Source: Sedimenticola thiotaurini (GTDB lineage: Bacteria > Pseudomonadota > Gammaproteobacteria > Chromatiales > Chromatiaceae). Taken from it: 64,000 nt of DNA. Position numbers and translations under genes: made by a program. Positions within the stretch are counted from its first letter, which is position 1; each line of letters opens with the position of its first letter. Positions 1 to 64,000 of this stretch are shown one piece after another. Below the pieces are notes generated by a model. The model was not told where the DNA came from, made no database searches, and worked only from the letters and a program-made list of their open reading frames with translations. Location: the NCBI RefSeq assembly GCF_001007875.1, contig NZ_CP011412.1:2108001-2172000 (forward strand), given 5' to 3'.

Positions 1-345
1 GGCGGCCTGCACTGCGGCGGGATCCAGTGAGGCGACCGTGGGGCTGTCCGGATCGACCCGCTCCTCTTCTTCGATCGGCACCAGTGACAGTTTTCCAGAG
101 TCAGGTATCGCTTGCATCGGCTCCAGGCGTACCACCATACCGACCGATTCCAGTGCCTGCAGATACTTTTCCGCCTTCAGCTTCTCCAGCGATTTCTTCA
201 GAACCACCTCGCGGACCGATGAGAGCAGCTTTCGCGCCTTGGCTTCGGGCACTTTGAAGCGTTTACAGAAATCCGCGATGGCATCCTCAACATCAATGCC
301 GGATCGCAGTTTACCGGTGTAGATAACCTGATAGTGCTCCGCCAC
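1..345 (-). CDS. Unrecognised protein, N-terminal part only (gene runs off the window)
   Basis: An open frame of 115 codons runs from a GTG at 345 down to base 1 with no stop, so the gene continues beyond the window. The GTG was chosen because an AGGAG lies 8 bases upstream (354-358) and no in-frame ATG precedes it. The first 80 or so residues (AEHYQVIYTGKLRSG at the start, then repeated Lys and Glu, then ESVGMVVRLEP) look like a small alpha/beta domain that I have seen at the N-terminus of various gammaproteobacterial membrane or regulatory proteins. It is followed by an acidic linker rich in Glu and Asp. I cannot name the function. It is the last gene on this strand after the fba terminator and has its own candidate promoter. 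Confidence 0.7.
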   Translation of the reverse strand, partial: MAEHYQVIYTGKLRSGIDVEDAIADFCKRFKVPEAKARKLLSSVREVVLKKSLEKLKAEKYLQALESVGMVVRLEPMQAIPDSGKLSLVPIEEEERVDPDSPTVASLDPAAVQAA

Positions 346-467
346 AATATCATCTCCTAACTGGTTGTCATTATTGTTATGCGGACCACGCCCGGGTGTG
401 GTCCACCAAGCCCGTACCCTAAATCCGCAACCATCCGACCTCGCCGCCGACAGAGCACTAGCGGTGG

Positions 468-496
468 ATTCTAAGACATGCGGCCAAAAATCTAAA
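468..496 (-). promoter_or_regulatory. Candidate sigma-70 promoter for the partial gene
   Basis: On the minus strand TTTAGA (491-496) and TAGAAT (468-473) are separated by exactly 17 bases. They match the -35 and -10 consensus at 4 of 6 and 5 of 6 positions. Transcription would start near 460 and leave a leader of about 115 bases containing the GGACCAC / GTGGTCC hairpin. This is a prediction from sequence only. Confidence 0.35.
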
Positions 497-651
497 TCGA
501 AGGCGCCATTAAATTGCCCCGCAGGTGGCTATTTTGTCGGTTATACCCGGTTTCGTTACCGCATTCCGGCTATGGGCGGAGAGACCCGCCTTTTAATTCC
601 CCTACCCTGATCCCGACCACCCCTGTCCTGAACACCTGGCCGAAGCCGCAT

Positions 652-679
652 AAAAAAAGGGTGCCCGCAGGCACCCTTT
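652..679 (-). terminator. Intrinsic terminator after fba
   Basis: On the minus strand a perfect 10-bp stem (AAAGGGTGCC with GGCACCCTTT) closes a four-base loop and runs into a T tract (658-652). It begins 22 bases after the fba stop and is the textbook rho-independent form, closing the tkt-gap-pgk-pyk-fba operon. Confidence 0.9.
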
Positions 680-701
680 CATGCAGCAGCACCGATCCCG
701 G

Positions 702-1766
702 TCAGCTGATTTTCGGATCCAGCTCGCCCTTTTCATACAGACCGAACATGGTCTCGAGAGATTTGGCGCGGATCTTTGAGGCGTGACCACTGCAACCAAA
801 CGCTTCGTAGCGGGCTTTGCAGATCTCCTTCATGCCCTGGGTGGCCTCCTTCAGGAACTTACGCGGATCAAAGTTGGAGGGGTTCTCCTGCAGGTGCCGG
901 CGAATCGAACCGGTCGATGCCATGCGCAGGTCGGTGTCGATATTGACCTTGCGCACACCGTGCTTGATACCTTCAACAATCTCTTCAACCGGTACACCAT
1001 AGGTCTGCCCCATGTCACCACCGAAGTTGTTGATAATGGCCAGCCACTCCTGCGGCACCGAGGAGGAGCCGTGCATCACCAGATGGGTGTTGGGAATGCG
1101 CTGATGGATCTCCTTGATCCGGTCGATGCGGAGTACTTCACCGGTCGGTTTCTTGGTGAACTTGTAGGCACCGTGGGAGGTACCGATGGCGATGGCCAGG
1201 GCGTCCACCTGGGTCTGCTTGACAAAATCAGCCGCCTGTTCGGGATCGGTCAGCAGCTGGTCCATATCCAGCTTACCCTCAGCACCGATGCCGTCCTCTT
1301 CACCCGCTTCACCGGTCTCCAGGGAGCCGAGACAACCCAGCTCACCCTCGACAGATACGCCACCGGCGTGAGCCATCTCCACCACCCGCCGGGTCACATC
1401 CACGTTGTACTCGTAGGATGAGGGGGTCTTGCCATCGGTCATCAGGGACCCATCCATCATGACCGACGAGAAACCGGACTGGATGGAGCGCAGGCAGACT
1501 GCCGGGGAGGTGCCATGATCCTGGTGCATAACGATGGGGATGTGCGGATAAGCCTCCAGGGCCGCCAGGATCAGGTGCCGCAGGAAGGTCTCGCCGGCGT
1601 AGGCACGCGCCCCTGCCGAACCCTGCATGATGACCGGGCTGTCGGTTTCATCAGCCGCCTGCATGATGGCGTGAACCTGCTCCATATTGTTGACGTTGAA
1701 CGCCGGCATACCGAACTGGTGGTCAGCGGCATAGTCCAGCAGCTGTCGCATGGAAATAAGAGGCAT
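702..1766 (-). CDS. fba: Class II fructose-1,6-bisphosphate aldolase
   Basis: Cleaves or forms fructose-1,6-bisphosphate from glyceraldehyde-3-phosphate and dihydroxyacetone phosphate in the cytoplasm, and in autotrophs also makes sedoheptulose bisphosphate. The 354-residue protein has class II features: HQDHG at residues 81-85 (catalytic Asp83 and zinc ligand His84), ASTGSIRR for phosphate binding, and the AFNVNN start typical of the Calvin-cycle (CbbA) type aldolase. The ATG has AGAAGGAG upstream. It is the last gene of the tkt-gap-pgk-pyk-fba operon, 170 bases after pyk, and is followed by a strong terminator. The product is secure; a specific role in carbon fixation is inferred from context. 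Confidence 0.95.
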
Positions 1767-1938
1767 TGTGTTCTCCTTCTCTAGATGATGTCTTATGTAA
1801 TCCGCCGGACGATAACCCGCCCGTGTAATAAATCAAGCGCCGGGGGTGCACATCTTTTCCAGACCCTGCGGTCATCCCGGACGCGTTATTCTCATGAGGG
1901 CATCTTCACTATGCCCATCCTGTCCACTGTTATCCCAT

Positions 1939-3384
1939 TCAGGCCGGGTCGGCAGTATGTTCACCGACACGCAGAATTTTCATCACGTTGGTGCCACCCA
2001 TCACCCCGTTGGTATCACCTTTGGTGATGATCAGCAGATCGCCGTTGCGCACCGCGCCCCGCTGCAGCATCTCATCCACGATCGCCTTGTTGATATCCTG
2101 AGCGTCGCCATTGGCCACATCGAAACTGACCGGATAGACACCCCGGAACAGGGTCACTTTGCGCCGGGTCCCTACGTGGGAAGTGAGGGCATAAATCGGA
2201 ATCCCGGAACTGATACGGGACATCCACATGGGCGTATAGCCGGTCTCGGTCCAGGCCGCGATAGCCGCCACATTCAGGTGGTTGGCAGTATACATGGCGG
2301 CCATGGCGATGGCCTCATCAATACGGCCGAACACGCTGTTGAGACGGTGATGGGACTTGCGCACCTTGCGCTGCTTCTCCGCCTCGCGGCAGATCTTGCT
2401 CATCGCCTCCACGGTCTGTACCGGGTAGTGGCCGGCGGCGGTCTCCGCCGACAGCATCACCGCATCGGTACCGTCCAGCACCGCATTGGCCACGTCAAAC
2501 ACTTCGGCCCGGGTCGGGATCGGATGTTCGATCATCGACTCCATCATCTGGGTGGCGGTAATCGCCACCTTGTTGCGTGAACGGGCCAGGCGAATCAGCC
2601 GCTTCTGTACCGCCGGCAGTTCGGCATCACCAATCTCGACTCCCAGGTCGCCCCGGGCGATCATGATCGCCTCGGACGCCTCGACAATCTCTTCGATCAC
2701 CTCCAGCGCCTCAGCCCGCTCCACCTTGGAGACGATACCGCCCTCGCCGCCCGCCTCCCGCAGCAGCGCCCTGGCCTGGTTCACATCCTCGGCGCTGCGC
2801 ACGAAGGAGACCGCCAGGTAGTCCGCCTCGATACTGGCGGCAAAACGGATATCCTCCTTGTCCTTGTCGGTCAGCGCCGGGGCGGAGAGCCCACCCCCCT
2901 GCTTGTTGATGCCCTTGCTGTTGGAGAGTTCGCCACCGGTCTCCACCTTGCAGTCGATCTCGGTCTCGCTCACCTCGTTGACCCAGAGCACAATAGCCCC
3001 GTCGGCCAGTACCAGGGTATCGCCCCGTTTCACATCCTTTATCAGTTCAGGAAAGGTGAGTCCGACCCGCTCCTGATTGCCCTCTTTGGGTCCGCAGCGG
3101 GTATCCAGCACAAAACGCGCCCCCTGCTCCAGAAAGACCTTGCCCTCACGGAATCCGGTGATCCGGATCTTGGGTCCCTGCAGATCCACCAGCACACCCA
3201 CCTGCCGGCCGCTGGCCCGGGCCCGGTCCCGCACCGCTTCGGCACGGCGCAGATGCTCCTCATGGGTGCCGTGCGAGAGATTCAGGCGTACCACATCCAC
3301 ACCGGCACCGATCAGTTGATCAAGCACCTTGGGGTCGTCGGTTGCCGGACCCAGTGTGGCCAATATTTTGGTTCTTCTTAGCAT
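1939..3384 (-). CDS. pyk: Pyruvate kinase
   Basis: Transfers phosphate from phosphoenolpyruvate to ADP, giving pyruvate and ATP. The 481-residue protein opens with RRTKILATLGPAT and contains NLSHG, the catalytic-lysine stretch SKVERAEALE, the metal-binding MIARGDLGVE and the TQMMESMI motif in family order, so it is full length. The ATG is preceded by GGAG, and the sequence just 5' of that GGAG forms a 13-bp hairpin shared with the pgk-pyk spacer. Its place among reversible sugar-phosphate genes is notable because the step is irreversible; pyk within a tkt-gap-pgk-fba group recurs in autotrophic proteobacteria. Confidence 0.95.
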   Translation of the reverse strand: MLRRTKILATLGPATDDPKVLDQLIGAGVDVVRLNLSHGTHEEHLRRAEAVRDRARASGRQVGVLVDLQGPKIRITGFREGKVFLEQGARFVLDTRCGPKEGNQERVGLTFPELIKDVKRGDTLVLADGAIVLWVNEVSETEIDCKVETGGELSNSKGINKQGGGLSAPALTDKDKEDIRFAASIEADYLAVSFVRSAEDVNQARALLREAGGEGGIVSKVERAEALEVIEEIVEASEAIMIARGDLGVEIGDAELPAVQKRLIRLARSRNKVAITATQMMESMIEHPIPTRAEVFDVANAVLDGTDAVMLSAETAAGHYPVQTVEAMSKICREAEKQRKVRKSHHRLNSVFGRIDEAIAMAAMYTANHLNVAAIAAWTETGYTPMWMSRISSGIPIYALTSHVGTRRKVTLFRGVYPVSFDVANGDAQDINKAIVDEMLQRGAVRNGDLLIITKGDTNGVMGGTNVMKILRVGEHTADPA

Positions 3385-3393
3385 AATTTCTCC

Positions 3394-3428
3394 GAAGCCG
3401 GCGCCCGATCCTCACGGGTGCCGGCTTC
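3394..3428 (-). other. Intercistronic hairpin between pgk and pyk
   Basis: Arms 3394-3406 and 3416-3428 pair over 13 positions with a single G-T wobble around a 9-base loop. There is no T run, so it is not an ordinary terminator. On the minus strand its 3' arm ends directly against the GGAG (3390-3393) of pyk, so it could stabilise an RNA 3' end or tune pyk translation. Confidence 0.6.
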
Positions 3429-3435
3429 CCGTTGG

Positions 3436-4617
3436 TCAGCCAGCCGCCCGCGACTCCAGCATCTCCACCGCCGGCAGTTTCTTGCCTTCCAGGAATTCCA
3501 GGAAGGCTCCACCACCGGTTGAGATATAGGAGACACGATCGGCGATGGCATATTTATCCACGGCGGCCAATGTATCGCCGCCACCTGCAATCGAAAACGC
3601 CGCCGATTCGGCAATCGCCAACCCCAGGGTCTGGGTGCCGGCGCCAAACTGATCAAATTCAAACACGCCCACCGGGCCATTCCAGACGATGGTGCCGGCC
3701 GATTTCATCATCTCGGCAAAGCGGGCCGCCGTCTCGGGACCGATATCGAAAATCATGTCATCATCCGCCACATCCTCGACCCGCTTGACGGTCGCCTCGG
3801 CGGATTCGGAAAACTCCTTGCCACAGACCACGTCGGTGGGGACCGGTATCTCGCCACCCTTGGCCTTGGCCACCTCCATCAGCCGCTTGGCCTCCGGGAT
3901 CAGGTCCGCCTCGTAAAGCGATTTGCCCACGTTATAACCGGCCGCGGCAATAAAGGTGTTGGCAATACCGCCACCGGGAATCAGCTGATCGACGATCTTT
4001 GACAGTGCATCCAGCACGGTCAGCTTAGTGGAGACCTTGGAACCACCCACGATGGCCGCCATGGGGCGCGCCGGGTTATCCAACGCCCGGCCGAGGGCCT
4101 CCAGTTCGCCCGCCAATAACGGACCGGCACAGGCGGTCGGCGCATAGGTGCCGGCACCATGGGTGGATGCCTGGGCCCGGTGGGCGGTACCGAAGGCGTC
4201 CATCACATAGACGTCGCACAAGGACGCATACTGGCGTGACAGGGTCTCGTCGTTTTTCTTCTCCCCCACGTTGAAGCGCACATTCTCCAGCAACACCACG
4301 TCACCGTTATTCATGGACGGGGGGGTCTGCAGATAGTCGCTGACCAGCCGCACCTCCTTCCCCAGCGCATCGGACAGATAAGTGGCCACCGGTTGCAGCG
4401 AGAACTCTTCAGCAAACTCACCCTCGGTGGGGCGCCCCAGATGGGACATCAGCAGCACCTGGGCACCCGCCTTGACGCAGTGTTCAATGGTCGGCAGGGA
4501 GGCGCGGATACGCTTATCCGAAGCCACCTTGCCCGCCTTGATGGGTACATTCAGATCCTGACGGATCAGCACCCGTTTACCCGCAAGGTCAAGGTCGGTC
4601 ATTTTGATAACGGACAT
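3436..4617 (-). CDS. pgk: Phosphoglycerate kinase
   Basis: Interconverts 1,3-bisphosphoglycerate plus ADP with 3-phosphoglycerate plus ATP. The 393 residues match the usual bacterial length. Visible motifs are the N-terminal [12 protein letters not shown], the conserved [24 protein letters not shown], the nucleotide-binding WNGPVGVFE and the C-terminal [11 protein letters not shown] and [10 protein letters not shown]. The ATG has AGGAG nine bases upstream. It lies third in the operon, downstream of gap and separated from it by 170 bases that hold a perfect 44-bp palindrome. It can work in glycolysis or, in an autotroph, in the reductive direction. Confidence 0.95.
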
Positions 4618-4702
4618 GGAAAGGATCTCCTGAGAAGGTATGGTTATTACTTATAAAGGGATTAGATGAAACGGTTGTCTCAGCTAATACCTCTAGTGGT
4701 GA

Positions 4703-4746
4703 AACCGTCGCCCCGGTGCCGCAGCTGCGGCACCGGGGCGACGGTT
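4703..4746. repeat. Perfect 44-bp palindrome between gap and pgk
   Basis: The two 22-base halves (4703-4724 and 4725-4746) are exact reverse complements with no spacer, giving a very stable GC-rich hairpin in RNA or a cruciform in DNA. It lies in the gap-pgk spacer. No T tract follows on the minus strand, so processing, stabilisation or partial termination is more likely than full termination. Confidence 0.85.
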
Positions 4747-4787
4747 GTCAGGCGGGAGGAGAGAGCGACTCCCGCCCGGCCATGCCA

Positions 4788-5870
<1,083 letters not shown>

Positions 5871-7856
5871 TTAAAGCGTCTCTTCCACTGCCTTGACGAC
5901 ATTTTCAACGGTAAAACCGAACTCCTTGAACAGCTGGTCTGCCGGTGCAGATTCACCGAAGCGGCTGATGCCCACCACTTTGTTGGCATACTTGTACCAC
6001 CCATCCGGGATACCCGCTTCGACCACCACCCGGGCCGTCACCGCTGCGGGCAGGACACGCTCACGATAGTCCTCGCTCTGGGCCTCAAACAGATCCACCG
6101 ACGGCATAGATACCACCCGGATGCGCTTGCCCTTGCCGGTCAACTCCGCCGCCGCGTCAACCGCCAGCCCCACTTCCGAACCGGTGGCGATCAGGATGGC
6201 ATCCGGCGTACCTTCGCAGTCACGCAATACATAACCACCCTTGGCGATATCGGCGATCTGCTGTTCGTCCCGCTGCATAAACGGTAACCCCTGACGGGAG
6301 AAGATCAGACAGGAGGGGCCATCCGCACGTTCAATGGCGGCCTTCCAGGCCACGGCGGTCTCCACCGTATCACAGGGGCGCCATACCGACATGTTGGGGA
6401 TCATGCGCAGGGTGGCGATCTGTTCAACCGGCTGATGGGTCGGTCCATCCTCACCCAGGCCAATCGAGTCATGGGTGTAAACAAACAGGGAGCGCTGTTT
6501 CATCAGCGCCGCCATACGCAGGGCGTTACGGGCATACTCGGAGAACATCAGGAAGGTGGCACCGAACGGAATCAGCCCGCCATGCAGCGCCACACCATTC
6601 ATGATGGCGGACATACCAAACTCACGCACCCCGTAGTTGATGTAGTTGGATTCGGGCGAGTCGGCCCGCATCGGCTTGTAGCCAGACCACTCAGTCAGGT
6701 TGGAACAACCCAGGTCGGCGGAACCGCCAAACAGCTCCGGCAACAGGGCGGCATAACCCTCGATCGACGCCAGGGAGGCCTGGCGGGTGGCCGGACTCTT
6801 CGCCTCGGCATTCATCTGGGCTACGAACTCAGCCGACTTGGCGGCCCAATCTTCCGGCAGATCGCCGGCCATGCGCCGTTTGAATTCCGCTGCCAGTTCC
6901 GGGTAGGCCTCCTGGTAAGCGGCAAACTTCTGGTTCCAGGCCGCCTCGGCAGCAGCACCTTTCTCACGGGCATCCCAACCGGCATAGACATCTTCCGGCA
7001 CTTCAAACGGACCGTGATCCCAACCCAGCGCAGCCTTGGTCAGATTGATCTCTTCATCGCCCAGCGGCGCACCGTGGCAGGCGTGGCTGCCGGCCTTGTT
7101 GGGTGAACCGAAACCGATGGTGGTCCTGGCACAGATCAGGGTCGGCTTGTCGGTCATCGCCTTGGCCATCTCCAGCGCTTTGTTGATCGCCTCGGCATCA
7201 TGTCCGTCCACGTCGCGAATCACATGCCAGCCGTAGGCCTCGAAGCGCTTCGGCGTGTCATCCCGGAACCAGCCCTCCACATGACCATCGATGGAGATAC
7301 CGTTGTCATCCCAGACAGCAATCAGGTTACCCAGGCCCAGGGTACCGGCCAGGGAGCAGGCTTCGTGGGAGATGCCTTCCATCATGCAGCCATCGCCAAG
7401 AAACACGTAGGTATTGTGGTCGACGATGGTGTGACCATCACGGTTGAACTCCGCCGCCAGGGCACGCTCGGCAATGGCCATACCCACCGCATTGGTGATG
7501 CCCTGGCCAAGCGGGCCGGTGGTGGTCTCCACGCCCGGCGCATAACCATACTCCGGGTGTCCCGGCGTCTTGGAGTGCAACTGCCGGAACTGTTTCAGGT
7601 CATCAATGCTCAGATCGTAGCCGCTCAGGTGCAGCAGGGAGTAGATCAGCATGGAACCGTGTCCGTTGGAGAGTACAAAGCGATCCCGGTCGGGCCAATC
7701 GGGATTGGCCGGATTGTGTTTCAGATAGTCATTCCAAAGCACTTCGGCAATATCCGCCATACCCATGGGCGCACCGGGGTGGCCCGATTTGGCTTTCTGG
7801 ACCGCATCCATGCTCAGGGCACGGACGGCATTTGCAAGATTTCTGCGTGAGGACAT
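5871..7856 (-). CDS. tkt: Transketolase
   Basis: Thiamine-diphosphate enzyme moving two-carbon units between sugar phosphates in the pentose phosphate and Calvin cycles. The 661 residues match full-length transketolases. Visible are [33 protein letters not shown], the TPP motif [13 protein letters not shown] ending in DDNGISIDG, and the pyrimidine-domain [13 protein letters not shown] with [13 protein letters not shown]. The start at 7856 is preferred to an in-frame upstream one at 7922 because GGAGAG lies just before it and the family begins at this point. First gene of the operon with gap, pgk, pyk and fba; the roughly 285 bases upstream are AT-rich and probably hold the promoter. Confidence 0.95.
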
Positions 7857-8141
7857 ATGTCTCTCCTGTCTTAAGGATGGTTTAGTAATTTTGTGGCCGT
7901 CCGGCTGTAACCTGGTCGGCAACAGGAAACGCCGCCAAGGGAGGCGTTGCCTGATAAATTTTTTAACTGTACTGATCCGGTCATATGCCCGGCACCGGGT
8001 GGATCATTCTTGCGCCATCATCTGCGCGGGGCAAGCCAGATCCGCTTATAGGGGTAAAAACAGTGCCCCGATTTAATCGCAATATATTGATTTATTTATA
8101 TTTAATAAAAACAAAAAATGGACGAACCGTACCTGTCCCGG

Positions 8142-8699
8142 TTACTGGTCCCGCCATTTTATCGAACAGCCAATGCTGGGGATCTGCTCCTCCGGACCCG
8201 CTCCGGTCATGGCGACCTGGCGCATTGCCTCATACAGTTCACGCCGCACATCCTCCGGTGCAGCCGCCTTGCCACTGGCATCCAGTCGCCCACGGTACTG
8301 CAACCGGAGATCAGCGTTATAGCCAAAAAAATCGGGTGTACAGACAGCCCCGTACTGCTTGGCCACGGACTGGCTCTCATCCAACAGGTAGGGGAACGGG
8401 AAGCGGTACTGCTGCGCAACCCTGACCATGTTCTCAAAAGAATCCTCTTCGTAGAGGGTCGGGTCATTCGACATGATCGCCACCGAGTTAACCCCCAACT
8501 CCTTCAGTTCTGCTGTGTCACGGACAATCCGTTCCCGTATCGCCTGGACGTAAGGGCAGTGATTACAGATAAACATCACCAGCAGCCCGTTCTCCCCCCG
8601 GCAATCCGCCAGGGTCCACTGTTTTCCGTCCACGCCGGGGAGATTAAAATCAATCGCCGGCAATCCGAAATCGCATACCGGAGTCTGCAGGGAAACCAT
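8142..8699 (-). CDS. Thioredoxin-fold peroxiredoxin-like protein (AhpC/TSA superfamily)
   Basis: A 185-residue single-domain protein of the peroxiredoxin-like (PRX-like1) group. The N-terminus DFGLPAIDFNLPGVDGKQW is the TSA/AhpC start and MFICNHCPYVQAI carries the CxxC-type redox pair that characterises the group; TPDFFGYNADL is the cis-proline region. It lacks a signal peptide, so it is probably cytoplasmic. The start at 8699 is chosen over 8714 because GGGAGG sits six bases upstream. It lies upstream of tkt on the same strand but separated by about 285 AT-rich bases, so it is probably a separate unit. The substrate is not known; a redox or peroxide role is inferred. Confidence 0.85.
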   Translation of the reverse strand: MVSLQTPVCDFGLPAIDFNLPGVDGKQWTLADCRGENGLLVMFICNHCPYVQAIRERIVRDTAELKELGVNSVAIMSNDPTLYEEDSFENMVRVAQQYRFPFPYLLDESQSVAKQYGAVCTPDFFGYNADLRLQYRGRLDASGKAAAPEDVRRELYEAMRQVAMTGAGPEEQIPSIGCSIKWRDQ

Positions 8700-8806
8700 A
8701 CCGCACCCTCCCATTCAGAGGCGCAAAATCAAAGGAACATAATCCTACCTTAAAAGAATGACAAGATTGATATAAAATTCTTATGGAAGTCATTACCGTG
8801 GATTAA

Positions 8807-8835
8807 TTGACATTGGTTGGGGCTGCGGCTACCGT
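8807..8835 (+). promoter_or_regulatory. Candidate sigma-70 promoter of metK
   Basis: A perfect TTGACA (8807-8812) is followed after 17 bases by TACCGT (8830-8835), which keeps the three best-conserved -10 bases. Transcription would start near 8842 and give a leader of about 130 bases that contains an intrinsic terminator before metK. Confidence 0.45.
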
Positions 8836-8915
8836 AGGACGGCGCCAATTTGACTCAGATTGCGGGCGCTCTACAAATGCAGCTAAAGCGAGGGAACAGT
8901 TATAAGGATTACTGT

Positions 8916-8950
8916 AAACCCGTCTTTAGCACTCGCTGGACGGGTTTTTT
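8916..8950 (+). terminator. Intrinsic terminator in the metK leader (possible attenuator)
   Basis: AAACCCGTC (8916-8924) pairs with GACGGGTTT (8939-8947), closing a 14-base loop and running into T residues to 8950 and beyond. It sits only 22 bases before the metK ATG. Two upstream segments can pair with its loop: GCTAAAG (8882-8888) with CTTTAGC (8924-8930), and AGCGAG (8887-8892) with CTCGCT (8932-8937). A small hairpin ACAGT/ACTGT (8896-8915) lies between. This arrangement suggests conditional termination, but it could also end a separate small RNA. Confidence 0.7.
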
Positions 8951-8971
8951 ATTTTCCGGAAGACATACTTT

Positions 8972-10144
8972 ATGAGTGATTATATCTTTACCTCCGAATC
9001 GGTCTCTGAAGGCCACCCCGACAAAGTCGCAGACCAGATCTCCGACGCGGTGCTGGACGAGATCCTGGCCCGGGATCCGGACCCGGAACACGCCCGGGTG
9101 GCCTGTGAAACCATGATCAAAACCGGTGCTGTTATTGTGGCCGGCGAAATCACCACCAACGCCTGGGTCGATCTGGATGATCTGGTGCGCAAGGTGATCT
9201 GTGATATCGGCTACACCAGTTCGGACGTGGGCTTTGATGGCAGCACCTGCGCGGTCATGTCCCTGATCGGCAAACAGTCCAGCAACATCGCCCAGGGCGT
9301 GGACCGTAAGGCACCGGAGGAGCAGGGGGCCGGCGATCAGGGCCTGATGTTCGGCTATGCCACCAATGAAACCGATGTATTGATGCCCGCCCCCATCACC
9401 TATGCCCACCGGCTGGTGGAGCGCCAATCGGAGATGCGCAAGAAGCGGGTACTGCCCTGGCTGCGTCCCGACGCCAAGAGCCAGGTAACCCTGCGCTATG
9501 AGAACGATGTGGTCACCGGTATCGACGCCGTGGTGCTCTCCACCCAGCACGACCCGGATATCAAGCAGAGTGATCTGATTGAGGCGGTGATGGAGAACAT
9601 CCTGCAGCCGGTACTGCCCAAGGCGTGGCTGGACAAGTGCCCGCAGGAGAAGATCCACATCAATCCCACCGGCTCCTTTGTGATCGGTGGCCCGGTGGGG
9701 GATTGCGGCCTGACCGGACGCAAGATTATCGTCGACACCTACGGTGGCGCGGCGCGCCATGGTGGTGGCGCCTTCTCCGGCAAGGACCCCTCCAAGGTGG
9801 ACCGTTCAGCTGCCTACGCGGGGCGCTACGTGGCAAAAAACATCGTGGCGGCAGGCTTGGCCGACCGTTGTGAGATCCAGGTCTCCTACGCCATTGGCGT
9901 GGCCGAGCCCACTTCCATCTCGATTGAGACCTTCGGTACCGCCAAGATCGATGAGGCGAAGATCGCCCAGCTGGTGCGTGATCACTTCGATCTGCGCCCC
10001 TACGGCATTCTGCAGATGCTGGACCTGGTCAAGCCCATCTATCGGAAGACAGCCGCCTACGGCCACTTCGGCCGGGAAGAACCGGAGTTTACCTGGGAAC
10101 GGACAGACAAGGCCGAGGCACTGCGCGCCGACGCCGGGTTATGA
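8972..10144 (+). CDS. metK: S-adenosylmethionine synthetase (methionine adenosyltransferase)
   Basis: Makes S-adenosylmethionine from methionine and ATP, the methyl donor of the cell. The 390 residues are full length. Signature pieces include [18 protein letters not shown] at the N-terminus, GAGDQG, and the glycine-rich P-loop region [16 protein letters not shown], followed by a C-terminal TKAxxYGHFGR-type segment ([14 protein letters not shown]). The ATG has GGAAGA upstream and overlaps the stop of a 32-codon leader frame. It heads the methyl-cycle genes metK-ahcY-metF. Regulation is likely at the leader terminator (8916-8950), and the next gene is preceded by an SAH riboswitch. Confidence 0.96.
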
Positions 10145-10212
10145 CCTGCAGCACGCTGGCATGGGAAACCAACCATTCAGCCTGCAAACAGTAGAGTGAG
10201 ATAACGTAATAC

Positions 10213-10286
10213 CCCTCCCGAGAAGCGCTGCAACAGGGTCACCTGCCAGGCTCGGGAGTGGGAACATGGGTAATGAACGGCGCTTG
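10213..10286 (+). promoter_or_regulatory. S-adenosylhomocysteine (SAH) riboswitch
   Basis: The sequence between metK and ahcY matches the SAH riboswitch of beta- and gammaproteobacteria. Stem P1 is CTCCCGAG (10215-10222) with CTCGGGAG (10251-10258), perfect over 8 bp. The conserved core has GCGCTGCAAC and GCCAGGCTCGGG. The pseudoknot is AAGCGC (10223-10228) with GCGCTT (10280-10285), also perfect. It ends ten bases before the GGAG of ahcY. In the known family, binding of SAH raises expression of the SAH-recycling gene downstream. Confidence 0.92.
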
Positions 10287-10305
10287 GTTTTTTCGGAGAC
10301 TAAAC

Positions 10306-11721
10306 ATGAACGCCGTAGTGGACAACAACTTTAACGACTACAAGATCGCCGACATCTCCCTGGCCCAGTGGGGCCACAAGGAGATCGCCATCGCCTATAC
10401 GGAAATGCCGGGCCTGGTGGCCCTGCAGGAGAAGTATGGCGACAGCAAACCCCTCAAAGGTGCACGCATTGCCGGCAGCCTGCACATGACTATCCAGACC
10501 GCCGTACTGATCGAGACCCTGATCAAGCTGGGGGCCGAGGTTCGCTGGGCCTCCTGCAACATCTTCTCCACCCAGGATCATGCCGCAGCCGCCATTGCCG
10601 ACCAGCAGATCCCGGTGTTTGCCTACAAGGGCGAGAGCCTGGAGGAGTACTGGGCCTACACCCACAAGATCATGGAGTGGCACGATGGCGGCACACCCAA
10701 CATGATCCTGGATGATGGCGGCGACGCCACCCTGCTGCTGATCCTGGGCAGCAAGGCGGAGCAGGATATCAGCGTGCTGGACAACCCGGGCAGCGAAGAG
10801 GAGCGGGTACTGTACGCTGCGATCCGTGAACACCTGGCCATCCAGTCCGACTGGTACTCCAGTAAAATGAAGAACATCAAGGGCGTTACCGAGGAGACCA
10901 CTACCGGGGTACACCGGCTCTATCAGATGCAGGAGCGGGGCGAGCTGCCCTTCCCCGCCATCAACGTCAACGATTCGGTAACCAAGTCCAAGTTCGACAA
11001 CCTGTACGGCTGTCGGGAATCCCTGGTGGACGGTATCAAACGGGCCACCGACGTGATGATCGCCGGCAAGATCGCCCTGGTACTGGGCTATGGCGACGTG
11101 GGCAAGGGCTGCGCCCAATCCCTGAAAGGGCTCGGTGCCACTGTCTGGGTCAGCGAGATCGATCCGATCTGCGCCCTGCAGGCGGCCATGGAGGGGTTCC
11201 GGGTGGTGAACATGGACGAGGTGTGCAACCAGGCCGATATCTTTGTCACCACCACCGGTAACTACCACGTGATCCAGCACGATCACATGGCGCGAATGAA
11301 AGACCAGGCCATCGTCTGCAACATTGGTCACTTCGATAACGAGATAGACGTCGCCAGCCTGGAGCAGTACCAGTGGGAGAACATCAAGCCCCAGGTGGAT
11401 CACATCATCTTCCCGGACGGCAAGCGGATCATCCTGCTGGCCAAGGGCCGGCTGGTGAACCTGGGTTGCGCCACCGGCCACCCCAGCTTCGTGATGTCCA
11501 ACAGCTTCACCAACCAGACCCTGGCCCAGATGGAGATCTGGAATCACACCGGCGAATATGAAAACCGGGTCTACACCCTGCCGAAAAAGCTGGATGAAGA
11601 GGTGGCCCGCCTGCACCTGGAGAAGATCGGCGTCAAGCTGACCACCCTGACCCAGGAACAGGCCGACTATATCGGCGTACCGGTAGAGGGGCCCTACAAG
11701 CCCGATCACTACCGCTACTGA
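10306..11721 (+). CDS. ahcY: Adenosylhomocysteinase (SAH hydrolase)
   Basis: Hydrolyses S-adenosylhomocysteine, the inhibitory by-product of methylation, to adenosine and homocysteine using a bound NAD. The protein is 471 residues from the ATG at 10306, which has GGAG upstream; an in-frame GTG at 10258 lies inside the riboswitch and is rejected. Motifs seen are [30 protein letters not shown], the NAD-binding [11 protein letters not shown], and the C-terminal sequence ending in KPDHYRY that completes the cofactor site of the neighbouring subunit. Controlled by the SAH riboswitch and flanked by metK and metF, so one methyl-cycle operon is likely. Confidence 0.97.
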
Positions 11722-11733
11722 TCCCCGTTTGAC

Positions 11734-11816
11734 CCGGGTCCCGACCTGACGGTGGGACCCGGCCATTGTCCCATTCATTGCCCCCATACCGGATAGCAGT
11801 TTGTTACCGGTATGGG
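11734..11816. other. Two tandem hairpins between ahcY and metF
   Basis: CCGGGTCCC (11734-11742) pairs perfectly with GGGACCCGG (11754-11762). CCCATACCGG (11783-11792) pairs perfectly with CCGGTATGGG (11807-11816). Neither is followed by a clear T run. They may separate the expression of ahcY and metF by processing or weak termination. Confidence 0.55.
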
Positions 11817-11842
11817 CGCTATTCACAGATCAATAGAAGCCG

Positions 11843-12700
11843 ATGCATTCACAACAGACTGATCAAAAACTGTTCAGTTTCGAACTCTTCCCGCCCAAGA
11901 GCGAGGAGGGGATGGAGAAGCTGAAAACCCAGGTAAAAAAACTTGCGCGGATCAATCCGCTCTATGTCTCCGTCACTTTCGGGGCCGGCGGATCGACCCA
12001 GCAGCGCACCTTCCAGAGCGTCGAGTGGCTGGTTACCGAAGGAATCGAGGCGGCCCCCCACATCTCCTGCGTCAGCAGCAGTGAGGTCGAGATCGTGGAG
12101 ATGCTGACCCGCTATAGAGCACAGGGCATCCGTCGACTGGTTGCCCTGCGCGGTGACCTGCCCTCGGGCACCGGCATGAGTGGCCGGGGTGAACTCAACT
12201 ACGCCAACGAACTGGTGGCACTGATCCGGCGCGAGTTCGGGGACTATTTCCATATCGAAGTGGCCGCCTATCCCGAGTTCCACCCCCAGGCTGCCAATGC
12301 CCGGGTTGACCTGGAGAACTTCAAGCGCAAGGTGGCGGCCGGAGCGAACGGCGCCATCACCCAGTACTTCTACAACGCGGACGCCTACTTCCGTTTTGTC
12401 GACAGCTGTAAAGAACTGGCGATCCAGATCCCCATCGTGCCGGGTATCATGCCGATCACCAACTACAGCAATCTGAGCCGCTTCTCCGATGCCTGTGGTG
12501 CGGAGATACCGCGCTGGATACGCAAGCGCCTGGAGTCCTATGCCGATGACGTGGAGAGTATCCGCGCCTTTGGCGTAGACGTGGTCAGCGAGCTGTGCCA
12601 GCGCCTGCTGGATCAGGGCGCCCCCGGACTGCACTTCTACACCATGAACCAGTCGGCGGCGACCCTGAAGATCTGGGACAATCTCAACCTGCCGGAGTAA
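11843..12700 (+). CDS. metF: 5,10-methylenetetrahydrofolate reductase
   Basis: FAD enzyme reducing methylenetetrahydrofolate to 5-methyltetrahydrofolate, the methyl donor for methionine synthesis. The 285-residue single-domain bacterial form shows FSFELFPPKSEEG at the start, VSVTFGAGGST, the FAD-binding LRGDLPSG stretch, AAYPEFHPQA, ITQYFYNAD, and the C-terminal APGLHFYTMNQS. The ribosome binding site is weak (AGAAG). It follows ahcY by 121 bases containing two hairpins. With metK and ahcY it supplies homocysteine methylation, though no methionine synthase gene is in the window. Confidence 0.96.
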   Translation: MHSQQTDQKLFSFELFPPKSEEGMEKLKTQVKKLARINPLYVSVTFGAGGSTQQRTFQSVEWLVTEGIEAAPHISCVSSSEVEIVEMLTRYRAQGIRRLVALRGDLPSGTGMSGRGELNYANELVALIRREFGDYFHIEVAAYPEFHPQAANARVDLENFKRKVAAGANGAITQYFYNADAYFRFVDSCKELAIQIPIVPGIMPITNYSNLSRFSDACGAEIPRWIRKRLESYADDVESIRAFGVDVVSELCQRLLDQGAPGLHFYTMNQSAATLKIWDNLNLPE

Positions 12701-12738
12701 TTCCGCCGGCGGGCTGCGGCGCTGATCCGTTTAACTGT

Positions 12739-12766
12739 GTCGGGTGGGCGAACCGGTCCACCCGAC
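12739..12766 (+). terminator. Possible hairpin terminator after metF
   Basis: GTCGGGTGG (12739-12747) pairs perfectly with CCACCCGAC (12758-12766) around a 10-base loop. Only weakly T-rich sequence follows, so termination would be inefficient or rho-dependent. Confidence 0.35.
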
Positions 12767-12893
12767 CAATCTGCCGCTCAAGCATCCAGCCAATCCCGCC
12801 GGTGGTACCGGGAGCGTTCACGCACAATCCGATATAATCAACAGCCCGACCGCACCCGCTGCGGCACACACATGGGCCATATAGGGAGTGCCG

Positions 12894-14015
12894 GTGAAAC
12901 TGCACCCGTTGCTGATCGTTCTGCTGTTAACTACCCTGGTGGGATTCGCCTCGGGGCTGCTGCTGCCCCAGCTGCTCCCGTTGCGGCCATCCGCACCACT
13001 GCACCTGATCTTCGCCCTGGGCATTATGCCGCTGATCATGGGCGCCATGACCTATTTCGTACCGGTACTGACCCGTACCCGGACAGCTGAACCCCGGGCT
13101 CTGGCGCCGGCCCTGTTGGCGCTCGCCGCCGGTCTGCTGCTCAGCTTCAGCCTGTTCTTCTCCTTTTCCCTCTATCCGCTGGCCGCGCTGCTGGGACTGG
13201 TAGCCGCCGGCTGGCTGAGTTTATGGATATTGCAACGCAAACGACAGACTCTGGGCCGCCCCCATCCGGGGCTGCTCTGGTATCAACTGGCGCTGCTGGC
13301 CCTGATAGGGGGACTGCTCGCCATCCTGGCTGCCTTTTTCCTGCCGGAGCAGTGGGGACCGTTGCGACGCCTGCACCTGCACCTGAATCTCCTGGGATTT
13401 GTCGGTCTCACCGCCCTGGGTACCCTGCGGGTGCTGCTCCCCACCACCGGCGGGTACAGCGACCCCGACGCGGGTCCCTGGCTGATGCAGCAATGGCCCT
13501 GGATGGTGGCGGGCACACTGCTGATTGCGGCGGGAGCCGCCTGGTCACCGGCCGCAGCCCTGCTTGGCGTGCTGCTTTGGCTGCTGCCGCTGGCCCGACT
13601 GCTTAAATCACTGCTGGTGACCCATCGCAGCACTGTCTGGCGCTCCCATGGCGCTGTTACATCCCTGGCCGGTGCCGTGCTGGGTCTGCTGGTGATTCTG
13701 CTCAGCGGTGCAGCCCACGCAGAGGGCTGGCTCCCGCCGACCAACACCACCCACGCCTTTATTCCGCTGTTTCTGCTGCCTCTGGTGAGCGGCGCAGCAA
13801 CCCATCTGTTGCCACTCTGGCTCAGCACCAGCAACAAGCAGCGGGAACAGTCGCTCCGATCACGGCTGGGGCGTTACAGTGCAGTGCGGGCAACACTATT
13901 CCTGCTGGGCGGTCTGTTCATCCTGGCCGGCCAGGGTTGGGGCCTGGTTCCGGTGCTGTTGGCGCTGGCCCAGTTCCTCGTCACGGTACTCCTCTCTCTG
14001 CGCCCCAATTATTGA
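12894..14015 (+). CDS. Polytopic inner-membrane protein of unknown function
   Basis: About 373 residues made almost wholly of hydrophobic helices, roughly ten to twelve membrane spans. Two conserved-looking histidine segments stand out: PLHLIFALGIMPLIMGAMTY near residue 40 and RLHLHLNLLGFVGLTALGT in the middle, followed by LLPTTGGYS. This His-plus-Gly pattern in membrane helices is reminiscent of NnrS-like or heme-copper-oxidase subunit I-like proteins, which bind heme or metal, but I cannot assign a family. GTG at 12894 is preferred because GGGAG lies five bases upstream; a GTG at 12888 overlaps that site. It precedes bioA by 50 bases and may be cotranscribed with it. Confidence 0.75.
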   Translation: MKLHPLLIVLLLTTLVGFASGLLLPQLLPLRPSAPLHLIFALGIMPLIMGAMTYFVPVLTRTRTAEPRALAPALLALAAGLLLSFSLFFSFSLYPLAALLGLVAAGWLSLWILQRKRQTLGRPHPGLLWYQLALLALIGGLLAILAAFFLPEQWGPLRRLHLHLNLLGFVGLTALGTLRVLLPTTGGYSDPDAGPWLMQQWPWMVAGTLLIAAGAAWSPAAALLGVLLWLLPLARLLKSLLVTHRSTVWRSHGAVTSLAGAVLGLLVILLSGAAHAEGWLPPTNTTHAFIPLFLLPLVSGAATHLLPLWLSTSNKQREQSLRSRLGRYSAVRATLFLLGGLFILAGQGWGLVPVLLALAQFLVTVLLSLRPNY

Positions 14016-14065
14016 GTGCAACTGTTATCATCCCCCCTCACGAATGCGGATCAGGTAAAAATGAT

Positions 14066-15418
14066 ATGAGTAACAATCAGCAAATCACCCGGCGCGATCT
14101 CTCGGTGCTCTGGCACCCCTGCACCCAGATGAAGGATCACGAATGGCTGCCCATGATTCCGATCCGGCGCGGCGAAGGGGTCTGGCTGGAGGACTTTGAC
14201 GGCAACCGCTATATCGATGCGGTCAGCTCCTGGTGGGTCAACCTGTTCGGCCACGCCAACCCCCGCATCAACGCCGCCCTGAAAGCCCAGGTGGATCAGC
14301 TGGAACACGTGATGCTGGCCGGATTCTCCCACGAGCCAGCCATACAGCTGGCGGAAAAACTGGTCGAGCTCACTCCGCCGGGGATGGAGCGCTGCTTCTA
14401 CGTGGATAACGGCTCCTCGGCTATCGAGGCAGCCCTGAAAATGAGCTACCACAGCTGGCGCAATCAGGGTTACAAGGGCAAGCACCGTTTCGTCACCCTC
14501 TCCAACAGCTATCACGGGGAGACCCTCGGGGCCCTGGCGGTGGGTGACGTATCACTCTACAAGGAGACATACGAACCGCTGCTGATGGAGGTGTTTACCG
14601 CCCCCTCCCCGGACTGTTTCGACCGGGAAGCGGGCGAGTCCTGGGAGGATTACTCGGTCCGTCGCTTTGCCGACATGGAGGCGCTGCTGGCTGAGCACCA
14701 TAAAGAGATCAGTGCCGTGATTGTGGAGCCACTGGTGCAGTGCGCCGGCGGCATGCGCATGTATCATCCAACCTATCTGAAACTGCTGCGGGAGGCGTGC
14801 GATCGTTATCAGGTGCACCTGATCGCCGACGAGATCGCGGTAGGATTCGGCCGTACCGGCACTCTGTTCGCCTGTGAACAGGCCCAGATCAGCCCGGACT
14901 TTCTCTGCCTTTCCAAAGGGCTGACCGCCGGGTACCTGCCCCTCTCCCTGGTGCTGACCAGCGAGTCTGTCTACCAGAGCTTTTACGACAACTACGAAAA
15001 CCTGACCGCCTTTCTGCACTCCCACAGCTACACCGGCAACCCGCTCGGTTGTGCCGTGGCGCTGGCCAGCCTGGAGATTTTTGACCAGGATCAGGTGATC
15101 GAAAACAACCGCCAACTGGCGCGGGTGATGGCGGAAGCAACCGCCCACCTGAACGATCACCCCCACGTGGCGGAGGTACGTCAACACGGCATGATCCTGG
15201 CCATCGAGATGGTAAAGGACAAGGCCAGCCGCACGCCCTTCCCCTGGCAGGAGCGGCGCGGCCTGCGGGTCTACCAGCACGCCCTCAGCCAGGGCGCCCT
15301 GCTCCGCCCACTGGGTAATGTCACCTATTTCATGCCCCCCTATGTAATCACTCCGGAGCAGATTCGGGAGCTGGCACGGATCGCCACCGAGGGCATCGAT
15401 CTGGCCACCCGGGACTGA
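14066..15418 (+). CDS. bioA: Adenosylmethionine-8-amino-7-oxononanoate aminotransferase
   Basis: Pyridoxal-phosphate enzyme of biotin synthesis that uses S-adenosylmethionine as amino donor to form 7,8-diaminopelargonate. The 451-residue protein begins with DLSVLWHPCTQMKDHE, characteristic of BioA, and has VDNGSSAIEAALKM, SNSYHGETLGALAVG, the cofactor Asp in IADEIAVGFGRTGTLFA and the Schiff-base lysine in CLSKGLTAGYLPLS. An in-frame extension upstream to 13937 is unlikely because the family begins at MSNNQQI. The gene stands alone, away from other bio genes, and ends one base before rsmE, so the two are probably translated from one message. Confidence 0.93.
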   Translation: MSNNQQITRRDLSVLWHPCTQMKDHEWLPMIPIRRGEGVWLEDFDGNRYIDAVSSWWVNLFGHANPRINAALKAQVDQLEHVMLAGFSHEPAIQLAEKLVELTPPGMERCFYVDNGSSAIEAALKMSYHSWRNQGYKGKHRFVTLSNSYHGETLGALAVGDVSLYKETYEPLLMEVFTAPSPDCFDREAGESWEDYSVRRFADMEALLAEHHKEISAVIVEPLVQCAGGMRMYHPTYLKLLREACDRYQVHLIADEIAVGFGRTGTLFACEQAQISPDFLCLSKGLTAGYLPLSLVLTSESVYQSFYDNYENLTAFLHSHSYTGNPLGCAVALASLEIFDQDQVIENNRQLARVMAEATAHLNDHPHVAEVRQHGMILAIEMVKDKASRTPFPWQERRGLRVYQHALSQGALLRPLGNVTYFMPPYVITPEQIRELARIATEGIDLATRD

Positions 15419-15419
15419 T

Positions 15420-16154
15420 ATGCAACGGCATCGCATCTACACCAGCCAGCCCCTGCAACCGGGCAACCGCATCATGCTGGAGGAGGGCCCCACCCGACAC
15501 CTGGTCCAGGTACTGCGCTTGAAGACGGGAGCAGAGATCATCCTGTTCAACGGCGATGGCCATGACTACAGCGCCCACCTGGGAGAGACATCCCGACGCA
15601 GCAGCTACGCAGAGGTGCAGCAGCGCCTGGAACCCGCCGAGGCGCCGGCTTGTTTACAGATCCATCTGGCCATCGGTATCTCCAAAGGCGAACGGATGGA
15701 CTTCGCCATCCAGAAAGCCGTGGAACTGGGGGTTGCTGAAATCACCCCGTTGATCACCGAACGCTGCCAGGTACGGTTGCCGAGCGAACGACAGGCAAAA
15801 CGGCTGCAGCATTGGCGACAGGTGATCATCGCCGCCTGCGAGCAGTCGGGCCGACGCCGCATCCCCAGCCTCAATCCGGTGCAGGAGCTGCATAGCTGGC
15901 TTGGCGTTGCCAACACAGCGGACGGGCTACTACTGGATCATCGGGCCGACCGGGCCCTGCATGAACTGCCGCCACCGGGAGAAGCCGTGACCCTGTTGGT
16001 GGGGCCCGAGGGGGGGCTGTCAGCAACGGAACGCACACAGGCCACCACAAACGGATTCTCCGGTCTGCGTCTGGGTCCCCGGGTGTTGCGTACCGAGACC
16101 GCACCACTGGCGGCCATCGCGGCCATCCAGACCCAGTGGGGCGATTTCCGCTGA
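15420..16154 (+). CDS. rsmE: 16S rRNA m3U1498 methyltransferase
   Basis: SPOUT-class methyltransferase that modifies U1498 of 16S rRNA using S-adenosylmethionine. The 244-residue protein has an N-terminal PUA-like domain (RIYTSQPL with HLVQVLRLKTGAEI) and a C-terminal knot with IGISKGERMDFAIQKAVELG, TERCQV, LLVGPEGGLS and LGPRVLRTETA, all family signatures. The start follows the bioA stop by one base. Full length for the family. A link to bioA beyond cotranscription is not evident. Confidence 0.95.
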   Translation: MQRHRIYTSQPLQPGNRIMLEEGPTRHLVQVLRLKTGAEIILFNGDGHDYSAHLGETSRRSSYAEVQQRLEPAEAPACLQIHLAIGISKGERMDFAIQKAVELGVAEITPLITERCQVRLPSERQAKRLQHWRQVIIAACEQSGRRRIPSLNPVQELHSWLGVANTADGLLLDHRADRALHELPPPGEAVTLLVGPEGGLSATERTQATTNGFSGLRLGPRVLRTETAPLAAIAAIQTQWGDFR

Positions 16155-16232
16155 TCCCACTGGGGCGCCCCCATCGCCGCCCGGTTATAGGCCCCTCCGG
16201 GGATAACCGATTGATCGTCCCTACCAGTGGGA
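16155..16232 (+). repeat. Nested inverted repeats upstream of oxyR
   Basis: An outer pair TCCCACTGG (16155-16163) and CCAGTGGGA (16224-16232) encloses an inner pair CGGTTAT (16182-16188) and ATAACCG (16203-16209), the latter with CCCC/GGGG inside its loop. Together they can fold into one long RNA structure directly after rsmE and 38 bases before oxyR. It may end rsmE transcription or belong to the oxyR leader. Confidence 0.5.
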
Positions 16233-16269
16233 TATACTCGGAATCATCGTTTTCAGCGATGGCCATGCC

Positions 16270-17202
16270 ATGAACCTGCGGGATCTGAAATACATCATTG
16301 CGGTGGCCGAAACCCGGCACTTCGGCCGGGCGGCAGAGCGCTGCTTCGTCAGCCAGCCCACACTCAGCGGCCAGCTCAGGAAGCTTGAGGAGGAGTTGGG
16401 AGTCACCCTGTTCGAACGCAACAACCGCCATGTGCAGATCACCCCGGTGGGGGAGGAGATACTGGACCATGCACGGCAGATCATGGAGCAGGCAGAGGCG
16501 ATCCAGCAGGTATCCCAGCGCCACCAGGATCCACTGGCCGGTCCCCTGCGCATCGGCGCCATTCCCACCCTCAGTCCCTACCTGATGCCGCTGCTCCTGA
16601 TGCCGCTGAAAACACGCTACCCCCAGATACAGCTGGTGCTGTCCGAAGAGTTGACCGATACCCTGCTACAGCGCCTGCAGCGGCATGAGATCGACGCCGC
16701 CCTGCTGGCCACCCCGGCGGGTTCACCCGACCTGGAGACCTGGCCACTGTTCAAGGAGCCGTTCTGGGTTGCCTATCCCCGCAATCACCCGTTCTACACC
16801 CGGGAAAAGATCACCCAGCAGGACCTGGACAAGGAGAATCTGCTGCTGCTCTCCGAGGGTCACTGTCTGGCGGACCAGGCGATGGCGGTATGCCGTCTGC
16901 AACAGCGCCAGGCGGAGGGCAACCTGGCGGATCTGCGCGCTGCCAGTCTGGAGACCCTGATCCAGCTGGTCGGTGCCGGTTACGGTATCACCCTGATTCC
17001 CGCCCTGGCGATGCGCAGCTCCTGGATCAGTGGCAGCGGGGTGGTGGCCCAGCCGCTCGAGGCCGGAAACGCCTACCGACAGGTGGCCCTGATCTATCGC
17101 CACAGTTTTCCACGACTGGCAGCGCTACAGGCCCTGGCCACGGTGATACTGGACAACCTCCCCAATACCGTGGATCGAATCCGCCCCTCCAGCACGGCCT
17201 GA
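16270..17202 (+). CDS. oxyR: Hydrogen-peroxide-sensing LysR-type regulator OxyR
   Basis: Activates peroxide-defence genes when oxidised. The 310-residue protein has an N-terminal winged helix-turn-helix (LRDLKYIIAVAETRHFGRAA, then VSQPTLSGQLRKLEEELG) and a C-terminal sensor domain. The two redox cysteines fall at 199 (SEGHCLADQA) and 208 (MAVCRLQQ), the same numbers as in Escherichia coli OxyR, and they form the regulatory disulfide. GYGITLIPALA is the conserved C-terminal region. No strong ribosome binding site precedes the ATG. A near-consensus OxyR operator lies immediately downstream at 17228-17264, before a DUF2061 gene. Confidence 0.96.
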   Translation: MNLRDLKYIIAVAETRHFGRAAERCFVSQPTLSGQLRKLEEELGVTLFERNNRHVQITPVGEEILDHARQIMEQAEAIQQVSQRHQDPLAGPLRIGAIPTLSPYLMPLLLMPLKTRYPQIQLVLSEELTDTLLQRLQRHEIDAALLATPAGSPDLETWPLFKEPFWVAYPRNHPFYTREKITQQDLDKENLLLLSEGHCLADQAMAVCRLQQRQAEGNLADLRAASLETLIQLVGAGYGITLIPALAMRSSWISGSGVVAQPLEAGNAYRQVALIYRHSFPRLAALQALATVILDNLPNTVDRIRPSSTA

Positions 17203-17227
17203 CACCCCGGGGCTAATAACCTCATCT

Positions 17228-17293
17228 ATAGGTATTAGCTATCATACAGATAGTAACTAACGATTTTACCTATTTACCGTCAAGCTGGATAAT
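17228..17293 (+). promoter_or_regulatory. OxyR operator abutting a promoter for the DUF2061 gene
   Basis: Four quarter-sites are present: ATAG (17228), CTAT (17239), ATAG (17250) and CGAT (17261), with the spacing of the published OxyR consensus (7-base gaps within and between half-sites). Counting the defined consensus bases, the first half matches 10 of 10 and the second 8 of 10. TTTACC (17265-17270), 17 bases, then GATAAT (17288-17293) forms a sigma-70 promoter whose -35 directly touches the operator, the usual geometry for OxyR activation. Start would be near 17300. Confidence 0.8.
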
Positions 17294-17336
17294 CCTTCCA
17301 TCACCAGGAAATACCGGATGCCGGAAGGAACAAACC

Positions 17337-17540
17337 ATGACCAAGACAATCACTTTTGCCGCAGTGCACTTCAGCGTCGCCTTCTCGGTCGCTTACCTGA
17401 TGACCGGCAGCGCCCTGTTGGGGGGAGCGATCGCGTTGATCGAACCGGCCATCAATACCGTCGCTTATCACTTTCACGAGCTGTTTTGGGAACATCGGCA
17501 AAACCGCCCACTTTTTTCACAGCACCCCGAATTTAACTGA
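17337..17540 (+). CDS. Small DUF2061 membrane protein, predicted OxyR target
   Basis: A 67-residue protein of the DUF2061 family, with two hydrophobic stretches (VHFSVAFSVAYLMTG and LLGGAIALIEPAINTVAY) and the family ending HFHELFWE. It is probably an inner-membrane protein; its function is unknown. GGAAGGAA lies seven bases before the ATG. The gene sits 135 bases after oxyR with an OxyR operator and matched promoter in between, so induction by peroxide is predicted. Membership of DUF2061 is by recognition of the pattern; a role in oxidative stress is inference from the operator alone. Confidence 0.88.
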   Translation: MTKTITFAAVHFSVAFSVAYLMTGSALLGGAIALIEPAINTVAYHFHELFWEHRQNRPLFSQHPEFN

Positions 17541-17558
17541 ATCCACCGGAGTAAAGGC

Positions 17559-17657
17559 GTGTTTGAACATTACCAAGGCAAAAGCGGCATCGACGGAGAG
17601 TACGCCGGTGGATCGGAAGTCCTTGAGGCCTGCCTGGGCCAGTTGAAAGTGGCCTGA
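17559..17657 (+). CDS. Possible 32-residue peptide downstream of the DUF2061 gene
   Basis: A GTG-initiated frame of 32 codons (MFEHYQGKSGIDGEYAGG at the start) has GGAG seven bases upstream and lies 18 bases after the DUF2061 stop, so it could be the last cistron of the OxyR-controlled message. It ends before a hairpin at 17675-17705. The peptide has one cysteine (residue 25) and no membrane segment. I do not recognise it, and it could be a chance frame or the relic of a larger gene. Confidence 0.35.
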   Translation: MFEHYQGKSGIDGEYAGGSEVLEACLGQLKVA

Positions 17658-17674
17658 TCCGTCGGCCCGACACC

Positions 17675-17705
17675 GGGGAGCGGCCTGTATAGCGGGTCGC
17701 TCCCC
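17675..17705 (+). terminator. Hairpin between the oxyR unit and tonB
   Basis: GGGGAGCG (17675-17682) and CGCTCCCC (17698-17705) pair perfectly over 8 bp with a 15-base loop. It lies between convergent units and may end transcription from the left, though only a short T-containing stretch follows. Confidence 0.45.
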
Positions 17706-17780
17706 ACTCTACCTGTTTAAACCTGGCGCTCCCGGGAACCGCCAGCAAATAGAAATACTGTTCCTCTGTTCGGAAACCTG

Positions 17781-18743
17781 TCAGCGGAGTGCAAATTCCA
17801 CCGGCACCACCAGTTCCAACCGGGAACCTGTCAGTGTCGCCGGCATGGGCGGCAAAGGCTGGGCCCGTTTGATCATCTCACTCACTTCCCGGTCCAGCAG
17901 CGCATAACCTGAACTCTTGCGTATCTCATAATGCAGGACCTGTCCCTGCCGATTCATGACAAAATAGAGCATGACCACACCTTGCTGGTGCCGGCGCCGC
18001 GCCCGTCTCGGATACTCCTTGTGCCGTTCCAGCCAGCTCTGCAGGATCAGCATATAGTCTTTGGAACGGCCGACCTGACCACCCCCGGGACTGTTGTCAC
18101 CCCGATCAGCTCCTCCACTTTCATTGGTCGCCCCATCTGCAACCGGCCCGGACACTGCCTGGGTTTTGGATTGGCTGTCTGCCCCGGTATTCGATGGAGA
18201 TCGGGAGAGTGCCTCAGGTACGGACGATGATGTCTGTTCCGGCTTCGGTTCCGGTTTCGATACCGGTTTCGGCTTCGGTTCCGGCTTCGGTTCCGGCTTC
18301 GGTTCCGGCTTCGGCTTCGGCTTCGGCTTCGGCTCCGGCTCCGGCTTCGGCTTCGGCTCCGGCTTCGGCTTCGGCTTCGGCTTCGGCTTCGGCTTCGGCT
18401 TCGGCTCCGGCTCCGGCTCCGGCTTCGGCTCCGGCTTCGGCTTCGGCTTCGGCTTCGGCTCCGGCTTCGGCTTCGGCTTCGGCTTCGGCTCCGGCTTCGG
18501 CTCCGGCTCCGGCTCCTGTCCGGCAGTCGATTCGACTGCTGTTGTCTGCCCATTCTCCCTCGATGGTACGCTTGCCGCTGTACCACCCGGGGGACCAAGA
18601 CCGATCTCTATGCCGCCCACGCCCGTATTGGCCGCCACAGCCGGAGCAGGCGGACGCCACAGAATCAGCACCAGCAGGCCCAGATAGAGGAGCAGTGTGA
18701 CGCCCCCTCCCAACAGCCAGTGACGACTCCGCAACCGGGTCAT
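17781..18743 (-). CDS. tonB: TonB energy transducer with a long Glu/Lys-Pro repeat
   Basis: Couples the inner-membrane proton gradient, via ExbB/ExbD, to outer-membrane receptors. The 320-residue protein has an N-terminal membrane anchor (residues 10-29), a periplasmic linker with an unbroken alternating X-Pro tract (residues 77-169, X being Glu or Lys), and a C-terminal TonB domain with [19 protein letters not shown] and [14 protein letters not shown]. Its ATG overlaps the stop of the upstream exbD by four bases, so it is the last gene of the iron-import operon. The repeat is encoded by near-identical hexamers and may vary in length between strains. Confidence 0.93.
18237..18515 (-). repeat. 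Hexanucleotide repeat coding the (Glu/Lys-Pro)n linker of TonB
   Basis: About 46 copies of a 6-bp unit (on the plus strand GGCTTC or GGCTCC) run almost without interruption. Because the unit is a multiple of three and stop-free, several other reading frames also stay open over it (Ser-Arg, Ala-Glu and Gly-Phe repeats); these are not genes. Copy-number change by slippage would lengthen or shorten the TonB linker in frame. Confidence 0.95.
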
Positions 18744-19144
18744 TGGTCAGCCTGCAGGGTGATCAGGAACAGCTTCTCCACACCGGCCTGATGAAGCTGC
18801 TCCATGAACTTAACAACACGGTTGCCGGGAACAGCGGCATCGGCCTTGAGTTGTACCCGCAAACCGGGTTCCGCCTGGAGAGCCAGTTCCACCTGATGCA
18901 GCAGCGCGGCTTCATCCATAACCCTGCCCTGCAGCGCCATCTGACCATCACCAGCGAGCAACAGGCGCAAGCTCTCCTGTTCCGGCGTACCTTGACTGGT
19001 GGATTCCGGCGCGCTGACATCCAACGGCTCACTGACGCTGAGGCTGCCGGCAATCATGAAAAAAATCAGCAGCAGAAACACCACATTGATCAGCGGCAGT
19101 ATGCTGGCCTCACTGTTGTCTGGGGAACGTTGTTCAAAATGCAT
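18740..19144 (-). CDS. exbD: ExbD/TolR family proton-channel subunit (first copy)
   Basis: A 134-residue subunit of the ExbB-ExbD motor that energises TonB. It has a single membrane span near the N-terminus ([20 protein letters not shown]). In place of the usual channel aspartate of ExbD, the segment reads LPLINVVF, so the conserved Asp appears to be Asn here, unlike the second copy, which reads PLIDVVF. A periplasmic domain follows. ATG at 19144 is preferred to a TTG at 19150. It overlaps tonB by four bases and follows the other exbD closely. The Asn substitution suggests a non-proton-conducting partner subunit. Confidence 0.88.
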
Positions 19145-19146
19145 TC

Positions 19147-19605
19147 TCAACTACCCGCCACACCCGCTGGTGGAGTGGACCAGTTGCCGTCACGGATCAG
19201 GCGGAAGCGCGTAATTCCAGCCAGTTTGAACTGATCAAGCAGCTTCACCACCGACTGCAGACGGGTCTCTCCTATCGGCATCACTTGGATAAACAGCGTC
19301 GGGTCCGCTTCCATCTGTCGCTGCAGGAGTGGTATCAGCTCCCGGATGGAAATCTGCTCACCATTCAGCCGGATTGTTACATCGCTGACACTCAGTAACA
19401 GGGATTCCCGGCTGCGCTCCCCAGAGCCAGTCGTCGATGATCCGGTGGTGGCGACCGTGATGGCACGCCATTCGAGAAAGCTCGAGGACAACATAAAAAA
19501 CACCAACAGGATAAAAACCACGTCGATCAGTGGTGTCAGGCTGATGATGCCCCTGCGCCGCCCCTCTCCTTGGCTGAAACTAGGCTGTCTGGATGGCGTC
19601 TGCAT
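19147..19605 (-). CDS. exbD: ExbD/TolR family proton-channel subunit (second copy)
   Basis: A 152-residue ExbD-type protein. The membrane span (IISLTPLIDVVFILLVFFML) keeps the functional aspartate in the order PLIDVVF, as in canonical ExbD and TolR, and a periplasmic domain follows. The gene overlaps the end of exbB by 26 bases and its stop lies two bases before the ATG of the next exbD, pointing to translational coupling. Two different ExbD subunits with one ExbB suggest a mixed motor or assembly with the degenerate copy. Confidence 0.92.
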   Translation of the reverse strand: MQTPSRQPSFSQGEGRRRGIISLTPLIDVVFILLVFFMLSSSFLEWRAITVATTGSSTTGSGERSRESLLLSVSDVTIRLNGEQISIRELIPLLQRQMEADPTLFIQVMPIGETRLQSVVKLLDQFKLAGITRFRLIRDGNWSTPPAGVAGS

Positions 19606-20449
19606 GGGATTCGGTGATCGCTGGGCGCCGTAACACAGGTCGCGCCGGTTCCGGCACGGAATCCTGTTTTACAGCGACAGGCTGGGACAGCTCTTCGGTA
19701 AAGATCTGGGTAACCAGGTTATCCATCTCATGGGCCAGGTGATCGATACGCCGCTCCAGCCAGTTCAGCATGGCCACCGCGGGTATTGCCACACAGAGGC
19801 CAACCGCCGTGGTCAGCAGGGCCTCCCAGATACCGCCGGACAGGATCGCAGGGTTCACCTGGTTACCGGCAGCTTCCAGCTGTTGGAACGCCTTGATCAT
19901 CCCCAGCACCGTACCCAGCAGACCCAGCAGTGGTGCCAGTGAGCCGATCACTTCCAGTGGTCGGAATCCCCGCCTGAGTTGGAAAAGAATATCGCTGCCG
20001 CAGCGTAATACCTCTTCCCGCACCCGCTCCTCCGGCAGTGCGGATTGCCGGCCATGTATCGCCTGCGCCACCACCCTGGCAACGGGATTGGAACAGCCGT
20101 CCAGATGCTCCAGGGCCTGCTCCCGATCCCCGCTACGCCAAGCTGAAACGGCGCGCATCGCCGGTCGGATGTTTCCGATACGAAGCGCCCTGAACTGGAT
20201 CAGTTTCATCACCACGATCAACAACGCCACAAATGACATCATCACCAGGATGGTGACCACCGGACCACCAATCTCCAACAGGGACTGTGCCCGCTCCAGC
20301 AGGCCGGGCAGTGGCTCCATACCGGATGCCGGATCCACACCCAACCCCGGACCATCTGGCAAGGGGGTCGGCCCGTCCATAGGTATCTGCGGTTGCAGGC
20401 CGTTCCCCTGCATCAGGCCCTGCCCCGTTTTCTGGACTGAATCTTTCAT
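19580..20449 (-). CDS. exbB: ExbB/MotA/TolQ family proton-channel protein
   Basis: Forms the pentameric inner-membrane channel that powers TonB. The 289-residue protein has a long Pro/Gly-rich N-terminus, a first span (GGPVVTILVMMSFVALLIVV) and two later spans around LEVIGSLAPLLGLLGTVLGM and ALLTTAVGLCVAIPAVA, the family hallmark. The start at 20449 has AGGTGA five bases upstream; an in-frame ATG at 20470 is possible. It lies 112 bases after the ABC ATPase gene on the same strand and begins the exbB-exbD-exbD-tonB segment. Confidence 0.92.
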   Translation of the reverse strand: MKDSVQKTGQGLMQGNGLQPQIPMDGPTPLPDGPGLGVDPASGMEPLPGLLERAQSLLEIGGPVVTILVMMSFVALLIVVMKLIQFRALRIGNIRPAMRAVSAWRSGDREQALEHLDGCSNPVARVVAQAIHGRQSALPEERVREEVLRCGSDILFQLRRGFRPLEVIGSLAPLLGLLGTVLGMIKAFQQLEAAGNQVNPAILSGGIWEALLTTAVGLCVAIPAVAMLNWLERRIDHLAHEMDNLVTQIFTEELSQPVAVKQDSVPEPARPVLRRPAITESHADAIQTA

Positions 20450-20561
20450 CACAATCACCTCAACAGACATTGCGTGGTTCCGGCATTCCCGTTACAGCGG
20501 ATTTTGCCGAACCCGAATAATTGGATTGGACTACCGGTTCCATCAGGTACCGGCAGTTGCC

Positions 20562-21329
20562 CTAGATTCTGGCCCCGACCATATAGACACCATCTCTGGA
20601 ACGTTGCAGTTCGATGTCCACGCCATAGGTACGGGCCAGTTCCGAGGAGCAGAGCACATCGTCAGTGGCACCCGAGGCCACCACCCGTCCCTCTTCCATC
20701 AATAAAATATGGTCCGCAAAGCGGGCCGCCAGGTTCAGATCGTGCATTGCGGCAATGGTGACAGCTTCCCGCTCCCGGGTGATCTCCCGCAGCGTCTGCA
20801 TCACCTCCAACTGATGCCGCAGATCGAGCGCACTGGTCGGCTCATCCAGCAGAAACAGGCGGCCCCGACGCACCATGGCCTGGCACAGGGCCACCATCTG
20901 CTGCTGCCCACCGGACAGCTCGGCGATATAACGCTCCGCCAGGTGCTGAATTCCAAAACGCAGCAGCAAGTGGGACACGGCACTCACGTCGTCGTCATGG
21001 ACACGCCAGTCCTGCAGCTGTTTCCGTGCCAGCAGAACCACTTCAAAAACTGTTAAAGCAGCATTGCTGGAAAAACTCTGCGGCATATAGCAGACATCAC
21101 GGATCAGCTCTGCCCGTGTCGCCGCGTGCAGATCATTTCCGGCCAGCAACACCTGGCCAGCCTGTGGTTGCTGCAAGCCGGCAACACAACGAAAAAAGGT
21201 GGATTTACCCGCTGCATTGGGTCCCAACAGAGCGGTCAGTCTGCCGACCGGCAGGTCGCCGGTATTCACCGACCGCAGTACCGGCTTATCCGGATAACCA
21301 AAGGTCAGCCTCTCTACCCGTAACGTCAT
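20562..21329 (-). CDS. ABC transporter ATPase for iron complexes (FecE/FepC type)
   Basis: ATP-hydrolysing subunit of a FecBCD-type importer for siderophore, heme or cobalamin. The 255-residue protein has Walker A GPNAAGKST, the Q-loop (CYMPQSFSSN), the signature LSGGQQQMVALC, Walker B LFLLDEPTSALD and the switch histidine in AAMHDLNLAA. Its start overlaps the permease stop by four bases. The transporter belongs to the TonB-receptor operon with a Fur box, so iron uptake is the most likely role; the exact ligand cannot be told from sequence. Confidence 0.92.
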   Translation of the reverse strand: MTLRVERLTFGYPDKPVLRSVNTGDLPVGRLTALLGPNAAGKSTFFRCVAGLQQPQAGQVLLAGNDLHAATRAELIRDVCYMPQSFSSNAALTVFEVVLLARKQLQDWRVHDDDVSAVSHLLLRFGIQHLAERYIAELSGGQQQMVALCQAMVRRGRLFLLDEPTSALDLRHQLEVMQTLREITREREAVTIAAMHDLNLAARFADHILLMEEGRVVASGATDDVLCSSELARTYGVDIELQRSRDGVYMVGARI

Positions 21330-22378
21330 GACCAGTTCCTGCGCCGTATTGACAGTATCAGGCTGATGAAGAACGGCACCCCGATCAACGATGTCACGAT
21401 ACCCACCGGGTAGATAACCCCGGGCGTTACCGATTTACTGATCAGGGATGTCAGGGACATCATCAGCCCACCAGCCAGCATGGACATGGGTAGGAAGTAA
21501 CGTTGATCCTCCCCGACCAGCAGTCGGGCAATATGGGGGCCCACCAGGCCGACAAATCCGATCGTCCCGACAAACGCCACCGCAGTGGCGGCCAGCAGCG
21601 AAACCGCGACCAACACCTGCATACGCAGACGCTGGATATCAATCCCCAGGGCTGCAGCACGGTCATCGCCCAGGCGCAATGCGGTGAGCATCCAGCTCCG
21701 GTAGATAAAAAATGGCAATACCAGCCCCATGACCAGGCCGCAGATGGCCAGTTTTTCCCAGGTTGCCCGTGACAGGGAGCCCATCATCCAGAATACAATC
21801 TGCATCAACTGGGCATCGTTTGCGGTGTACTGCAACAGCCCCAGCAGGGCGTTGAAAGTGAACAGCAGTGCAATACCGATCAATACCATGGTTTCACTGG
21901 AGGCACCACGCAGCCGGGTGAACAGATACAACAGATAGGCCGTTAACAGGGCGAACAAAAATGCGTTCACACTGATCAGTGCGCTATGACCGAACGGCAA
22001 TAGTTCCACCCCGAACACGATTGCCAGCGCCGCCCCGAAAGCAGCTGCAGAAGATATACCCAACGTAAATGGCTCCGCCAGGGGGTTATTCAGAATGGTC
22101 TGCATCTCCGCACCGGAAGCACCCAGCATCACCCCCACTGCCACCGCCATCAGTGCCACAGGGAGACGCAGGTCCCAGATCACCACCTTCAGTTGGGTAC
22201 CCTGAGATTCGGCACTGAACAGTACCGACAGCACCTGATCAATGGGATAGTTGCCCGGACCGCTGGCCACATCCAGCGTCAGGCTCAACAACAGTGCGAC
22301 AGAAACCAGCACCAGCAACAGCAGTCGATTGCGGGATCGTTTGCGATACCGGATGCCAACCAGAGCCTCAGTGGTCAC
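21326..22378 (-). CDS. FecCD-type ABC transporter permease
   Basis: Inner-membrane channel subunit of the iron-complex importer. About 350 residues with roughly ten membrane spans. Family signatures are RLPVALMAVAVGVMLGASGAEMQ, NNPLAEPFTLGISSAAAFGA, and GFVGLVGPHIARLLVGED near the C-terminus, the loop that docks the ATPase. GTG at 22378 is preferred over an upstream frame start at 22414 because GGGAG sits seven bases before it and it overlaps the previous stop as GTGA. Acts with the adjacent binding protein and ATPase. Confidence 0.93.
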   Translation of the reverse strand: MTTEALVGIRYRKRSRNRLLLLVLVSVALLLSLTLDVASGPGNYPIDQVLSVLFSAESQGTQLKVVIWDLRLPVALMAVAVGVMLGASGAEMQTILNNPLAEPFTLGISSAAAFGAALAIVFGVELLPFGHSALISVNAFLFALLTAYLLYLFTRLRGASSETMVLIGIALLFTFNALLGLLQYTANDAQLMQIVFWMMGSLSRATWEKLAICGLVMGLVLPFFIYRSWMLTALRLGDDRAAALGIDIQRLRMQVLVAVSLLAATAVAFVGTIGFVGLVGPHIARLLVGEDQRYFLPMSMLAGGLMMSLTSLISKSVTPGVIYPVGIVTSLIGVPFFISLILSIRRRNWS

Positions 22379-22686
22379 GACTGTGCTCCCACGACAACCG
22401 AGTCGGCCGCACACCAGTTCATATCCCCATCATCAAATGCCGAAAAACGCACCACATGGGTGGTGATGATCGTCTTCACCGTCTCAAGCGAAGCGCTATC
22501 CCCGGCGTGCACCACAAACATCAGCAGGTCATCTTCAACCGACATGCTGCAACTACCCTGCAGGAAAGCGACGCTGGCCTGATTACCAACACGCTCGACT
22601 TCAACTTTGCGTGCAAAGTGCTTACAGAGGGAATCGAAGTACGCTTGACTCTTATCGGCCCGCAGGCTCAGATTGGCTGATAGCAT
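22375..22686 (-). CDS. DUF2218 protein of the iron-import operon
   Basis: A 103-residue soluble protein fitting the DUF2218 pattern: YFDSLCKHFARKVEVE near the start, then a beta-rich segment ending in RFSAFDDGDMNWC. Genes of this family are often found next to siderophore or iron transporters; the function is unknown, perhaps in handling the imported complex. It overlaps the permease start as GTGA and follows the binding-protein gene by six bases, so it is firmly inside the operon. There is no export signal, so it is probably cytoplasmic. Confidence 0.85.
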   Translation of the reverse strand: MLSANLSLRADKSQAYFDSLCKHFARKVEVERVGNQASVAFLQGSCSMSVEDDLLMFVVHAGDSASLETVKTIITTHVVRFSAFDDGDMNWCAADSVVVGAQS

Positions 22687-22692
22687 GGAGTA

Positions 22693-23805
22693 TTAATCCC
22701 GTGTAATGGCGTAAACGCCGTTCAGATCGACAGGCTGGAATCCGCGCAGCAGTTCCTGCAGCAACTGCTCCGGTTGCAGATCCTCAAACAACTTGGGATG
22801 CAGCCATTGGGCAATCTTCTGCAGGGCATAGATGTTTAACGGAGAGTTGTAGAAATGGTGCCATAAGCCGTGTGCACGATGGTTTTGCATGGCCGGCAGA
22901 CCGGCAAAACCATCCCGTGTCAACATCGCTTCCAGGGAGTGGCGCGCACTCTCCCGGTCACTGCCGGCGCCCAATACAATATGGCGATAACGCTGGTCCG
23001 GCACCGCCTGGCCGACAGCCGTACCGATATACACCTCCGGTGCAGTCGCAATCACATGTTCCATGCTCAACTGCCCGGTCGGTCCGGACAGCAGGCCTCG
23101 GGCCACGTTACACCCCCCGGCCGCATCGATCATGTCAGCAAACATCCCGCTGGCGATCGTCAGGCAACAGGGCTGTTCCAGGTCCACCCGAACCTCCAGC
23201 AGCACCGAAGGACACTGTTCCGGCGGTGATGATTTCAGGCGGTCAATGACCCTGTGCAACTCCTGCTGGTAACGCTGGGCAAACTCCCGGCCACGTTGAT
23301 CAAGCCCCAGAACCCGGGCAACTATCTCCACACTACGGGCTGTATGCTCAAGGGGCTTCTGGCGAAAGTCGATGAACACTACCTTGATACCGGCTGCCTC
23401 CAGCCGCTCAACAATATGGCGGGAACGAACCCCGGGTCCATGGCCCTGAAGACCGAAGATAGCCACCTCCGGTTGGGCCAGAATCGCCTGCTCTATACTG
23501 ACCGTCTGCTCCGATGTCTGACCAAAAGTGGCCACCTGATCGATTTCGGGAAACGCCTCCCGGTAACGGCTGAAGCCGGTCGGATCAAAACGCCGGAATT
23601 CATTCATCATGCCGACCACCCGGGACAGGGGTTGCTCCACTCCGAGAACACCCAGCACCGCCAGGAACCGTCCTTCACCGAGGATAATTCTTTCCGCGGG
23701 GGCCTCCAGAACCACCGTACGACCGGCAATGTCGGTGATGCGAATTTCCGCACCAGCCGGCAGAGCCAGTAAACATAAAACACTCAACCACAGATACTTG
23801 AACAT
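22693..23805 (-). CDS. Periplasmic iron-complex binding protein (FecB/FepB type)
   Basis: Captures the ligand in the periplasm and delivers it to the permease. The 370-residue precursor has a Sec signal peptide (MFKYLWLSVLCLLALPAGAE, cleavage probably after AGA) and the cluster-A9-like fold starting RITDIAGRTVVLEAPAERI, with later segments such as IEQAILAQPEVAIFG and CCLTIASGMFADMIDAAGG. It lies between the receptor and DUF2218 genes. It is longer than many FecB proteins, with a C-terminal tail of about 60 residues. The ligand is unknown. Confidence 0.9.
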   Translation of the reverse strand: MFKYLWLSVLCLLALPAGAEIRITDIAGRTVVLEAPAERIILGEGRFLAVLGVLGVEQPLSRVVGMMNEFRRFDPTGFSRYREAFPEIDQVATFGQTSEQTVSIEQAILAQPEVAIFGLQGHGPGVRSRHIVERLEAAGIKVVFIDFRQKPLEHTARSVEIVARVLGLDQRGREFAQRYQQELHRVIDRLKSSPPEQCPSVLLEVRVDLEQPCCLTIASGMFADMIDAAGGCNVARGLLSGPTGQLSMEHVIATAPEVYIGTAVGQAVPDQRYRHIVLGAGSDRESARHSLEAMLTRDGFAGLPAMQNHRAHGLWHHFYNSPLNIYALQKIAQWLHPKLFEDLQPEQLLQELLRGFQPVDLNGVYAITRD

Positions 23806-23830
23806 GATTTGCCCTGCGTTTTACGCCGAA

Positions 23831-25957
23831 TCAGAATCGGTAGCTGGCATACAACCTGAAGTTGCGTCCAGGTTCGGGCAAGCCATAAGGGTCTGTTGTG
23901 CTGTCACGCGAATAGTAAGTACCCTGGTCGTAATAGAATTTGTCGAACAGGTTATTAATGGCGATGCCGACGCTCAGCTGGTCATTGGGCTGCCACTGGG
24001 CGAACAGGTCATGGACCCCGTAGCCGGCCTTCTCATCCTGTCCGGCCTGGACATCGGTCAGGCGTTCGACAAAACGGGCATCCCAACCCAGTACGATAGT
24101 GGCGCTGTAGTCGTACTCCAGGCCCAGGGTCCAGCTTCGTCCGTAGGCGGTACCCAGACCCATATCACCACTGGAGAGCGGCTGTCCGCCAATTTCCGGT
24201 TTGCTGTGTGCCACACCGAGATTGATCGACACATCATCCATGTAGTAGGCCATACGTAATGCGTAGCCCTTAACCTTCACATCATCCACGTAGCTGTAGC
24301 GGGTGGTTGAAGAGGTGTACTGCGCATGCTCGATGGTCTGCCGGTAGAGTTCACCGCTCGCCGCAAAATCTCCTGCCCGGTATTTGAAGCCCAGTTCCAC
24401 ATTGTCAGACTCCTCCGCCTGCAGGGCACCGACCGTGAAGCCGGGGAGCACCACACTGCTGTTGGGACCGGTGTAGCTGGACAGTGTGCCACCTGTCGGG
24501 GGGAACTCCAGGAAGAACACCTCGGGACTGCTCACCCCCTTGAATGCCCGGGCATAGCCGACGCTTAGTTCCAGGGCGTCGGTCACATCGAAACTCAGGG
24601 TGGCGTTCGGGCTCACACCACTGTCGCTGATATTCAGACCATTGTTATCGGTATAGTCGTAATCATCGTAGCGGACGCCGGTGCTCAGGCGCAGGTTGTC
24701 AAAAATCTGCAGATCAGCCTGCAGAAACAGGGCGTGGATATCGGTCTCTTCATCATTAAAGCCGTTCACCACCGGGTTGACCAGATAGGCGGTATCCGTG
24801 CGGTACTCATATCCATATTCGAACTGATGCGCCCCCAGTCTGCTGATATTACGCAGGTCGAAACCCAGGCTCTTCACACCGCCACCGTGGTAATCGCCAT
24901 TGTAATAGTCGGCGGTTGGGAATGGCGGAGCCGGTGGCCAGGCTGCCGCCCACAGGTCGCCCCGTTTCTGAATCGTGCTGTCGTTGTGATACAGGGTTGC
25001 CGACAGATCCACCAGCTCACTGTTCGGGTTATATCCGTATTTCCCGATCCAGGATTGGCGCTCGGTTCGCTGATCCACCGGCAGGTTGGGATAGATCGGA
25101 TGAAACAGCGCCCCCATGTTGGCCCGGGAGTAGCGCCGCCCTTCATCGAGATAGTTCTCGTAACTGAGGGATACATAATGGTTGTCTGCCAGATTACCGC
25201 TAAGCTTCAGCAGAAAATCCTGCTGCAGCTGCTTGGTTTCGGAGGCCCGGTTACCATCACCGGCTTTATAGTCTTTAGTCGACTTCAGGTGCGTACCGCT
25301 CACCAGCACCCCAAAATCCTCAGTTAACAGACCATAGGCACTCGCATGTTTTTTCCAGGCGCTGTTGTTGCTGGAGAACCCGCCCTTGATCAGTGCACCG
25401 GCGGTTTCACCCGGAGCCAGCATATCCGCCGCATCCTTGAGCTGAAAGTGAATGGCGCCACCCAGGGCCCCGGCACCATCTGCCGCGTTACCGGCGCCGG
25501 CTTTGACCACTACGTTTTTGATCAATTCCGGCTCTACATTGACCCGCCCCTGGTGGTGGTACAGATAACCGGCCTGGGTCGCACCATCAATGGTTACATT
25601 CAGCAACGTATCTTCCAGACCACGCACGTAGATTTTCTGTGCAACAGGTGCCCCGCCACCCACGGTGATTGATGGGTCGTGACCCAACAGATCCTCCAGA
25701 TCGGACGCCTGGCGGGCCTCGATCATGTCATCGGTAACAGCGACATTGAAACCCTCTTCCGCCTGGCCAAGCACACGTACCACATCGAGCATCTGCACTT
25801 CATCGGCTTGATCGGCAACAACCAGGCCGGACGGTGCCAACAGCGCCAACAGGATGCTACTTCTCAGCAATGAACACCGCTGCCGGCCAGGTTGGCTCAT
25901 CAAACGATTAACCTGTTTCAGTTGTCGCACTCCGTCCATTACTCGTTCGTATTGCAT
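23831..25957 (-). CDS. TonB-dependent outer-membrane receptor
   Basis: Imports an iron complex (or a similar nutrient) across the outer membrane. About 708 residues from the ATG at 25957: signal sequence (SSILLALLAPSGLVVA), plug domain (DLEDLLGHDPSITVGGG, then IYVRGLEDTLLNVTIDGA and NVVVKAGAGNAADGAGALGG), a 22-strand barrel, and the C-terminal aromatic end NFRLYASYRF required for assembly. No heme-receptor FRAP/NPNL signature is evident, so a siderophore-like ligand is more likely. First gene of the operon, preceded by a Fur box and a divergent AraC-type regulator. Confidence 0.92.
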   Translation of the reverse strand: MQYERVMDGVRQLKQVNRLMSQPGRQRCSLLRSSILLALLAPSGLVVADQADEVQMLDVVRVLGQAEEGFNVAVTDDMIEARQASDLEDLLGHDPSITVGGGAPVAQKIYVRGLEDTLLNVTIDGATQAGYLYHHQGRVNVEPELIKNVVVKAGAGNAADGAGALGGAIHFQLKDAADMLAPGETAGALIKGGFSSNNSAWKKHASAYGLLTEDFGVLVSGTHLKSTKDYKAGDGNRASETKQLQQDFLLKLSGNLADNHYVSLSYENYLDEGRRYSRANMGALFHPIYPNLPVDQRTERQSWIGKYGYNPNSELVDLSATLYHNDSTIQKRGDLWAAAWPPAPPFPTADYYNGDYHGGGVKSLGFDLRNISRLGAHQFEYGYEYRTDTAYLVNPVVNGFNDEETDIHALFLQADLQIFDNLRLSTGVRYDDYDYTDNNGLNISDSGVSPNATLSFDVTDALELSVGYARAFKGVSSPEVFFLEFPPTGGTLSSYTGPNSSVVLPGFTVGALQAEESDNVELGFKYRAGDFAASGELYRQTIEHAQYTSSTTRYSYVDDVKVKGYALRMAYYMDDVSINLGVAHSKPEIGGQPLSSGDMGLGTAYGRSWTLGLEYDYSATIVLGWDARFVERLTDVQAGQDEKAGYGVHDLFAQWQPNDQLSVGIAINNLFDKFYYDQGTYYSRDSTTDPYGLPEPGRNFRLYASYRF

Positions 25958-26016
25958 TGTTATCACCCAAAATGGCTGCACTCAGCCTGAACTGTTGAAA
26001 ATCTGTGAGATGCATA

Positions 26017-26031
26017 TGATAATGATTCTCA
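26017..26031 (-). promoter_or_regulatory. Fur box between the receptor operon and its AraC-type regulator
   Basis: On the minus strand TGAGAATCATTATCA matches the 7-1-7 Fur consensus (TGATAAT-N-ATTATCA) at all but one position. It lies 60 bases upstream of the receptor ATG and 87 upstream of the divergent regulator, so one site could repress both under iron sufficiency. A weak promoter TTGAAC, 16 bases, TACAGT ends just before the box on the minus strand. Confidence 0.82.
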
Positions 26032-26117
26032 ACTGTATTTGCTTTTGAGCAAAGTTCAATGCGTTTTGAGAAAACACCAAACGGACCCGGTTGCGGTCCG
26101 ACTGATCGAGTTAAGTC

Positions 26118-27068
26118 ATGAGAGAGCTACACCCACTTCGGAATAGAGACCCAGCCCATCCGATCGACCACGGCACGTCGGTCATCGACTATATCGAGGG
26201 CAGATGCTCCTTCAGCAATCTTGGTCTGGATCTCAGCATCCATACCAATGACAGCCTGGAAAGACTGACCGGCCATCAACAGTTCTCCATTCCACCCAAA
26301 ATAACGGTCGCCCTGATGCTGGAGGGCGACCTGGAAGCCACTATAAATGGCCACCCGGTCTACATGACGAGTCACGACGGCCCCAGTGGATACCTCTGGA
26401 TAAACAGCCGGGAGGCCAGGCTGGATCGTTGGACCCGAGCCGGCCAGCGAATACGCAAGATAAACATCAGCCTGCCCTTTGCCCAGTTATTGCAGTTCGT
26501 GGATCTATCCGAAACCTGTCTGGTAAACCTGTCGGATGAAGCGCTTGCCGACGTGCAGTTACTGAGGTGGAAGCCCAATGCCCAATCCCTGCGTTTCGCA
26601 GAGGAGATTTTCGCTTCCGATCTGGAACATTCCGCTATCGGCAGGCTGACCGGCGGGATGGCTGCCCTGGGACTATTACGCCAGGCCCTGATGCAGAGTG
26701 AACCGGATAGCCCGGATACACAGGGGCAGACACTTAATTCACGGGATGCGAAAAGAGCCCGTATGCTGCGGGACTTCATTCTGGAGCATATTGAAGAGAC
26801 ATTAAGCGTGGAGACACTGGCCAGGAACAGCAGCATGAGCCCCAGCACCCTGCAGCGCCTGTTCAAACGGGCTTATGGATCTACCATCATGGAGTTTATC
26901 CGGACCCGCCGGCTGGAACAGGCCCGACAGAAACTGCTGGAGGATGGAATTACCGTGGGAGAAGCGGCCCATTGCGCCGGCTACTCGAGTACCGCAAATT
27001 TCTCTACGGCATTTCAACGGGCATTCGGATATCCACCCTCGGCCTGTATCGGGAAGTCCGGCAAGTAG
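26118..27068 (+). CDS. AraC-family transcriptional regulator (PchR-like)
   Basis: A 316-residue regulator with an N-terminal ligand-sensing half (including ISIPPKITVALMLEGDLE-type beta strands) and a C-terminal double helix-turn-helix at about 220-310: EETLSVETLARNSSMSPSTL and then AAHCAGYSSTANFSTAFQRA. This layout resembles PchR-type activators that sense siderophores and turn on cognate receptors. It is divergent from the receptor operon with a Fur box between. A hairpin CGGACC / GGTCCG (26082-26100) lies in its leader. Its inducer is unknown. Confidence 0.9.
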   Translation: MRELHPLRNRDPAHPIDHGTSVIDYIEGRCSFSNLGLDLSIHTNDSLERLTGHQQFSIPPKITVALMLEGDLEATINGHPVYMTSHDGPSGYLWINSREARLDRWTRAGQRIRKINISLPFAQLLQFVDLSETCLVNLSDEALADVQLLRWKPNAQSLRFAEEIFASDLEHSAIGRLTGGMAALGLLRQALMQSEPDSPDTQGQTLNSRDAKRARMLRDFILEHIEETLSVETLARNSSMSPSTLQRLFKRAYGSTIMEFIRTRRLEQARQKLLEDGITVGEAAHCAGYSSTANFSTAFQRAFGYPPSACIGKSGK

Positions 27069-27119
27069 CCCCGCCCACGACAACAGCTTCTGTGGGACAG
27101 ATCGGGCTCTGTTTCGCGC

Positions 27120-27983
27120 TTACCTGATCAGCCCGGGACCGGCAATCTGGGGTGGATCGAACACTGTATCCCCTTCGCCTATGTCGCCGCCGGGATTGTT
27201 GAAGTCGTACAATCCGGTATCCGCCAGATGGGACGGCACCACGCTGGTCAGGGCGGTGAAGATGTTAGCGGTACGGCCCGGATACTGCTGCTCCCACTCC
27301 GCCAGCATCTGTTTGATCTGCTTACGTTGCAGATTCTCCTGGGAGCCACAGAGATTACAGGGAATAATGGGGAATTCCCGGGCTCGGCTGTAGCGGGCGA
27401 TATCCTTCTCCGCGCAGTAGGCCAGCGGTCGGATCACCACATGCCGACCATCGTCGGTATGCAGCTTTGGCGGCATCGCCTTGAGCTTGGCGCCAAAAAA
27501 CATGTTCAGGAACAGGGTCTCCACTATATCGTCCCGATGATGGCCCAGGGCGATCTTGGTGATTTCCAGCTCACTGGCTACCCGGTAGATAATGCCACGC
27601 CGCAGGCGGGAACAGAGCGAACAGGTGGTTTTTCCCACCGGTATCTTCTCCCGCACCACCGAGTAGGTGTCCTCCTCCACAATCCGGTACTCCACACCCA
27701 GGCGCTGCAGATATTCCGGCAGCACCTCGGCCGGAAAACCGGGTTGTTTCTGGTCCAGATTCATGGCGATCAAGGTGAAGTCGATCGGCGCCCGGGCCTT
27801 CAGGGTCAACAGAATATCCAGCAGAGTGTAGGAATCTTTCCCGCCGCTGAGACAGACCATGACCCGGTCGCCCTCCTCGATCATATTGAAATCACCGATC
27901 GCCTTGCCGACCTCACGCTCCAGCCGTTTTTTCAATTTATTGAAATTATTGGAGCTTCTGGTCTTTTCCGGGAGTGCTGACAT
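27120..27983 (-). CDS. ttcA: tRNA 2-thiocytidine synthetase TtcA
   Basis: Inserts sulfur at cytidine 32 of certain tRNAs, using ATP and an iron-sulfur cluster. The 287-residue protein carries the PP-loop [23 protein letters not shown] and [12 protein letters not shown] (the Cys pairs that hold the cluster) and [16 protein letters not shown]. It is convergent with the AraC-type gene and lies 112 bases downstream of chpC on the same strand. TATAAT on the minus strand just upstream (about 28016-28021) may be its own -10 element. It is not functionally tied to its neighbours. Confidence 0.95.
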
Positions 27984-28095
27984 GGGATTGATCGCAGTGG
28001 GGGAGCAAAACCGAGGATATTATACGGGCAGGCCGAAAAAAACCAGCGGGGTGTGGTGGCCAGCCGGAGCTGCCCCATCCACCCGGACCATAACC

Positions 28096-28566
28096 TTAAA
28101 GAGGAACTCCGGACAAGGCCGACTCCAGGGCGTCCAGATCCGGGATCAAGGCGTCCACCCCGTTGACAATCACCCGACTGGCAACCATCTCGTGCAGCGG
28201 CTCATCATCCAGGAAGGGGGTCAGGGACTCCTGCGAGACCAGGGTCAGATGGGGCGCGGCATGCAGCAGTATACCGATATAGGGTAGCTGTTCGCTGCCG
28301 TTCAGGGTATTACAAATGGCAACCCGGGCACGGTTGCCAATCTCCCCGGAGATCCCTCCCTGCAACTGCTCAAAAGAGATCAGAGGCAACACATGATTCC
28401 GCCACCTGAAGGTGCCCAGCACCCAGCTTGGCGCGCCTTCCGGCGCCTTATCGGGCGTTCTGAAGCTGACCACTTCACAGACTGCCGCATTGGGCAGCAA
28501 TAGCCGCCCTTCCCGCATGGGCAGCAACACTCCCCGCACCTCGGTAGAGGTCTGTTTGCTGCTCAT
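28096..28566 (-). CDS. chpC: CheW-like adaptor ChpC
   Basis: A 156-residue single CheW domain, expected to link chemoreceptors to the ChpA kinase in the type IV pilus chemotaxis pathway. It shows the CheW pattern LLPMREGRLLLPNAAVCEVV, WVLGTFRWRNHVLPLISFE and ARVAICNTL. Its start overlaps the stop of chpA by four bases, and it ends the pil-chp operon, as ChpC does in Pseudomonas aeruginosa. Weakly conserved compared with PilI, as is usual for ChpC. Confidence 0.85.
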   Translation of the reverse strand: MSSKQTSTEVRGVLLPMREGRLLLPNAAVCEVVSFRTPDKAPEGAPSWVLGTFRWRNHVLPLISFEQLQGGISGEIGNRARVAICNTLNGSEQLPYIGILLHAAPHLTLVSQESLTPFLDDEPLHEMVASRVIVNGVDALIPDLDALESALSGVPL

Positions 28567-31500
28567 AGTGCCTCCTCTTTCAATACGGCATAGATATTAT
28601 CAAGCAGCTCATTCTCCTGGTAAGGCTTACCCAGATAACGCCTGACACCCAGTTCCATCGCCACATTACGGTGCTTTTCACCGGTACGGGAGGTAATCAT
28701 GATGATGGGAATCATATTCAACTCATCCGAATTGCGCATATGCCGGGCCAGCTCGTAGCCATCCATACGCGGCATCTCGATATCCAGCAACATAATATCG
28801 GGCCGCTGCTCCTGCAGCAGGGCCACCGCGTCCACACCGTCCTTGGCGGTGATGACGTTCATACCATGCCGCTCCAGCAGTCGGCCGGTCACCTTGCGCA
28901 CCGTAATGGAATCGTCCACCACCATTACCGTGCGGCCGATGCCCGGTTCCGGCTCGGTCATATCGACCCTGGCGATCTCGGGATGGGGAGCTGCGGTCTG
29001 GGCCACATCGGAACGTACCAGCGCTGTCACATCCAGAATCAGGGCAACCCGTCCGTCACCCAGAATGGTGCCGCCGGAGATCCAGCGTACGGTTGAGACC
29101 TGTACCCCCACCGACTTGACCACGATCTGGCGGTTACCCAACAGGCCGTCTACCTGCATGGCCACATGATGATCGCCTGCCCGTACCAGCAACAGGGGAT
29201 ACCACTTGCGTTGATCCGAAAGATTGACCTGACTGACATTCAGCATGCTGCCCATGTAACGGACCTGGTAGTCCTGGCCGGCATAGGTATAGACGGTCTG
29301 CTGGCCACTGTAACAGGCTTCAAGTTCCTGCCGCGCCACCCGCACCACACCTTCCACACTGGTATGCGGAATGGCGTAGATCTCCCCGGCAAGTTCCACC
29401 AGCAGTGCATCGGTGATCGCCAGTGTCAGGGGCAGGCGGACAATAAAGCTGACGCCCTGGCCCGCCTGGGACTTGATATCCAGCGAACCACCCAGTTGTT
29501 TGACCTCGGCCACCACCACGTCGAGTCCCACGCCGCGCCCGGCAATCTGGGTCACTTTGCTGGCGGTGCTGAATCCGTGTTCCAGTACAAACGGCAGCAC
29601 ATCTGAATCCGCCACTTCCGCGTTGGGATCCAACAGACCACTCTTGATCGCCTGTGCCCGGATCTTTTCGATATTCACTCCGGCACCGTCATCGGAGACG
29701 ACGATCTGCACATCTGATCCTTCTCGGGAGAGGAGCAGACTGATCTTTCCGGTCTTCGGCTTGCCGGCGGCCTGGCGCTGATCGGGTGACTCAATACCGT
29801 GGGCAATGGCATTCCGCAGAATATGCTCCAGCGGGCCAATCATCCGCTCCAGGATACCGCGATCGATCTCGCTGTCACCGCCCTGGATGACCAGTTCGGC
29901 ACGCTTGTCCAGTTGGTTACTGGTTTGTCTGACCACCCGGTGCAGCCGTGGTACAACCTGGGAAAACGGCACCATCCGGGTGCGCATCAGGCCGTCCTGC
30001 AGGTCGGTGGTGATACGGGACTGCTGCAGCAGCAGGGTATCGGTTTCCGACTGCAACTCCTCCAGGAAGCTGTTGATGTTGGTCAGATCGTTGACCGTCT
30101 CCATCAGGCTTCGGGAGACCTGCTGCATGGCGGAGAAACGGTCCAGCTCCAGCGGATCGAATGAGGCGTCCAGCGCCTGTTCGTCGTCGCGATCCTGTTC
30201 GTAGCGGAACAGAATCTGTGCTTCTGTTTCAATCTCCAGCTGGCGGAGCTGATCACGCAGACGACTGACGGTCTGCTCCATCTCCGACAGGTTGAATTTC
30301 AACTGTCCGTTCTGCTGCTCCAGACGGGTTCGGTAGATGCTCACCTCACCGGCGTAGTTAACCAGCCGGTCCAGCAGGTCGGAACGAACCCGCACCTGCT
30401 CTCGCTGACCGCGACTGGCCACCGAGCCGGTGGTTTCAGCACTGACACTGGTGGCAGTGTCGATCGGCGTCGGTGGAGTGACCTCGGGCTCCGGAGCGGC
30501 AGGTATGGGAGTGTCCGTAACCGTTACCTGATCGGCTTCCGGTTCATGCGATTCCGCCACCACCTCGGGAATTTCAGCTTCGACCGGCTGAACTTCCGGT
30601 TCACTGGCCGGCTCCTGGGGGAGCGGTGCAGTTACCGCGATCTCTTCTCCGGGCTCCTCCGCTGGCGGGGCGGCTTCAGGCTCCCTAGCGGCATCGGCGG
30701 CTGCGGACTCGGCAACCACCTCCGGTGGCCCACCGGCGGCGAGCCAGGCCTCCAGCAGTTGCACCAGATCGTCCGCCGAACGCAGTCGGGGAGCGGCCGA
30801 CAGATCGTCTATCTGCTCCGCCAGGCGATCTACCACCTCGTGGGTCAGGTGGATCAGTTCATCCCCACCACTGACCCGCTCCTGGTCGATGGCGGTCAGG
30901 AGTGATTCAAAGGCGTGGCTGAGATCACCAATCGGCATCGCCCCGGCCAGGCGCGCACCGCCCTTGAGGGTGTGCAGGGTGCGTTGCAGATCTTCTGAAA
31001 GGGTCTTGTTGGTCAGATCAAAATCACCTGACTCCAGTGCACCTTCCAGAGACTCGTGCAGTTCTCTCGCCTCCTCCAGGAAGATATCCACCAACTCCGG
31101 ATCACCTTCCAGATCCACCATAACCGGTCCACTGACCACTTTCGCTGCTTGATCGGAAGCGGTCGGCGATGCGGTTGGGGCGGGCGGCTGATCCTCAATC
31201 TGCGCTGGAGGGGATTCTTCCGTAACCGGCTGATCCCCAGGCTCGTCGGCAGATGCAGGCGCTTCGATCACCAGTTCCACCGGTTCAGCAGCCAGCTCCG
31301 TTTCGGCAGGCGCCGGCTCCGCATCTTCCACTACTTCCGGTGGTTCAATCGTTACGGTTTCCGCCAGCGCATCGGTATCGACTGCTTCCGGCAGGACCGC
31401 CTGTTGATCCAGATCTTCAGCGCTTGTTTCTGCGGATGCAGGTTGCTCATCCGTCGCCGGGTCGGGTGATTCGACAAAACCGGAATCGGGCTCATCCGTC

Positions 31501-34430
31501 ACCTGAGCGGCCAGAGCCGCCCGGCTCTGGTCATAGATATCGGCCACCAGCCCCTGCCAATCCGGCAATTCTGCTCCTGGGACATTAATCACACCCAGAA
31601 TCGTGTTGAACAGTTCAACACCACGACCGATCAACTCCAGGGTGACAGGATCGGCAGAGCGGTTCATCCCCTTCAGTTCCGACACCAGGGATTCCAGGGC
31701 AGTACTGACCTGGGCAATCGGGTCGACCCCGGACATCTCGGCACTGCCGTGCAGGGTGTGCAGCGCCCGCACAATCTCTTTGTCGATCCGGCAGACGAGT
31801 GGATTACCGCTGCAAGCCTCATGGAAGCGGGACAAGGTCTCGATATGGGTTCTGGATTCGGCTTCAAATATCTCCAGCAGCGTCTCATCCATATTGATGG
31901 GAGCGCCCGGTAGTGCTTCGGCGGACTCGTCGCCCTCATCAGCACTATTCACAGTCTGGATCTCTATATCCTCTTCGATTACCTCAACCGCTTCACTTTC
32001 AGTGGCACTCTCATCGGGCAGATCAGCTACCGGGTGTTCGGGTTCATCCAGCTGTTGGACGACAGGTTCGGCATCCAGGTCATCGGTGGCCACAAACTCC
32101 ATCGATTCATCGGCGCTGACCTCATCTTCAAGCGCTTCCAGCTGTGCTTCGGTGGAGAGGGTTTCCGCAGGCGCAGAGGTTTTGTCGGCAGTACTGGAGG
32201 CGGCCGGAGTGCGATCCGGCTGGGCCAGCGCTTCGGCCCGCTCTATCAGGGGTTGTGTGTCAACCGTGGCCGCCACTCCCCGCTTCTGGCAGTCGATCAG
32301 CTCAGGCAGTATGTCCAGTGTCTCATTCAGCAGTTCAATCACTTGCGGCGACACTTCGATGGTCTGATCTATGACCCGATTCAGCAGGTTTTCAATCGCC
32401 CAGGAGAACTCACCAATGACTTTCGCACCAACCAGCCGACCACTCCCTTTCAGGGTGTGGAACGAGCGCCGGAACGTGGTCAGGGCATCCCGGTCATCCT
32501 GGTTTTTACACCATCTGGGTAGATACTCCTGAATAACCGCCAGCTCTTCTTCCGACTCTTCGATGAAGATCTCCAGGATCTCATCATCGATATCCTCAAG
32601 GGCCGGTTTGTCAACGGAGGCCGTGCGATCGGGCGATGGGGTTTTAACAACCGTTTCTGCAGGCTCAGGCTCCGCCGCAGATGTCGGTGGTTCCTCCTGC
32701 CGATCCTCAGCGGGTGGTTCGATTTCAATATCGACCGGCGCCTCTTCCTCGATTTGTGTCGATTCAGGCACACCGAGAACTGCCAGGGCATCCCGGGTAA
32801 CATCGAGAATTTCCGGGTGTATACCACGCCCCTCGGTGACTGCTTCCATGAAGTACTCAATGCCGGTCACCGCATCTGCGAAGGCATCCAGCTGGTCAGT
32901 ATCGGGAACACCGTCCCCCGCCAGCAGATTCTTTTCAACGTAGAGATTCAGGCGCCCCATCAGGGCGGCAGCATCGGTCAGGGAGAGTACGCTGAAGGCG
33001 CCGGCTATACCCTTAAACCGACGGGGAACATCGGCCAGCAGATCCCGATTGCCCGGCTCCCCTATATAGTTAATGATGGCCTCTTTGTTCCGGGCCATGT
33101 CGATCCCGGCCTCATGCATAACCGAGTCGACCAGACGCTCAAACTCACCTTCCGGCAGGCTGGATTGCTCCCGTTCATCCTTCGTCTGGACGTAACGCCT
33201 GACCACCGAGAGGTTGTTCAGCGATGTCTCGATGAACAGGATATCCCCGGCCATGGCCATCAGATCCTGCTCATCAGGCTCGTCACCGGCGGCAACAATC
33301 TCACCGATCTTGTTGGCCTGACGCATCAGACGGGAACGGAGCTCACCCTGACCGACCATACCCAGCGTATCGGCCAGCTTTTTCAGCGGTTCCTGCTGGG
33401 CCTGCAGACGGCTGAGATCGGTGCGTTTACCGCGGATAAACAGATCGAGCTGATCCTTTATGGTGGTCAGATCGGCACTGATGGCGCTACGAAGTGAGTC
33501 CAGCAGCTCCCTGCCGGGGGCGTGCAGATCCGCCTGGTCGGTTTCACTATGGGGCCCGGCCACCAGGTCAAACTCCTGCCGCACCTGCAACACCACCGGA
33601 TCGGACGAATCTGAACGGGCAGTATAGTAGAGCAGGTTCTTGACCAGATCATTGGCGGGCGCCTGGGCAACCGGCTGTTCTCCGTCATCGATAATCCGCT
33701 TGATCTCACGGTCTATCTTGCCCACCAGCAACTTGGTGGCGATGCCTGACTCCAGTCCGCCATCATGCAGTGCATTGACCAGCGCGTGCCCGATCCGAAA
33801 CAGCCGTTTGACCGGGTCGGTCCAGGCGGCCTCTTCAAGGTCTCGAAAAATACCGGCGATCCGTTCCAGGCCACCGACACTATCCGCCCCCTTGTACCAA
33901 TCGAGCAGGGCTTTGTGATACTTGTAGCGGAGTTTCCGGGCAATCGCCGGTAGTTCGGGATTGGCACTCTGGCTGCCGTCGGCGGGTAGCAGCTTGTTGT
34001 CCAGATCCGGTGCAAACAGGGTTACCTCTGACAACAGGGCAGCATCCCGCGCCGCCCGCAGTTCGTTCATCAGGGGTAACAGGAGGACCGGACTATCGGC
34101 TGAGCCGGATTCAATCTGTTCCAGATATTCCGGCAGTTGGGCCAGGCCCACCATCAGCGCCTCGGCAGACTCCCTGCGTCGCTTCTCACCGAGCGAGCTG
34201 AGGGCCTTGGCAACCAATTCCATCTCTTCCGCCAGCATGGAAGCGCCATACAGCTGCATGAGCTGCAGGGTTCCGCGTACTTGATGCAGATGGGTAATGC
34301 AGTTTTCCAGATCCGTTTCCGGACCGGACTCGTCCACGTAGGACTCGAGTGCATGGCGAGCTGCTTCGAGAGACGAATCAAGCTCCACCCTGATCCATTT
34401 CAGCACACTATGATCTTGGACATCACTCAT
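28563..34430 (-). CDS. chpA: ChpA: hybrid chemotaxis histidine kinase with several phosphotransfer domains
   Basis: Central kinase of the Pil-Chp system that controls twitching motility and cAMP signalling. The 1955-residue protein has an N-terminal Hpt-like domain (His49 in HQVRG), a degenerate one near residue 470 with no His (PRRFKGIAGAF), three intact Hpt motifs with His658 (FHTLKGSG), His891 (LHTLHGSA) and His1153 (LHTLKGGAR), acidic Pro/Glu linkers, a kinase core with the N box near 1540 (HILRNAIAHGIE), a CheW-like domain and a C-terminal receiver with Asp1883 (LLDIEMPRMDG). It is shorter than the eight-domain P. aeruginosa ChpA. It overlaps chpC and follows pilJ by 81 bases, without pilK or chpB. 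Confidence 0.95.
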   Translation of the reverse strand: MSDVQDHSVLKWIRVELDSSLEAARHALESYVDESGPETDLENCITHLHQVRGTLQLMQLYGASMLAEEMELVAKALSSLGEKRRRESAEALMVGLAQLPEYLEQIESGSADSPVLLLPLMNELRAARDAALLSEVTLFAPDLDNKLLPADGSQSANPELPAIARKLRYKYHKALLDWYKGADSVGGLERIAGIFRDLEEAAWTDPVKRLFRIGHALVNALHDGGLESGIATKLLVGKIDREIKRIIDDGEQPVAQAPANDLVKNLLYYTARSDSSDPVVLQVRQEFDLVAGPHSETDQADLHAPGRELLDSLRSAISADLTTIKDQLDLFIRGKRTDLSRLQAQQEPLKKLADTLGMVGQGELRSRLMRQANKIGEIVAAGDEPDEQDLMAMAGDILFIETSLNNLSVVRRYVQTKDEREQSSLPEGEFERLVDSVMHEAGIDMARNKEAIINYIGEPGNRDLLADVPRRFKGIAGAFSVLSLTDAAALMGRLNLYVEKNLLAGDGVPDTDQLDAFADAVTGIEYFMEAVTEGRGIHPEILDVTRDALAVLGVPESTQIEEEAPVDIEIEPPAEDRQEEPPTSAAEPEPAETVVKTPSPDRTASVDKPALEDIDDEILEIFIEESEEELAVIQEYLPRWCKNQDDRDALTTFRRSFHTLKGSGRLVGAKVIGEFSWAIENLLNRVIDQTIEVSPQVIELLNETLDILPELIDCQKRGVAATVDTQPLIERAEALAQPDRTPAASSTADKTSAPAETLSTEAQLEALEDEVSADESMEFVATDDLDAEPVVQQLDEPEHPVADLPDESATESEAVEVIEEDIEIQTVNSADEGDESAEALPGAPINMDETLLEIFEAESRTHIETLSRFHEACSGNPLVCRIDKEIVRALHTLHGSAEMSGVDPIAQVSTALESLVSELKGMNRSADPVTLELIGRGVELFNTILGVINVPGAELPDWQGLVADIYDQSRAALAAQVTDEPDSGFVESPDPATDEQPASAETSAEDLDQQAVLPEAVDTDALAETVTIEPPEVVEDAEPAPAETELAAEPVELVIEAPASADEPGDQPVTEESPPAQIEDQPPAPTASPTASDQAAKVVSGPVMVDLEGDPELVDIFLEEARELHESLEGALESGDFDLTNKTLSEDLQRTLHTLKGGARLAGAMPIGDLSHAFESLLTAIDQERVSGGDELIHLTHEVVDRLAEQIDDLSAAPRLRSADDLVQLLEAWLAAGGPPEVVAESAAADAAREPEAAPPAEEPGEEIAVTAPLPQEPASEPEVQPVEAEIPEVVAESHEPEADQVTVTDTPIPAAPEPEVTPPTPIDTATSVSAETTGSVASRGQREQVRVRSDLLDRLVNYAGEVSIYRTRLEQQNGQLKFNLSEMEQTVSRLRDQLRQLEIETEAQILFRYEQDRDDEQALDASFDPLELDRFSAMQQVSRSLMETVNDLTNINSFLEELQSETDTLLLQQSRITTDLQDGLMRTRMVPFSQVVPRLHRVVRQTSNQLDKRAELVIQGGDSEIDRGILERMIGPLEHILRNAIAHGIESPDQRQAAGKPKTGKISLLLSREGSDVQIVVSDDGAGVNIEKIRAQAIKSGLLDPNAEVADSDVLPFVLEHGFSTASKVTQIAGRGVGLDVVVAEVKQLGGSLDIKSQAGQGVSFIVRLPLTLAITDALLVELAGEIYAIPHTSVEGVVRVARQELEACYSGQQTVYTYAGQDYQVRYMGSMLNVSQVNLSDQRKWYPLLLVRAGDHHVAMQVDGLLGNRQIVVKSVGVQVSTVRWISGGTILGDGRVALILDVTALVRSDVAQTAAPHPEIARVDMTEPEPGIGRTVMVVDDSITVRKVTGRLLERHGMNVITAKDGVDAVALLQEQRPDIMLLDIEMPRMDGYELARHMRNSDELNMIPIIMITSRTGEKHRNVAMELGVRRYLGKPYQENELLDNIYAVLKEEAL

Positions 34431-34511
34431 ACCAGGCCTTCATATACGCCAGTGGTCGTTTATCGTTGACAACGTCCCGTCGTCGAACCCTTCGATCAAA
34501 CCGGGGATCCG

Positions 34512-36566
34512 TTAGTTGTCGTCTTCAGGGAGGCGGAAACCGGCCACTGAACGTTGCAGTTCGTCAGCCATATCCGCCAAGGTGCCAATAGCCGCGGCAG
34601 TCTGATTCGTACCATCCGATGTCTGGGTGGTGATCTCCTGGATAACACTCATAGTGTCATTCACCCGCGCAGCCTCTTCGGACTGGGTTTGCGCCGTATC
34701 GGCAACACGTTGAATACGCTCGGAGATATGATTTGATACGCTCTCAATCTCCTTCAGGGCCTCACCGGCGTCCTCCGCCAGCTGGGCACCGGCAACCACT
34801 TCCGTGGTGGTGGCTTCCATGGAGGAGACCGCCTCGTTGGTATCCGCCTGAATAGTCTTAACCAGCGCTTCAATCTGCTTGGTTGCATTACCGGAACGTT
34901 CTGCAAGTCGCTGCACTTCGTCCGCAACCACCGCAAAACCACGACCAGCCTCACCTGCCATGGCCGCCTGCATGGCCGCGTTCAACGCCAGGATGTTGGT
35001 CTGGTCAGCAATATCGTCAATCAACTCCACGATATCACCAATCTCCTGCGAACTTTCACCCAGTCGTTTGATTCGCTTGGAGGTCTCCTGGATCTGTTCA
35101 CGAATGGTGTCCATGCCCTGAATGGTTCGGCGCACGGTTTCGTTACCCTTGGCAGCGATCCCCACTGAGTGCTGTGCCACCGTGGCGGACTCGGTCGCCT
35201 CCTGGGACATCTGGTCAATGGTTGTGGCCATCTGCTTGATTGCCGTGGTGGCCGAGGTAATCTGGTCGGCCTGATGCTCACTCGCTTCCGCCAGGTGCAT
35301 AGCTGTGGCGCGACTCTCCTGGGCCGAACTGGATACCTGTTCAGAGATCTCGTTAATGGTGGTTACCAGGCTACGTAGTGCTTCAATGGCGTAGTTGATG
35401 GAGTCGGCAATGGCGCCGGTCACGTCCTCGGTCACCGTCGCCGTCACCGTCAGGTCACCATCCGCCAGGTCACCCATCTCATCCAGCAAGCGCAGAATAG
35501 CCTGTTGGTTTCGTTCGTTGAGCTGGTTACTCTCCACTTCGCGGCGCCGGGAGGTAAGCAACAGTGCGTAACCGAGTGAGATCAACAGGGCAACGGCAAT
35601 AATACCGAGCACCGCGATCAATACAGGTCCGGCCTTGATTCCCATGATACGGACCAATCCCGGGCTGTCTCCGTAAGCCTGCACCAGGTTGTTGGCCGCT
35701 TGGTTCACCCGGTCAGATACGGATGTAACCTGACTTGCCGCTTCCAGTGCCGGCAACACGGAAGGGACAGTTTCGATAATCTCGTTGGCATGGTCGTTAA
35801 TGGTGCTGAAAAGCATGGCCGCTTCACGCAGCTTCTGCACAATCCGGGCATCGGTAATCTTGGTGATACCCAGCGACCGGCTCCCCTCCAGCATACCTTC
35901 AAGCACCCGTCCCAGGTGATCCGCATCCCGGCTGAACTGATCGATGGCTGCAGCTGTCGCCTGACCACCGGCCAACACTTTCTTCACATTCTTATCGATA
36001 CGTTCGGAGAGCATCAATTGGCGCGAGGCGATGGAGATCTGCACCGGGTCGGCGTTGGCCTTCACCAGATCGTTAACCACCTGTTCCGAGAGTTCCTGAA
36101 GTTGGGGCATGAACTCGGTGATGACACCGATAAACTCCTGCACCGCCAGAATGGCGTCCCGGTTGGAGAGAATGTCATCGGCGTTCTGACGCAGTTCCAT
36201 CCAGGCGTTTTCCACCTCCCGCAACGGCTCCGCCACAGGCTCGGGCGACGGCGGCAGATCCACCGTTGGATCACCCTCTTTCAACTCCGTCATGATCCGT
36301 TCAAATGTATCCCGGGAGGTCAATAGCTGACCAAAAGCCTCCTTGTTACCGGCCGCTGCCGAGAGGGCACTCTTGGCGATCTCTTGCGAAACCACCCGCT
36401 GCTCCTCCGCACGGATAATGTAGATAGCATCATTGGCGGACCATTTCACCACATTGGCAAACGCCAGCAGTGTGGCCAATAGCGTGACCAGCAAGCCAAT
36501 CGACAATACGACGACCAACCTGTTTGAGGCCGCCCCACCTGTACGTCTGGAATCCCTCGTTTTCAT
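34512..36566 (-). CDS. pilJ: Methyl-accepting chemotaxis protein PilJ
   Basis: Chemoreceptor of the Pil-Chp system, sensing pilus tension or surface contact. From the ATG at 36566 (GGGAG upstream) the protein has 684 residues: a membrane span at about 17-39, a large periplasmic helical region, a second span near [18 protein letters not shown], a HAMP-like region, and a cytoplasmic signalling rod with the conserved tip [18 protein letters not shown]. An in-frame TTG at 36584 is less likely. It lies between pilI and chpA. No C-terminal CheR-docking pentapeptide is seen. Confidence 0.94.
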
Positions 36567-36669
36567 TGAGTCTCTCTCCCGCAAGAGGCCTGTTCTTGTA
36601 ATGTTTCCACGTTCACAAAATGTGCTGATGCACCCACGGAAAACGCTTAAAAATTCATCTTTGCAAGCT

Positions 36670-37212
36670 CTAGAGTGATGCCACTCTGAACTCGGTATTT
36701 TCTGCCAGAAGATTCAGACTGAATACCGGTCTGGCAGCTCCCTCGGCCTCATAGGCGCCATGAACAAATTGCCGGATATGTTCCGGCAGAGCCGGCACAC
36801 CGGTGCGCTGCTCGTCCAGGAAATGCCGCATACCCTGGACGTCGCCCACCAGCAGCCCGGCATAGATCCCCTGATGATTGATCACCAACACCCGGCTACG
36901 TCGCCCGATAACCACCGGCACGCCGCCGAGGAACTGTTGAAGGTCGATAATCGGTAACAGATTGCCACGGATATTGGCCATACCGAGCAACCACGACTGG
37001 GTTCCCGGCACCCGGGTCACTCCATCCGGATAGTTGAGGATTTCCTTGACCTCCTGAAGCGGGGCCATTACCCCGAGGCCGGAAATGTTGAACAACACCG
37101 CTTCCCAGTACTGCTGTGTCTTCTGTTGAGGCAGGCCCGCCGCATTCCGTTGACTTCTGTTTTCAATATCCTGTAACAGATGCAGCAGATCGGCCGATGT
37201 AGTTTCTGTCAT
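36670..37212 (-). CDS. pilI: CheW-like adaptor PilI
   Basis: Adaptor that bridges PilJ to ChpA. The 180-residue protein has a short helical N-terminus and a CheW domain ([60 protein letters not shown]). It lies ten bases after pilH and 103 before pilJ on the same strand, the same order as in Pseudomonas. Confidence 0.93.
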
Positions 37213-37222
37213 AACGATTCAA

Positions 37223-37645
37223 TCAGCCCGCCAGAGCGGCTCCGATTTTAGCCAGCAGATCGGCAGCCGCCACAGGTTTGACCACGTACTCCTTGGCCCC
37301 CTGCCTTAATCCCCAGGCCCGATCTGTCTCCTGGTCCTTGGTGGTTACTACAATGACCGGAATATCCTGGGTCTCCGGTGCCTTGCTGAGTTGTCGGGTC
37401 GCCTGAAACCCATTCAACCCCGGCATCACCACATCCATCAGCACCAGGTCCGGTTTTGCTTCTTTAGCCGTTGCAACACCGGACTCACCATCCGACGCGG
37501 TAATCACCTTATAACCGCCACTTTCAACAATCCCTTTAAGGATGTGTGTCTCTGTTGGCGAATCATCGACGATCAGAATGGTGACATCCGCCGCGTTGCT
37601 TCCATCGGATTGTCCTGCGCTGTTTTTCTTGAAGAAACGTCTCAT
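37223..37645 (-). CDS. pilH: Response regulator PilH
   Basis: Single receiver domain of the Pil-Chp pathway, thought to drain phosphate or promote retraction through PilT/PilU. The 140-residue protein has a 20-residue N-terminal tail, then DD at 27-28, phospho-acceptor Asp71 (LVLMDVVMPGLNG), Thr in VVTTKDQ and Lys in YVVKPV. It follows pilG by 45 bases and precedes pilI by ten. Naming relative to PilG rests on gene order and on the longer N-terminal tail. Confidence 0.92.
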   Translation of the reverse strand: MRRFFKKNSAGQSDGSNAADVTILIVDDSPTETHILKGIVESGGYKVITASDGESGVATAKEAKPDLVLMDVVMPGLNGFQATRQLSKAPETQDIPVIVVTTKDQETDRAWGLRQGAKEYVVKPVAAADLLAKIGAALAG

Positions 37646-37690
37646 AATCTAGTCTCTGTAGCTATGGGATACAATTTCAGATGCCGCTCA

Positions 37691-38086
37691 TCAGGCGGCC
37701 CGGGCTATATGTTTCCGAATAGCCCCAAGCAGTTCATCCTTGGTAAATGGTTTGGTCAGGTACTCCTCCGAACCAACAATGCGTCCGCGAGCTCGATCAA
37801 ACAGGCCATCTTTTGAGGAGAGCATGATGACAGGCGTGTTCTTGAACTCGCTGTTGTGTTTGATAAGGGCGCAGGTCTGATAACCATCCAGCCGCGGCAT
37901 CATAATATCCACAAAAATAATATCCGGGTTCGAATCGGCAATTACTGACAACGCCTCGAAACCATCATTGGCAGTAAATACCTCACACCCGGCCTTTTTC
38001 AACAAACTCTCAGCAGTCCTGCGGATCGTCTTGCTGTCGTCGACGACCATCACCTTCCGACCGGAGATATCGACATCTTCACTCAT
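37691..38086 (-). CDS. pilG: Response regulator PilG
   Basis: Receiver protein that promotes pilus extension and activates adenylate cyclase in related species. The 131-residue protein has VVDDSKTIRRTAE, phospho-acceptor Asp60 (IIFVDIMMPRLDGYQT), the switch residues MLSSKDG and the lysine in YLTKPFTKDELL. It is the first gene of pilG-pilH-pilI-pilJ-chpA-chpC. A candidate promoter on the minus strand is TTGCTA, 16 bases, CATATT, about 50 bases upstream. Full length for the family. Confidence 0.94.
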   Translation of the reverse strand: MSEDVDISGRKVMVVDDSKTIRRTAESLLKKAGCEVFTANDGFEALSVIADSNPDIIFVDIMMPRLDGYQTCALIKHNSEFKNTPVIMLSSKDGLFDRARGRIVGSEEYLTKPFTKDELLGAIRKHIARAA

Positions 38087-38168
38087 TGCCCAGCTTCCTC
38101 TGATTCATACAACCTCTCAATATGGAAGATGCAGTACTGCTAGCAACTCTGAGCCGGGGTAAGTCTAC

Positions 38169-38192
38169 CTGCCCCGGCATCCGGCCGGGCAG
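38169..38192 (-). terminator. Hairpin after the rhodanese gene
   Basis: A GC-rich stem (38169-38178 with 38184-38192, one bulge) lies one base past the rhodanese stop on the minus strand. No T tract follows, so it is a weak terminator at best. It separates the rhodanese gene from pilG. Confidence 0.35.
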
Positions 38193-38193
38193 C

Positions 38194-38916
38194 TCAATGC
38201 ACCGTCGTCAGGCCAAACAGCTGCCAAACCTGCATTCCGCCACGATAATAGTGTAACTTTTCCGCTGGATAGCCAACGGCAAGGAGGCCACGAATTGCTC
38301 TGGGAGATTGCCCGCAGGCCGGGCCATTACACCAGAGCACCAACTCCTTGCAGTCGCTGAAATCCCACTGGTCCGTCATGTACTTGGCATCCAGGACGCC
38401 CCACTCTTCCAGCTTTTGGGTCATCGCCCCGACCGACTCCCGCTGCTTGGCACCGAACAGCAGCAGCGCCTCGATCATCTCAGGATCATCAGCGCTTTTT
38501 GTCAGATCGGTAAACGGGACATTGATTGATCCCGGGATCGTGCCCTTGGCATGCCATTCCGGTGTCCGCGCGTCTATCAAAAGCCCGTTGCCATCCCGCA
38601 GTTGATTCTCCATAAAATTAAACACTTCAACCTCACCGATCGTCTTGACGGCCGGATCGGCATCCATAGGTCCGATACAGAACGGCGGACAGTGTCGACT
38701 GGTCTTGGCGTAATAGCCGTGCAGTTCGAAATCGGGATCCTGGACCCGCTGCACCTTTACCGAACGACCTTTATGCATCACGTGCAGATAGGGCTTCCCC
38801 TCGTACAACGGTATCACGTCATCCTTGCCGGCCTGGCCCTCTTCTTCTGCCCCAAACCCGGGTCCGGCCGTCAACAGGATAGAAAAAACGGTCAGAAAGA
38901 CCATTAGTCTCCGCAT
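38194..38916 (-). CDS. Exported rhodanese-domain protein with a two-cysteine active loop
   Basis: A 240-residue precursor with a signal peptide (RRLMVFLTVFSILLTAGPGFGA) and one rhodanese domain at about 100-240. The domain has LLIDARTPEWHAKGTIPGSINVPF and the active-site loop LVLWCNGPACGQSPRAI, where two cysteines are spaced by four residues. The mature N-terminus contains CPPFC, a further close Cys pair. A periplasmic sulfurtransferase or redox role is inferred. GGGGG precedes the ATG at 38916; an ATG at 38928 is less likely. It is upstream of pilG on the same strand and separated by 107 bases. Such genes are common in sulfur oxidisers. Confidence 0.85.
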   Translation of the reverse strand: MRRLMVFLTVFSILLTAGPGFGAEEEGQAGKDDVIPLYEGKPYLHVMHKGRSVKVQRVQDPDFELHGYYAKTSRHCPPFCIGPMDADPAVKTIGEVEVFNFMENQLRDGNGLLIDARTPEWHAKGTIPGSINVPFTDLTKSADDPEMIEALLLFGAKQRESVGAMTQKLEEWGVLDAKYMTDQWDFSDCKELVLWCNGPACGQSPRAIRGLLAVGYPAEKLHYYRGGMQVWQLFGLTTVH

Positions 38917-39034
38917 ACTAACCCCCATAAAAAAACGCTATCTGACGTAGCTTCGTTAGTGGCACACCACTGTCACTCCCAGATATATCGTCCGAAAGCC
39001 GCGCAACCTGAGCGATATCTATAATTTTTTTCGA

Positions 39035-39397
39035 TCAGCGGTGCAGAAACCGATCCATGATCTTTTTCCTGAGCTCAGAAATCGTCGCGCCGGAGAGATA
39101 CTCCTGGTATATCTCCTCCTGGTTGGCCGCATCCAGCTTGCTGTAGAACACCGCGCTGCCGGCATACCTGTCTTTCAACTCATTTTCAAAAGATTCACGG
39201 GAGAGCCGATCGCCCGCTGAGCCACCGGTTGCCGGCACTCCGACTTTGCTGGCCTCCGCCTTGAGCGCGCTGAGATAATCATCTTCTTCCGCCCCATTCA
39301 CCGAGAACGAGATCACAATTCCGATAATCACTCCACCGAATACGCCCGACAGCCGGGCAAAGCCACTTCTGTTAAACCGAGATCGCCACATCCTCAT
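39035..39397 (-). CDS. Small exported or membrane-anchored protein of unknown function
   Basis: About 120 residues with an N-terminal hydrophobic segment (LSGVFGGVIIGIVISFSV) that could be a signal or anchor, followed by a charged helical domain (YLSALKAEASKVG and ISELRKKIMDRFL). I do not recognise a family. ATG at 39397 has GAGGT seven bases upstream and is preferred to GTG at 39403. It lies upstream of the rhodanese gene on the same strand, with 118 bases between, and is divergent from gshB. Confidence 0.65.
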   Translation of the reverse strand: MRMWRSRFNRSGFARLSGVFGGVIIGIVISFSVNGAEEDDYLSALKAEASKVGVPATGGSAGDRLSRESFENELKDRYAGSAVFYSKLDAANQEEIYQEYLSGATISELRKKIMDRFLHR

Positions 39398-39630
39398 AAA
39401 CACACCTCACGTCCCGACCCAAACCTGTACGCCAGATCCTTGATCCTGCGTTCAACACATTTTCGCCGTTTCCAAACACCTGATCCCTGGAGGTGGAATT
39501 TTAAAATCAGGTTACTGTGTGAATCTGGTTTTTTCTAATAATGGAGCTTTATTACGACCACAACCTGAGAGAAAATAACAACAGATAACCCTAACTGCAA
39601 CCATGAATATGGAAAGTTGCGGCCGGAACG

Positions 39631-39659
39631 CCGACAAACCGAACATCCTCCGGTATGAT
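39631..39659 (+). promoter_or_regulatory. Candidate promoter giving a leaderless gshB transcript
   Basis: CCGACA (39631-39636), a 17-base spacer and TATGAT (39654-39659) form a good sigma-70 promoter (4 of 6 and 5 of 6). The -10 ends six bases before the gshB ATG at 39666, so the expected start is at or next to the A of the ATG. No Shine-Dalgarno sequence precedes the gene, in keeping with a leaderless message. Confidence 0.5.
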
Positions 39660-39665
39660 TGAAAA

Positions 39666-40616
39666 ATGACTATTACTCTCGGTGTTGTGATGGATCCGAT
39701 TGAGTCCATCAACATAAAAAAGGACAGCACATTCGCCATGCTGCTGGAGGCCCAGCGGCGCGGTTGGGGTGTGCGTTACATGGAGCAGCAGGATCTGTTC
39801 CTGGATAATGACCGTGCCTGTGCCCGGGTCCGAACATTGCTAGTGGAAGAGAATCCCCTGGAGTGGTTCCGCTTTGTCGCTGAGGAGACCATCGCTCTGG
39901 ATGAACTGGATGTCATCCTGATGCGTAAAGACCCCCCTTTTGACATGGACTATATCTATACCACCTACCTGCTGGAGAAAGCTGAGGAGCGTGGTGTATT
40001 GACCGTAAACCATCCAGCCAGCCTGCGGGATTGCAACGAAAAGCTGTTTACTGCCTGGTTTCCCCAGTGCTGCACGCCCACGCTGGTGACCAGCAATCGG
40101 GAGCGCATCCTGCAGTTCATGGACCAGCACAAGGACATGATATTGAAACCCCTGGATGGAATGGGTGGCAGTTCCATCTTCCGGGTACGCCAGGGCGACC
40201 CCAATATCAACGTGATTATCGAGACCCTGACAAGCCAGGGCAAGCGACTGATCATGGCACAGCGTTTTGTGCCCGAAATCAGCCAGGGGGACAAACGTAT
40301 CCTGATGGTGGACGGAGAGCCGGTGCCCTACGCGCTGGCGCGCATTCCCAAGCCAGGTGAAACCCGGGGCAATCTGGCGGCCGGCGCTACCGGCCAGGGG
40401 ATTCCGCTGTCAGAGCAGGATCGCTGGATCGCCCTGCAGGTGGGTCCGAGCCTGAGGCAACGGGGTATACTATTTGCCGGACTCGATGTGATCGGCGATT
40501 ATCTCACCGAAATAAACGTCACCAGTCCAACCTGCATCAGGGAACTGGATAGCCAGTTCGGACTCAATATCAGCGCTCAACTGTTGGATTGTATTGAAGA
40601 GAAACTGGCGCAATGA
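39666..40616 (+). CDS. gshB: Glutathione synthetase
   Basis: ATP-grasp enzyme joining gamma-glutamylcysteine and glycine in the last step of glutathione synthesis. The 316-residue protein shows LGVVMDPIESINIKKDSTFAM-like N-terminal sequence (split here: VVMDPIESIN, KKDSTFAMLLEAQ), MRKDPPFDMDYIYTTYLLE, the ATP-site ILKPLDGMGGSSIFRV and the closing LDVIGDYLTEINVTSPTCIR. Full length. It lacks a ribosome binding site and has a promoter placed so close that the message may be leaderless. The next gene, apbE, overlaps its end as ATGA. Confidence 0.95.
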   Translation: MTITLGVVMDPIESINIKKDSTFAMLLEAQRRGWGVRYMEQQDLFLDNDRACARVRTLLVEENPLEWFRFVAEETIALDELDVILMRKDPPFDMDYIYTTYLLEKAEERGVLTVNHPASLRDCNEKLFTAWFPQCCTPTLVTSNRERILQFMDQHKDMILKPLDGMGGSSIFRVRQGDPNINVIIETLTSQGKRLIMAQRFVPEISQGDKRILMVDGEPVPYALARIPKPGETRGNLAAGATGQGIPLSEQDRWIALQVGPSLRQRGILFAGLDVIGDYLTEINVTSPTCIRELDSQFGLNISAQLLDCIEEKLAQ

Positions 40617-41668
40617 AGTATCTTAAAATTTTCTCCTGGCTGGCCCTGCTGCTGTTCCTGGCGGGCTGCGACCAATCCCCACCGGATTTTAAAGGCAAAT
40701 TTCTCGCTTTTGGCACCCTGGTGGATATCTCCATAGCCGGAGTCTCCCAGCAGGAAGCGCAGGCGGCTACGGATATTATTGAAAATGACTTCAAACGCAT
40801 GCATCGCTCCTGGCACGCCTGGGATCCGGGTCCGCTTGGACGTGTCAACAAACTGCTGGAGACCGGCGGGACATTTTCTGCCCCGCCCTCCGTGCTGCCA
40901 CTGATCATACGTGGCGCCGAACTATCGGAGAAAAGCGACGGTCTGTTCAATCCGGCCATCGGACGCCTGATCGATGCCTGGGGATTTCACAGCAACGATC
41001 CTGCCGGGCACCGACCACCGCCTCAAGCAACAATCGACCAGTTTCTGGCCGACGCGCCCAGCATGAGTGATCTGCATATTGACGGTATTCGGATGCGTAG
41101 CAGCAACCCGGCGGTAAAACTGGATTTCGGTGCCTTCGGCAAAGGCTACGGTATCGACCTGGCAGTGGAGCACCTGAAAGATCTGGGTATCCAGAACACG
41201 ATCCTGAATGCGGGCGGCGATCTGCGTGCCATCGGCAGTCATAATGGCCAGCCCTGGCGCATCGCTATCCGCAACCCCAGTGGCGAAGGCGTTCTGGGCG
41301 TTATCGAGACCCAGGGAAATGAGAGCATCTTTACCTCAGGCGACTACGAACGCAATTTCACCTGGGAGGGTAAACGGTACCACCACATAATCGATCCCCG
41401 AACCGGCTATCCCGCGGTTGGCACTCGATCGGTCACCGTGATCCATAATGACGCCACCACGGCCGATGCAGCCGCCACGGCACTGTTCATTGCCGGACCC
41501 TCGCGCTGGTATGAGATCGCCCAACGCATGGGAGTCGGTTATGTACTGCTGGTGGACACTGAGGGCACCCTGCATATGAACCCGGCGATGCAGACCCGGG
41601 TCGCCCTGACCGATACCAATCACACCATCAAGCTGAGCCCACCGCTCAGGGTAGCACCGGCGGATTGA
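40613..41668 (+). CDS. apbE: FAD:protein FMN transferase, lipoprotein (ApbE family)
   Basis: Attaches FMN covalently to flavoproteins such as subunits of the Nqr and Rnf complexes, on the periplasmic side. The 351-residue precursor has a lipoprotein signal (LLLFLAGCDQ, lipidation on the Cys), the N-terminal FGTLVDISI, VKLDFGAFGKGYGIDLA, LNAGGDLRAIG, HHIIDPRTGYPA and the metal/FAD site DATTADAAATALF. All are family features. It overlaps gshB by four bases and is closely followed by a tonB gene, an insertion relative to the Pseudomonas gshB-tonB3 order. Confidence 0.92.
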   Translation: MKYLKIFSWLALLLFLAGCDQSPPDFKGKFLAFGTLVDISIAGVSQQEAQAATDIIENDFKRMHRSWHAWDPGPLGRVNKLLETGGTFSAPPSVLPLIIRGAELSEKSDGLFNPAIGRLIDAWGFHSNDPAGHRPPPQATIDQFLADAPSMSDLHIDGIRMRSSNPAVKLDFGAFGKGYGIDLAVEHLKDLGIQNTILNAGGDLRAIGSHNGQPWRIAIRNPSGEGVLGVIETQGNESIFTSGDYERNFTWEGKRYHHIIDPRTGYPAVGTRSVTVIHNDATTADAAATALFIAGPSRWYEIAQRMGVGYVLLVDTEGTLHMNPAMQTRVALTDTNHTIKLSPPLRVAPAD

Positions 41669-41682
41669 GCAGCCGATCAAAT

Positions 41683-42582
41683 ATGAAGCGTTCCGGCATA
41701 GTCACCTCGATCGACCGTTTAGGCCTGACCCTGTTCGTAGCAGTCACCCTGCATGCGGTAGGAATTCTGGGTGTCAGTTTCACCCTGGAAACACCCGAAA
41801 AACTCCCCACGCCTGACCGCACGCTGGAGATCATGGTGGTGCAGAACCCGAAAAAGAGCCCGCCCAAGGAGCCGCTGGAGAAAGCCGATTTCCTCGCCCA
41901 GGCTACCCAGGTAGGAGGGGGAAACCAGCCTGACAAGGTGCGCCCGAAGACCCAGGTGACGCCACCGACACCACCGCAGCAACCTAAACAGGTCCAGACC
42001 ACCGCGCCCACACCGCCTCAGGCGGCCCAGGCCGCGGCCAAGCAGCCCAAAAAAGTGCTTACCCAGCAGCAGCCGGAGCGCCGCAAGATAGAGACTGAAC
42101 CGAAAAAGCAGCCACAACCGGAAAAGAAACGGATCACGGCGGCGCAGCTGCTGGCCAGCACCAATCAGGAGATCAGCCGGCTGACCGCCGAACTGGACAA
42201 GAAAACCAAGGCCTATGCCAAGCGCCCCCGACGTAAAACCCTGATGGCAAGTACCCAGGAGTACAAATACGCCAGCTACCTGGACGCCTGGCGACGCAAA
42301 GTGGAGCGGGTCGGCAACCTGAACTATCCGGATGAAGCCAAACGCCGCAAACTGTATGGCAATCTGGTACTCCATGTAGCCATCCGGCCCGACGGCAGTG
42401 TCCGGTCGATCAATGTGCGCAAATCATCCGGCCACAAGTTACTGGATGATGCCGCCATCCGTATCGTCAAGCTCTCCGCCCCGTTCGCCCCATTTCCGGC
42501 GGAGATCAGAAAGGAGACCGATATCCTGGATATCATCCGGACCTGGCAGTTCCGTAACAACGATCAACTTTTCTCCAAATAG
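41683..42582 (+). CDS. TonB family protein near the twitching genes (TonB3-like)
   Basis: About 299 residues with an N-terminal membrane anchor (LGLTLFVAVTLHAVGILGVSF), a linker rich in Pro, Gln and Lys, a coiled-coil stretch (QEISRLTAELDKKTKAYAK) and a C-terminal TonB domain (YASYLDAWRRKVERVGNLNYP, then IRPDGSVRSINVRKSSGHKLL). The coiled coil is not typical of iron-transport TonB. Its place between gshB and yqgE matches TonB3 of P. aeruginosa, which affects twitching motility. ATG at 41683 is preferred over a TTG at 41665 that overlaps apbE. Confidence 0.85.
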   Translation: MKRSGIVTSIDRLGLTLFVAVTLHAVGILGVSFTLETPEKLPTPDRTLEIMVVQNPKKSPPKEPLEKADFLAQATQVGGGNQPDKVRPKTQVTPPTPPQQPKQVQTTAPTPPQAAQAAAKQPKKVLTQQQPERRKIETEPKKQPQPEKKRITAAQLLASTNQEISRLTAELDKKTKAYAKRPRRKTLMASTQEYKYASYLDAWRRKVERVGNLNYPDEAKRRKLYGNLVLHVAIRPDGSVRSINVRKSSGHKLLDDAAIRIVKLSAPFAPFPAEIRKETDILDIIRTWQFRNNDQLFSK

Positions 42583-42629
42583 CCGCCAGCAGTTGCGGTG
42601 CCACCGCCCGCGACCGATACTATGCAGAT

Positions 42630-43193
42630 ATGAACGATCCTGAATCCCTGACCAACCAGTTCCTGATCGCCATGCCGGGGTTGAATGATGCCAACTTCCA
42701 CCATACCGTGACCTATCTCTGCCAACACGGTAAAGAGGGGGCCATGGGCATTGTGATCAATCGTCCATCCGGCCTGCGGCTGAACGATATTCTGGAACAG
42801 CTGGAGATCAGCGACACTCCCCTTCCCGACGCCGAACAACTGATCTATGTAGGCGGACCGGTACAGACCGACCGTGGTTTTGTCCTGCACACCGGCGGCA
42901 CCGAGTGGGATTCAACCCTACAGATCACCCCCACCATCAGCATCACTACCTCACGGGATATCCTGGCTGCCATCGCCCGGGGAGAAGGACCGGAAAAGTC
43001 CCTGATCGCCCTTGGCTACGCCGGCTGGGGTGAGGGACAGCTGGAACAGGAGATGAGCGCCAACGCCTGGCTGAACGGACCGGCACCGGAACAGGTGCTG
43101 TTTGATCTGCCGCCGGAAGCTCGCTGGGAGGCGGCGGCAAAAGCTCTCGGCGTCGACCTCAACCTGCTGTCAGGAGAGGCCGGACATGCCTAG
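42630..43193 (+). CDS. yqgE: YqgE/AlgH family protein
   Basis: A 187-residue cytoplasmic protein of the UPF0301 (DUF179) family, opening with SLTNQFLIAMPGLNDANFHH and containing TYLCQHGKEGAMGIVINRP, YVGGPVQTDRGFVLH and LGYAGWGEGQLEQEM, all family motifs. The function is not established, although AlgH is linked to alginate regulation in Pseudomonas. The gene is widely found before ruvX, as here. Confidence 0.93.
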   Translation: MNDPESLTNQFLIAMPGLNDANFHHTVTYLCQHGKEGAMGIVINRPSGLRLNDILEQLEISDTPLPDAEQLIYVGGPVQTDRGFVLHTGGTEWDSTLQITPTISITTSRDILAAIARGEGPEKSLIALGYAGWGEGQLEQEMSANAWLNGPAPEQVLFDLPPEARWEAAAKALGVDLNLLSGEAGHA

Positions 43194-43334
43194 GAACCCG
43201 GCCGGAACCGCTGCGCTGCTGCCGCACTCAGATTACGGTTTCGCACCCATCTTCCCAGACCCCGGACAACACCCGATGGACTATCGATCGGACGCTGCCG
43301 GCCTGGCACAACAACACTGAACCGACTGCCAAAA

Positions 43335-43736
43335 ATGGGTACACTACTGGGCTTTGACTACGGCACCGCCAAGATAGGCATCGCCGTCGGCCAGACCGGG
43401 ACCGGGACTGCCAATCCGCTCACCACCTTGCGGGCCATCCGGCAGAAACCTGACTGGGCGGCGATCAGCCGACTGATCGATGAATGGCAGCCGGAAGCGC
43501 TGGTGGTCGGCCTGCCATTCGACATGGATGACACCGAGACGGAAATAGCGCCCCTGGCGCGCCGTTTTGCCCGGCAGCTGGAAGGACGTTACCGCCTGCC
43601 GGTGCACATGGCTGACGAACGCCTGACTTCCCAGGTGGCCCGTCAGGAGCTGGGACGCAGGATAAAAAATTACGCAGAACTGGACGCCATCGCGGCAAAA
43701 CTAATACTGGAAACCTGGCTAAGTGAACGACGATAA
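43335..43736 (+). CDS. ruvX: Holliday-junction-resolvase-like nuclease RuvX/YqgF
   Basis: An RNase H-fold nuclease implicated in 16S rRNA 5' end maturation (also called pre-16S rRNA nuclease). The 133-residue protein has LLGFDYGTAKIGIAVG with the first catalytic Asp, VVGLPFDMDDTETE and the second acidic site DERLTSQVARQEL, then ELDAIAAKLILETWL. It follows yqgE after 141 bases and overlaps pyrR by 14 bases. No ribosome binding site is seen, so translation may depend on upstream coupling. Confidence 0.94.
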   Translation: MGTLLGFDYGTAKIGIAVGQTGTGTANPLTTLRAIRQKPDWAAISRLIDEWQPEALVVGLPFDMDDTETEIAPLARRFARQLEGRYRLPVHMADERLTSQVARQELGRRIKNYAELDAIAAKLILETWLSERR

Positions 43737-44268
43737 AATCTATATGCAGGCCGAAGCGATTGACGGGTTGATCGGGGAGATGGTGCAGGCCCTTAAAACC
43801 CGCCTTGAGGTGCAGCAAGTTAAAGACCCGGTCATGATCGGCATCCATACCGGTGGTGTCTGGCTGGCGGAACGGTTGCACAGTCAGTTGGCTATCCAAC
43901 AACCCCTGGGCACCCTGGACATCTCGTTTTACCGGGATGACTTCACCCGTATCGGTATGAATCCCAAGGTGAAACCCTCGCAGATCCCATTTGAAGTGGA
44001 GGACCGCCACATCATCCTGGTGGACGATGTGCTGCAGACCGGCCGGACCATTCGCGCTGCCATGAACGAAATATTCGACTACGGCAGACCCGCTTCAATC
44101 ATCCTGGCCACGCTGGTAGAGCGCAGTGGCCGGGAACTCCCGATTCAGCCCAGCGTGGTCGGTGTGCGACCACCGCTGACCAACGAGCAGCAGATCACAT
44201 TGACCGGGCCGGACCCCCTCAAGCTGATCATCGGCACCTCCAAACAGGAGACCAGGGAAACATCGTGA
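43723..44268 (+). CDS. pyrR: PyrR: uracil phosphoribosyltransferase-like pyrimidine regulator
   Basis: A 181-residue phosphoribosyltransferase-fold protein with the PRPP motif [15 protein letters not shown] and [13 protein letters not shown]. In gram-positives PyrR is an RNA-binding attenuator of pyr genes; its role in gammaproteobacteria is less clear. GTG start at 43723 lies inside the ruvX end. It overlaps pyrB as GTGA, so it is the first of the pyr genes and probably cotranscribed with them. Confidence 0.93.
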
Positions 44269-45242
44269 GCAAGCCCAATATACAACTCGACAGCCAAGGC
44301 AGACTCAAGCACTTCCTCACTATCGACGGCCTCAACCGGAAGATGCTGACCGAGATACTCGACACCGCGGAATCCTTCACCGGGGTGTCGGAACGGGTGG
44401 TCAAGAAGGTGCCCCTGCTGCGCGGCAAGACCATCTGCAATCTCTTTTTTGAAAACAGCACCCGCACCCGCACCACCTTTGAGGTGGCCGCCAAGCGCCT
44501 CTCGGCCGATGTGCTCAATCTCAATGTCAGCACCTCCTCCACCAAGAAGGGCGAGACCCTGCTGGACACCCTGCGTAACCTGGAGGCGATGCATGTGGAC
44601 ATGTTTGTCATTCGCCATTCAGACAGCGGGGCGGCACACTTTTTCGCCACCCACGCGGCCCCCCATATCAGCGTCATCAATGCCGGTGACGGACAGCACG
44701 CCCACCCCACCCAGGCGATGCTGGACATGTTCACCATCCGGCGTCACAAGCAGGAGTTCACTGGATTGCGGGTCGCCATCGTGGGTGACATCCTCCACTC
44801 CCGGGTAGCCCGCTCCCAAATCCTGGCGCTGAATACCCTGGGCACATCGGAGGTTCGGGTGATCGCCCCACGAACCCTGCTGCCCGCCGACCTGCGCACC
44901 CTGGGTGTGCATGTTTTTCACGACCTGGAAGAGGGTATTCGGGATGTGGATGTGGTGATCATGCTGCGGCTGCAGAAAGAGCGCATGACCGGCGCCCTGC
45001 TACCCAGTGAACATGAATATTTCCAGCTTTACGGACTCACCGAAAAACGGCTTAAAGCGGCCAAACCGGACGCCATCGTCATGCATCCCGGCCCTATCAA
45101 CCGCGGTGTGGAGATGGATTCCCAGGTAGCCGACGGACCGCGCTCGGTGATTCTGCAACAGGTGAGTTTCGGTATTGCGGTGCGCATGGCGGTGATGTCC
45201 ATCGCCATGGGCACCCAGGCCCAGGGAGCAGCCGCACGATGA
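44265..45242 (+). CDS. pyrB: Aspartate carbamoyltransferase catalytic subunit
   Basis: Joins carbamoyl phosphate and aspartate in the second step of pyrimidine synthesis. The 325-residue protein has [19 protein letters not shown] with the STRT carbamoyl phosphate loop, [20 protein letters not shown], and [13 protein letters not shown] near the C-terminus. It lacks a separate regulatory PyrI and is followed at once by a dihydroorotase homologue without metal ligands, the same arrangement as the Pseudomonas PyrB-PyrC' complex. GTG start, overlapping pyrR. Confidence 0.95.
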
Positions 45243-46543
45243 AGAACCCCAACAGCACCCAGATCCTCGGTGGTCGCCTGATTGATCCGGCTAACGGTAT
45301 CGACCGGGTTACGGACATCTTCATCAAGCATGGCAAGATCGCCGCTATCGGCGAGCCGCCGGAAGAATTTACACCCCAGCGCACTATTGATGCCAGCAAC
45401 CAGATCGTCTGTCCCGGGCTGGTTGATCTGAGCGCCCGCATGCGGGAACCGGGCCAGGAGCATATTGCCACCATTGCCAGCGAGACGGCCCTGGCCGCCC
45501 GCTCCGGCATTACCACCCTCTGCTGCCCACCGGACACCGATCCGGTCATCGACACACCCGCCGTGGTCACCCTGCTGTTGCGACGCGCCAAACGTTCAGC
45601 GCGGGCCCGGCTGCTGCCGATCGGCGCCATGACCCAGCAGTTGGCGGGCGAATACCTGAGCGAGATGGTAGCCCTGAAACGGGCCGGTTGTGTCGCCATG
45701 AGCAACGGCTACGCACCGCTCGCCAACACCCTGGTGGAGCGGCGGGCCCTGGAGTATGCCGCGACATTCGATATTATGGCCATCCTGCGCCCGGAAGATC
45801 GTCACCTGCGTAACAACGGCTATGCCCACGAAGGACCGGTCAGCGCCCGCCTGGGACTGCCGGCCATCCCGGAGGCGGCGGAGTCGGTGGCGGTGGCGCG
45901 GGATCTGGCGCTGGCCGAGCACACCGGCTGCCGTATCCATTTCCACCTGCTCTCCAGCGGCACCGCGGCGCGCATGATCGAACAGGCGCAGCAGCAGCGC
46001 CTCAAGGTATCGGCCAACGTCGCCGCCCACCAGCTGCATCTGACCGAAATGGATATCGAGGACTTTGACAGCAACTGCCACCTGAATCCGCCCCTGCGCA
46101 GTCTGGCGGATCGGGATGCCCTGCGCAGTGCCGTCGCCCGGGGCGTCATCGGGGCCATCTGCTCGGATCATCAACCACTCGAAGCAGATGCCAAGGAGGC
46201 ACCCTTCCCCTCCACCGCCACCGGCATGTCCGGGCTGCAGACCCTGCTGCCGCTGACTCTCAGGCTGGTGGACGAGGGAGTGTTAAGTCTCTCCGAGGCG
46301 ATCGCCCGGGTCACCTGCGGACCGGCAGATATACTGGGCCTCCCCTACGGCCGCTTGCAGCCGGGCAGCAGCGCGGATATCTGCATTTTCGATCCCCGGG
46401 CGCACTGGGTACTGGAGGCGGAAAATATGCCCAGTTCCGGACGCAACACCCCGTTTATCGGCTGGGAGTTCCAGGGCCAGGTCACCCATACCCTGTTTGA
46501 GGGCCGCCCGGTATTCCAACCCGACCATTCAACCCATGCCTGA
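45239..46543 (+). CDS. pyrC': Dihydroorotase homologue, probably inactive structural partner of PyrB (PyrC')
   Basis: A 434-residue protein of the dihydroorotase family, with [17 protein letters not shown] where active enzymes have the metal ligands as Asp-x-His-x-His. Both His are replaced, by Ser65 and Arg67; the Arg and the Glu-Pro-Gly that follow are kept. This loss is typical of the noncatalytic PyrC' that supports aspartate carbamoyltransferase in Pseudomonas. The gene overlaps pyrB by four bases. An active dihydroorotase must be encoded elsewhere. C-terminal domain and [13 protein letters not shown] are retained. Confidence 0.88.
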
Positions 46544-46550
46544 GCCAGCC

Positions 46551-47432
46551 ATGACAGACAACAGACCCCATAGAGACACCATATTTCTGGAAGATGGGGA
46601 GATTCTCTCCCACCAGGCGTTTGAGGGTGATCAATACATCCTTCGCCTACAGGCACCCCGTTGCGCAGAGTCCGCCCAACCCGGCAGTTTTGCCCATATC
46701 CAGTGCGACAGATCCAAACCCCTGCGCCGACCCATCTCCATCATGCGCACATCGGCAACCCAGGGTTGGGTGGAGTTTCTGTACAAAGCGGTGGGTGAAG
46801 GCACCCGCCTGCTGGCCCAGCGTCAACCGGGGGAAAAGATCAGTGTTCTGGGGCCCATCGGCGTTCCGTTCCGATTCAATCCCGAGCGCTCCCGCCCGCT
46901 ACTGATAGGTGGTGGCGTCGGCATGCCGCCGATGGTATTTATCGCCCAGACGCTGGCCGGAAACCGCAACTTCAAACCCCTGGTAATCCTGGGTTCGGAA
47001 GTACCGTTCCCCTTCAAACCCCAACCTTCCAGCCTGCTGCTACCCGATATGCCGGACGGGGTAATCGCCAGCATGCCGCTTATGGATGACTGGCAGATAC
47101 CGAGCCGCCTGGCCAGCCTGCAGGGTTTTCCCGGTTGCCACGAAGGCTACGTAACCGATCTGGCCCGGCACTGGCTGCAGGCACTACCCCCAGAGCAACT
47201 GGCCCAGGTGGAGATATTCTCCTGCGGCCCCCACCCGATGTTGGAGAGCGTGGCCAGGCTGGCAAGCGAATTCAGTCTGCCCTGCCAGGTGTCACTGGAG
47301 GAGTTCATGGCCTGTGGCGTCGGTGGTTGCGCCGGTTGCGTAGTGGAGGTGAAGACTGATCAGGGCCCGGCAATGAAACGGGTCTGTGTGGATGGACCGG
47401 TGTTTGATTCACGCGCCGTCTTCCCTGCCTGA
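46551..47432 (+). CDS. PyrK-like iron-sulfur/FAD electron-transfer protein
   Basis: About 293 residues of the ferredoxin-NADP reductase type fold with a 2Fe-2S tail: RRPISIMRTSAT (FAD), LIGGGVGMPPMVF (NAD), SCGPHPMLESVARLA, then CGVGGCAGCVVEV and a later Cys. This matches PyrK, the electron-transfer subunit of type 1B dihydroorotate dehydrogenase, and its place after pyrR-pyrB-pyrC' supports a role in pyrimidine synthesis. No pyrD gene lies here, and the protein could also serve another oxidoreductase. ATG at 46551 is preferred to one at 46536 inside the pyrC' stop region. Confidence 0.85.
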   Translation: MTDNRPHRDTIFLEDGEILSHQAFEGDQYILRLQAPRCAESAQPGSFAHIQCDRSKPLRRPISIMRTSATQGWVEFLYKAVGEGTRLLAQRQPGEKISVLGPIGVPFRFNPERSRPLLIGGGVGMPPMVFIAQTLAGNRNFKPLVILGSEVPFPFKPQPSSLLLPDMPDGVIASMPLMDDWQIPSRLASLQGFPGCHEGYVTDLARHWLQALPPEQLAQVEIFSCGPHPMLESVARLASEFSLPCQVSLEEFMACGVGGCAGCVVEVKTDQGPAMKRVCVDGPVFDSRAVFPA

Positions 47433-47439
47433 GAAAGAG

Positions 47440-47477
47440 ACCTGCCAGGGGCAACCCGCTGATTACCCCTGGCAGGT
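47440..47477. terminator. Bidirectional hairpin terminator between the pyr operon and pilU
   Basis: A perfect 12-bp inverted repeat, ACCTGCCAGGGG (47440-47451) with CCCCTGGCAGGT (47466-47477), closes a 14-base loop between convergent genes. T content on either side is modest, but the position seven bases after the pyrK-like stop and downstream of pilU fits a shared terminator. Confidence 0.7.
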
Positions 47478-47515
47478 GACTTCGCTTGACGCTCTCGGGT
47501 GACCGGAGTTTCCCT

Positions 47516-48640
47516 CTATATCTCGCCCTCGTCCAGCAGCGAGACGGTGCTCATCCGGGCGGCATGACGCTCCGCATCACCCCCACCCAGCTTGATCATC
47601 AGGCGCACTTCGTTGGCCGAATCGGCATACAGAATGGCATCCTCGTAGGTGATTTCGCCATCCGTGTAGAGCTTGTACAGAGCCTGATCGAAGGTCACCA
47701 TGCCGTGTTCGGTGGAACGTTTCATCAGCTCTTTCAGTTTGTGCACTTCGCCCTTGCGGATCAGATCAGCCGCCAACGGCGTGTTGACCAGGATCTCCAC
47801 CACCGGCCGCCGGCTCTTGCCATCCGGACGTCGCACCAGTTGCTGGGCAATCACCGCACGCAGGTTCAGCGACAGGTCCATAAACACCTGATCCCGGCGA
47901 TCTTCCGGGAAGAAGTTGATCATCCGGTCCAGCGCCTGGTTGGCATTGTTGGCGTGCAGGGTGGAAAGCACCAGATGGCCGGTCTCGGCAAACGCGATAG
48001 CGTGCTCCATGGTCTCACGGGTACGGATCTCACCAATCAGAATCACATCCGGCGCCTGGCGCAGGGTGTTCCGCAGCGCCACTTCATAGGACTCCGTATC
48101 GATGCCCACTTCCCGCTGGGTAATGATGCAGCCGTCGTGGTTATGGATAAACTCGACCGGATCTTCAATGGTGATGATGTGACCGGAACTGTTGCGATTG
48201 CGGTATCCCACCAGGGAGGCCAGGGAGGTGGATTTACCGGTGCCGGTGGCGCCGACAAAGAACACAATGCCCCGCTTGGCCAGCGCCAGCTCTTTCAGAA
48301 TAGGCGGCAACAGCAGATCCTGAATCTCCGGGATACGGGTCTCGATTCGCCGTAACACCATGCCCACGGAGTCGCGCTGCACGAAGGCACTGACCCGGAA
48401 GCGGCCCGCCCCCTTGGAACTGACCGCGAAGTTACACTCGTTGGTCTGGGTAAACTCTTCCCGTTGCGCCGGCGACATGATACTCATCACCAGCTCCCGG
48501 GCCTGCACATCGTTAAACTTGGTCTTGGCCACCGGCATAATACGACCATTGACCTTGATGCAGGGTGGCATACCCGCGGTGATGAATAGGTCAGAGGCCT
48601 TCTTCTGGGCCATCAGGTTCAAGATTGCGTTAAAGTCCAC
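47516..48640 (-). CDS. pilU: Type IV pilus retraction ATPase PilU
   Basis: Hexameric retraction motor that works with PilT. The 374-residue protein has the secretion-ATPase N-domain (KKASDLFITAGMPPCIKVNG), Walker A GATGTGKST, the Asp box IITIEDPVEFIH, Walker B-like VILIGEIRTRETM and the His box TGHLVLSTLHANNA. GTG start at 48640 has GAGG upstream. It follows pilT by 48 bases and lacks the AIRNLIRE motif of PilT. The C-terminal tail (AARMSTVSLLDEGEI) is longer than in PilT, as usual for PilU. Confidence 0.95.
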   Translation of the reverse strand: MDFNAILNLMAQKKASDLFITAGMPPCIKVNGRIMPVAKTKFNDVQARELVMSIMSPAQREEFTQTNECNFAVSSKGAGRFRVSAFVQRDSVGMVLRRIETRIPEIQDLLLPPILKELALAKRGIVFFVGATGTGKSTSLASLVGYRNRNSSGHIITIEDPVEFIHNHDGCIITQREVGIDTESYEVALRNTLRQAPDVILIGEIRTRETMEHAIAFAETGHLVLSTLHANNANQALDRMINFFPEDRRDQVFMDLSLNLRAVIAQQLVRRPDGKSRRPVVEILVNTPLAADLIRKGEVHKLKELMKRSTEHGMVTFDQALYKLYTDGEITYEDAILYADSANEVRLMIKLGGGDAERHAARMSTVSLLDEGEI

Positions 48641-48688
48641 TTTTTCCTCGCTGCCGAATTTTTATCGGCTCCATGATTCACGCATGCA

Positions 48689-49729
48689 TTAACTACTGAA
48701 TATCTCTTTGTTCATCGCTTTGGAACGTGCATCCAGCCGACTGATGACACCCTTCTTCACCAGCTCCTGCAGATGTTGATCCAGGGTCTGCATACCGTGC
48801 GCCTGGCCGGTCTGGATGGCAGAATACATCTGCGCCACCTTATCCTCACGGATCAGGTTACGGATGGCCGGCGTACCCACCATGATCTCCCAAGCCGCGG
48901 TCCGACCGCCGCCGACCTTTTTCAGCAGGGTCTGGGCGATCACCGAGCGCAGCGACTCGGACAACATGGAGCGGACCATGGATTTCTCACCGGCCGGAAA
49001 CACGTCGATAATACGGTCGATGGTCTTGGCAGCCGAGCTGGTATGCAGGGTACCGAACACCAGATGGCCGGTCTCGGCCGCGGTCAGCGCGAGCCGGATC
49101 GTCTCCAGGTCACGCAACTCGCCCACCAGGATGATGTCCGGATCCTCACGCAGTGCCGAGCGCAGCGCCTCGGCGAAGCCCAGGGTGTCCCGATGCACTT
49201 CGCGCTGGTTGATCAGACACTTTTTACTGGTGTGAACAAACTCGATGGGATCCTCAATGGTGAGGATATGGGCGTACTCGTTGTCATTCTTGTAATCCAT
49301 CATCGCCGCCAGGGTGGTGGATTTACCCGAACCGGTCGGCCCGGTCACCAGCACCAATCCCCGGGGCACGTTGACGATATCCTTGAAGGTCTCGGGACAG
49401 CCCAGATCCTCCAGCGTCAGTACCTTGGAGGGAATGGTACGGAACACTGCGGAGGCGCCACGATCCTGATTAAAGGCGTTGACACGAAAACGGGCCAGCC
49501 CCGGTATCTCGAAAGAGAAGTCGGTCTCCAGAAACTCCTCATAATCCTTTCGCTGCTTGTCGTTCATGATGTCGTAGACCAGGCCATGAACGATCTTGTG
49601 ATCCAGCGCCGGCACGTTGATCCGGCGGATATCCCCATCCACCCGAATCATGGGTGGCAAACCGGCCGAAATGTGTAAGTCCGAAGCTTCATGCTTGACG
49701 CTAAAAGCAAGCAGTTCAGCAATATCCAT
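48689..49729 (-). CDS. pilT: Type IV pilus retraction ATPase PilT
   Basis: Powers pilus retraction and twitching motility from the inner face of the membrane. The 346-residue protein has HEASDLHISAGLPPMIRVDG, Walker A GPTGSGKST, LTIEDPIEFVHTS, VGELRDLETIRLAL, TGHLVFGTLHTSS and the PilT-specific AIRNLIRE near the C-terminus. GAGAAGGG precedes the ATG. It is divergent from yggS and followed by pilU. Together with the pil-chp cluster (28096-38086) it indicates a functional twitching apparatus. Confidence 0.96.
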   Translation of the reverse strand: MDIAELLAFSVKHEASDLHISAGLPPMIRVDGDIRRINVPALDHKIVHGLVYDIMNDKQRKDYEEFLETDFSFEIPGLARFRVNAFNQDRGASAVFRTIPSKVLTLEDLGCPETFKDIVNVPRGLVLVTGPTGSGKSTTLAAMMDYKNDNEYAHILTIEDPIEFVHTSKKCLINQREVHRDTLGFAEALRSALREDPDIILVGELRDLETIRLALTAAETGHLVFGTLHTSSAAKTIDRIIDVFPAGEKSMVRSMLSESLRSVIAQTLLKKVGGGRTAAWEIMVGTPAIRNLIREDKVAQMYSAIQTGQAHGMQTLDQHLQELVKKGVISRLDARSKAMNKEIFSS

Positions 49730-49915
49730 ACAACCCTTCTCCCATAATCTTGTTATCGCTTAGGGTGCACCGTGACACCGTCCCCACTGCCCCGATGACA
49801 CCTTCCGTTTACGGAATAGCGGCCATTATTGGGGAAACTGGTGTTTTTTGTTTTAATAACCCGGGCGGCGACCGCCTCCGACAACCTATTATAGACACAC
49901 AGGCCTATCAATATC

Positions 49916-50614
49916 ATGCCCGCTATCCAATCCCGGCTCGAAACTGTCAGACAACAGATCCAACAGGCCGTAGAGAGATACCATCGCAGAGCCGACTCAG
50001 TGCAACTGCTGGCGGTCAGCAAGACCCACCCCGCAGAGGCGATACGCCAGGCTGCCGCCGCCGGGCAAGGCCGGTTTGGCGAAAGTTACATCCAGGAAGC
50101 CCTGGACAAAATCGGGCAACTGCGCGACCTGGATATTGAGTGGCACTATATCGGCAGGATACAGGGAAACAAGACGCGAGCCATAGCGGAAAACTTCGAC
50201 TGGGTTCACAGTATTGACAGTGCCAAGCAGCTTCGACGGCTGAATGACCAGCGACCGGACAATTTACCCCCCCTGAACATCTGTCTGCAGATCAAGATAG
50301 ACGATGAGGAGAGCAAGGCGGGGATAACACCCCGGGAGGCCCGGGAACTGATCAACAGCATGGCCGACTACCCACGACTCACCCTGCAGGGGTTGATGAC
50401 CCTGCCGGCGCCGGCGGTGGATCTGGAAGCCCAGCGCATACCATTCCGACGACTACGGGAACTCAGGGATGAACTGGCCAGTGAGGCATTGCCCCTGCCG
50501 ACCCTCTCCATGGGGATGAGCGGCGACCTGGAGGCCGCGATTGCCGAGGGTTCCACCATCGTTCGCATCGGTACCGCCATCTTTGGCCCGAGGCACTATC
50601 CCGACCAGAAGTGA
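49916..50614 (+). CDS. yggS: Pyridoxal-phosphate homeostasis protein YggS
   Basis: A 232-residue PLP-binding protein with an alanine-racemase-like barrel but no racemase activity; it balances free PLP. Conserved pieces are LLAVSKTHPAEAIRQA (lysine that binds PLP), FGESYIQEALDKI, EWHYIGRIQGNK, LTLQGLMTLPAP and LSMGMSGDLEAAIAEGSTIVR (given in part). It is divergent from pilT and upstream of proC, the common gammaproteobacterial order pilT / yggS-proC-yggT-yggU. Confidence 0.95.
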   Translation: MPAIQSRLETVRQQIQQAVERYHRRADSVQLLAVSKTHPAEAIRQAAAAGQGRFGESYIQEALDKIGQLRDLDIEWHYIGRIQGNKTRAIAENFDWVHSIDSAKQLRRLNDQRPDNLPPLNICLQIKIDDEESKAGITPREARELINSMADYPRLTLQGLMTLPAPAVDLEAQRIPFRRLRELRDELASEALPLPTLSMGMSGDLEAAIAEGSTIVRIGTAIFGPRHYPDQK

Positions 50615-50683
50615 TCCGGCGTATAACAGGCGAACCGAATGCGCTACGATATAGTGCTTAACCAGCCAAGATTACAGATCACC

Positions 50684-51520
50684 ATGAGCGACATGAGCAG
50701 TAATACCATCACATTTATCGGCGCCGGCAACATGGCCACCAGTCTGATTGGCGGTCTGGTCGCCGACGGCTATGAACCCAAAAGCATCATTGCCAGCGAT
50801 CCTGACGAAGGCAAGCTGACCGACCTGTCCGCCCGCTTTGGCATCCGCCAGGCGGCAGACAACCGCAGCGCCATCGAGCAGGCCGACGTGGTGGTGCTGG
50901 CGGTCAAACCGCAGATACTGGAGCAACTCTGCGCAGAGATCCGGGAAACGGTGCAACAGCGCCAGCCGCTGCTGGTATCGATTGCCGCCGGTATCCGGGA
51001 GGCCGACATACAGCGCTGGCTGGGGGGCGACGTCACCCTGGTGCGTACCATGCCCAATACACCCGCCATGCTGCAGTCCGGTGCCACCGTGCTCCACGCC
51101 GGCGACAAGGTTTCAACGGCCCAGCGGGATCTGGCCGAATCGATTCTGCGCGCCGTAGGCCTGACCCGCTGGGTCGATGACGAGGCACTGCTGGATACCG
51201 CCACGGCGCTCTCCGGCAGCGGCCCGGCTTACTTTTTCCTGGTCATGGAGGCAATGGAAGCCGCTGCGATCGGCAACGGCCTGCCCGCCGACACGGCGCG
51301 TCTGCTGACCATCCAGACCGCGCTCGGCGCAGCCCGCATGGCGATCGAGAGCAGCGACAGCCCTGCCACCCTGAGACAGAAGGTGACGTCACCCGGCGGC
51401 ACCACCGAACGTGCCGTATCGATCCTGGAGCAGGGCAATATCAGGAACCTGTTTGAGCAGGCCATCAGCGGCGCCTGCGAACGCTCCCGGGAGCTGTCAA
51501 ACATGCTGGGAAAACAGTAA
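50684..51520 (+). CDS. proC: Pyrroline-5-carboxylate reductase
   Basis: NAD(P)H-dependent last step of proline synthesis. The 278 residues begin MSDMSSNTITFIGAGNMATS with the dinucleotide-binding Gly motif, and carry VVLAVKPQ, VRTMPNTPAMLQSG, ALSGSGPAYFFLVMEAM and SPGGTTERAVSILE. An in-frame ATG at 50639 is less likely, being before the usual family start and without a better ribosome site. The stop overlaps the yggT start as TAATG. Confidence 0.96.
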   Translation: MSDMSSNTITFIGAGNMATSLIGGLVADGYEPKSIIASDPDEGKLTDLSARFGIRQAADNRSAIEQADVVVLAVKPQILEQLCAEIRETVQQRQPLLVSIAAGIREADIQRWLGGDVTLVRTMPNTPAMLQSGATVLHAGDKVSTAQRDLAESILRAVGLTRWVDDEALLDTATALSGSGPAYFFLVMEAMEAAAIGNGLPADTARLLTIQTALGAARMAIESSDSPATLRQKVTSPGGTTERAVSILEQGNIRNLFEQAISGACERSRELSNMLGKQ

Positions 51521-52098
51521 TGGGCAGCAACTATCTGACCGATCCACTGGCGTTTCTGATCCAGGTAGTTTTTGACCTGATCATACTGGTGGTGATGCTG
51601 CGCTTCATCCTCCAGTTGGTGCGGGCCAACTTCTACAACCCGATCTCCCAGTTCGCGGTCAAGATGACCACGCCCTTGCTGCGCCCGCTGCGCCGGATCA
51701 TTCCCGGCGTGGGCGGTATCGATATCGCCTCAATCATATTGATGATCCTGCTCAAGAGCCTGGAGCTGATTCTGATCATGCTGGTGACAGGCAGTGGGGT
51801 GCAACCCCTGGCCGCCGTCGCCATCGCACTGCCTGAACTGATCAGTCTGACAATCAACTTCTTCCTGATCGCCATCCTGATCCAGGTGATTCTGAGCTGG
51901 GTCAACCCGGGCAGTTACAGCCCGGCAACCGAACTGATCGACAGCATCACCGCGCCCCTGTTGAGACCGGCGCAGCGCCTGATCCCCCCGATCGGCGGCA
52001 TCGACCTCTCCCCCATGGCGGTCCTGGTGGGGCTGCAACTGCTCAAAATGCTGCTGATCCCCCCGCTGCAGATGCTCACTGCAACCCTGCTGCTCTGA
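51520..52098 (+). CDS. yggT: YggT family integral membrane protein
   Basis: A 192-residue inner-membrane protein with two YGGT repeats, each with a hydrophobic pair of helices: the first around FILQLVRANFYNPISQFAVK and TPLLRPLRRIIPGVGGID, the second around ILSWVNPGSYSPATELID and APLLRPAQRLIPPIGGIDLS. The pattern TxPLLRPxxRxIPxxGGID is repeated. Osmotic-shock tolerance has been suggested for the family. It overlaps proC by one base and precedes yggU by 15 bases. Confidence 0.94.
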   Translation: MGSNYLTDPLAFLIQVVFDLIILVVMLRFILQLVRANFYNPISQFAVKMTTPLLRPLRRIIPGVGGIDIASIILMILLKSLELILIMLVTGSGVQPLAAVAIALPELISLTINFFLIAILIQVILSWVNPGSYSPATELIDSITAPLLRPAQRLIPPIGGIDLSPMAVLVGLQLLKMLLIPPLQMLTATLLL

Positions 52099-52113
52099 GC
52101 CTGGAGAGCCACT

Positions 52114-52404
52114 TTGAGTGACACCTGGTATCGCTGGGACGGTGACGACCTGCTGCTGCAGTTGCGGGTTCAGCCCCGCGCCGGCAAGGATCAGTTTGTC
52201 GGGCCCTATGGGGACCAGTACAAGGTGCGCATTACCGCCCCGCCCGTGGACGGCAAGGCCAATGCGCACCTGATACGCTTCCTGGCCAAGGCATTCGGGG
52301 TCGGAAGGGACCAGGTCAGCCTGATCAACGGCGACAGCTGCAAAAACAAGGGATTCCGCATCGAAGCACCACGTAAATTCCCAATCTCCCTCACAAAACC
52401 GTAA
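52114..52404 (+). CDS. yggU: YggU (DUF167) family protein
   Basis: A 96-residue small alpha/beta protein with VQPRAGKDQFVGPYGDQYKV, the DUF167 signature APPVDGKANAHLIRFLAKAFG and DSCKNKGFRIEAP. Function unknown. TTG start at 52114 has GGAGAG upstream and 15 bases from yggT; no better in-frame ATG exists at the correct family start. Last gene of the yggS-proC-yggT-yggU operon. Confidence 0.9.
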   Translation: MSDTWYRWDGDDLLLQLRVQPRAGKDQFVGPYGDQYKVRITAPPVDGKANAHLIRFLAKAFGVGRDQVSLINGDSCKNKGFRIEAPRKFPISLTKP

Positions 52405-52525
52405 GAAAAACTCCCCGTTTCTCTATAATTTCAAAGCAGTAGGGGCCAAACTGCCTATAATTTCTCGAATTATCATCTGGCCCTGTAGTAAGATCGGCCC
52501 ATAAGAATTACAGAAGGAGCGTCCC

Positions 52526-54508
52526 GTGGAGCGATCGCGTCTGGAAACACAGCTGAAGGCGTACGAGCAATGGAAGGCGGATATCATTCGTACGGTCAAG
52601 CTCTACTACCGCTGGCTGAGCAAGCATCGCCTGGCAACGGACGACAGCGTGAAACGAATCCGGGAGTCTCTCGATTCACTCAGTAGTGATCGACTCACTA
52701 TCGCCTTCGTGGCTGAATTTTCCCGTGGCAAGACCGAACTGATCAATGCCATATTTTTCTCCGACTTCGGTCGGCGCCTGCTCCCCTCAACCGCAGGGCG
52801 CACCACCATGTGCCCTACCGAGCTGTTCTATGATCAGCAGGCGGGCCAATCCTACGTCCGTCTGCTACCGATCGAGACCCGGCTGCAGGAGACCAGTATT
52901 CGTGATCTGAAGCGCAAACCGGCGCTCTGGGTCACCTATCCCCTGGACCTGGAGTCCGCCGATCAGATCGAAGAGTGTCTGCGGGAGGTAATCAAGACCC
53001 GTAAGGTGACCCTGGCCGAGGCGGTGCGGCTGGGCATGTATGACCCCCAGCAGCACCCCACCCAGAACCAGCCACCCGATTTTGTCGAAATCCCCAAGTG
53101 GCGCCATGCCATGATCAGCTTCCCCCACCCACTGCTGAAACAGGGGCTGACCATTCTTGACACCCCGGGCCTCAATGCCCTGGGCAGTGAGCCTGAGCTG
53201 ACCCTGAAGATGCTCCCCTCGGCCCAGGCGGTGCTGTTTGTGCTGGGCGCGGACACTGGCGTCACCCGCAGCGACCTGGAGATGTGGCAGAACCACATCA
53301 AGGGTTTCCAGCGCAGCCGTCAACGGGGCCTGATCGTGGTGCTGAACAAAATCGATACGCTCTGGGACGAATTGCAGGACGAGGTCGACATCAATAATGC
53401 CATCAACCGCCAGCGCAATCACACAGCCCAGATTCTCGGCATTGACCTGAAGGCGATTTTTCCGGTCTCGGCCCACAAGGGGCTGCTGGGAAAAATCAAG
53501 GACGATCAGCAGCTGATGGAACAGAGCCGGCTACCTACCCTGGAACACTATCTGGCGCACGACATCCTCGACGCGCGACAGGAGATCATCAGGGATACCG
53601 TGACCACCGAAATCAGCCAGATGGTGGAGAATACCCAGGGCATCGTCGCCACCAAACTGAACGGCATCCAGACCCAACTGGATGAACTGCGCCAGCTCAG
53701 TGGCAAGAGTCTGGAAATGATCGAGCATATGATGGCCAAGACCCGTACCGAACAGGCCGAATACATGCAGAACGTCAACTCCTTCCAGGCCAGCCGCAAG
53801 ATCCTGAAGGAGCAGGCCACCACCCTGCGGGACGCACTGGATCTGAAAAAGCTGGAGCGCTCCATCACCGCCACCCATAACGCCATGGCGGACAACTGGA
53901 CCACCCTCGGCCTGCAGTCAAGCATGCGCACCCTGTTCGACGACATGCGCGCCAATATGCAGATCGTGGTGGATCAGAGCGAACAGGCGCGCAAATTGAT
54001 CCGCAGTATCTACCGACGCTTCCAGAACGAGCACGGCTTCTCTGTAGTGCAACCGAAGATGTTCTCCATCATGCGCTACCGGGTGGAGTTGGAGATGCTC
54101 TACCAGGAGGCGGAGATCTTCCGTAAAAGCCCGGTTACCGCCATGACCGAGAAGCACTTCGTGGTGAAACGCTTCTTCGTCGCCATGGTGAGCCGGGCCC
54201 GGGATATCTTCTTCCAGGCCAGACAGGAGGTGGACAGCTGGCTTAGCACGGCCCTGGAACCCCTCACATTCCAGATCCGTGAGCACAAAGAGCAGATGGA
54301 GCGCCGCCTGGTGGATCTGCAGAAGATCAGCCGTTCCCGGGACACCCTGGATGCACGGGTGGGGGAGCTGAAGGCACAGCACGCTGCCGTGGCCAAGCAG
54401 TTAACCATCCTGCGTAATATTCACAACACGCTCAATAGCAGCTATCCGCTCACGGCCGAGACCCGCCCCAAGCCCAAGCTGGTGGCCGCCAGGAAAACCG
54501 CCGGCTGA
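52526..54508 (+). CDS. Dynamin-family GTPase
   Basis: A 660-residue large GTPase. The N-terminal domain has an unusual P-loop (AEFSRGKTELINAIFF, with GKT), a switch-I region containing GRTTMCPTE, the G3 motif ILDTPGLNAL and G4 VLNKIDTLWD. The rest is predicted helical with long amphipathic stretches and a Lys/Arg-rich end (KPKLVAARKTAG), suited to membrane remodelling. Bacterial dynamins commonly act in membrane repair or phage defence, but no function is known for this one. GTG start with AAGGAG upstream; two TATAAT motifs (about 52419-52463) precede it, so it probably has its own promoter. No partner dynamin gene lies next to it. Confidence 0.9.
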   Translation: MERSRLETQLKAYEQWKADIIRTVKLYYRWLSKHRLATDDSVKRIRESLDSLSSDRLTIAFVAEFSRGKTELINAIFFSDFGRRLLPSTAGRTTMCPTELFYDQQAGQSYVRLLPIETRLQETSIRDLKRKPALWVTYPLDLESADQIEECLREVIKTRKVTLAEAVRLGMYDPQQHPTQNQPPDFVEIPKWRHAMISFPHPLLKQGLTILDTPGLNALGSEPELTLKMLPSAQAVLFVLGADTGVTRSDLEMWQNHIKGFQRSRQRGLIVVLNKIDTLWDELQDEVDINNAINRQRNHTAQILGIDLKAIFPVSAHKGLLGKIKDDQQLMEQSRLPTLEHYLAHDILDARQEIIRDTVTTEISQMVENTQGIVATKLNGIQTQLDELRQLSGKSLEMIEHMMAKTRTEQAEYMQNVNSFQASRKILKEQATTLRDALDLKKLERSITATHNAMADNWTTLGLQSSMRTLFDDMRANMQIVVDQSEQARKLIRSIYRRFQNEHGFSVVQPKMFSIMRYRVELEMLYQEAEIFRKSPVTAMTEKHFVVKRFFVAMVSRARDIFFQARQEVDSWLSTALEPLTFQIREHKEQMERRLVDLQKISRSRDTLDARVGELKAQHAAVAKQLTILRNIHNTLNSSYPLTAETRPKPKLVAARKTAG

Positions 54509-54619
54509 GGCACCCTGCCTCCGTTGCAGAGGGATTTTCATAATCCGGCCTTTGGCGCTATCCTTTCAAAGAGGTATGGACCTTCTTCCATCCCACGGGT
54601 ACAGAACTGAGGCAGCACC

Positions 54620-55066
54620 ATGCAAGTCCGAATCTCCACCATCGCTTTACCCCTGATACTGCTGTTTATCAGCAGCCTGGCGAGCGCTGAAAACAGCACC
54701 CAGGCTGATGGCTACACCATCCATCACAACGCCATCCCAACCGCCCTTCTGGCACCGGAGGTAGCCAGTAATTACCGCATTGTGCGCAGTAAATACCGGG
54801 GACTGCTGAACGTTAGCGTTATCCGGGACATTCCGGGTACAACCGGCCAGCCGGTGACCGCCAAAGTGACCGCTTATGCCCTGAACCTGATCGGTCGGCG
54901 GCACAATATCGAACTCCGGGAGATTCGGGAGGGTGATGCCATCTACTACATCGGCGATTTCCCTATCGTTGATGGGGAGACCCTGAAGTTCACCCTGGAA
55001 GTGACCCCTGAAGGCGCCACCAGGTCGATAACTGCATCACTGAGCCAGGATTTCTACATCGACTGA
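54620..55066 (+). CDS. Exported DUF4426 protein
   Basis: A 148-residue precursor with a signal peptide (ISTIALPLILLFISSLASAE) and a beta-rich DUF4426 domain: YTIHHNAIPTALLAPEVAS, LLNVSVIRD and EGDAIYYIGDFPIVDGE. Function unknown; the family recurs in gammaproteobacteria near the yggT region. GAGG lies seven bases before the ATG. It is followed after one base by a small zinc-ribbon gene. Confidence 0.88.
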   Translation: MQVRISTIALPLILLFISSLASAENSTQADGYTIHHNAIPTALLAPEVASNYRIVRSKYRGLLNVSVIRDIPGTTGQPVTAKVTAYALNLIGRRHNIELREIREGDAIYYIGDFPIVDGETLKFTLEVTPEGATRSITASLSQDFYID

Positions 55067-55067
55067 G

Positions 55068-55253
55068 ATGGGTAACGTTCTACCATTCAAAAAGATCACC
55101 GCCAGTCAACGCCACAAGGGCAACACCCTGTGCCGGCACGGCCACCATAAGTGGGTACTCGATCAATCCCAGGTGTTTGACGTGAAACAGGGCAGACTGG
55201 TCAGCCGTTATCGCTGCAGCCGTTGCAACGCCACCCGCAACCGGGCCGAATAG
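55068..55253 (+). CDS. Small conserved zinc-ribbon-like protein
   Basis: A 61-residue basic protein opening MGNVLPFKK, with paired cysteines CRHGHH near residue 22 and CSRC near residue 51, and the linking FDVKQGRLVSRYRC. The four cysteines and histidines probably bind zinc. I recognise the pattern as a small conserved hypothetical of gammaproteobacteria without a known function. It directly follows the DUF4426 gene (one-base gap), so cotranscription is likely. Confidence 0.75.
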   Translation: MGNVLPFKKITASQRHKGNTLCRHGHHKWVLDQSQVFDVKQGRLVSRYRCSRCNATRNRAE

Positions 55254-55283
55254 TCGGAGCGCCAGAGGGCACCCTGCCACACC

Positions 55284-55341
55284 GGCGCAGGCGCCAAGAA
55301 ACTTGGACAATCCCGGCAAGGTCTGAAACAATGCCTGCGCC
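55284..55341 (+). repeat. Inverted repeat before yrbG
   Basis: GGCGCAGGC (55284-55292) and GCCTGCGCC (55333-55341) are perfect 9-bp complements separated by 40 bases. It lies in the 137-base gap between the zinc-ribbon gene and yrbG. Its role is unknown; it could form an RNA hairpin in the yrbG leader. Confidence 0.4.
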
Positions 55342-55390
55342 ACTAAGAATCCGTTGAAATTTAACTCTACCATCCCCCACGAATCACTTT

Positions 55391-56422
55391 ATGCTGCTAG
55401 ATATTGCTGCCATCATCGCCGGTATTACCCTGCTGGTCTGGGGAGCCGACCGCTTTGTCATCGGCGCGTCCGGAATCGCCAGCAACCTGGGCCTGCCACC
55501 GATGATTATCGGACTCACTATCGTTGGATTCGGCACTTCGGCCCCGGAAATACTGGTCTCCGGTGTGGCCGCCATTCAGGGCAATAGCGGCCTGGCTATC
55601 GGCAACTCACTCGGTTCCAATATCGCCAATATCGGCCTGATTCTCGGCGTTACCGCCCTGATCGCCCCCCTGAATGTCCGATCTAACACCCTGCGCCGGG
55701 AGTACCCGATCCTGCTGGCGGTCAGTCTGGGCACCCTGGTACTGATGCTGGACGGTGTGCTGGGAAGGGTTGACGGCATGATCCTGTTGCTGGGACTGGT
55801 GGGGATGCTGTACGCCATGGTGCGTATCGGCATGCGCAGTCTGTCCGGTGCACCCGACCCGATCACCGCTGAAATCCTGGACGAACTGCCGGAATCGATG
55901 AGCACCGGCAAGGCGGTTTTCAACTTCTGTCTGGGTCTGGCCCTGCTGCTGTTCAGCTCCCGGATCCTGGTCTGGGGCGCGGTCAACATCGCCTCCTCCT
56001 ACGGAGTCAGCGACCTGGTCATCGGCCTCACCATCGTGGCCCTGGGCACCAGCCTGCCGGAACTGGCAGCCAGTATCGCCAGCGCGCTCAAAAATGAACA
56101 CGATATTGCCATCGGCAACGTCATCGGCTCCAATATGTATAACCTGCTGGCGGTTATGGCAGTACCGGGGCTGATCGCGCCCGGGCCGTTCGATCCCCTG
56201 GTATTGACCCGGGATATGCCGATGATGCTCGGCCTGACCCTGGCCCTGTTTGTCATCAGCTACGGCTTCGGCGGAAACGGGCGTATCAATCGGACTGAGG
56301 GATTCCTGCTGTTAGCCGCCTTTATCGCCTATCAGGGCGTGCTTTTCACCCAGAAAGGGGGGGCCGCCACGGTCGTCGAGCCCACCGCCTATCAACAGAC
56401 AATCGAGCAGCAAAGTACATGA
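55391..56422 (+). CDS. yrbG: Calcium/sodium antiporter YrbG (CaCA family)
   Basis: A 343-residue inner-membrane exchanger with about ten spans in two inverted halves. Both alpha repeats are visible: GFGTSAPEILVSGVAAIQGN with GNSLGSNIANIGLILG, and ALGTSLPELAASIASALKNE with GNVIGSNMYNLLAVM. The gene precedes kdsD, which it overlaps as ATGA, as in E. coli yrbG-kdsD-kdsC. Ion specificity is not certain. No clear ribosome binding site. Confidence 0.93.
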   Translation: MLLDIAAIIAGITLLVWGADRFVIGASGIASNLGLPPMIIGLTIVGFGTSAPEILVSGVAAIQGNSGLAIGNSLGSNIANIGLILGVTALIAPLNVRSNTLRREYPILLAVSLGTLVLMLDGVLGRVDGMILLLGLVGMLYAMVRIGMRSLSGAPDPITAEILDELPESMSTGKAVFNFCLGLALLLFSSRILVWGAVNIASSYGVSDLVIGLTIVALGTSLPELAASIASALKNEHDIAIGNVIGSNMYNLLAVMAVPGLIAPGPFDPLVLTRDMPMMLGLTLALFVISYGFGGNGRINRTEGFLLLAAFIAYQGVLFTQKGGAATVVEPTAYQQTIEQQST

Positions 56423-57417
56423 ACAAGGATTGCACCCCCTCTCCTGAAGAGGCCAAAAAACTCCAGGCACTGGGCCTGGCTGTCATCCATAACGAGGCCG
56501 CCGCCATCCAGGCGCTCGCCGACCGGATAAATGGGGACTTCGCCCGTGCCTGCGGCTTCATGCTCAAGTGCGAAGGCCGTATTGTGGTCACCGGCATGGG
56601 CAAATCGGGCCATATCGGCAGCAAGATCGCTGCTACGCTGGCCAGCACCGGCAGCCCGGCCTTTTTTGTCCACCCGGGCGAAGCCAGCCACGGCGACCTG
56701 GGCATGATCACGGCCAAGGACGTGGTGCTGGCGCTCTCCAATTCCGGCGAGACCAGCGAACTATTGACCATACTGCCGCTGATCAAGCGTCTTGGGGTGC
56801 CCCTGATCGCCATGACCGGCAACCCGAATTCCAATCTGGCCCGGCAGGCAGACGTGCATATCGACGTCAGTGTCGAACAGGAGGCGTGCCCCCTCAACTT
56901 GGCCCCCACCTCCAGCACCACCGCCACCCTGGCAATGGGGGATGCACTGGCGATTGCCCTGCTGGAGGCCCGGGGCTTCACCGAGCAGGATTTTGCCCGC
57001 TCCCATCCCGGCGGCAGCCTGGGCCGGCGACTCCTGCTGATGGTGAGTGATGTGATGGTGACCGGCGAACAGATCCCCCGGGTGCCGGAGCAGGCCAGCC
57101 TCAAGGATGCACTGCTGGAGATGACCCGGAAAGGGATGGGCATGACCGGGGTTATCGACGACCAGGGCCGCCTCAGCGGCATCTATACTGACGGCGACCT
57201 GCGCCGCACCCTGGATCGACCGGTGGATATCCGCAACTGCAAAATCGCCGAAGTGATGACCCGGGGCAGCACCACCGCCAGTGCAGACATGCTGGCGGCG
57301 GAAGTACTCAAGATCATGCAGGAGAAGAAGATCAACTCCCTGTTTATCGTCGACGATCAACAGATGCCCATTGGCGCCTTGAACATGCACACCCTGTTGC
57401 TGGCGGGCATCGTCTGA
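56419..57417 (+). CDS. kdsD: D-arabinose-5-phosphate isomerase
   Basis: First committed step to Kdo, the sugar that links lipid A to the LPS core. The 332-residue protein has an N-terminal SIS domain (VTGMGKSGHIGSKIAATLAS, HPGEASHGDLGM, ALSNSGETSELL, LAPTSSTTATLAMGDALA) and two C-terminal CBS domains from about residue 210 (VSDVMVTGEQIPRVPEQASL and AEVMTRGSTTASADMLA). Upstream kdsC follows after 52 bases. Confidence 0.95.
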   Translation: MNKDCTPSPEEAKKLQALGLAVIHNEAAAIQALADRINGDFARACGFMLKCEGRIVVTGMGKSGHIGSKIAATLASTGSPAFFVHPGEASHGDLGMITAKDVVLALSNSGETSELLTILPLIKRLGVPLIAMTGNPNSNLARQADVHIDVSVEQEACPLNLAPTSSTTATLAMGDALAIALLEARGFTEQDFARSHPGGSLGRRLLLMVSDVMVTGEQIPRVPEQASLKDALLEMTRKGMGMTGVIDDQGRLSGIYTDGDLRRTLDRPVDIRNCKIAEVMTRGSTTASADMLAAEVLKIMQEKKINSLFIVDDQQMPIGALNMHTLLLAGIV

Positions 57418-57469
57418 CCGGCCACTGCCCGTAGCGACTCACCCTGACTCAGCAGAAAGGATGCCTAAG

Positions 57470-57994
57470 ATGCAGGAGATCTTGAAGCGAGCCAAACAGA
57501 TCCGTCTGGTTATCTTTGACGTGGATGGTGTGCTGACCGATGGCAGCCTGTTCCTGGGTGATGACGGACAGGAGTACAAGGCGTTCAACTCCCGGGATGG
57601 TCTCGGCATGAAGCTGCTACAGAAAAGCGGCCTGGAGATCGGCATTATCACCGGTCGCACCTCCAACGTGGTGGCGCTGCGGATGGAGAGTCTGGGTATC
57701 CGGCACGTCTACCAGGGACAAGAGGATAAAGTACCGGCATTTCGGGAACTGCGCGACAAACTGGGACTGACGAATGAACAGATCGCCTACGTGGGTGATG
57801 ACGTGGTGGATCTGCCGGTAATGCGCCAGGTCGGTCTGGCCATGACAGTGCGGGACGCCCATCCCCTGGTCAGGCAGTATGCACACTGGCAGGCCCAGGC
57901 AGGAGCCGGTCGCGGTGCCGTGCGGGAAATCTGCGAACTGTTGATGGAGGCGCAAGGGACCCTGGAACAGGCTTTTGGGAAGTATCTCGACTGA
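57470..57994 (+). CDS. kdsC: 3-deoxy-D-manno-octulosonate 8-phosphate phosphatase
   Basis: HAD-family phosphatase that releases Kdo from Kdo-8-phosphate. The 174-residue protein has the nucleophile motif VIFDVDGVLTDGSLFLGDDG, FNSRDGLGMKLL, ITGRTSNVV, and YVGDDVVDLPVMRQVG. ATG at 57470 has GAAAGG nine bases upstream; an ATG at 57461 is also in frame but too close to that site. It follows kdsD and precedes lptC. Confidence 0.95.
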   Translation: MQEILKRAKQIRLVIFDVDGVLTDGSLFLGDDGQEYKAFNSRDGLGMKLLQKSGLEIGIITGRTSNVVALRMESLGIRHVYQGQEDKVPAFRELRDKLGLTNEQIAYVGDDVVDLPVMRQVGLAMTVRDAHPLVRQYAHWQAQAGAGRGAVREICELLMEAQGTLEQAFGKYLD

Positions 57995-58025
57995 CCCTTC
58001 AAAGTATCCGGGCAGGACATCAACC

Positions 58026-58595
58026 ATGACTGAACAGAAAAACCTGATAATCGGCGGCATGCTGTTGTTGCTCGTGGTGGTCACCCTCTGGATAGCCCGC
58101 CAAAGCATGCAGGAGGAGGCGGAACGCACAACTCCACAACACCGGGTAGACTATTATCTGGAAGGGGTCGACTCCACCCTGATGGATCTGAGCGGGAGAC
58201 CCAGTAAGCGACTGGTGGCCAATCGCATGACCCATTTCATGGATGACGACAGCACTGAACTGGAGTCACCGCGGATGACCCTGTACGACCTGGACCGTCC
58301 GCCCTGGCATGTCCGCTCGGAGACCGGTTGGCTCTCGGGTGATGGGGAGGTGCTTCTTTTGCAAGGTGAGGTTAAAATCGACCGCTTTGCGGCGCCCGGG
58401 GTCCGGCCCATGCACATAACCACCCGGGATCTGCGGGTACAGCCAAGAGACAACTATGTGGAAACCGATGCTGAAGTGCATGCGCGCAGTAACCAGGACC
58501 GTATCGATGCCAAGGGCATGCAGATCTGGCTCCAGCAGCCGATCCGCATCAAACTGCTAGCCAATGTACGAGGACATTATGAAGTCGAACCCTAA
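58026..58595 (+). CDS. lptC: LPS export protein LptC
   Basis: Single-span inner-membrane protein that hands lipopolysaccharide from LptB2FG to LptA. The 189 residues have a membrane anchor (LIIGGMLLLLVVVTLWIA) and a periplasmic beta-jellyroll with YYLEGVDSTLMD, RMTHFMDDDSTELESP, and the repeated strands to the end. An upstream in-frame start at 57975 lies inside kdsC and is rejected. The 3' end overlaps lptA by 17 bases. Confidence 0.92.
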   Translation: MTEQKNLIIGGMLLLLVVVTLWIARQSMQEEAERTTPQHRVDYYLEGVDSTLMDLSGRPSKRLVANRMTHFMDDDSTELESPRMTLYDLDRPPWHVRSETGWLSGDGEVLLLQGEVKIDRFAAPGVRPMHITTRDLRVQPRDNYVETDAEVHARSNQDRIDAKGMQIWLQQPIRIKLLANVRGHYEVEP

Positions 58596-59094
58596 GCACC
58601 AACACAGGGCCCGCTGGTTCGCCATTACCCTGTTACTGCTGCTGTTTCCAGGGATAGCCCCCGCCCTGCAGTCGGACAAGGACCAGCCGATCTACATCGA
58701 GGCCGATGCGGTGGATATCGACGATCGGAACGGCACCAGCATCTATAAAGGGAATGTGGTACTGACCCAGGGCAGCATCGTGATGACGGCGGACCAGGTG
58801 ACCGTGACCCAGCACCAGGAGCAGACCGACCAGATCGAAGCGATCGGCAGTCCGGTTACATTCCAGCAGGATACCGACAATGGCAAGGGCACCATCAAGG
58901 GCCGTGCCAAAAAGGCCGAGTACTCGGCCAACGGCGAGACCCTCAATATGATCGGTGACGCAATCCTGATCCAGGGCAAGGACACCTTCAAGAGTGACCG
59001 GATCGTCTACGACCGCGCCCGGGCCATTGTAAAGGCCGGTGCCAGCGCCAAGGGCAAGGAACGGGTCCGGGTCACTATCGGTGGCAAAAAGTAA
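58579..59094 (+). CDS. lptA: LPS transport periplasmic protein LptA
   Basis: Forms the periplasmic bridge that carries lipopolysaccharide to the outer membrane. The 171-residue precursor has a signal peptide ([18 protein letters not shown]) and an OstA domain: [52 protein letters not shown] is six bases before the ATG. It is between lptC and lptB, as expected. Confidence 0.94.
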
Positions 59095-59101
59095 CCCGCC
59101 C

Positions 59102-59827
59102 ATGAGTGTGCTCGTAGCTGACAAGCTGGTAAAACACTATCGCCGTCGCGCGGTGGTCAACGGGGTCTCCCTGAAGGTAGCCGCTGGCGAGGTGGTTGGG
59201 CTGCTCGGACCCAACGGTGCCGGCAAGACCACCTGTTTCTACATGATCGCCGGGCTGGTGCCGTCGGAAAAGGGCGCCATCAGCATTGATGGTCACGACA
59301 TCACCGGCCTGCCGATGCATGCCCGGGCCCGGCTCGGCCTCGGCTATCTGGCCCAGGAGCCATCGATTTTCCGTAAGTTATCGGTATTCAACAATATTTT
59401 TGCCATCCTGGAGACTCGCAAGGACCTACGGCGTCCGGAACAGATCGAGGCCTGCGAGGCGCTGCTGGTGGACTTTAACCTGACCCATCTGCGGAACAAT
59501 CTGGCGATGAGCCTGTCCGGGGGCGAACGTCGCCGGCTGGAGATCGCCCGCTCACTGGCGATGGAACCCCGCTTCATCCTGCTGGATGAACCCTTCGCCG
59601 GCATCGATCCGATCTCGGTCAAGGATATCCAGAATATTATCCGCTCCCTCTCCTCCCGGGGTATCGGCGTGCTGATTACCGATCACAATGTGCGGGAGAC
59701 CCTCGGAATCTGCGGACGGGCCTATATTATCAGCGAGGGACAGGTCCTGGCTGAGGGTGAGCCGGAACAGATTCTGGCCAACCAGGAGGTACGCTCGGTC
59801 TACCTGGGAACAGAGTTCAGTCTGTAG
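59102..59827 (+). CDS. lptB: LPS export ABC transporter ATPase LptB
   Basis: Powers extraction of lipopolysaccharide from the inner membrane with LptF, LptG and LptC. The 241-residue protein has Walker [31 protein letters not shown], the signature [15 protein letters not shown], Walker [15 protein letters not shown] and [12 protein letters not shown]. An in-frame upstream frame start at 59039 lies in lptA and is not used. rpoN follows after 109 bases. Confidence 0.95.
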
Positions 59828-59936
59828 CTTGACCGATGACAATTAACACTTTTTCCCCTTGTGCGCCTGTGCAGTTTTTACGCTAGAATGAAACTGTGAA
59901 AACTATACAAATTACGTACCAGATTCAGATATTCGC

Positions 59937-61439
59937 ATGAAGCAGACGCTCCAGCTTCGCCTTGGCCAACATCTAACCATGACGCCGCAATTGCAGCAGG
60001 CTATCCGCTTGCTGCAACTTTCGACGCTGGATCTCAAACAGGAGATCCAGGAGGCCCTCGACTCCAACCTGATGCTGGAGACCGAGGAGGATAACAGTGC
60101 CCGCGAAGAGGCCCGCCAACAGGAGCAGCAGAGCGTAATCGATGGACTGAACGGCGAAAACCTGAAAGCTGACAAGGCCAACAGCAACGATCTCAATAAC
60201 GAGAAAGAGATCAATGGCGAGGCCAGTTCCATGCCGGAAGAGCTGCCTGTGGACAGCGGCTGGGACGATGTCTACGACAGCACCCTGCCGCCCTCCTCCG
60301 GGATGGCCTCACGGGACTCCGGAGACAGTGACTACCTGGCCCAGCGCCGTAGCGCCCGAACCCTCTATGACTACCTCACCTGGCAGCTGAACCTGACCCC
60401 GTTCAGCGATCTCGACCGTCAGATAGCGGTTGCCATCATCGACGGTATTGATGAAGACGGCTACCTGCGGATGGAGCTGAATGAGATTCTCGACGACATG
60501 GAGGCCGACGAGATCGAACTGGATGAGATCGAAGCGGTGCTGCACCGGATCCAGCAGTTTGATCCACCCGGTGTGGGTGCCCGGGATCTGCGCGAATGCC
60601 TGCTGATTCAGCTGCGCCAGTACACCGAACCCCATCCGGCCATGGAACTTACCCTGCGGCTGGTGGATGACCATTTTGACCTGTTGGCCCAGCAGGACCA
60701 CAACCAGATCAAACGCAAGCTGAAGATCGACGACGACACCCTGAAATCGATCAACCAACTGATCCGCTCACTGATTCCGCGGCCCGGCAGCCTGGTGGCT
60801 GAAACTGAGGCCCAATATGTCATCCCCGATGTGTTCGTGACCCGTCGGGATGGCACCTGGCACGTGGATCTGAATGCCGAGGCCGCGCCCAAACTGCGGG
60901 TCAACCCGGACTACGCCCGGCTGATCCGGCGCGCCGACAACAGTGAAGACAACACCTGCCTGAAAAACCACCTGCAGGAGGCGCGCTGGTTTATCAAAAG
61001 CCTGATGAGCCGCAACGAGACCCTGTTGCGGGTGGCCACCAAAATCGTCGAGCTGCAGCGCGGCTTCTTCGAGCACGGTGAAGAGGCGATGAAACCGCTG
61101 GTGCTGCGGGACATTGCCGAGGCCCTGGACCTGCATGAATCGACCATCTCCAGGGTAACGACCCAAAAGTACATGCATACCCCGCGGGGTACGCTGGAGT
61201 TCAAGTATTTCTTCTCCAGCCATGTCAGTACCGCCGGAGGGGGAGAGTGTTCCGCCACGGCGATACGCGCACTGATCAAAAAACTGATCGCTGCCGAAAA
61301 ACCCAACAAACCGCTAAGCGACAACAAACTGGCCAGTATACTTGCCGATCAGGGCATTCAGGTCGCGCGGCGAACAGTAGCGAAATATCGCGAGTCCATG
61401 GCGATTCCGCCATCCAACGAGCGCAAGCGCCTCGTCTAG
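59937..61439 (+). CDS. rpoN: RNA polymerase sigma-54 factor
   Basis: Directs transcription from -24/-12 promoters with enhancer-binding activators. The 500 residues include the N-terminal Gln-rich region I (LRLGQHLTMTPQLQQAIRLL), an acidic region II (residues about 50-110), the core-binding region, HTH-like sequences (DLHESTISRVTTQKYMHTPR) and the C-terminal RpoN box ARRTVAKYRE. TAGAAT at about 59884-59889 may be the -10 of its promoter. Standard place downstream of lptB. Confidence 0.96.
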   Translation: MKQTLQLRLGQHLTMTPQLQQAIRLLQLSTLDLKQEIQEALDSNLMLETEEDNSAREEARQQEQQSVIDGLNGENLKADKANSNDLNNEKEINGEASSMPEELPVDSGWDDVYDSTLPPSSGMASRDSGDSDYLAQRRSARTLYDYLTWQLNLTPFSDLDRQIAVAIIDGIDEDGYLRMELNEILDDMEADEIELDEIEAVLHRIQQFDPPGVGARDLRECLLIQLRQYTEPHPAMELTLRLVDDHFDLLAQQDHNQIKRKLKIDDDTLKSINQLIRSLIPRPGSLVAETEAQYVIPDVFVTRRDGTWHVDLNAEAAPKLRVNPDYARLIRRADNSEDNTCLKNHLQEARWFIKSLMSRNETLLRVATKIVELQRGFFEHGEEAMKPLVLRDIAEALDLHESTISRVTTQKYMHTPRGTLEFKYFFSSHVSTAGGGECSATAIRALIKKLIAAEKPNKPLSDNKLASILADQGIQVARRTVAKYRESMAIPPSNERKRLV

Positions 61440-61463
61440 AGGCCCGTAACCAAGGAGCAAACC

Positions 61464-61799
61464 ATGCAAATCAGCATCACCGGTCATCATGTGGACATCA
61501 CCGAAGCCATGCGCAACTACGTGGATACAAAATTGGAGCGCCTGGAACGGCACTTTGATCATGTTGCCAAAATCCACGTCATCCTGAGTGTTGAGAAACT
61601 GCGTCAGAAAGCGGAAGCAACACTGCATGTGAATGGTGCCGATGTCTTCGCCGAGTGTGAAGAGGAGGATATGTATGCAGCCATTGATGGCCTGGTGGAC
61701 AAGATCGACCGCCAGGTCAAAAAACTCAAGGAGAAAAGCACTAATCACCGCAATGGTGCAGGTATGAAGGGCATTGACCCTGCCAACGCCGAAATCTAA
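61464..61799 (+). CDS. hpf: Ribosome hibernation promoting factor, short form
   Basis: Binds the 30S subunit and helps dimerise idle ribosomes, or stabilises 70S. The 111-residue protein is the short HPF/YfiA type: MQISITGHHVDITEAMRNYV, VEKLRQKAEATLHVNGADV, EEEDMYAAIDGLVDKIDRQV. AAGGAG precedes the ATG. It follows rpoN by 24 bases and precedes ptsN by 19. Confidence 0.95.
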   Translation: MQISITGHHVDITEAMRNYVDTKLERLERHFDHVAKIHVILSVEKLRQKAEATLHVNGADVFAECEEEDMYAAIDGLVDKIDRQVKKLKEKSTNHRNGAGMKGIDPANAEI

Positions 61800-61818
61800 C
61801 CCAAAAGGCACCACAATC

Positions 61819-62295
61819 ATGTTTCCCGCAAATTTCATTAGCGTCGAACGCATCAGTGTCGCCAACCCGGCGGCCAGTAAAAAGCGCGTACTCGAAGAGG
61901 TAGCCGGACTGCTGGCCTCTGCTTCAGATGAGCTTACCCAGGGCAATGTATTCGACAAACTACTTGAGCGGGAACGATTGGGCAGCACCGGGCTGGGGCA
62001 TGGCATCGCCTTGCCCCACGCCCGCGTTGCCGGCGTCACGGAAGCCCGCGGTGCCTTTGTCCAGTTGCAGTCAGGGGCGGATTTCGACGCCCTGGACCAA
62101 CAACCGGTCGACCTGGTATTCGGACTGCTGGTACCGGAAGAGGCCACCGAAGAGCACCTGCAACTGCTGGCCAAACTGGCCACCCTGTTCAGTGATGAAG
62201 CGTTCTGTCAGCGGCTCAGAAAGGCCCGGGACAGCGCCAGCCTGCTACAGGAGTTCATTCTGCAGGAACCCATGCCTATCAGCGCCAGCGGCTGA
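61819..62295 (+). CDS. ptsN: PTS IIA-Ntr regulatory protein
   Basis: Phosphoryl acceptor of the nitrogen-related phosphotransferase system, regulating potassium and stress functions in other bacteria. The 158-residue protein has the phosphorylated His67 in GHGIALPHARV and ERLGSTGL before it. ATG at 61819 (AAGG upstream); the in-frame ATG at 61774 is inside hpf. It lies between hpf and rapZ, without hprK, as in Pseudomonas. Confidence 0.94.
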   Translation: MFPANFISVERISVANPAASKKRVLEEVAGLLASASDELTQGNVFDKLLERERLGSTGLGHGIALPHARVAGVTEARGAFVQLQSGADFDALDQQPVDLVFGLLVPEEATEEHLQLLAKLATLFSDEAFCQRLRKARDSASLLQEFILQEPMPISASG

Positions 62296-62379
62296 CCCGG
62301 AGGGCCGACGACGCAGTTCGCTTCAAGGCCCATACGATTGACCCCTTTTGTGCATCTGACCGGAGGTAACGGAGACCCC

Positions 62380-63261
62380 ATGAAGCTGTCAATCATCACC
62401 GGACTCTCCGGCTCCGGAAAGAGTGTCGCCCTGCATACCCTGGAAGATGAGGGCTACTACTGCATAGACAATCTGCCGGTGTTCCTGCTGCCGGCCCTGG
62501 CCGGTGAACTGGTCAAGGATCAGGACAAACGGTTCCAACTGGTCGCCATCAGTATCGACTCACGCAACACGCCGGCCGAGTTCGAGAACATTTCCACCCT
62601 GCTCCACCCCCTTAAGGCCAAGAAGATCCGCTATGAGGTTATCTTCCTGGAGGCGCGGGACGAGACGTTGATCAAGCGTTTCAGCGAAACCCGCCGACGG
62701 CATCCACTGACCGGTGGAGGGCGGCCCCTGGCGGAGGCGATCAGCTATGAACGGGAGATAATGGCGCCATTTCTCAACATCGCCAATATCCGCATCGACA
62801 CCAGCGAGACCAATCTGCACGAACTGCGTGATCTGATCCGCTCCCGCATCACGGAACGGCTGGACGCCAATATATCCCTGCTGTTTCAATCATTCGGTTT
62901 CAAACAGGGGATTCCCCGGGACGCGGACTTCATCTACGACGCCCGCTGCCTGCCCAATCCCCATTGGCAGCCGGCACTGCGCCCACTCACCGGCAGGGAC
63001 AGCCCGGTACAGCACTTTCTCGGGGAAAACAGCGACGTTCAACGCTACAAGGAGGATCTGGTGCGCTTTCTGGAGCAGTGGATACCCCGCTTTGAAGCCG
63101 AGGGTCGCAGCTATCTGACCATCGCTATCGGTTGTACCGGGGGACAGCACCGGTCGGTCTATCTGGTGGAGCAGTTGGCCGCCCACTTCCGTACCTGTGG
63201 CCGGCAGAGCCAGATCCGCCATCGGGATCTGCCCCGGGTGGCCTCGGCCGATTCCGGTTAA
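62380..63261 (+). CDS. rapZ: RNase adaptor protein RapZ
   Basis: In E. coli it controls decay of the small RNA GlmZ and so amino-sugar synthesis. The 293-residue protein has an N-terminal P-loop (GLSGSGKS at residues 8-15), DEGYYCIDNLP, FLEARDETLIKRFSETRRRH with RHPL region, and the C-terminal RNA-binding half with DARCLPNPHW and AIGCTGGQHRSVYLVE. GGAG is before the ATG at 62380. It is followed by HPr. Confidence 0.94.
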   Translation: MKLSIITGLSGSGKSVALHTLEDEGYYCIDNLPVFLLPALAGELVKDQDKRFQLVAISIDSRNTPAEFENISTLLHPLKAKKIRYEVIFLEARDETLIKRFSETRRRHPLTGGGRPLAEAISYEREIMAPFLNIANIRIDTSETNLHELRDLIRSRITERLDANISLLFQSFGFKQGIPRDADFIYDARCLPNPHWQPALRPLTGRDSPVQHFLGENSDVQRYKEDLVRFLEQWIPRFEAEGRSYLTIAIGCTGGQHRSVYLVEQLAAHFRTCGRQSQIRHRDLPRVASADSG

Positions 63262-63352
63262 GCTGTAACGAATTAGGAAAAGAACTTCCGTTTCCGGCAG
63301 TGACTACCGCAACCGGGGCCTGCACCAAGTGCGGACGGGGCATTTTGTCACT

Positions 63353-63366
63353 GGCGTGCATTGTGC
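63353..63366 (+). promoter_or_regulatory. Possible sigma-54 promoter before HPr
   Basis: GG at 63353-63354 and GC at 63365-63366 have the required ten-base gap in TGGCGTGCATTGTGCG. TGGC of the -24 box is exact, but the rest fits the consensus only partly (missing AC of TGGCAC and one T of TTGC). An overlapping sigma-70 candidate is TTGTCA, 16 bases, GATATT. It lies in the rpoN gene block. Confidence 0.2.
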
Positions 63367-63406
63367 GATATTGTTTCTCCAGATCAGGGGCTATGTGAGC
63401 TTTTTT

Positions 63407-63676
63407 ATGGTCACCAAACAGATAACCATTATTAATCGTCTGGGCCTGCACGCCCGGGCCGCCGCCAAGTTTATTACCGAAGCAGGGCAATACAGCAGCA
63501 CTATCCAGCTGATCCGCAATGGTCAGCCTGCCAATGGAAAGAGCATCATGGAGGTGATGATGTTGGCCGCCAGCCAGGGAACCGAGTTGACGCTGACAAC
63601 CGAAGGAGAAGATGAGATCGAGGCCGCCAATGCCCTGGAAGCCCTGGTCAACGACCGCTTCGGAGAACCTGAATGA
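63407..63676 (+). CDS. ptsO: HPr-family phosphocarrier protein (NPr-like)
   Basis: Passes phosphate from enzyme I to IIA-Ntr. The 89-residue protein has the active His15 in NRLGLHARAAAKF and the Ser46 region GKSIMEVMMLA, all standard. The ATG at 63407 gives the usual N-terminus but has no ribosome binding site; a GTG at 63395 with AGGGG four bases upstream would add four residues. The stop overlaps the enzyme I start as ATGA. Confidence 0.92.
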   Translation: MVTKQITIINRLGLHARAAAKFITEAGQYSSTIQLIRNGQPANGKSIMEVMMLAASQGTELTLTTEGEDEIEAANALEALVNDRFGEPE

Positions 63677-64000
63677 CCTTTGCCGGCAACGGCATCGGCA
63701 TAACCTCGGGTATCGCCATCGGCGAAGCCCATATTCTGCGCCCCGGCCTGCTGGAAATCGGCCCACGCCAGATCGACCCGGCCGATATTCCGGCCGAAGT
63801 GCAGCGCTTCCAGCTGGCGGTAAACGGGGCCAGGGGACGACTTCAGCAGACCCGTAAAAAGATCCCCGACAACACCCGCTCAGATATTATCGCCTTCATC
63901 GACACCCACCTGCTGATGATGAATGACGCCGCCCTGGTGGAGGTGCCGATCCAGCTGATTCGTCGCCACGCCTACGCCGCTGAATGGGCACTGCAACTGC
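63673..64000 (+). CDS. PTS enzyme I, N-terminal part (cut by window end)
   Basis: Phosphotransferase that takes phosphate from phosphoenolpyruvate and gives it to HPr. Only 109 codons are visible: GIGITSGIAIGEAHIL at the N-terminus, then IPAEVQRFQLAVNGAR, and FIDTHLLMMNDAALVEVP, all typical of the HPr-binding N domain of enzyme I. It begins directly with that domain and lacks the N-terminal GAF domain of the enterobacterial PtsP. It overlaps HPr as ATGA. Confidence 0.9.
   Translation, partial: MTFAGNGIGITSGIAIGEAHILRPGLLEIGPRQIDPADIPAEVQRFQLAVNGARGRLQQTRKKIPDNTRSDIIAFIDTHLLMMNDAALVEVPIQLIRRHAYAAEWALQL

Follow-up and report, generated by a model that had tools for sequence, protein, structure and literature searches.

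An OxyR-type operator beside oxyR is predicted to place a stand-alone DUF2061 membrane protein under peroxide control in Sedimenticola thiotaurini

Analysis of a 64,000-nucleotide stretch of the Sedimenticola thiotaurini genome (hereafter the window) points to a small membrane protein of the DUF2061 family, encoded directly after oxyR, as a probable member of the OxyR regulon. We hold it likely, at a probability of roughly 0.86, that the OxyR homologue encoded next door activates the DUF2061 gene through a four-part operator in the intergenic region, that the product is a peroxide-induced inner-membrane protein, that a partner gene has been lost from this locus and that Fur takes over this control elsewhere. 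Comparison of related loci, together with indirect data from Pseudomonas, gives the regulatory claim good support. In the proposed mechanism peroxide would oxidise the Cys199-Cys208 pair of the neighbouring OxyR, and the oxidised protein would then bind all four quarter-sites and recruit RNA polymerase to the DUF2061 promoter, the predicted outcome being peroxide-induced synthesis of an inner-membrane protein. A peroxiredoxin-glutaredoxin gene, since deleted to a remnant, was probably part of the same transcript in an ancestor of this lineage, while in other lineages DUF2061 may be governed by iron, via a Fur box closer to the start codon, or by iron and peroxide together. The features on which this reading draws are the following:

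16270..17202, + strand: oxyR, 310 aa, with the domains PF00126 and PF03466; Cys199 and Cys208 are kept
17228..17264, no strand assigned: putative OxyR operator ATAG-N7-CTAT-N7-ATAG-N7-CGAT, matching 18 of 20 consensus bases and kept in relatives
17265..17270, + strand: predicted -35 element TTTACC, picked by eye, its first base directly 3' of the operator
17288..17293, + strand: predicted -10 element GATAAT, picked by eye, after a 17-base spacer from TTTACC
17323..17329, + strand: predicted ribosome-binding site GGAAGGA, picked by eye, ahead of the ATG at 17337
17337..17540, + strand: stand-alone DUF2061 protein, 67 aa, PF09834 at E 1.7e-21, a predicted two-helix hairpin
17559..17657, + strand: peroxiredoxin-glutaredoxin remnant of 32 codons, comprising the first ~8 and last ~22 codons, with ~215 between them missing

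The OxyR consensus is given as ATAG-N7-CTAT repeats in PMC5002191. The original prediction had described four such quarter-sites with exact 7-base gaps and an 18/20 match, and rescoring bears this out, with ATAG, CTAT, ATAG and CGAT starting at 17228, 17239, 17250 and 17261, respectively. Across the whole 3.96 Mb, two-contig genome the operator is the sole match at up to 3 mismatches, with 0 matches in a backwards-read control, and the best OxyR-type site elsewhere in the window scores 14/20. A looser 16-base scan of the genome, likewise allowing up to 3 mismatches, returns 10 places against 6 in the backwards control; the operator is the best of these, with 1 mismatch, and judged by eye no peroxide gene was recognised among the open reading frames at the nine others. 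Chance as the origin of the operator was rejected on the whole-genome scan combined with the shuffles described below. No second strong operator was found at the further peroxide-related loci scored: the best score upstream of a peroxiredoxin (L193) and of ahpC (L194) is 11, L192 also reaches 11, with an uncertain gene start, and the region upstream of katG attains at best 13/20. OxyR activates promoters from sites that touch the -35 element. Here the operator abuts the -35 element of a predicted sigma-70 promoter, and the expected promoter, TTTACC and GATAAT at a spacing of 17 starting right after the operator, was recovered by eye, as was the same TTTACC-N17-GATAAT arrangement in three other genomes of the genus (L002, L003 and L004). 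The proposed distance of 37 bases to the ATG also fits, being counted from a transcription start that is itself predicted, and the gene reached is indeed a DUF2061 gene directly after oxyR.

The original prediction had staked itself on the operator being kept in close relatives; the comparison finds it kept in the genus and in many other genera. Within the genus DUF2061 is present in 4 of 9 genomes, this one included, and the operator scores 17-18/20 in all three of the others; the remaining five gave no DUF2061 match, two of these genomes being just 65-78% complete. The genus takes in Sedimenticola selenatireducens and S. hydrogenitrophicus, and the upstream regions of L084 and L090 are identical to those of L003 and L004. 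More widely, DUF2061 was found in 41 of the 146 genomes searched in the family and 42 of the 370 searched in the class. Two types of DUF2061 can be told apart over 82 loci, one stand-alone and one with a start further upstream; L035 duplicates L001 and was excluded. The types were separated by a cut at 95 bits on a profile made for this analysis, a value chosen after viewing the table, so that L076 (86 bits) and L078 (81 bits), which are possibly stand-alone, are counted with the other type. OxyR-type sites scoring at least 13 occur in 37 of the 55 upstream regions of the stand-alone type, against 1.2 in dinucleotide shuffles, and in 1/27 regions of the other type versus 0.9 in shuffles, the latter serving as an internal negative control. 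With such sites at chance level, the second type (L020, L046, L057, L073 and others) may have a different role. We then added 80 named loci, the best 80 of at least 561 confirmed, and collapsed seven identical pairs, which took the combined set from 135 to 128 distinct regions. In this set 58 regions score at least 14/20 (shuffle mean 1.3, maximum 4), 50 of these 58 sites start between -120 and -91 relative to the start codon, and among 15 spacings tested 7-7-7 performs best (30/128 at 13/16 or better), followed by 7-7-8 (12). The site is thus kept in orthologous promoters, though in 57 of the 128 regions no site of 13/20 lies where it would be expected; since the sequences share ancestry, all these counts exceed the number of separate events.

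The regulator encoded upstream of the operator was claimed to keep both redox cysteines, and Cys199 and Cys208 are in place in a protein with the expected LysR-type domains. Its best NCBIfam model is OxyR (NF008361), at 265.6 bits and E 5.4e-79, against a curated cut-off of 329; since this score lies below the cut-off we term the protein an OxyR homologue that retains the OxyR cysteines. Fifteen distinct loci have an OxyR homologue adjoining DUF2061; 11 show the layout of the window, with the homologue upstream and on the same strand, and in four (L038, L093, L106 and L137) it is divergent, with the operator region then lying between the two genes. In the 10 other loci with the same-strand layout the neighbour is 70-86% identical to the window OxyR, and in the four divergent loci it is only 33-45% identical; among the divergent proteins, scans of those from L106, L137 and L038 give OxyR as the best NCBIfam model, with only the L106 protein passing the cut-off. 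LysR neighbours were recorded in 10/64 loci, including a non-adjacent one 1.7 kb away (L111), which the 15 OxyR-adjacent loci exclude; in L111 and L143 the first-picked neighbour frame was replaced by the OxyR found by tblastn. For these neighbour families we dropped 15 close congeners from the 80 named loci as well as the downstream open reading frame of L136, and L158 offered no such frame upstream. Many loci span just 1.5 kb per side, so that neighbours may be missed; as counted, a minority of loci have oxyR homologues or peroxiredoxin-glutaredoxin genes directly beside DUF2061.

Twelve distinct loci have a peroxiredoxin-glutaredoxin gene that begins 28-57 bp after DUF2061 and is read in its direction; two of them (L038 and L093) score only 12/20 at the operator position, and in a thirteenth locus, L061, the distance is 599 bp. 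The counterpart of this gene in the window appears to survive as the remnant listed above. The tail of the remnant matches the exact C-terminus of the Sedimenticola selenatireducens protein (L084) at 13 of 22 amino acids, with 2000 shuffles giving at most 9, and at the DNA level 50/69 nucleotides of the tail and 18/24 of the head agree with the L084 gene. A genome search with the S. selenatireducens protein found no full copy, the only hit elsewhere being a 68-residue stretch at 37%. An internal deletion sparing both the operator and the DUF2061 gene is the simplest explanation. Among other neighbours, katG is the next gene after DUF2061 in Mariprofundus, and Pyr_redox genes lie downstream in 5/64 loci. 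In one Marinobacter locus (L148) a Dps-like gene at 2285-2797 precedes DUF2061, on the opposite strand. A gene for a conserved, possibly exported protein follows DUF2061 in genomes of the Pseudomonas group (L087, 3262-4587, and L182); assignment of the gene after DUF2061 in this group as a glutathione reductase was dropped, its own sequence not supporting it. Downstream in the window itself, on the - strand at 17781-21329, lie a gene for a TonB-like protein with long EPKPKP repeats (17781-18743), an adjoining ExbD-like gene and, farther off, an ABC ATPase-like frame, which perhaps form a cluster for iron or haem uptake next to oxyR-DUF2061.

Iron forms a recurrent second theme in the regulation of this family. 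Fur boxes scoring at least 14/19 are enriched upstream of the stand-alone DUF2061 genes, in 39/128 regions versus 1.2 in shuffles, and 34 of these 39 start between -70 and -31. With windowed cut-offs of 13 the 128 regions divide into 51 with only an OxyR site, 32 with only a Fur box, 20 with both and 25 with neither, indicating a tendency toward mutual avoidance (Fisher p 0.002, with relatedness ignored); the promoter of Cocleimonas (L161) is one that carries both motifs. According to published reports, the Caulobacter DUF2061 gene CC_0155 is raised 13-fold when iron is limiting and 6-fold by mutation of fur; a predicted motif (weight 10.8) places Shewanella SO_4740 in the published Fur regulon list, and in iron-limited medium its transcript is raised in an ssoR mutant, with a log2 change of 3.51. 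The 6 Shewanella loci in our set carry a Fur box of 13-17/19 at -80 to -20, and none has an OxyR score of 13 or more at the expected position, L158 being barely assessable with its 97 bases upstream. In two loci (L088 and L091) a Fur-like GTGATTCTCATT was seen by eye ~115 bp upstream of DUF2061, beyond the OxyR-like site and hence in reverse of the usual order. The window promoter was also considered for a Fur box, which was rejected despite the enrichment in relatives: the best match in the 220 bases upstream is 12/19 and falls inside the OxyR site, and between -80 and -20 the best is 10/19.

Published data from Pseudomonas aeruginosa bear on the peroxide side of the argument. PA3237, a DUF2061 gene, is named among the more strongly H2O2-induced genes in PMC3091734, citing Salunkhe et al. 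2005; the papers searched contain no statement that this induction depends on OxyR. A scan of PAO1 gave a joint top score to a 13/16 OxyR motif located 187 bp from PA3236, the betX gene. The same source states PA3236 to be in the ChIP-chip set and describes an RT-PCR difference in betX between wild type and an oxyR mutant (PMC5720770); its main text makes no mention of PA3237. In a P. aeruginosa-like locus (L182), which matches three of the four published PA3237 primers, one of them being the search pattern itself, the reverse complement of the published motif is found at 30/37 positions, 107 bp before the DUF2061 start, and this four-part site scores 14/20. Hence, going by sequence comparison, the published PA3236 site appears to be the operator of the DUF2061 gene PA3237, with PA3236 probably divergent from it as judged by the strand of the motif and an opposite open frame in L182. 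Given the RT-PCR difference, betX may also be an OxyR target. No oxyR or peroxiredoxin-glutaredoxin gene was detected within the 3 kb of L182. Other reports on PA3237 include one 2.89-fold lower value, a decrease under silver, a polymyxin phenotype, a calcium response and a mention under UV plus H2O2. The literature searched contains no report of OxyR control of DUF2061, which is a weak absence, the ChIP-chip paper and the supplements lying outside its coverage. The control of DUF2061 by OxyR that was originally proposed thus gains support from the operators of relatives, the 15 OxyR-adjacent loci, the peroxide induction of PA3237 and the Pseudomonas motif match.

Other explanations of the operator have to be weighed against this. 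The peroxiredoxin-glutaredoxin gene located so close downstream in 12 distinct loci, together with its remnant in the window, raises the prospect that the operator mainly serves that enzyme, with DUF2061 a passenger and the switch seen here a leftover of the enzyme's loss. We regard this as rather unlikely: the enzyme gene was detected in just 13 of the 128 distinct loci, operators of 14-15/20 occur in L050, L051, L104 and L121 where none was detected adjacent to DUF2061, and in the window both the operator and DUF2061 are still intact after the enzyme gene was lost. A different doubt attaches to the identity of the binding protein, and the sub-cut-off score of the window OxyR adds to it. The same genome encodes a second OxyR-like regulator with the motif GHCLKDHALAVC (L194, 1-867 on the - strand), divergent to ahpC-ahpF (982-3087 on the + strand), and its presence likewise weighs against certainty. 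This or another LysR-type protein might bind the site in place of the neighbouring OxyR, and the divergent homologues that adjoin DUF2061 in four loci, so distant from the window OxyR, would accord with this. Against this stand the closeness of the operator to the OxyR consensus and the retention of the same-strand OxyR neighbour at high identity in 10 other loci, which together make such a substitution quite improbable.

That the site might be a chance or Fur-type sequence, leaving the gene under iron control alone, would sit well with the Caulobacter and Shewanella responses and with the enrichment of Fur boxes across the group. However, OxyR matches are enriched separately from Fur boxes and at a different position, and the window promoter offers only the poor Fur matches given above, making this explanation very unlikely. 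We retain activation of DUF2061 by the neighbouring OxyR as the preferred reading.

The DUF2061 protein itself gives fewer clues. It matches PF09834 over model positions 1-52 of 52 with 76.8 bits, against a curated cut-off of 23.1, and its membrane location is deduced from the Pfam description and the sequence. An AlphaFold2 model consists of two helices, 2-23 and 26-55 (mean pLDDT 86.3, pTM 0.56). A fold search against solved structures returned 27 matches at E up to 10, none of them at 0.001 or below, and the two-helix hairpin is hence uninformative on function. In an alignment of 50 sequences K3, T4, E36, P37, N40, H47 and W51 are among the invariant residues, with H11 and E48 near-invariant; by helix register H11 would be level with E36-N40 in the hairpin. 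As a guess, a two-helix membrane protein with H11, E36, N40 and H47 may handle metal or redox cofactors in stress.

Taken together, the comparisons make stand-alone DUF2061 look like a gene recurrently tied to peroxide/iron stress, by which a family of unassigned function gains a testable place in the response to peroxide and, in some lineages, iron stress, and the known OxyR regulon gains a recurrent target. The retention of a strong operator on DUF2061 after deletion of its enzyme partner hints at an independent use of the small protein, and in P. aeruginosa the wrong member of a pair of adjacent genes may have been credited with a published OxyR target. Three elements go beyond the original prediction, namely the loss of the peroxiredoxin-glutaredoxin partner, Fur as an alternative regulator and the evidence already published for Pseudomonas. 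A more far-reaching reading, doubtful when taken as a whole, would place stand-alone DUF2061, so far overlooked, at the core of how Gammaproteobacteria respond to peroxide and iron stress, with His11, Glu36 and Asn40, at one depth of the hairpin, binding or conducting iron, manganese or a proton under peroxide, the regulator switching repeatedly between OxyR and Fur, and the P. aeruginosa site credited to betX really serving DUF2061.

The arrangement in the window can be set beside several known systems. The katG, ahpC and oxyS genes of Escherichia coli have the classical OxyR-activated promoters, with which the window shares the ATAG-N7-CTAT repeats and a site touching the -35 element; unlike them, the target here would be a DUF2061 membrane protein, and the site lies between oxyR and a same-strand downstream gene. 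Hybrid peroxiredoxin-glutaredoxin genes are known in Haemophilus and Chromatium types, and the downstream partner gene of the relatives has their domain order, whereas in this genome merely a 32-codon remnant is left. SO_4740 and CC_0155 belong, as per the respective papers, to the same Pfam family as the window gene and are stress-responsive, but what has been published on their responses relates to iron or the Fur regulon rather than to peroxide. The PA3236-PA3237 region of P. aeruginosa resembles the window in having a stand-alone DUF2061 gene behind a four-part OxyR-type site, and differs from it in having its published site listed under PA3236 (betX).
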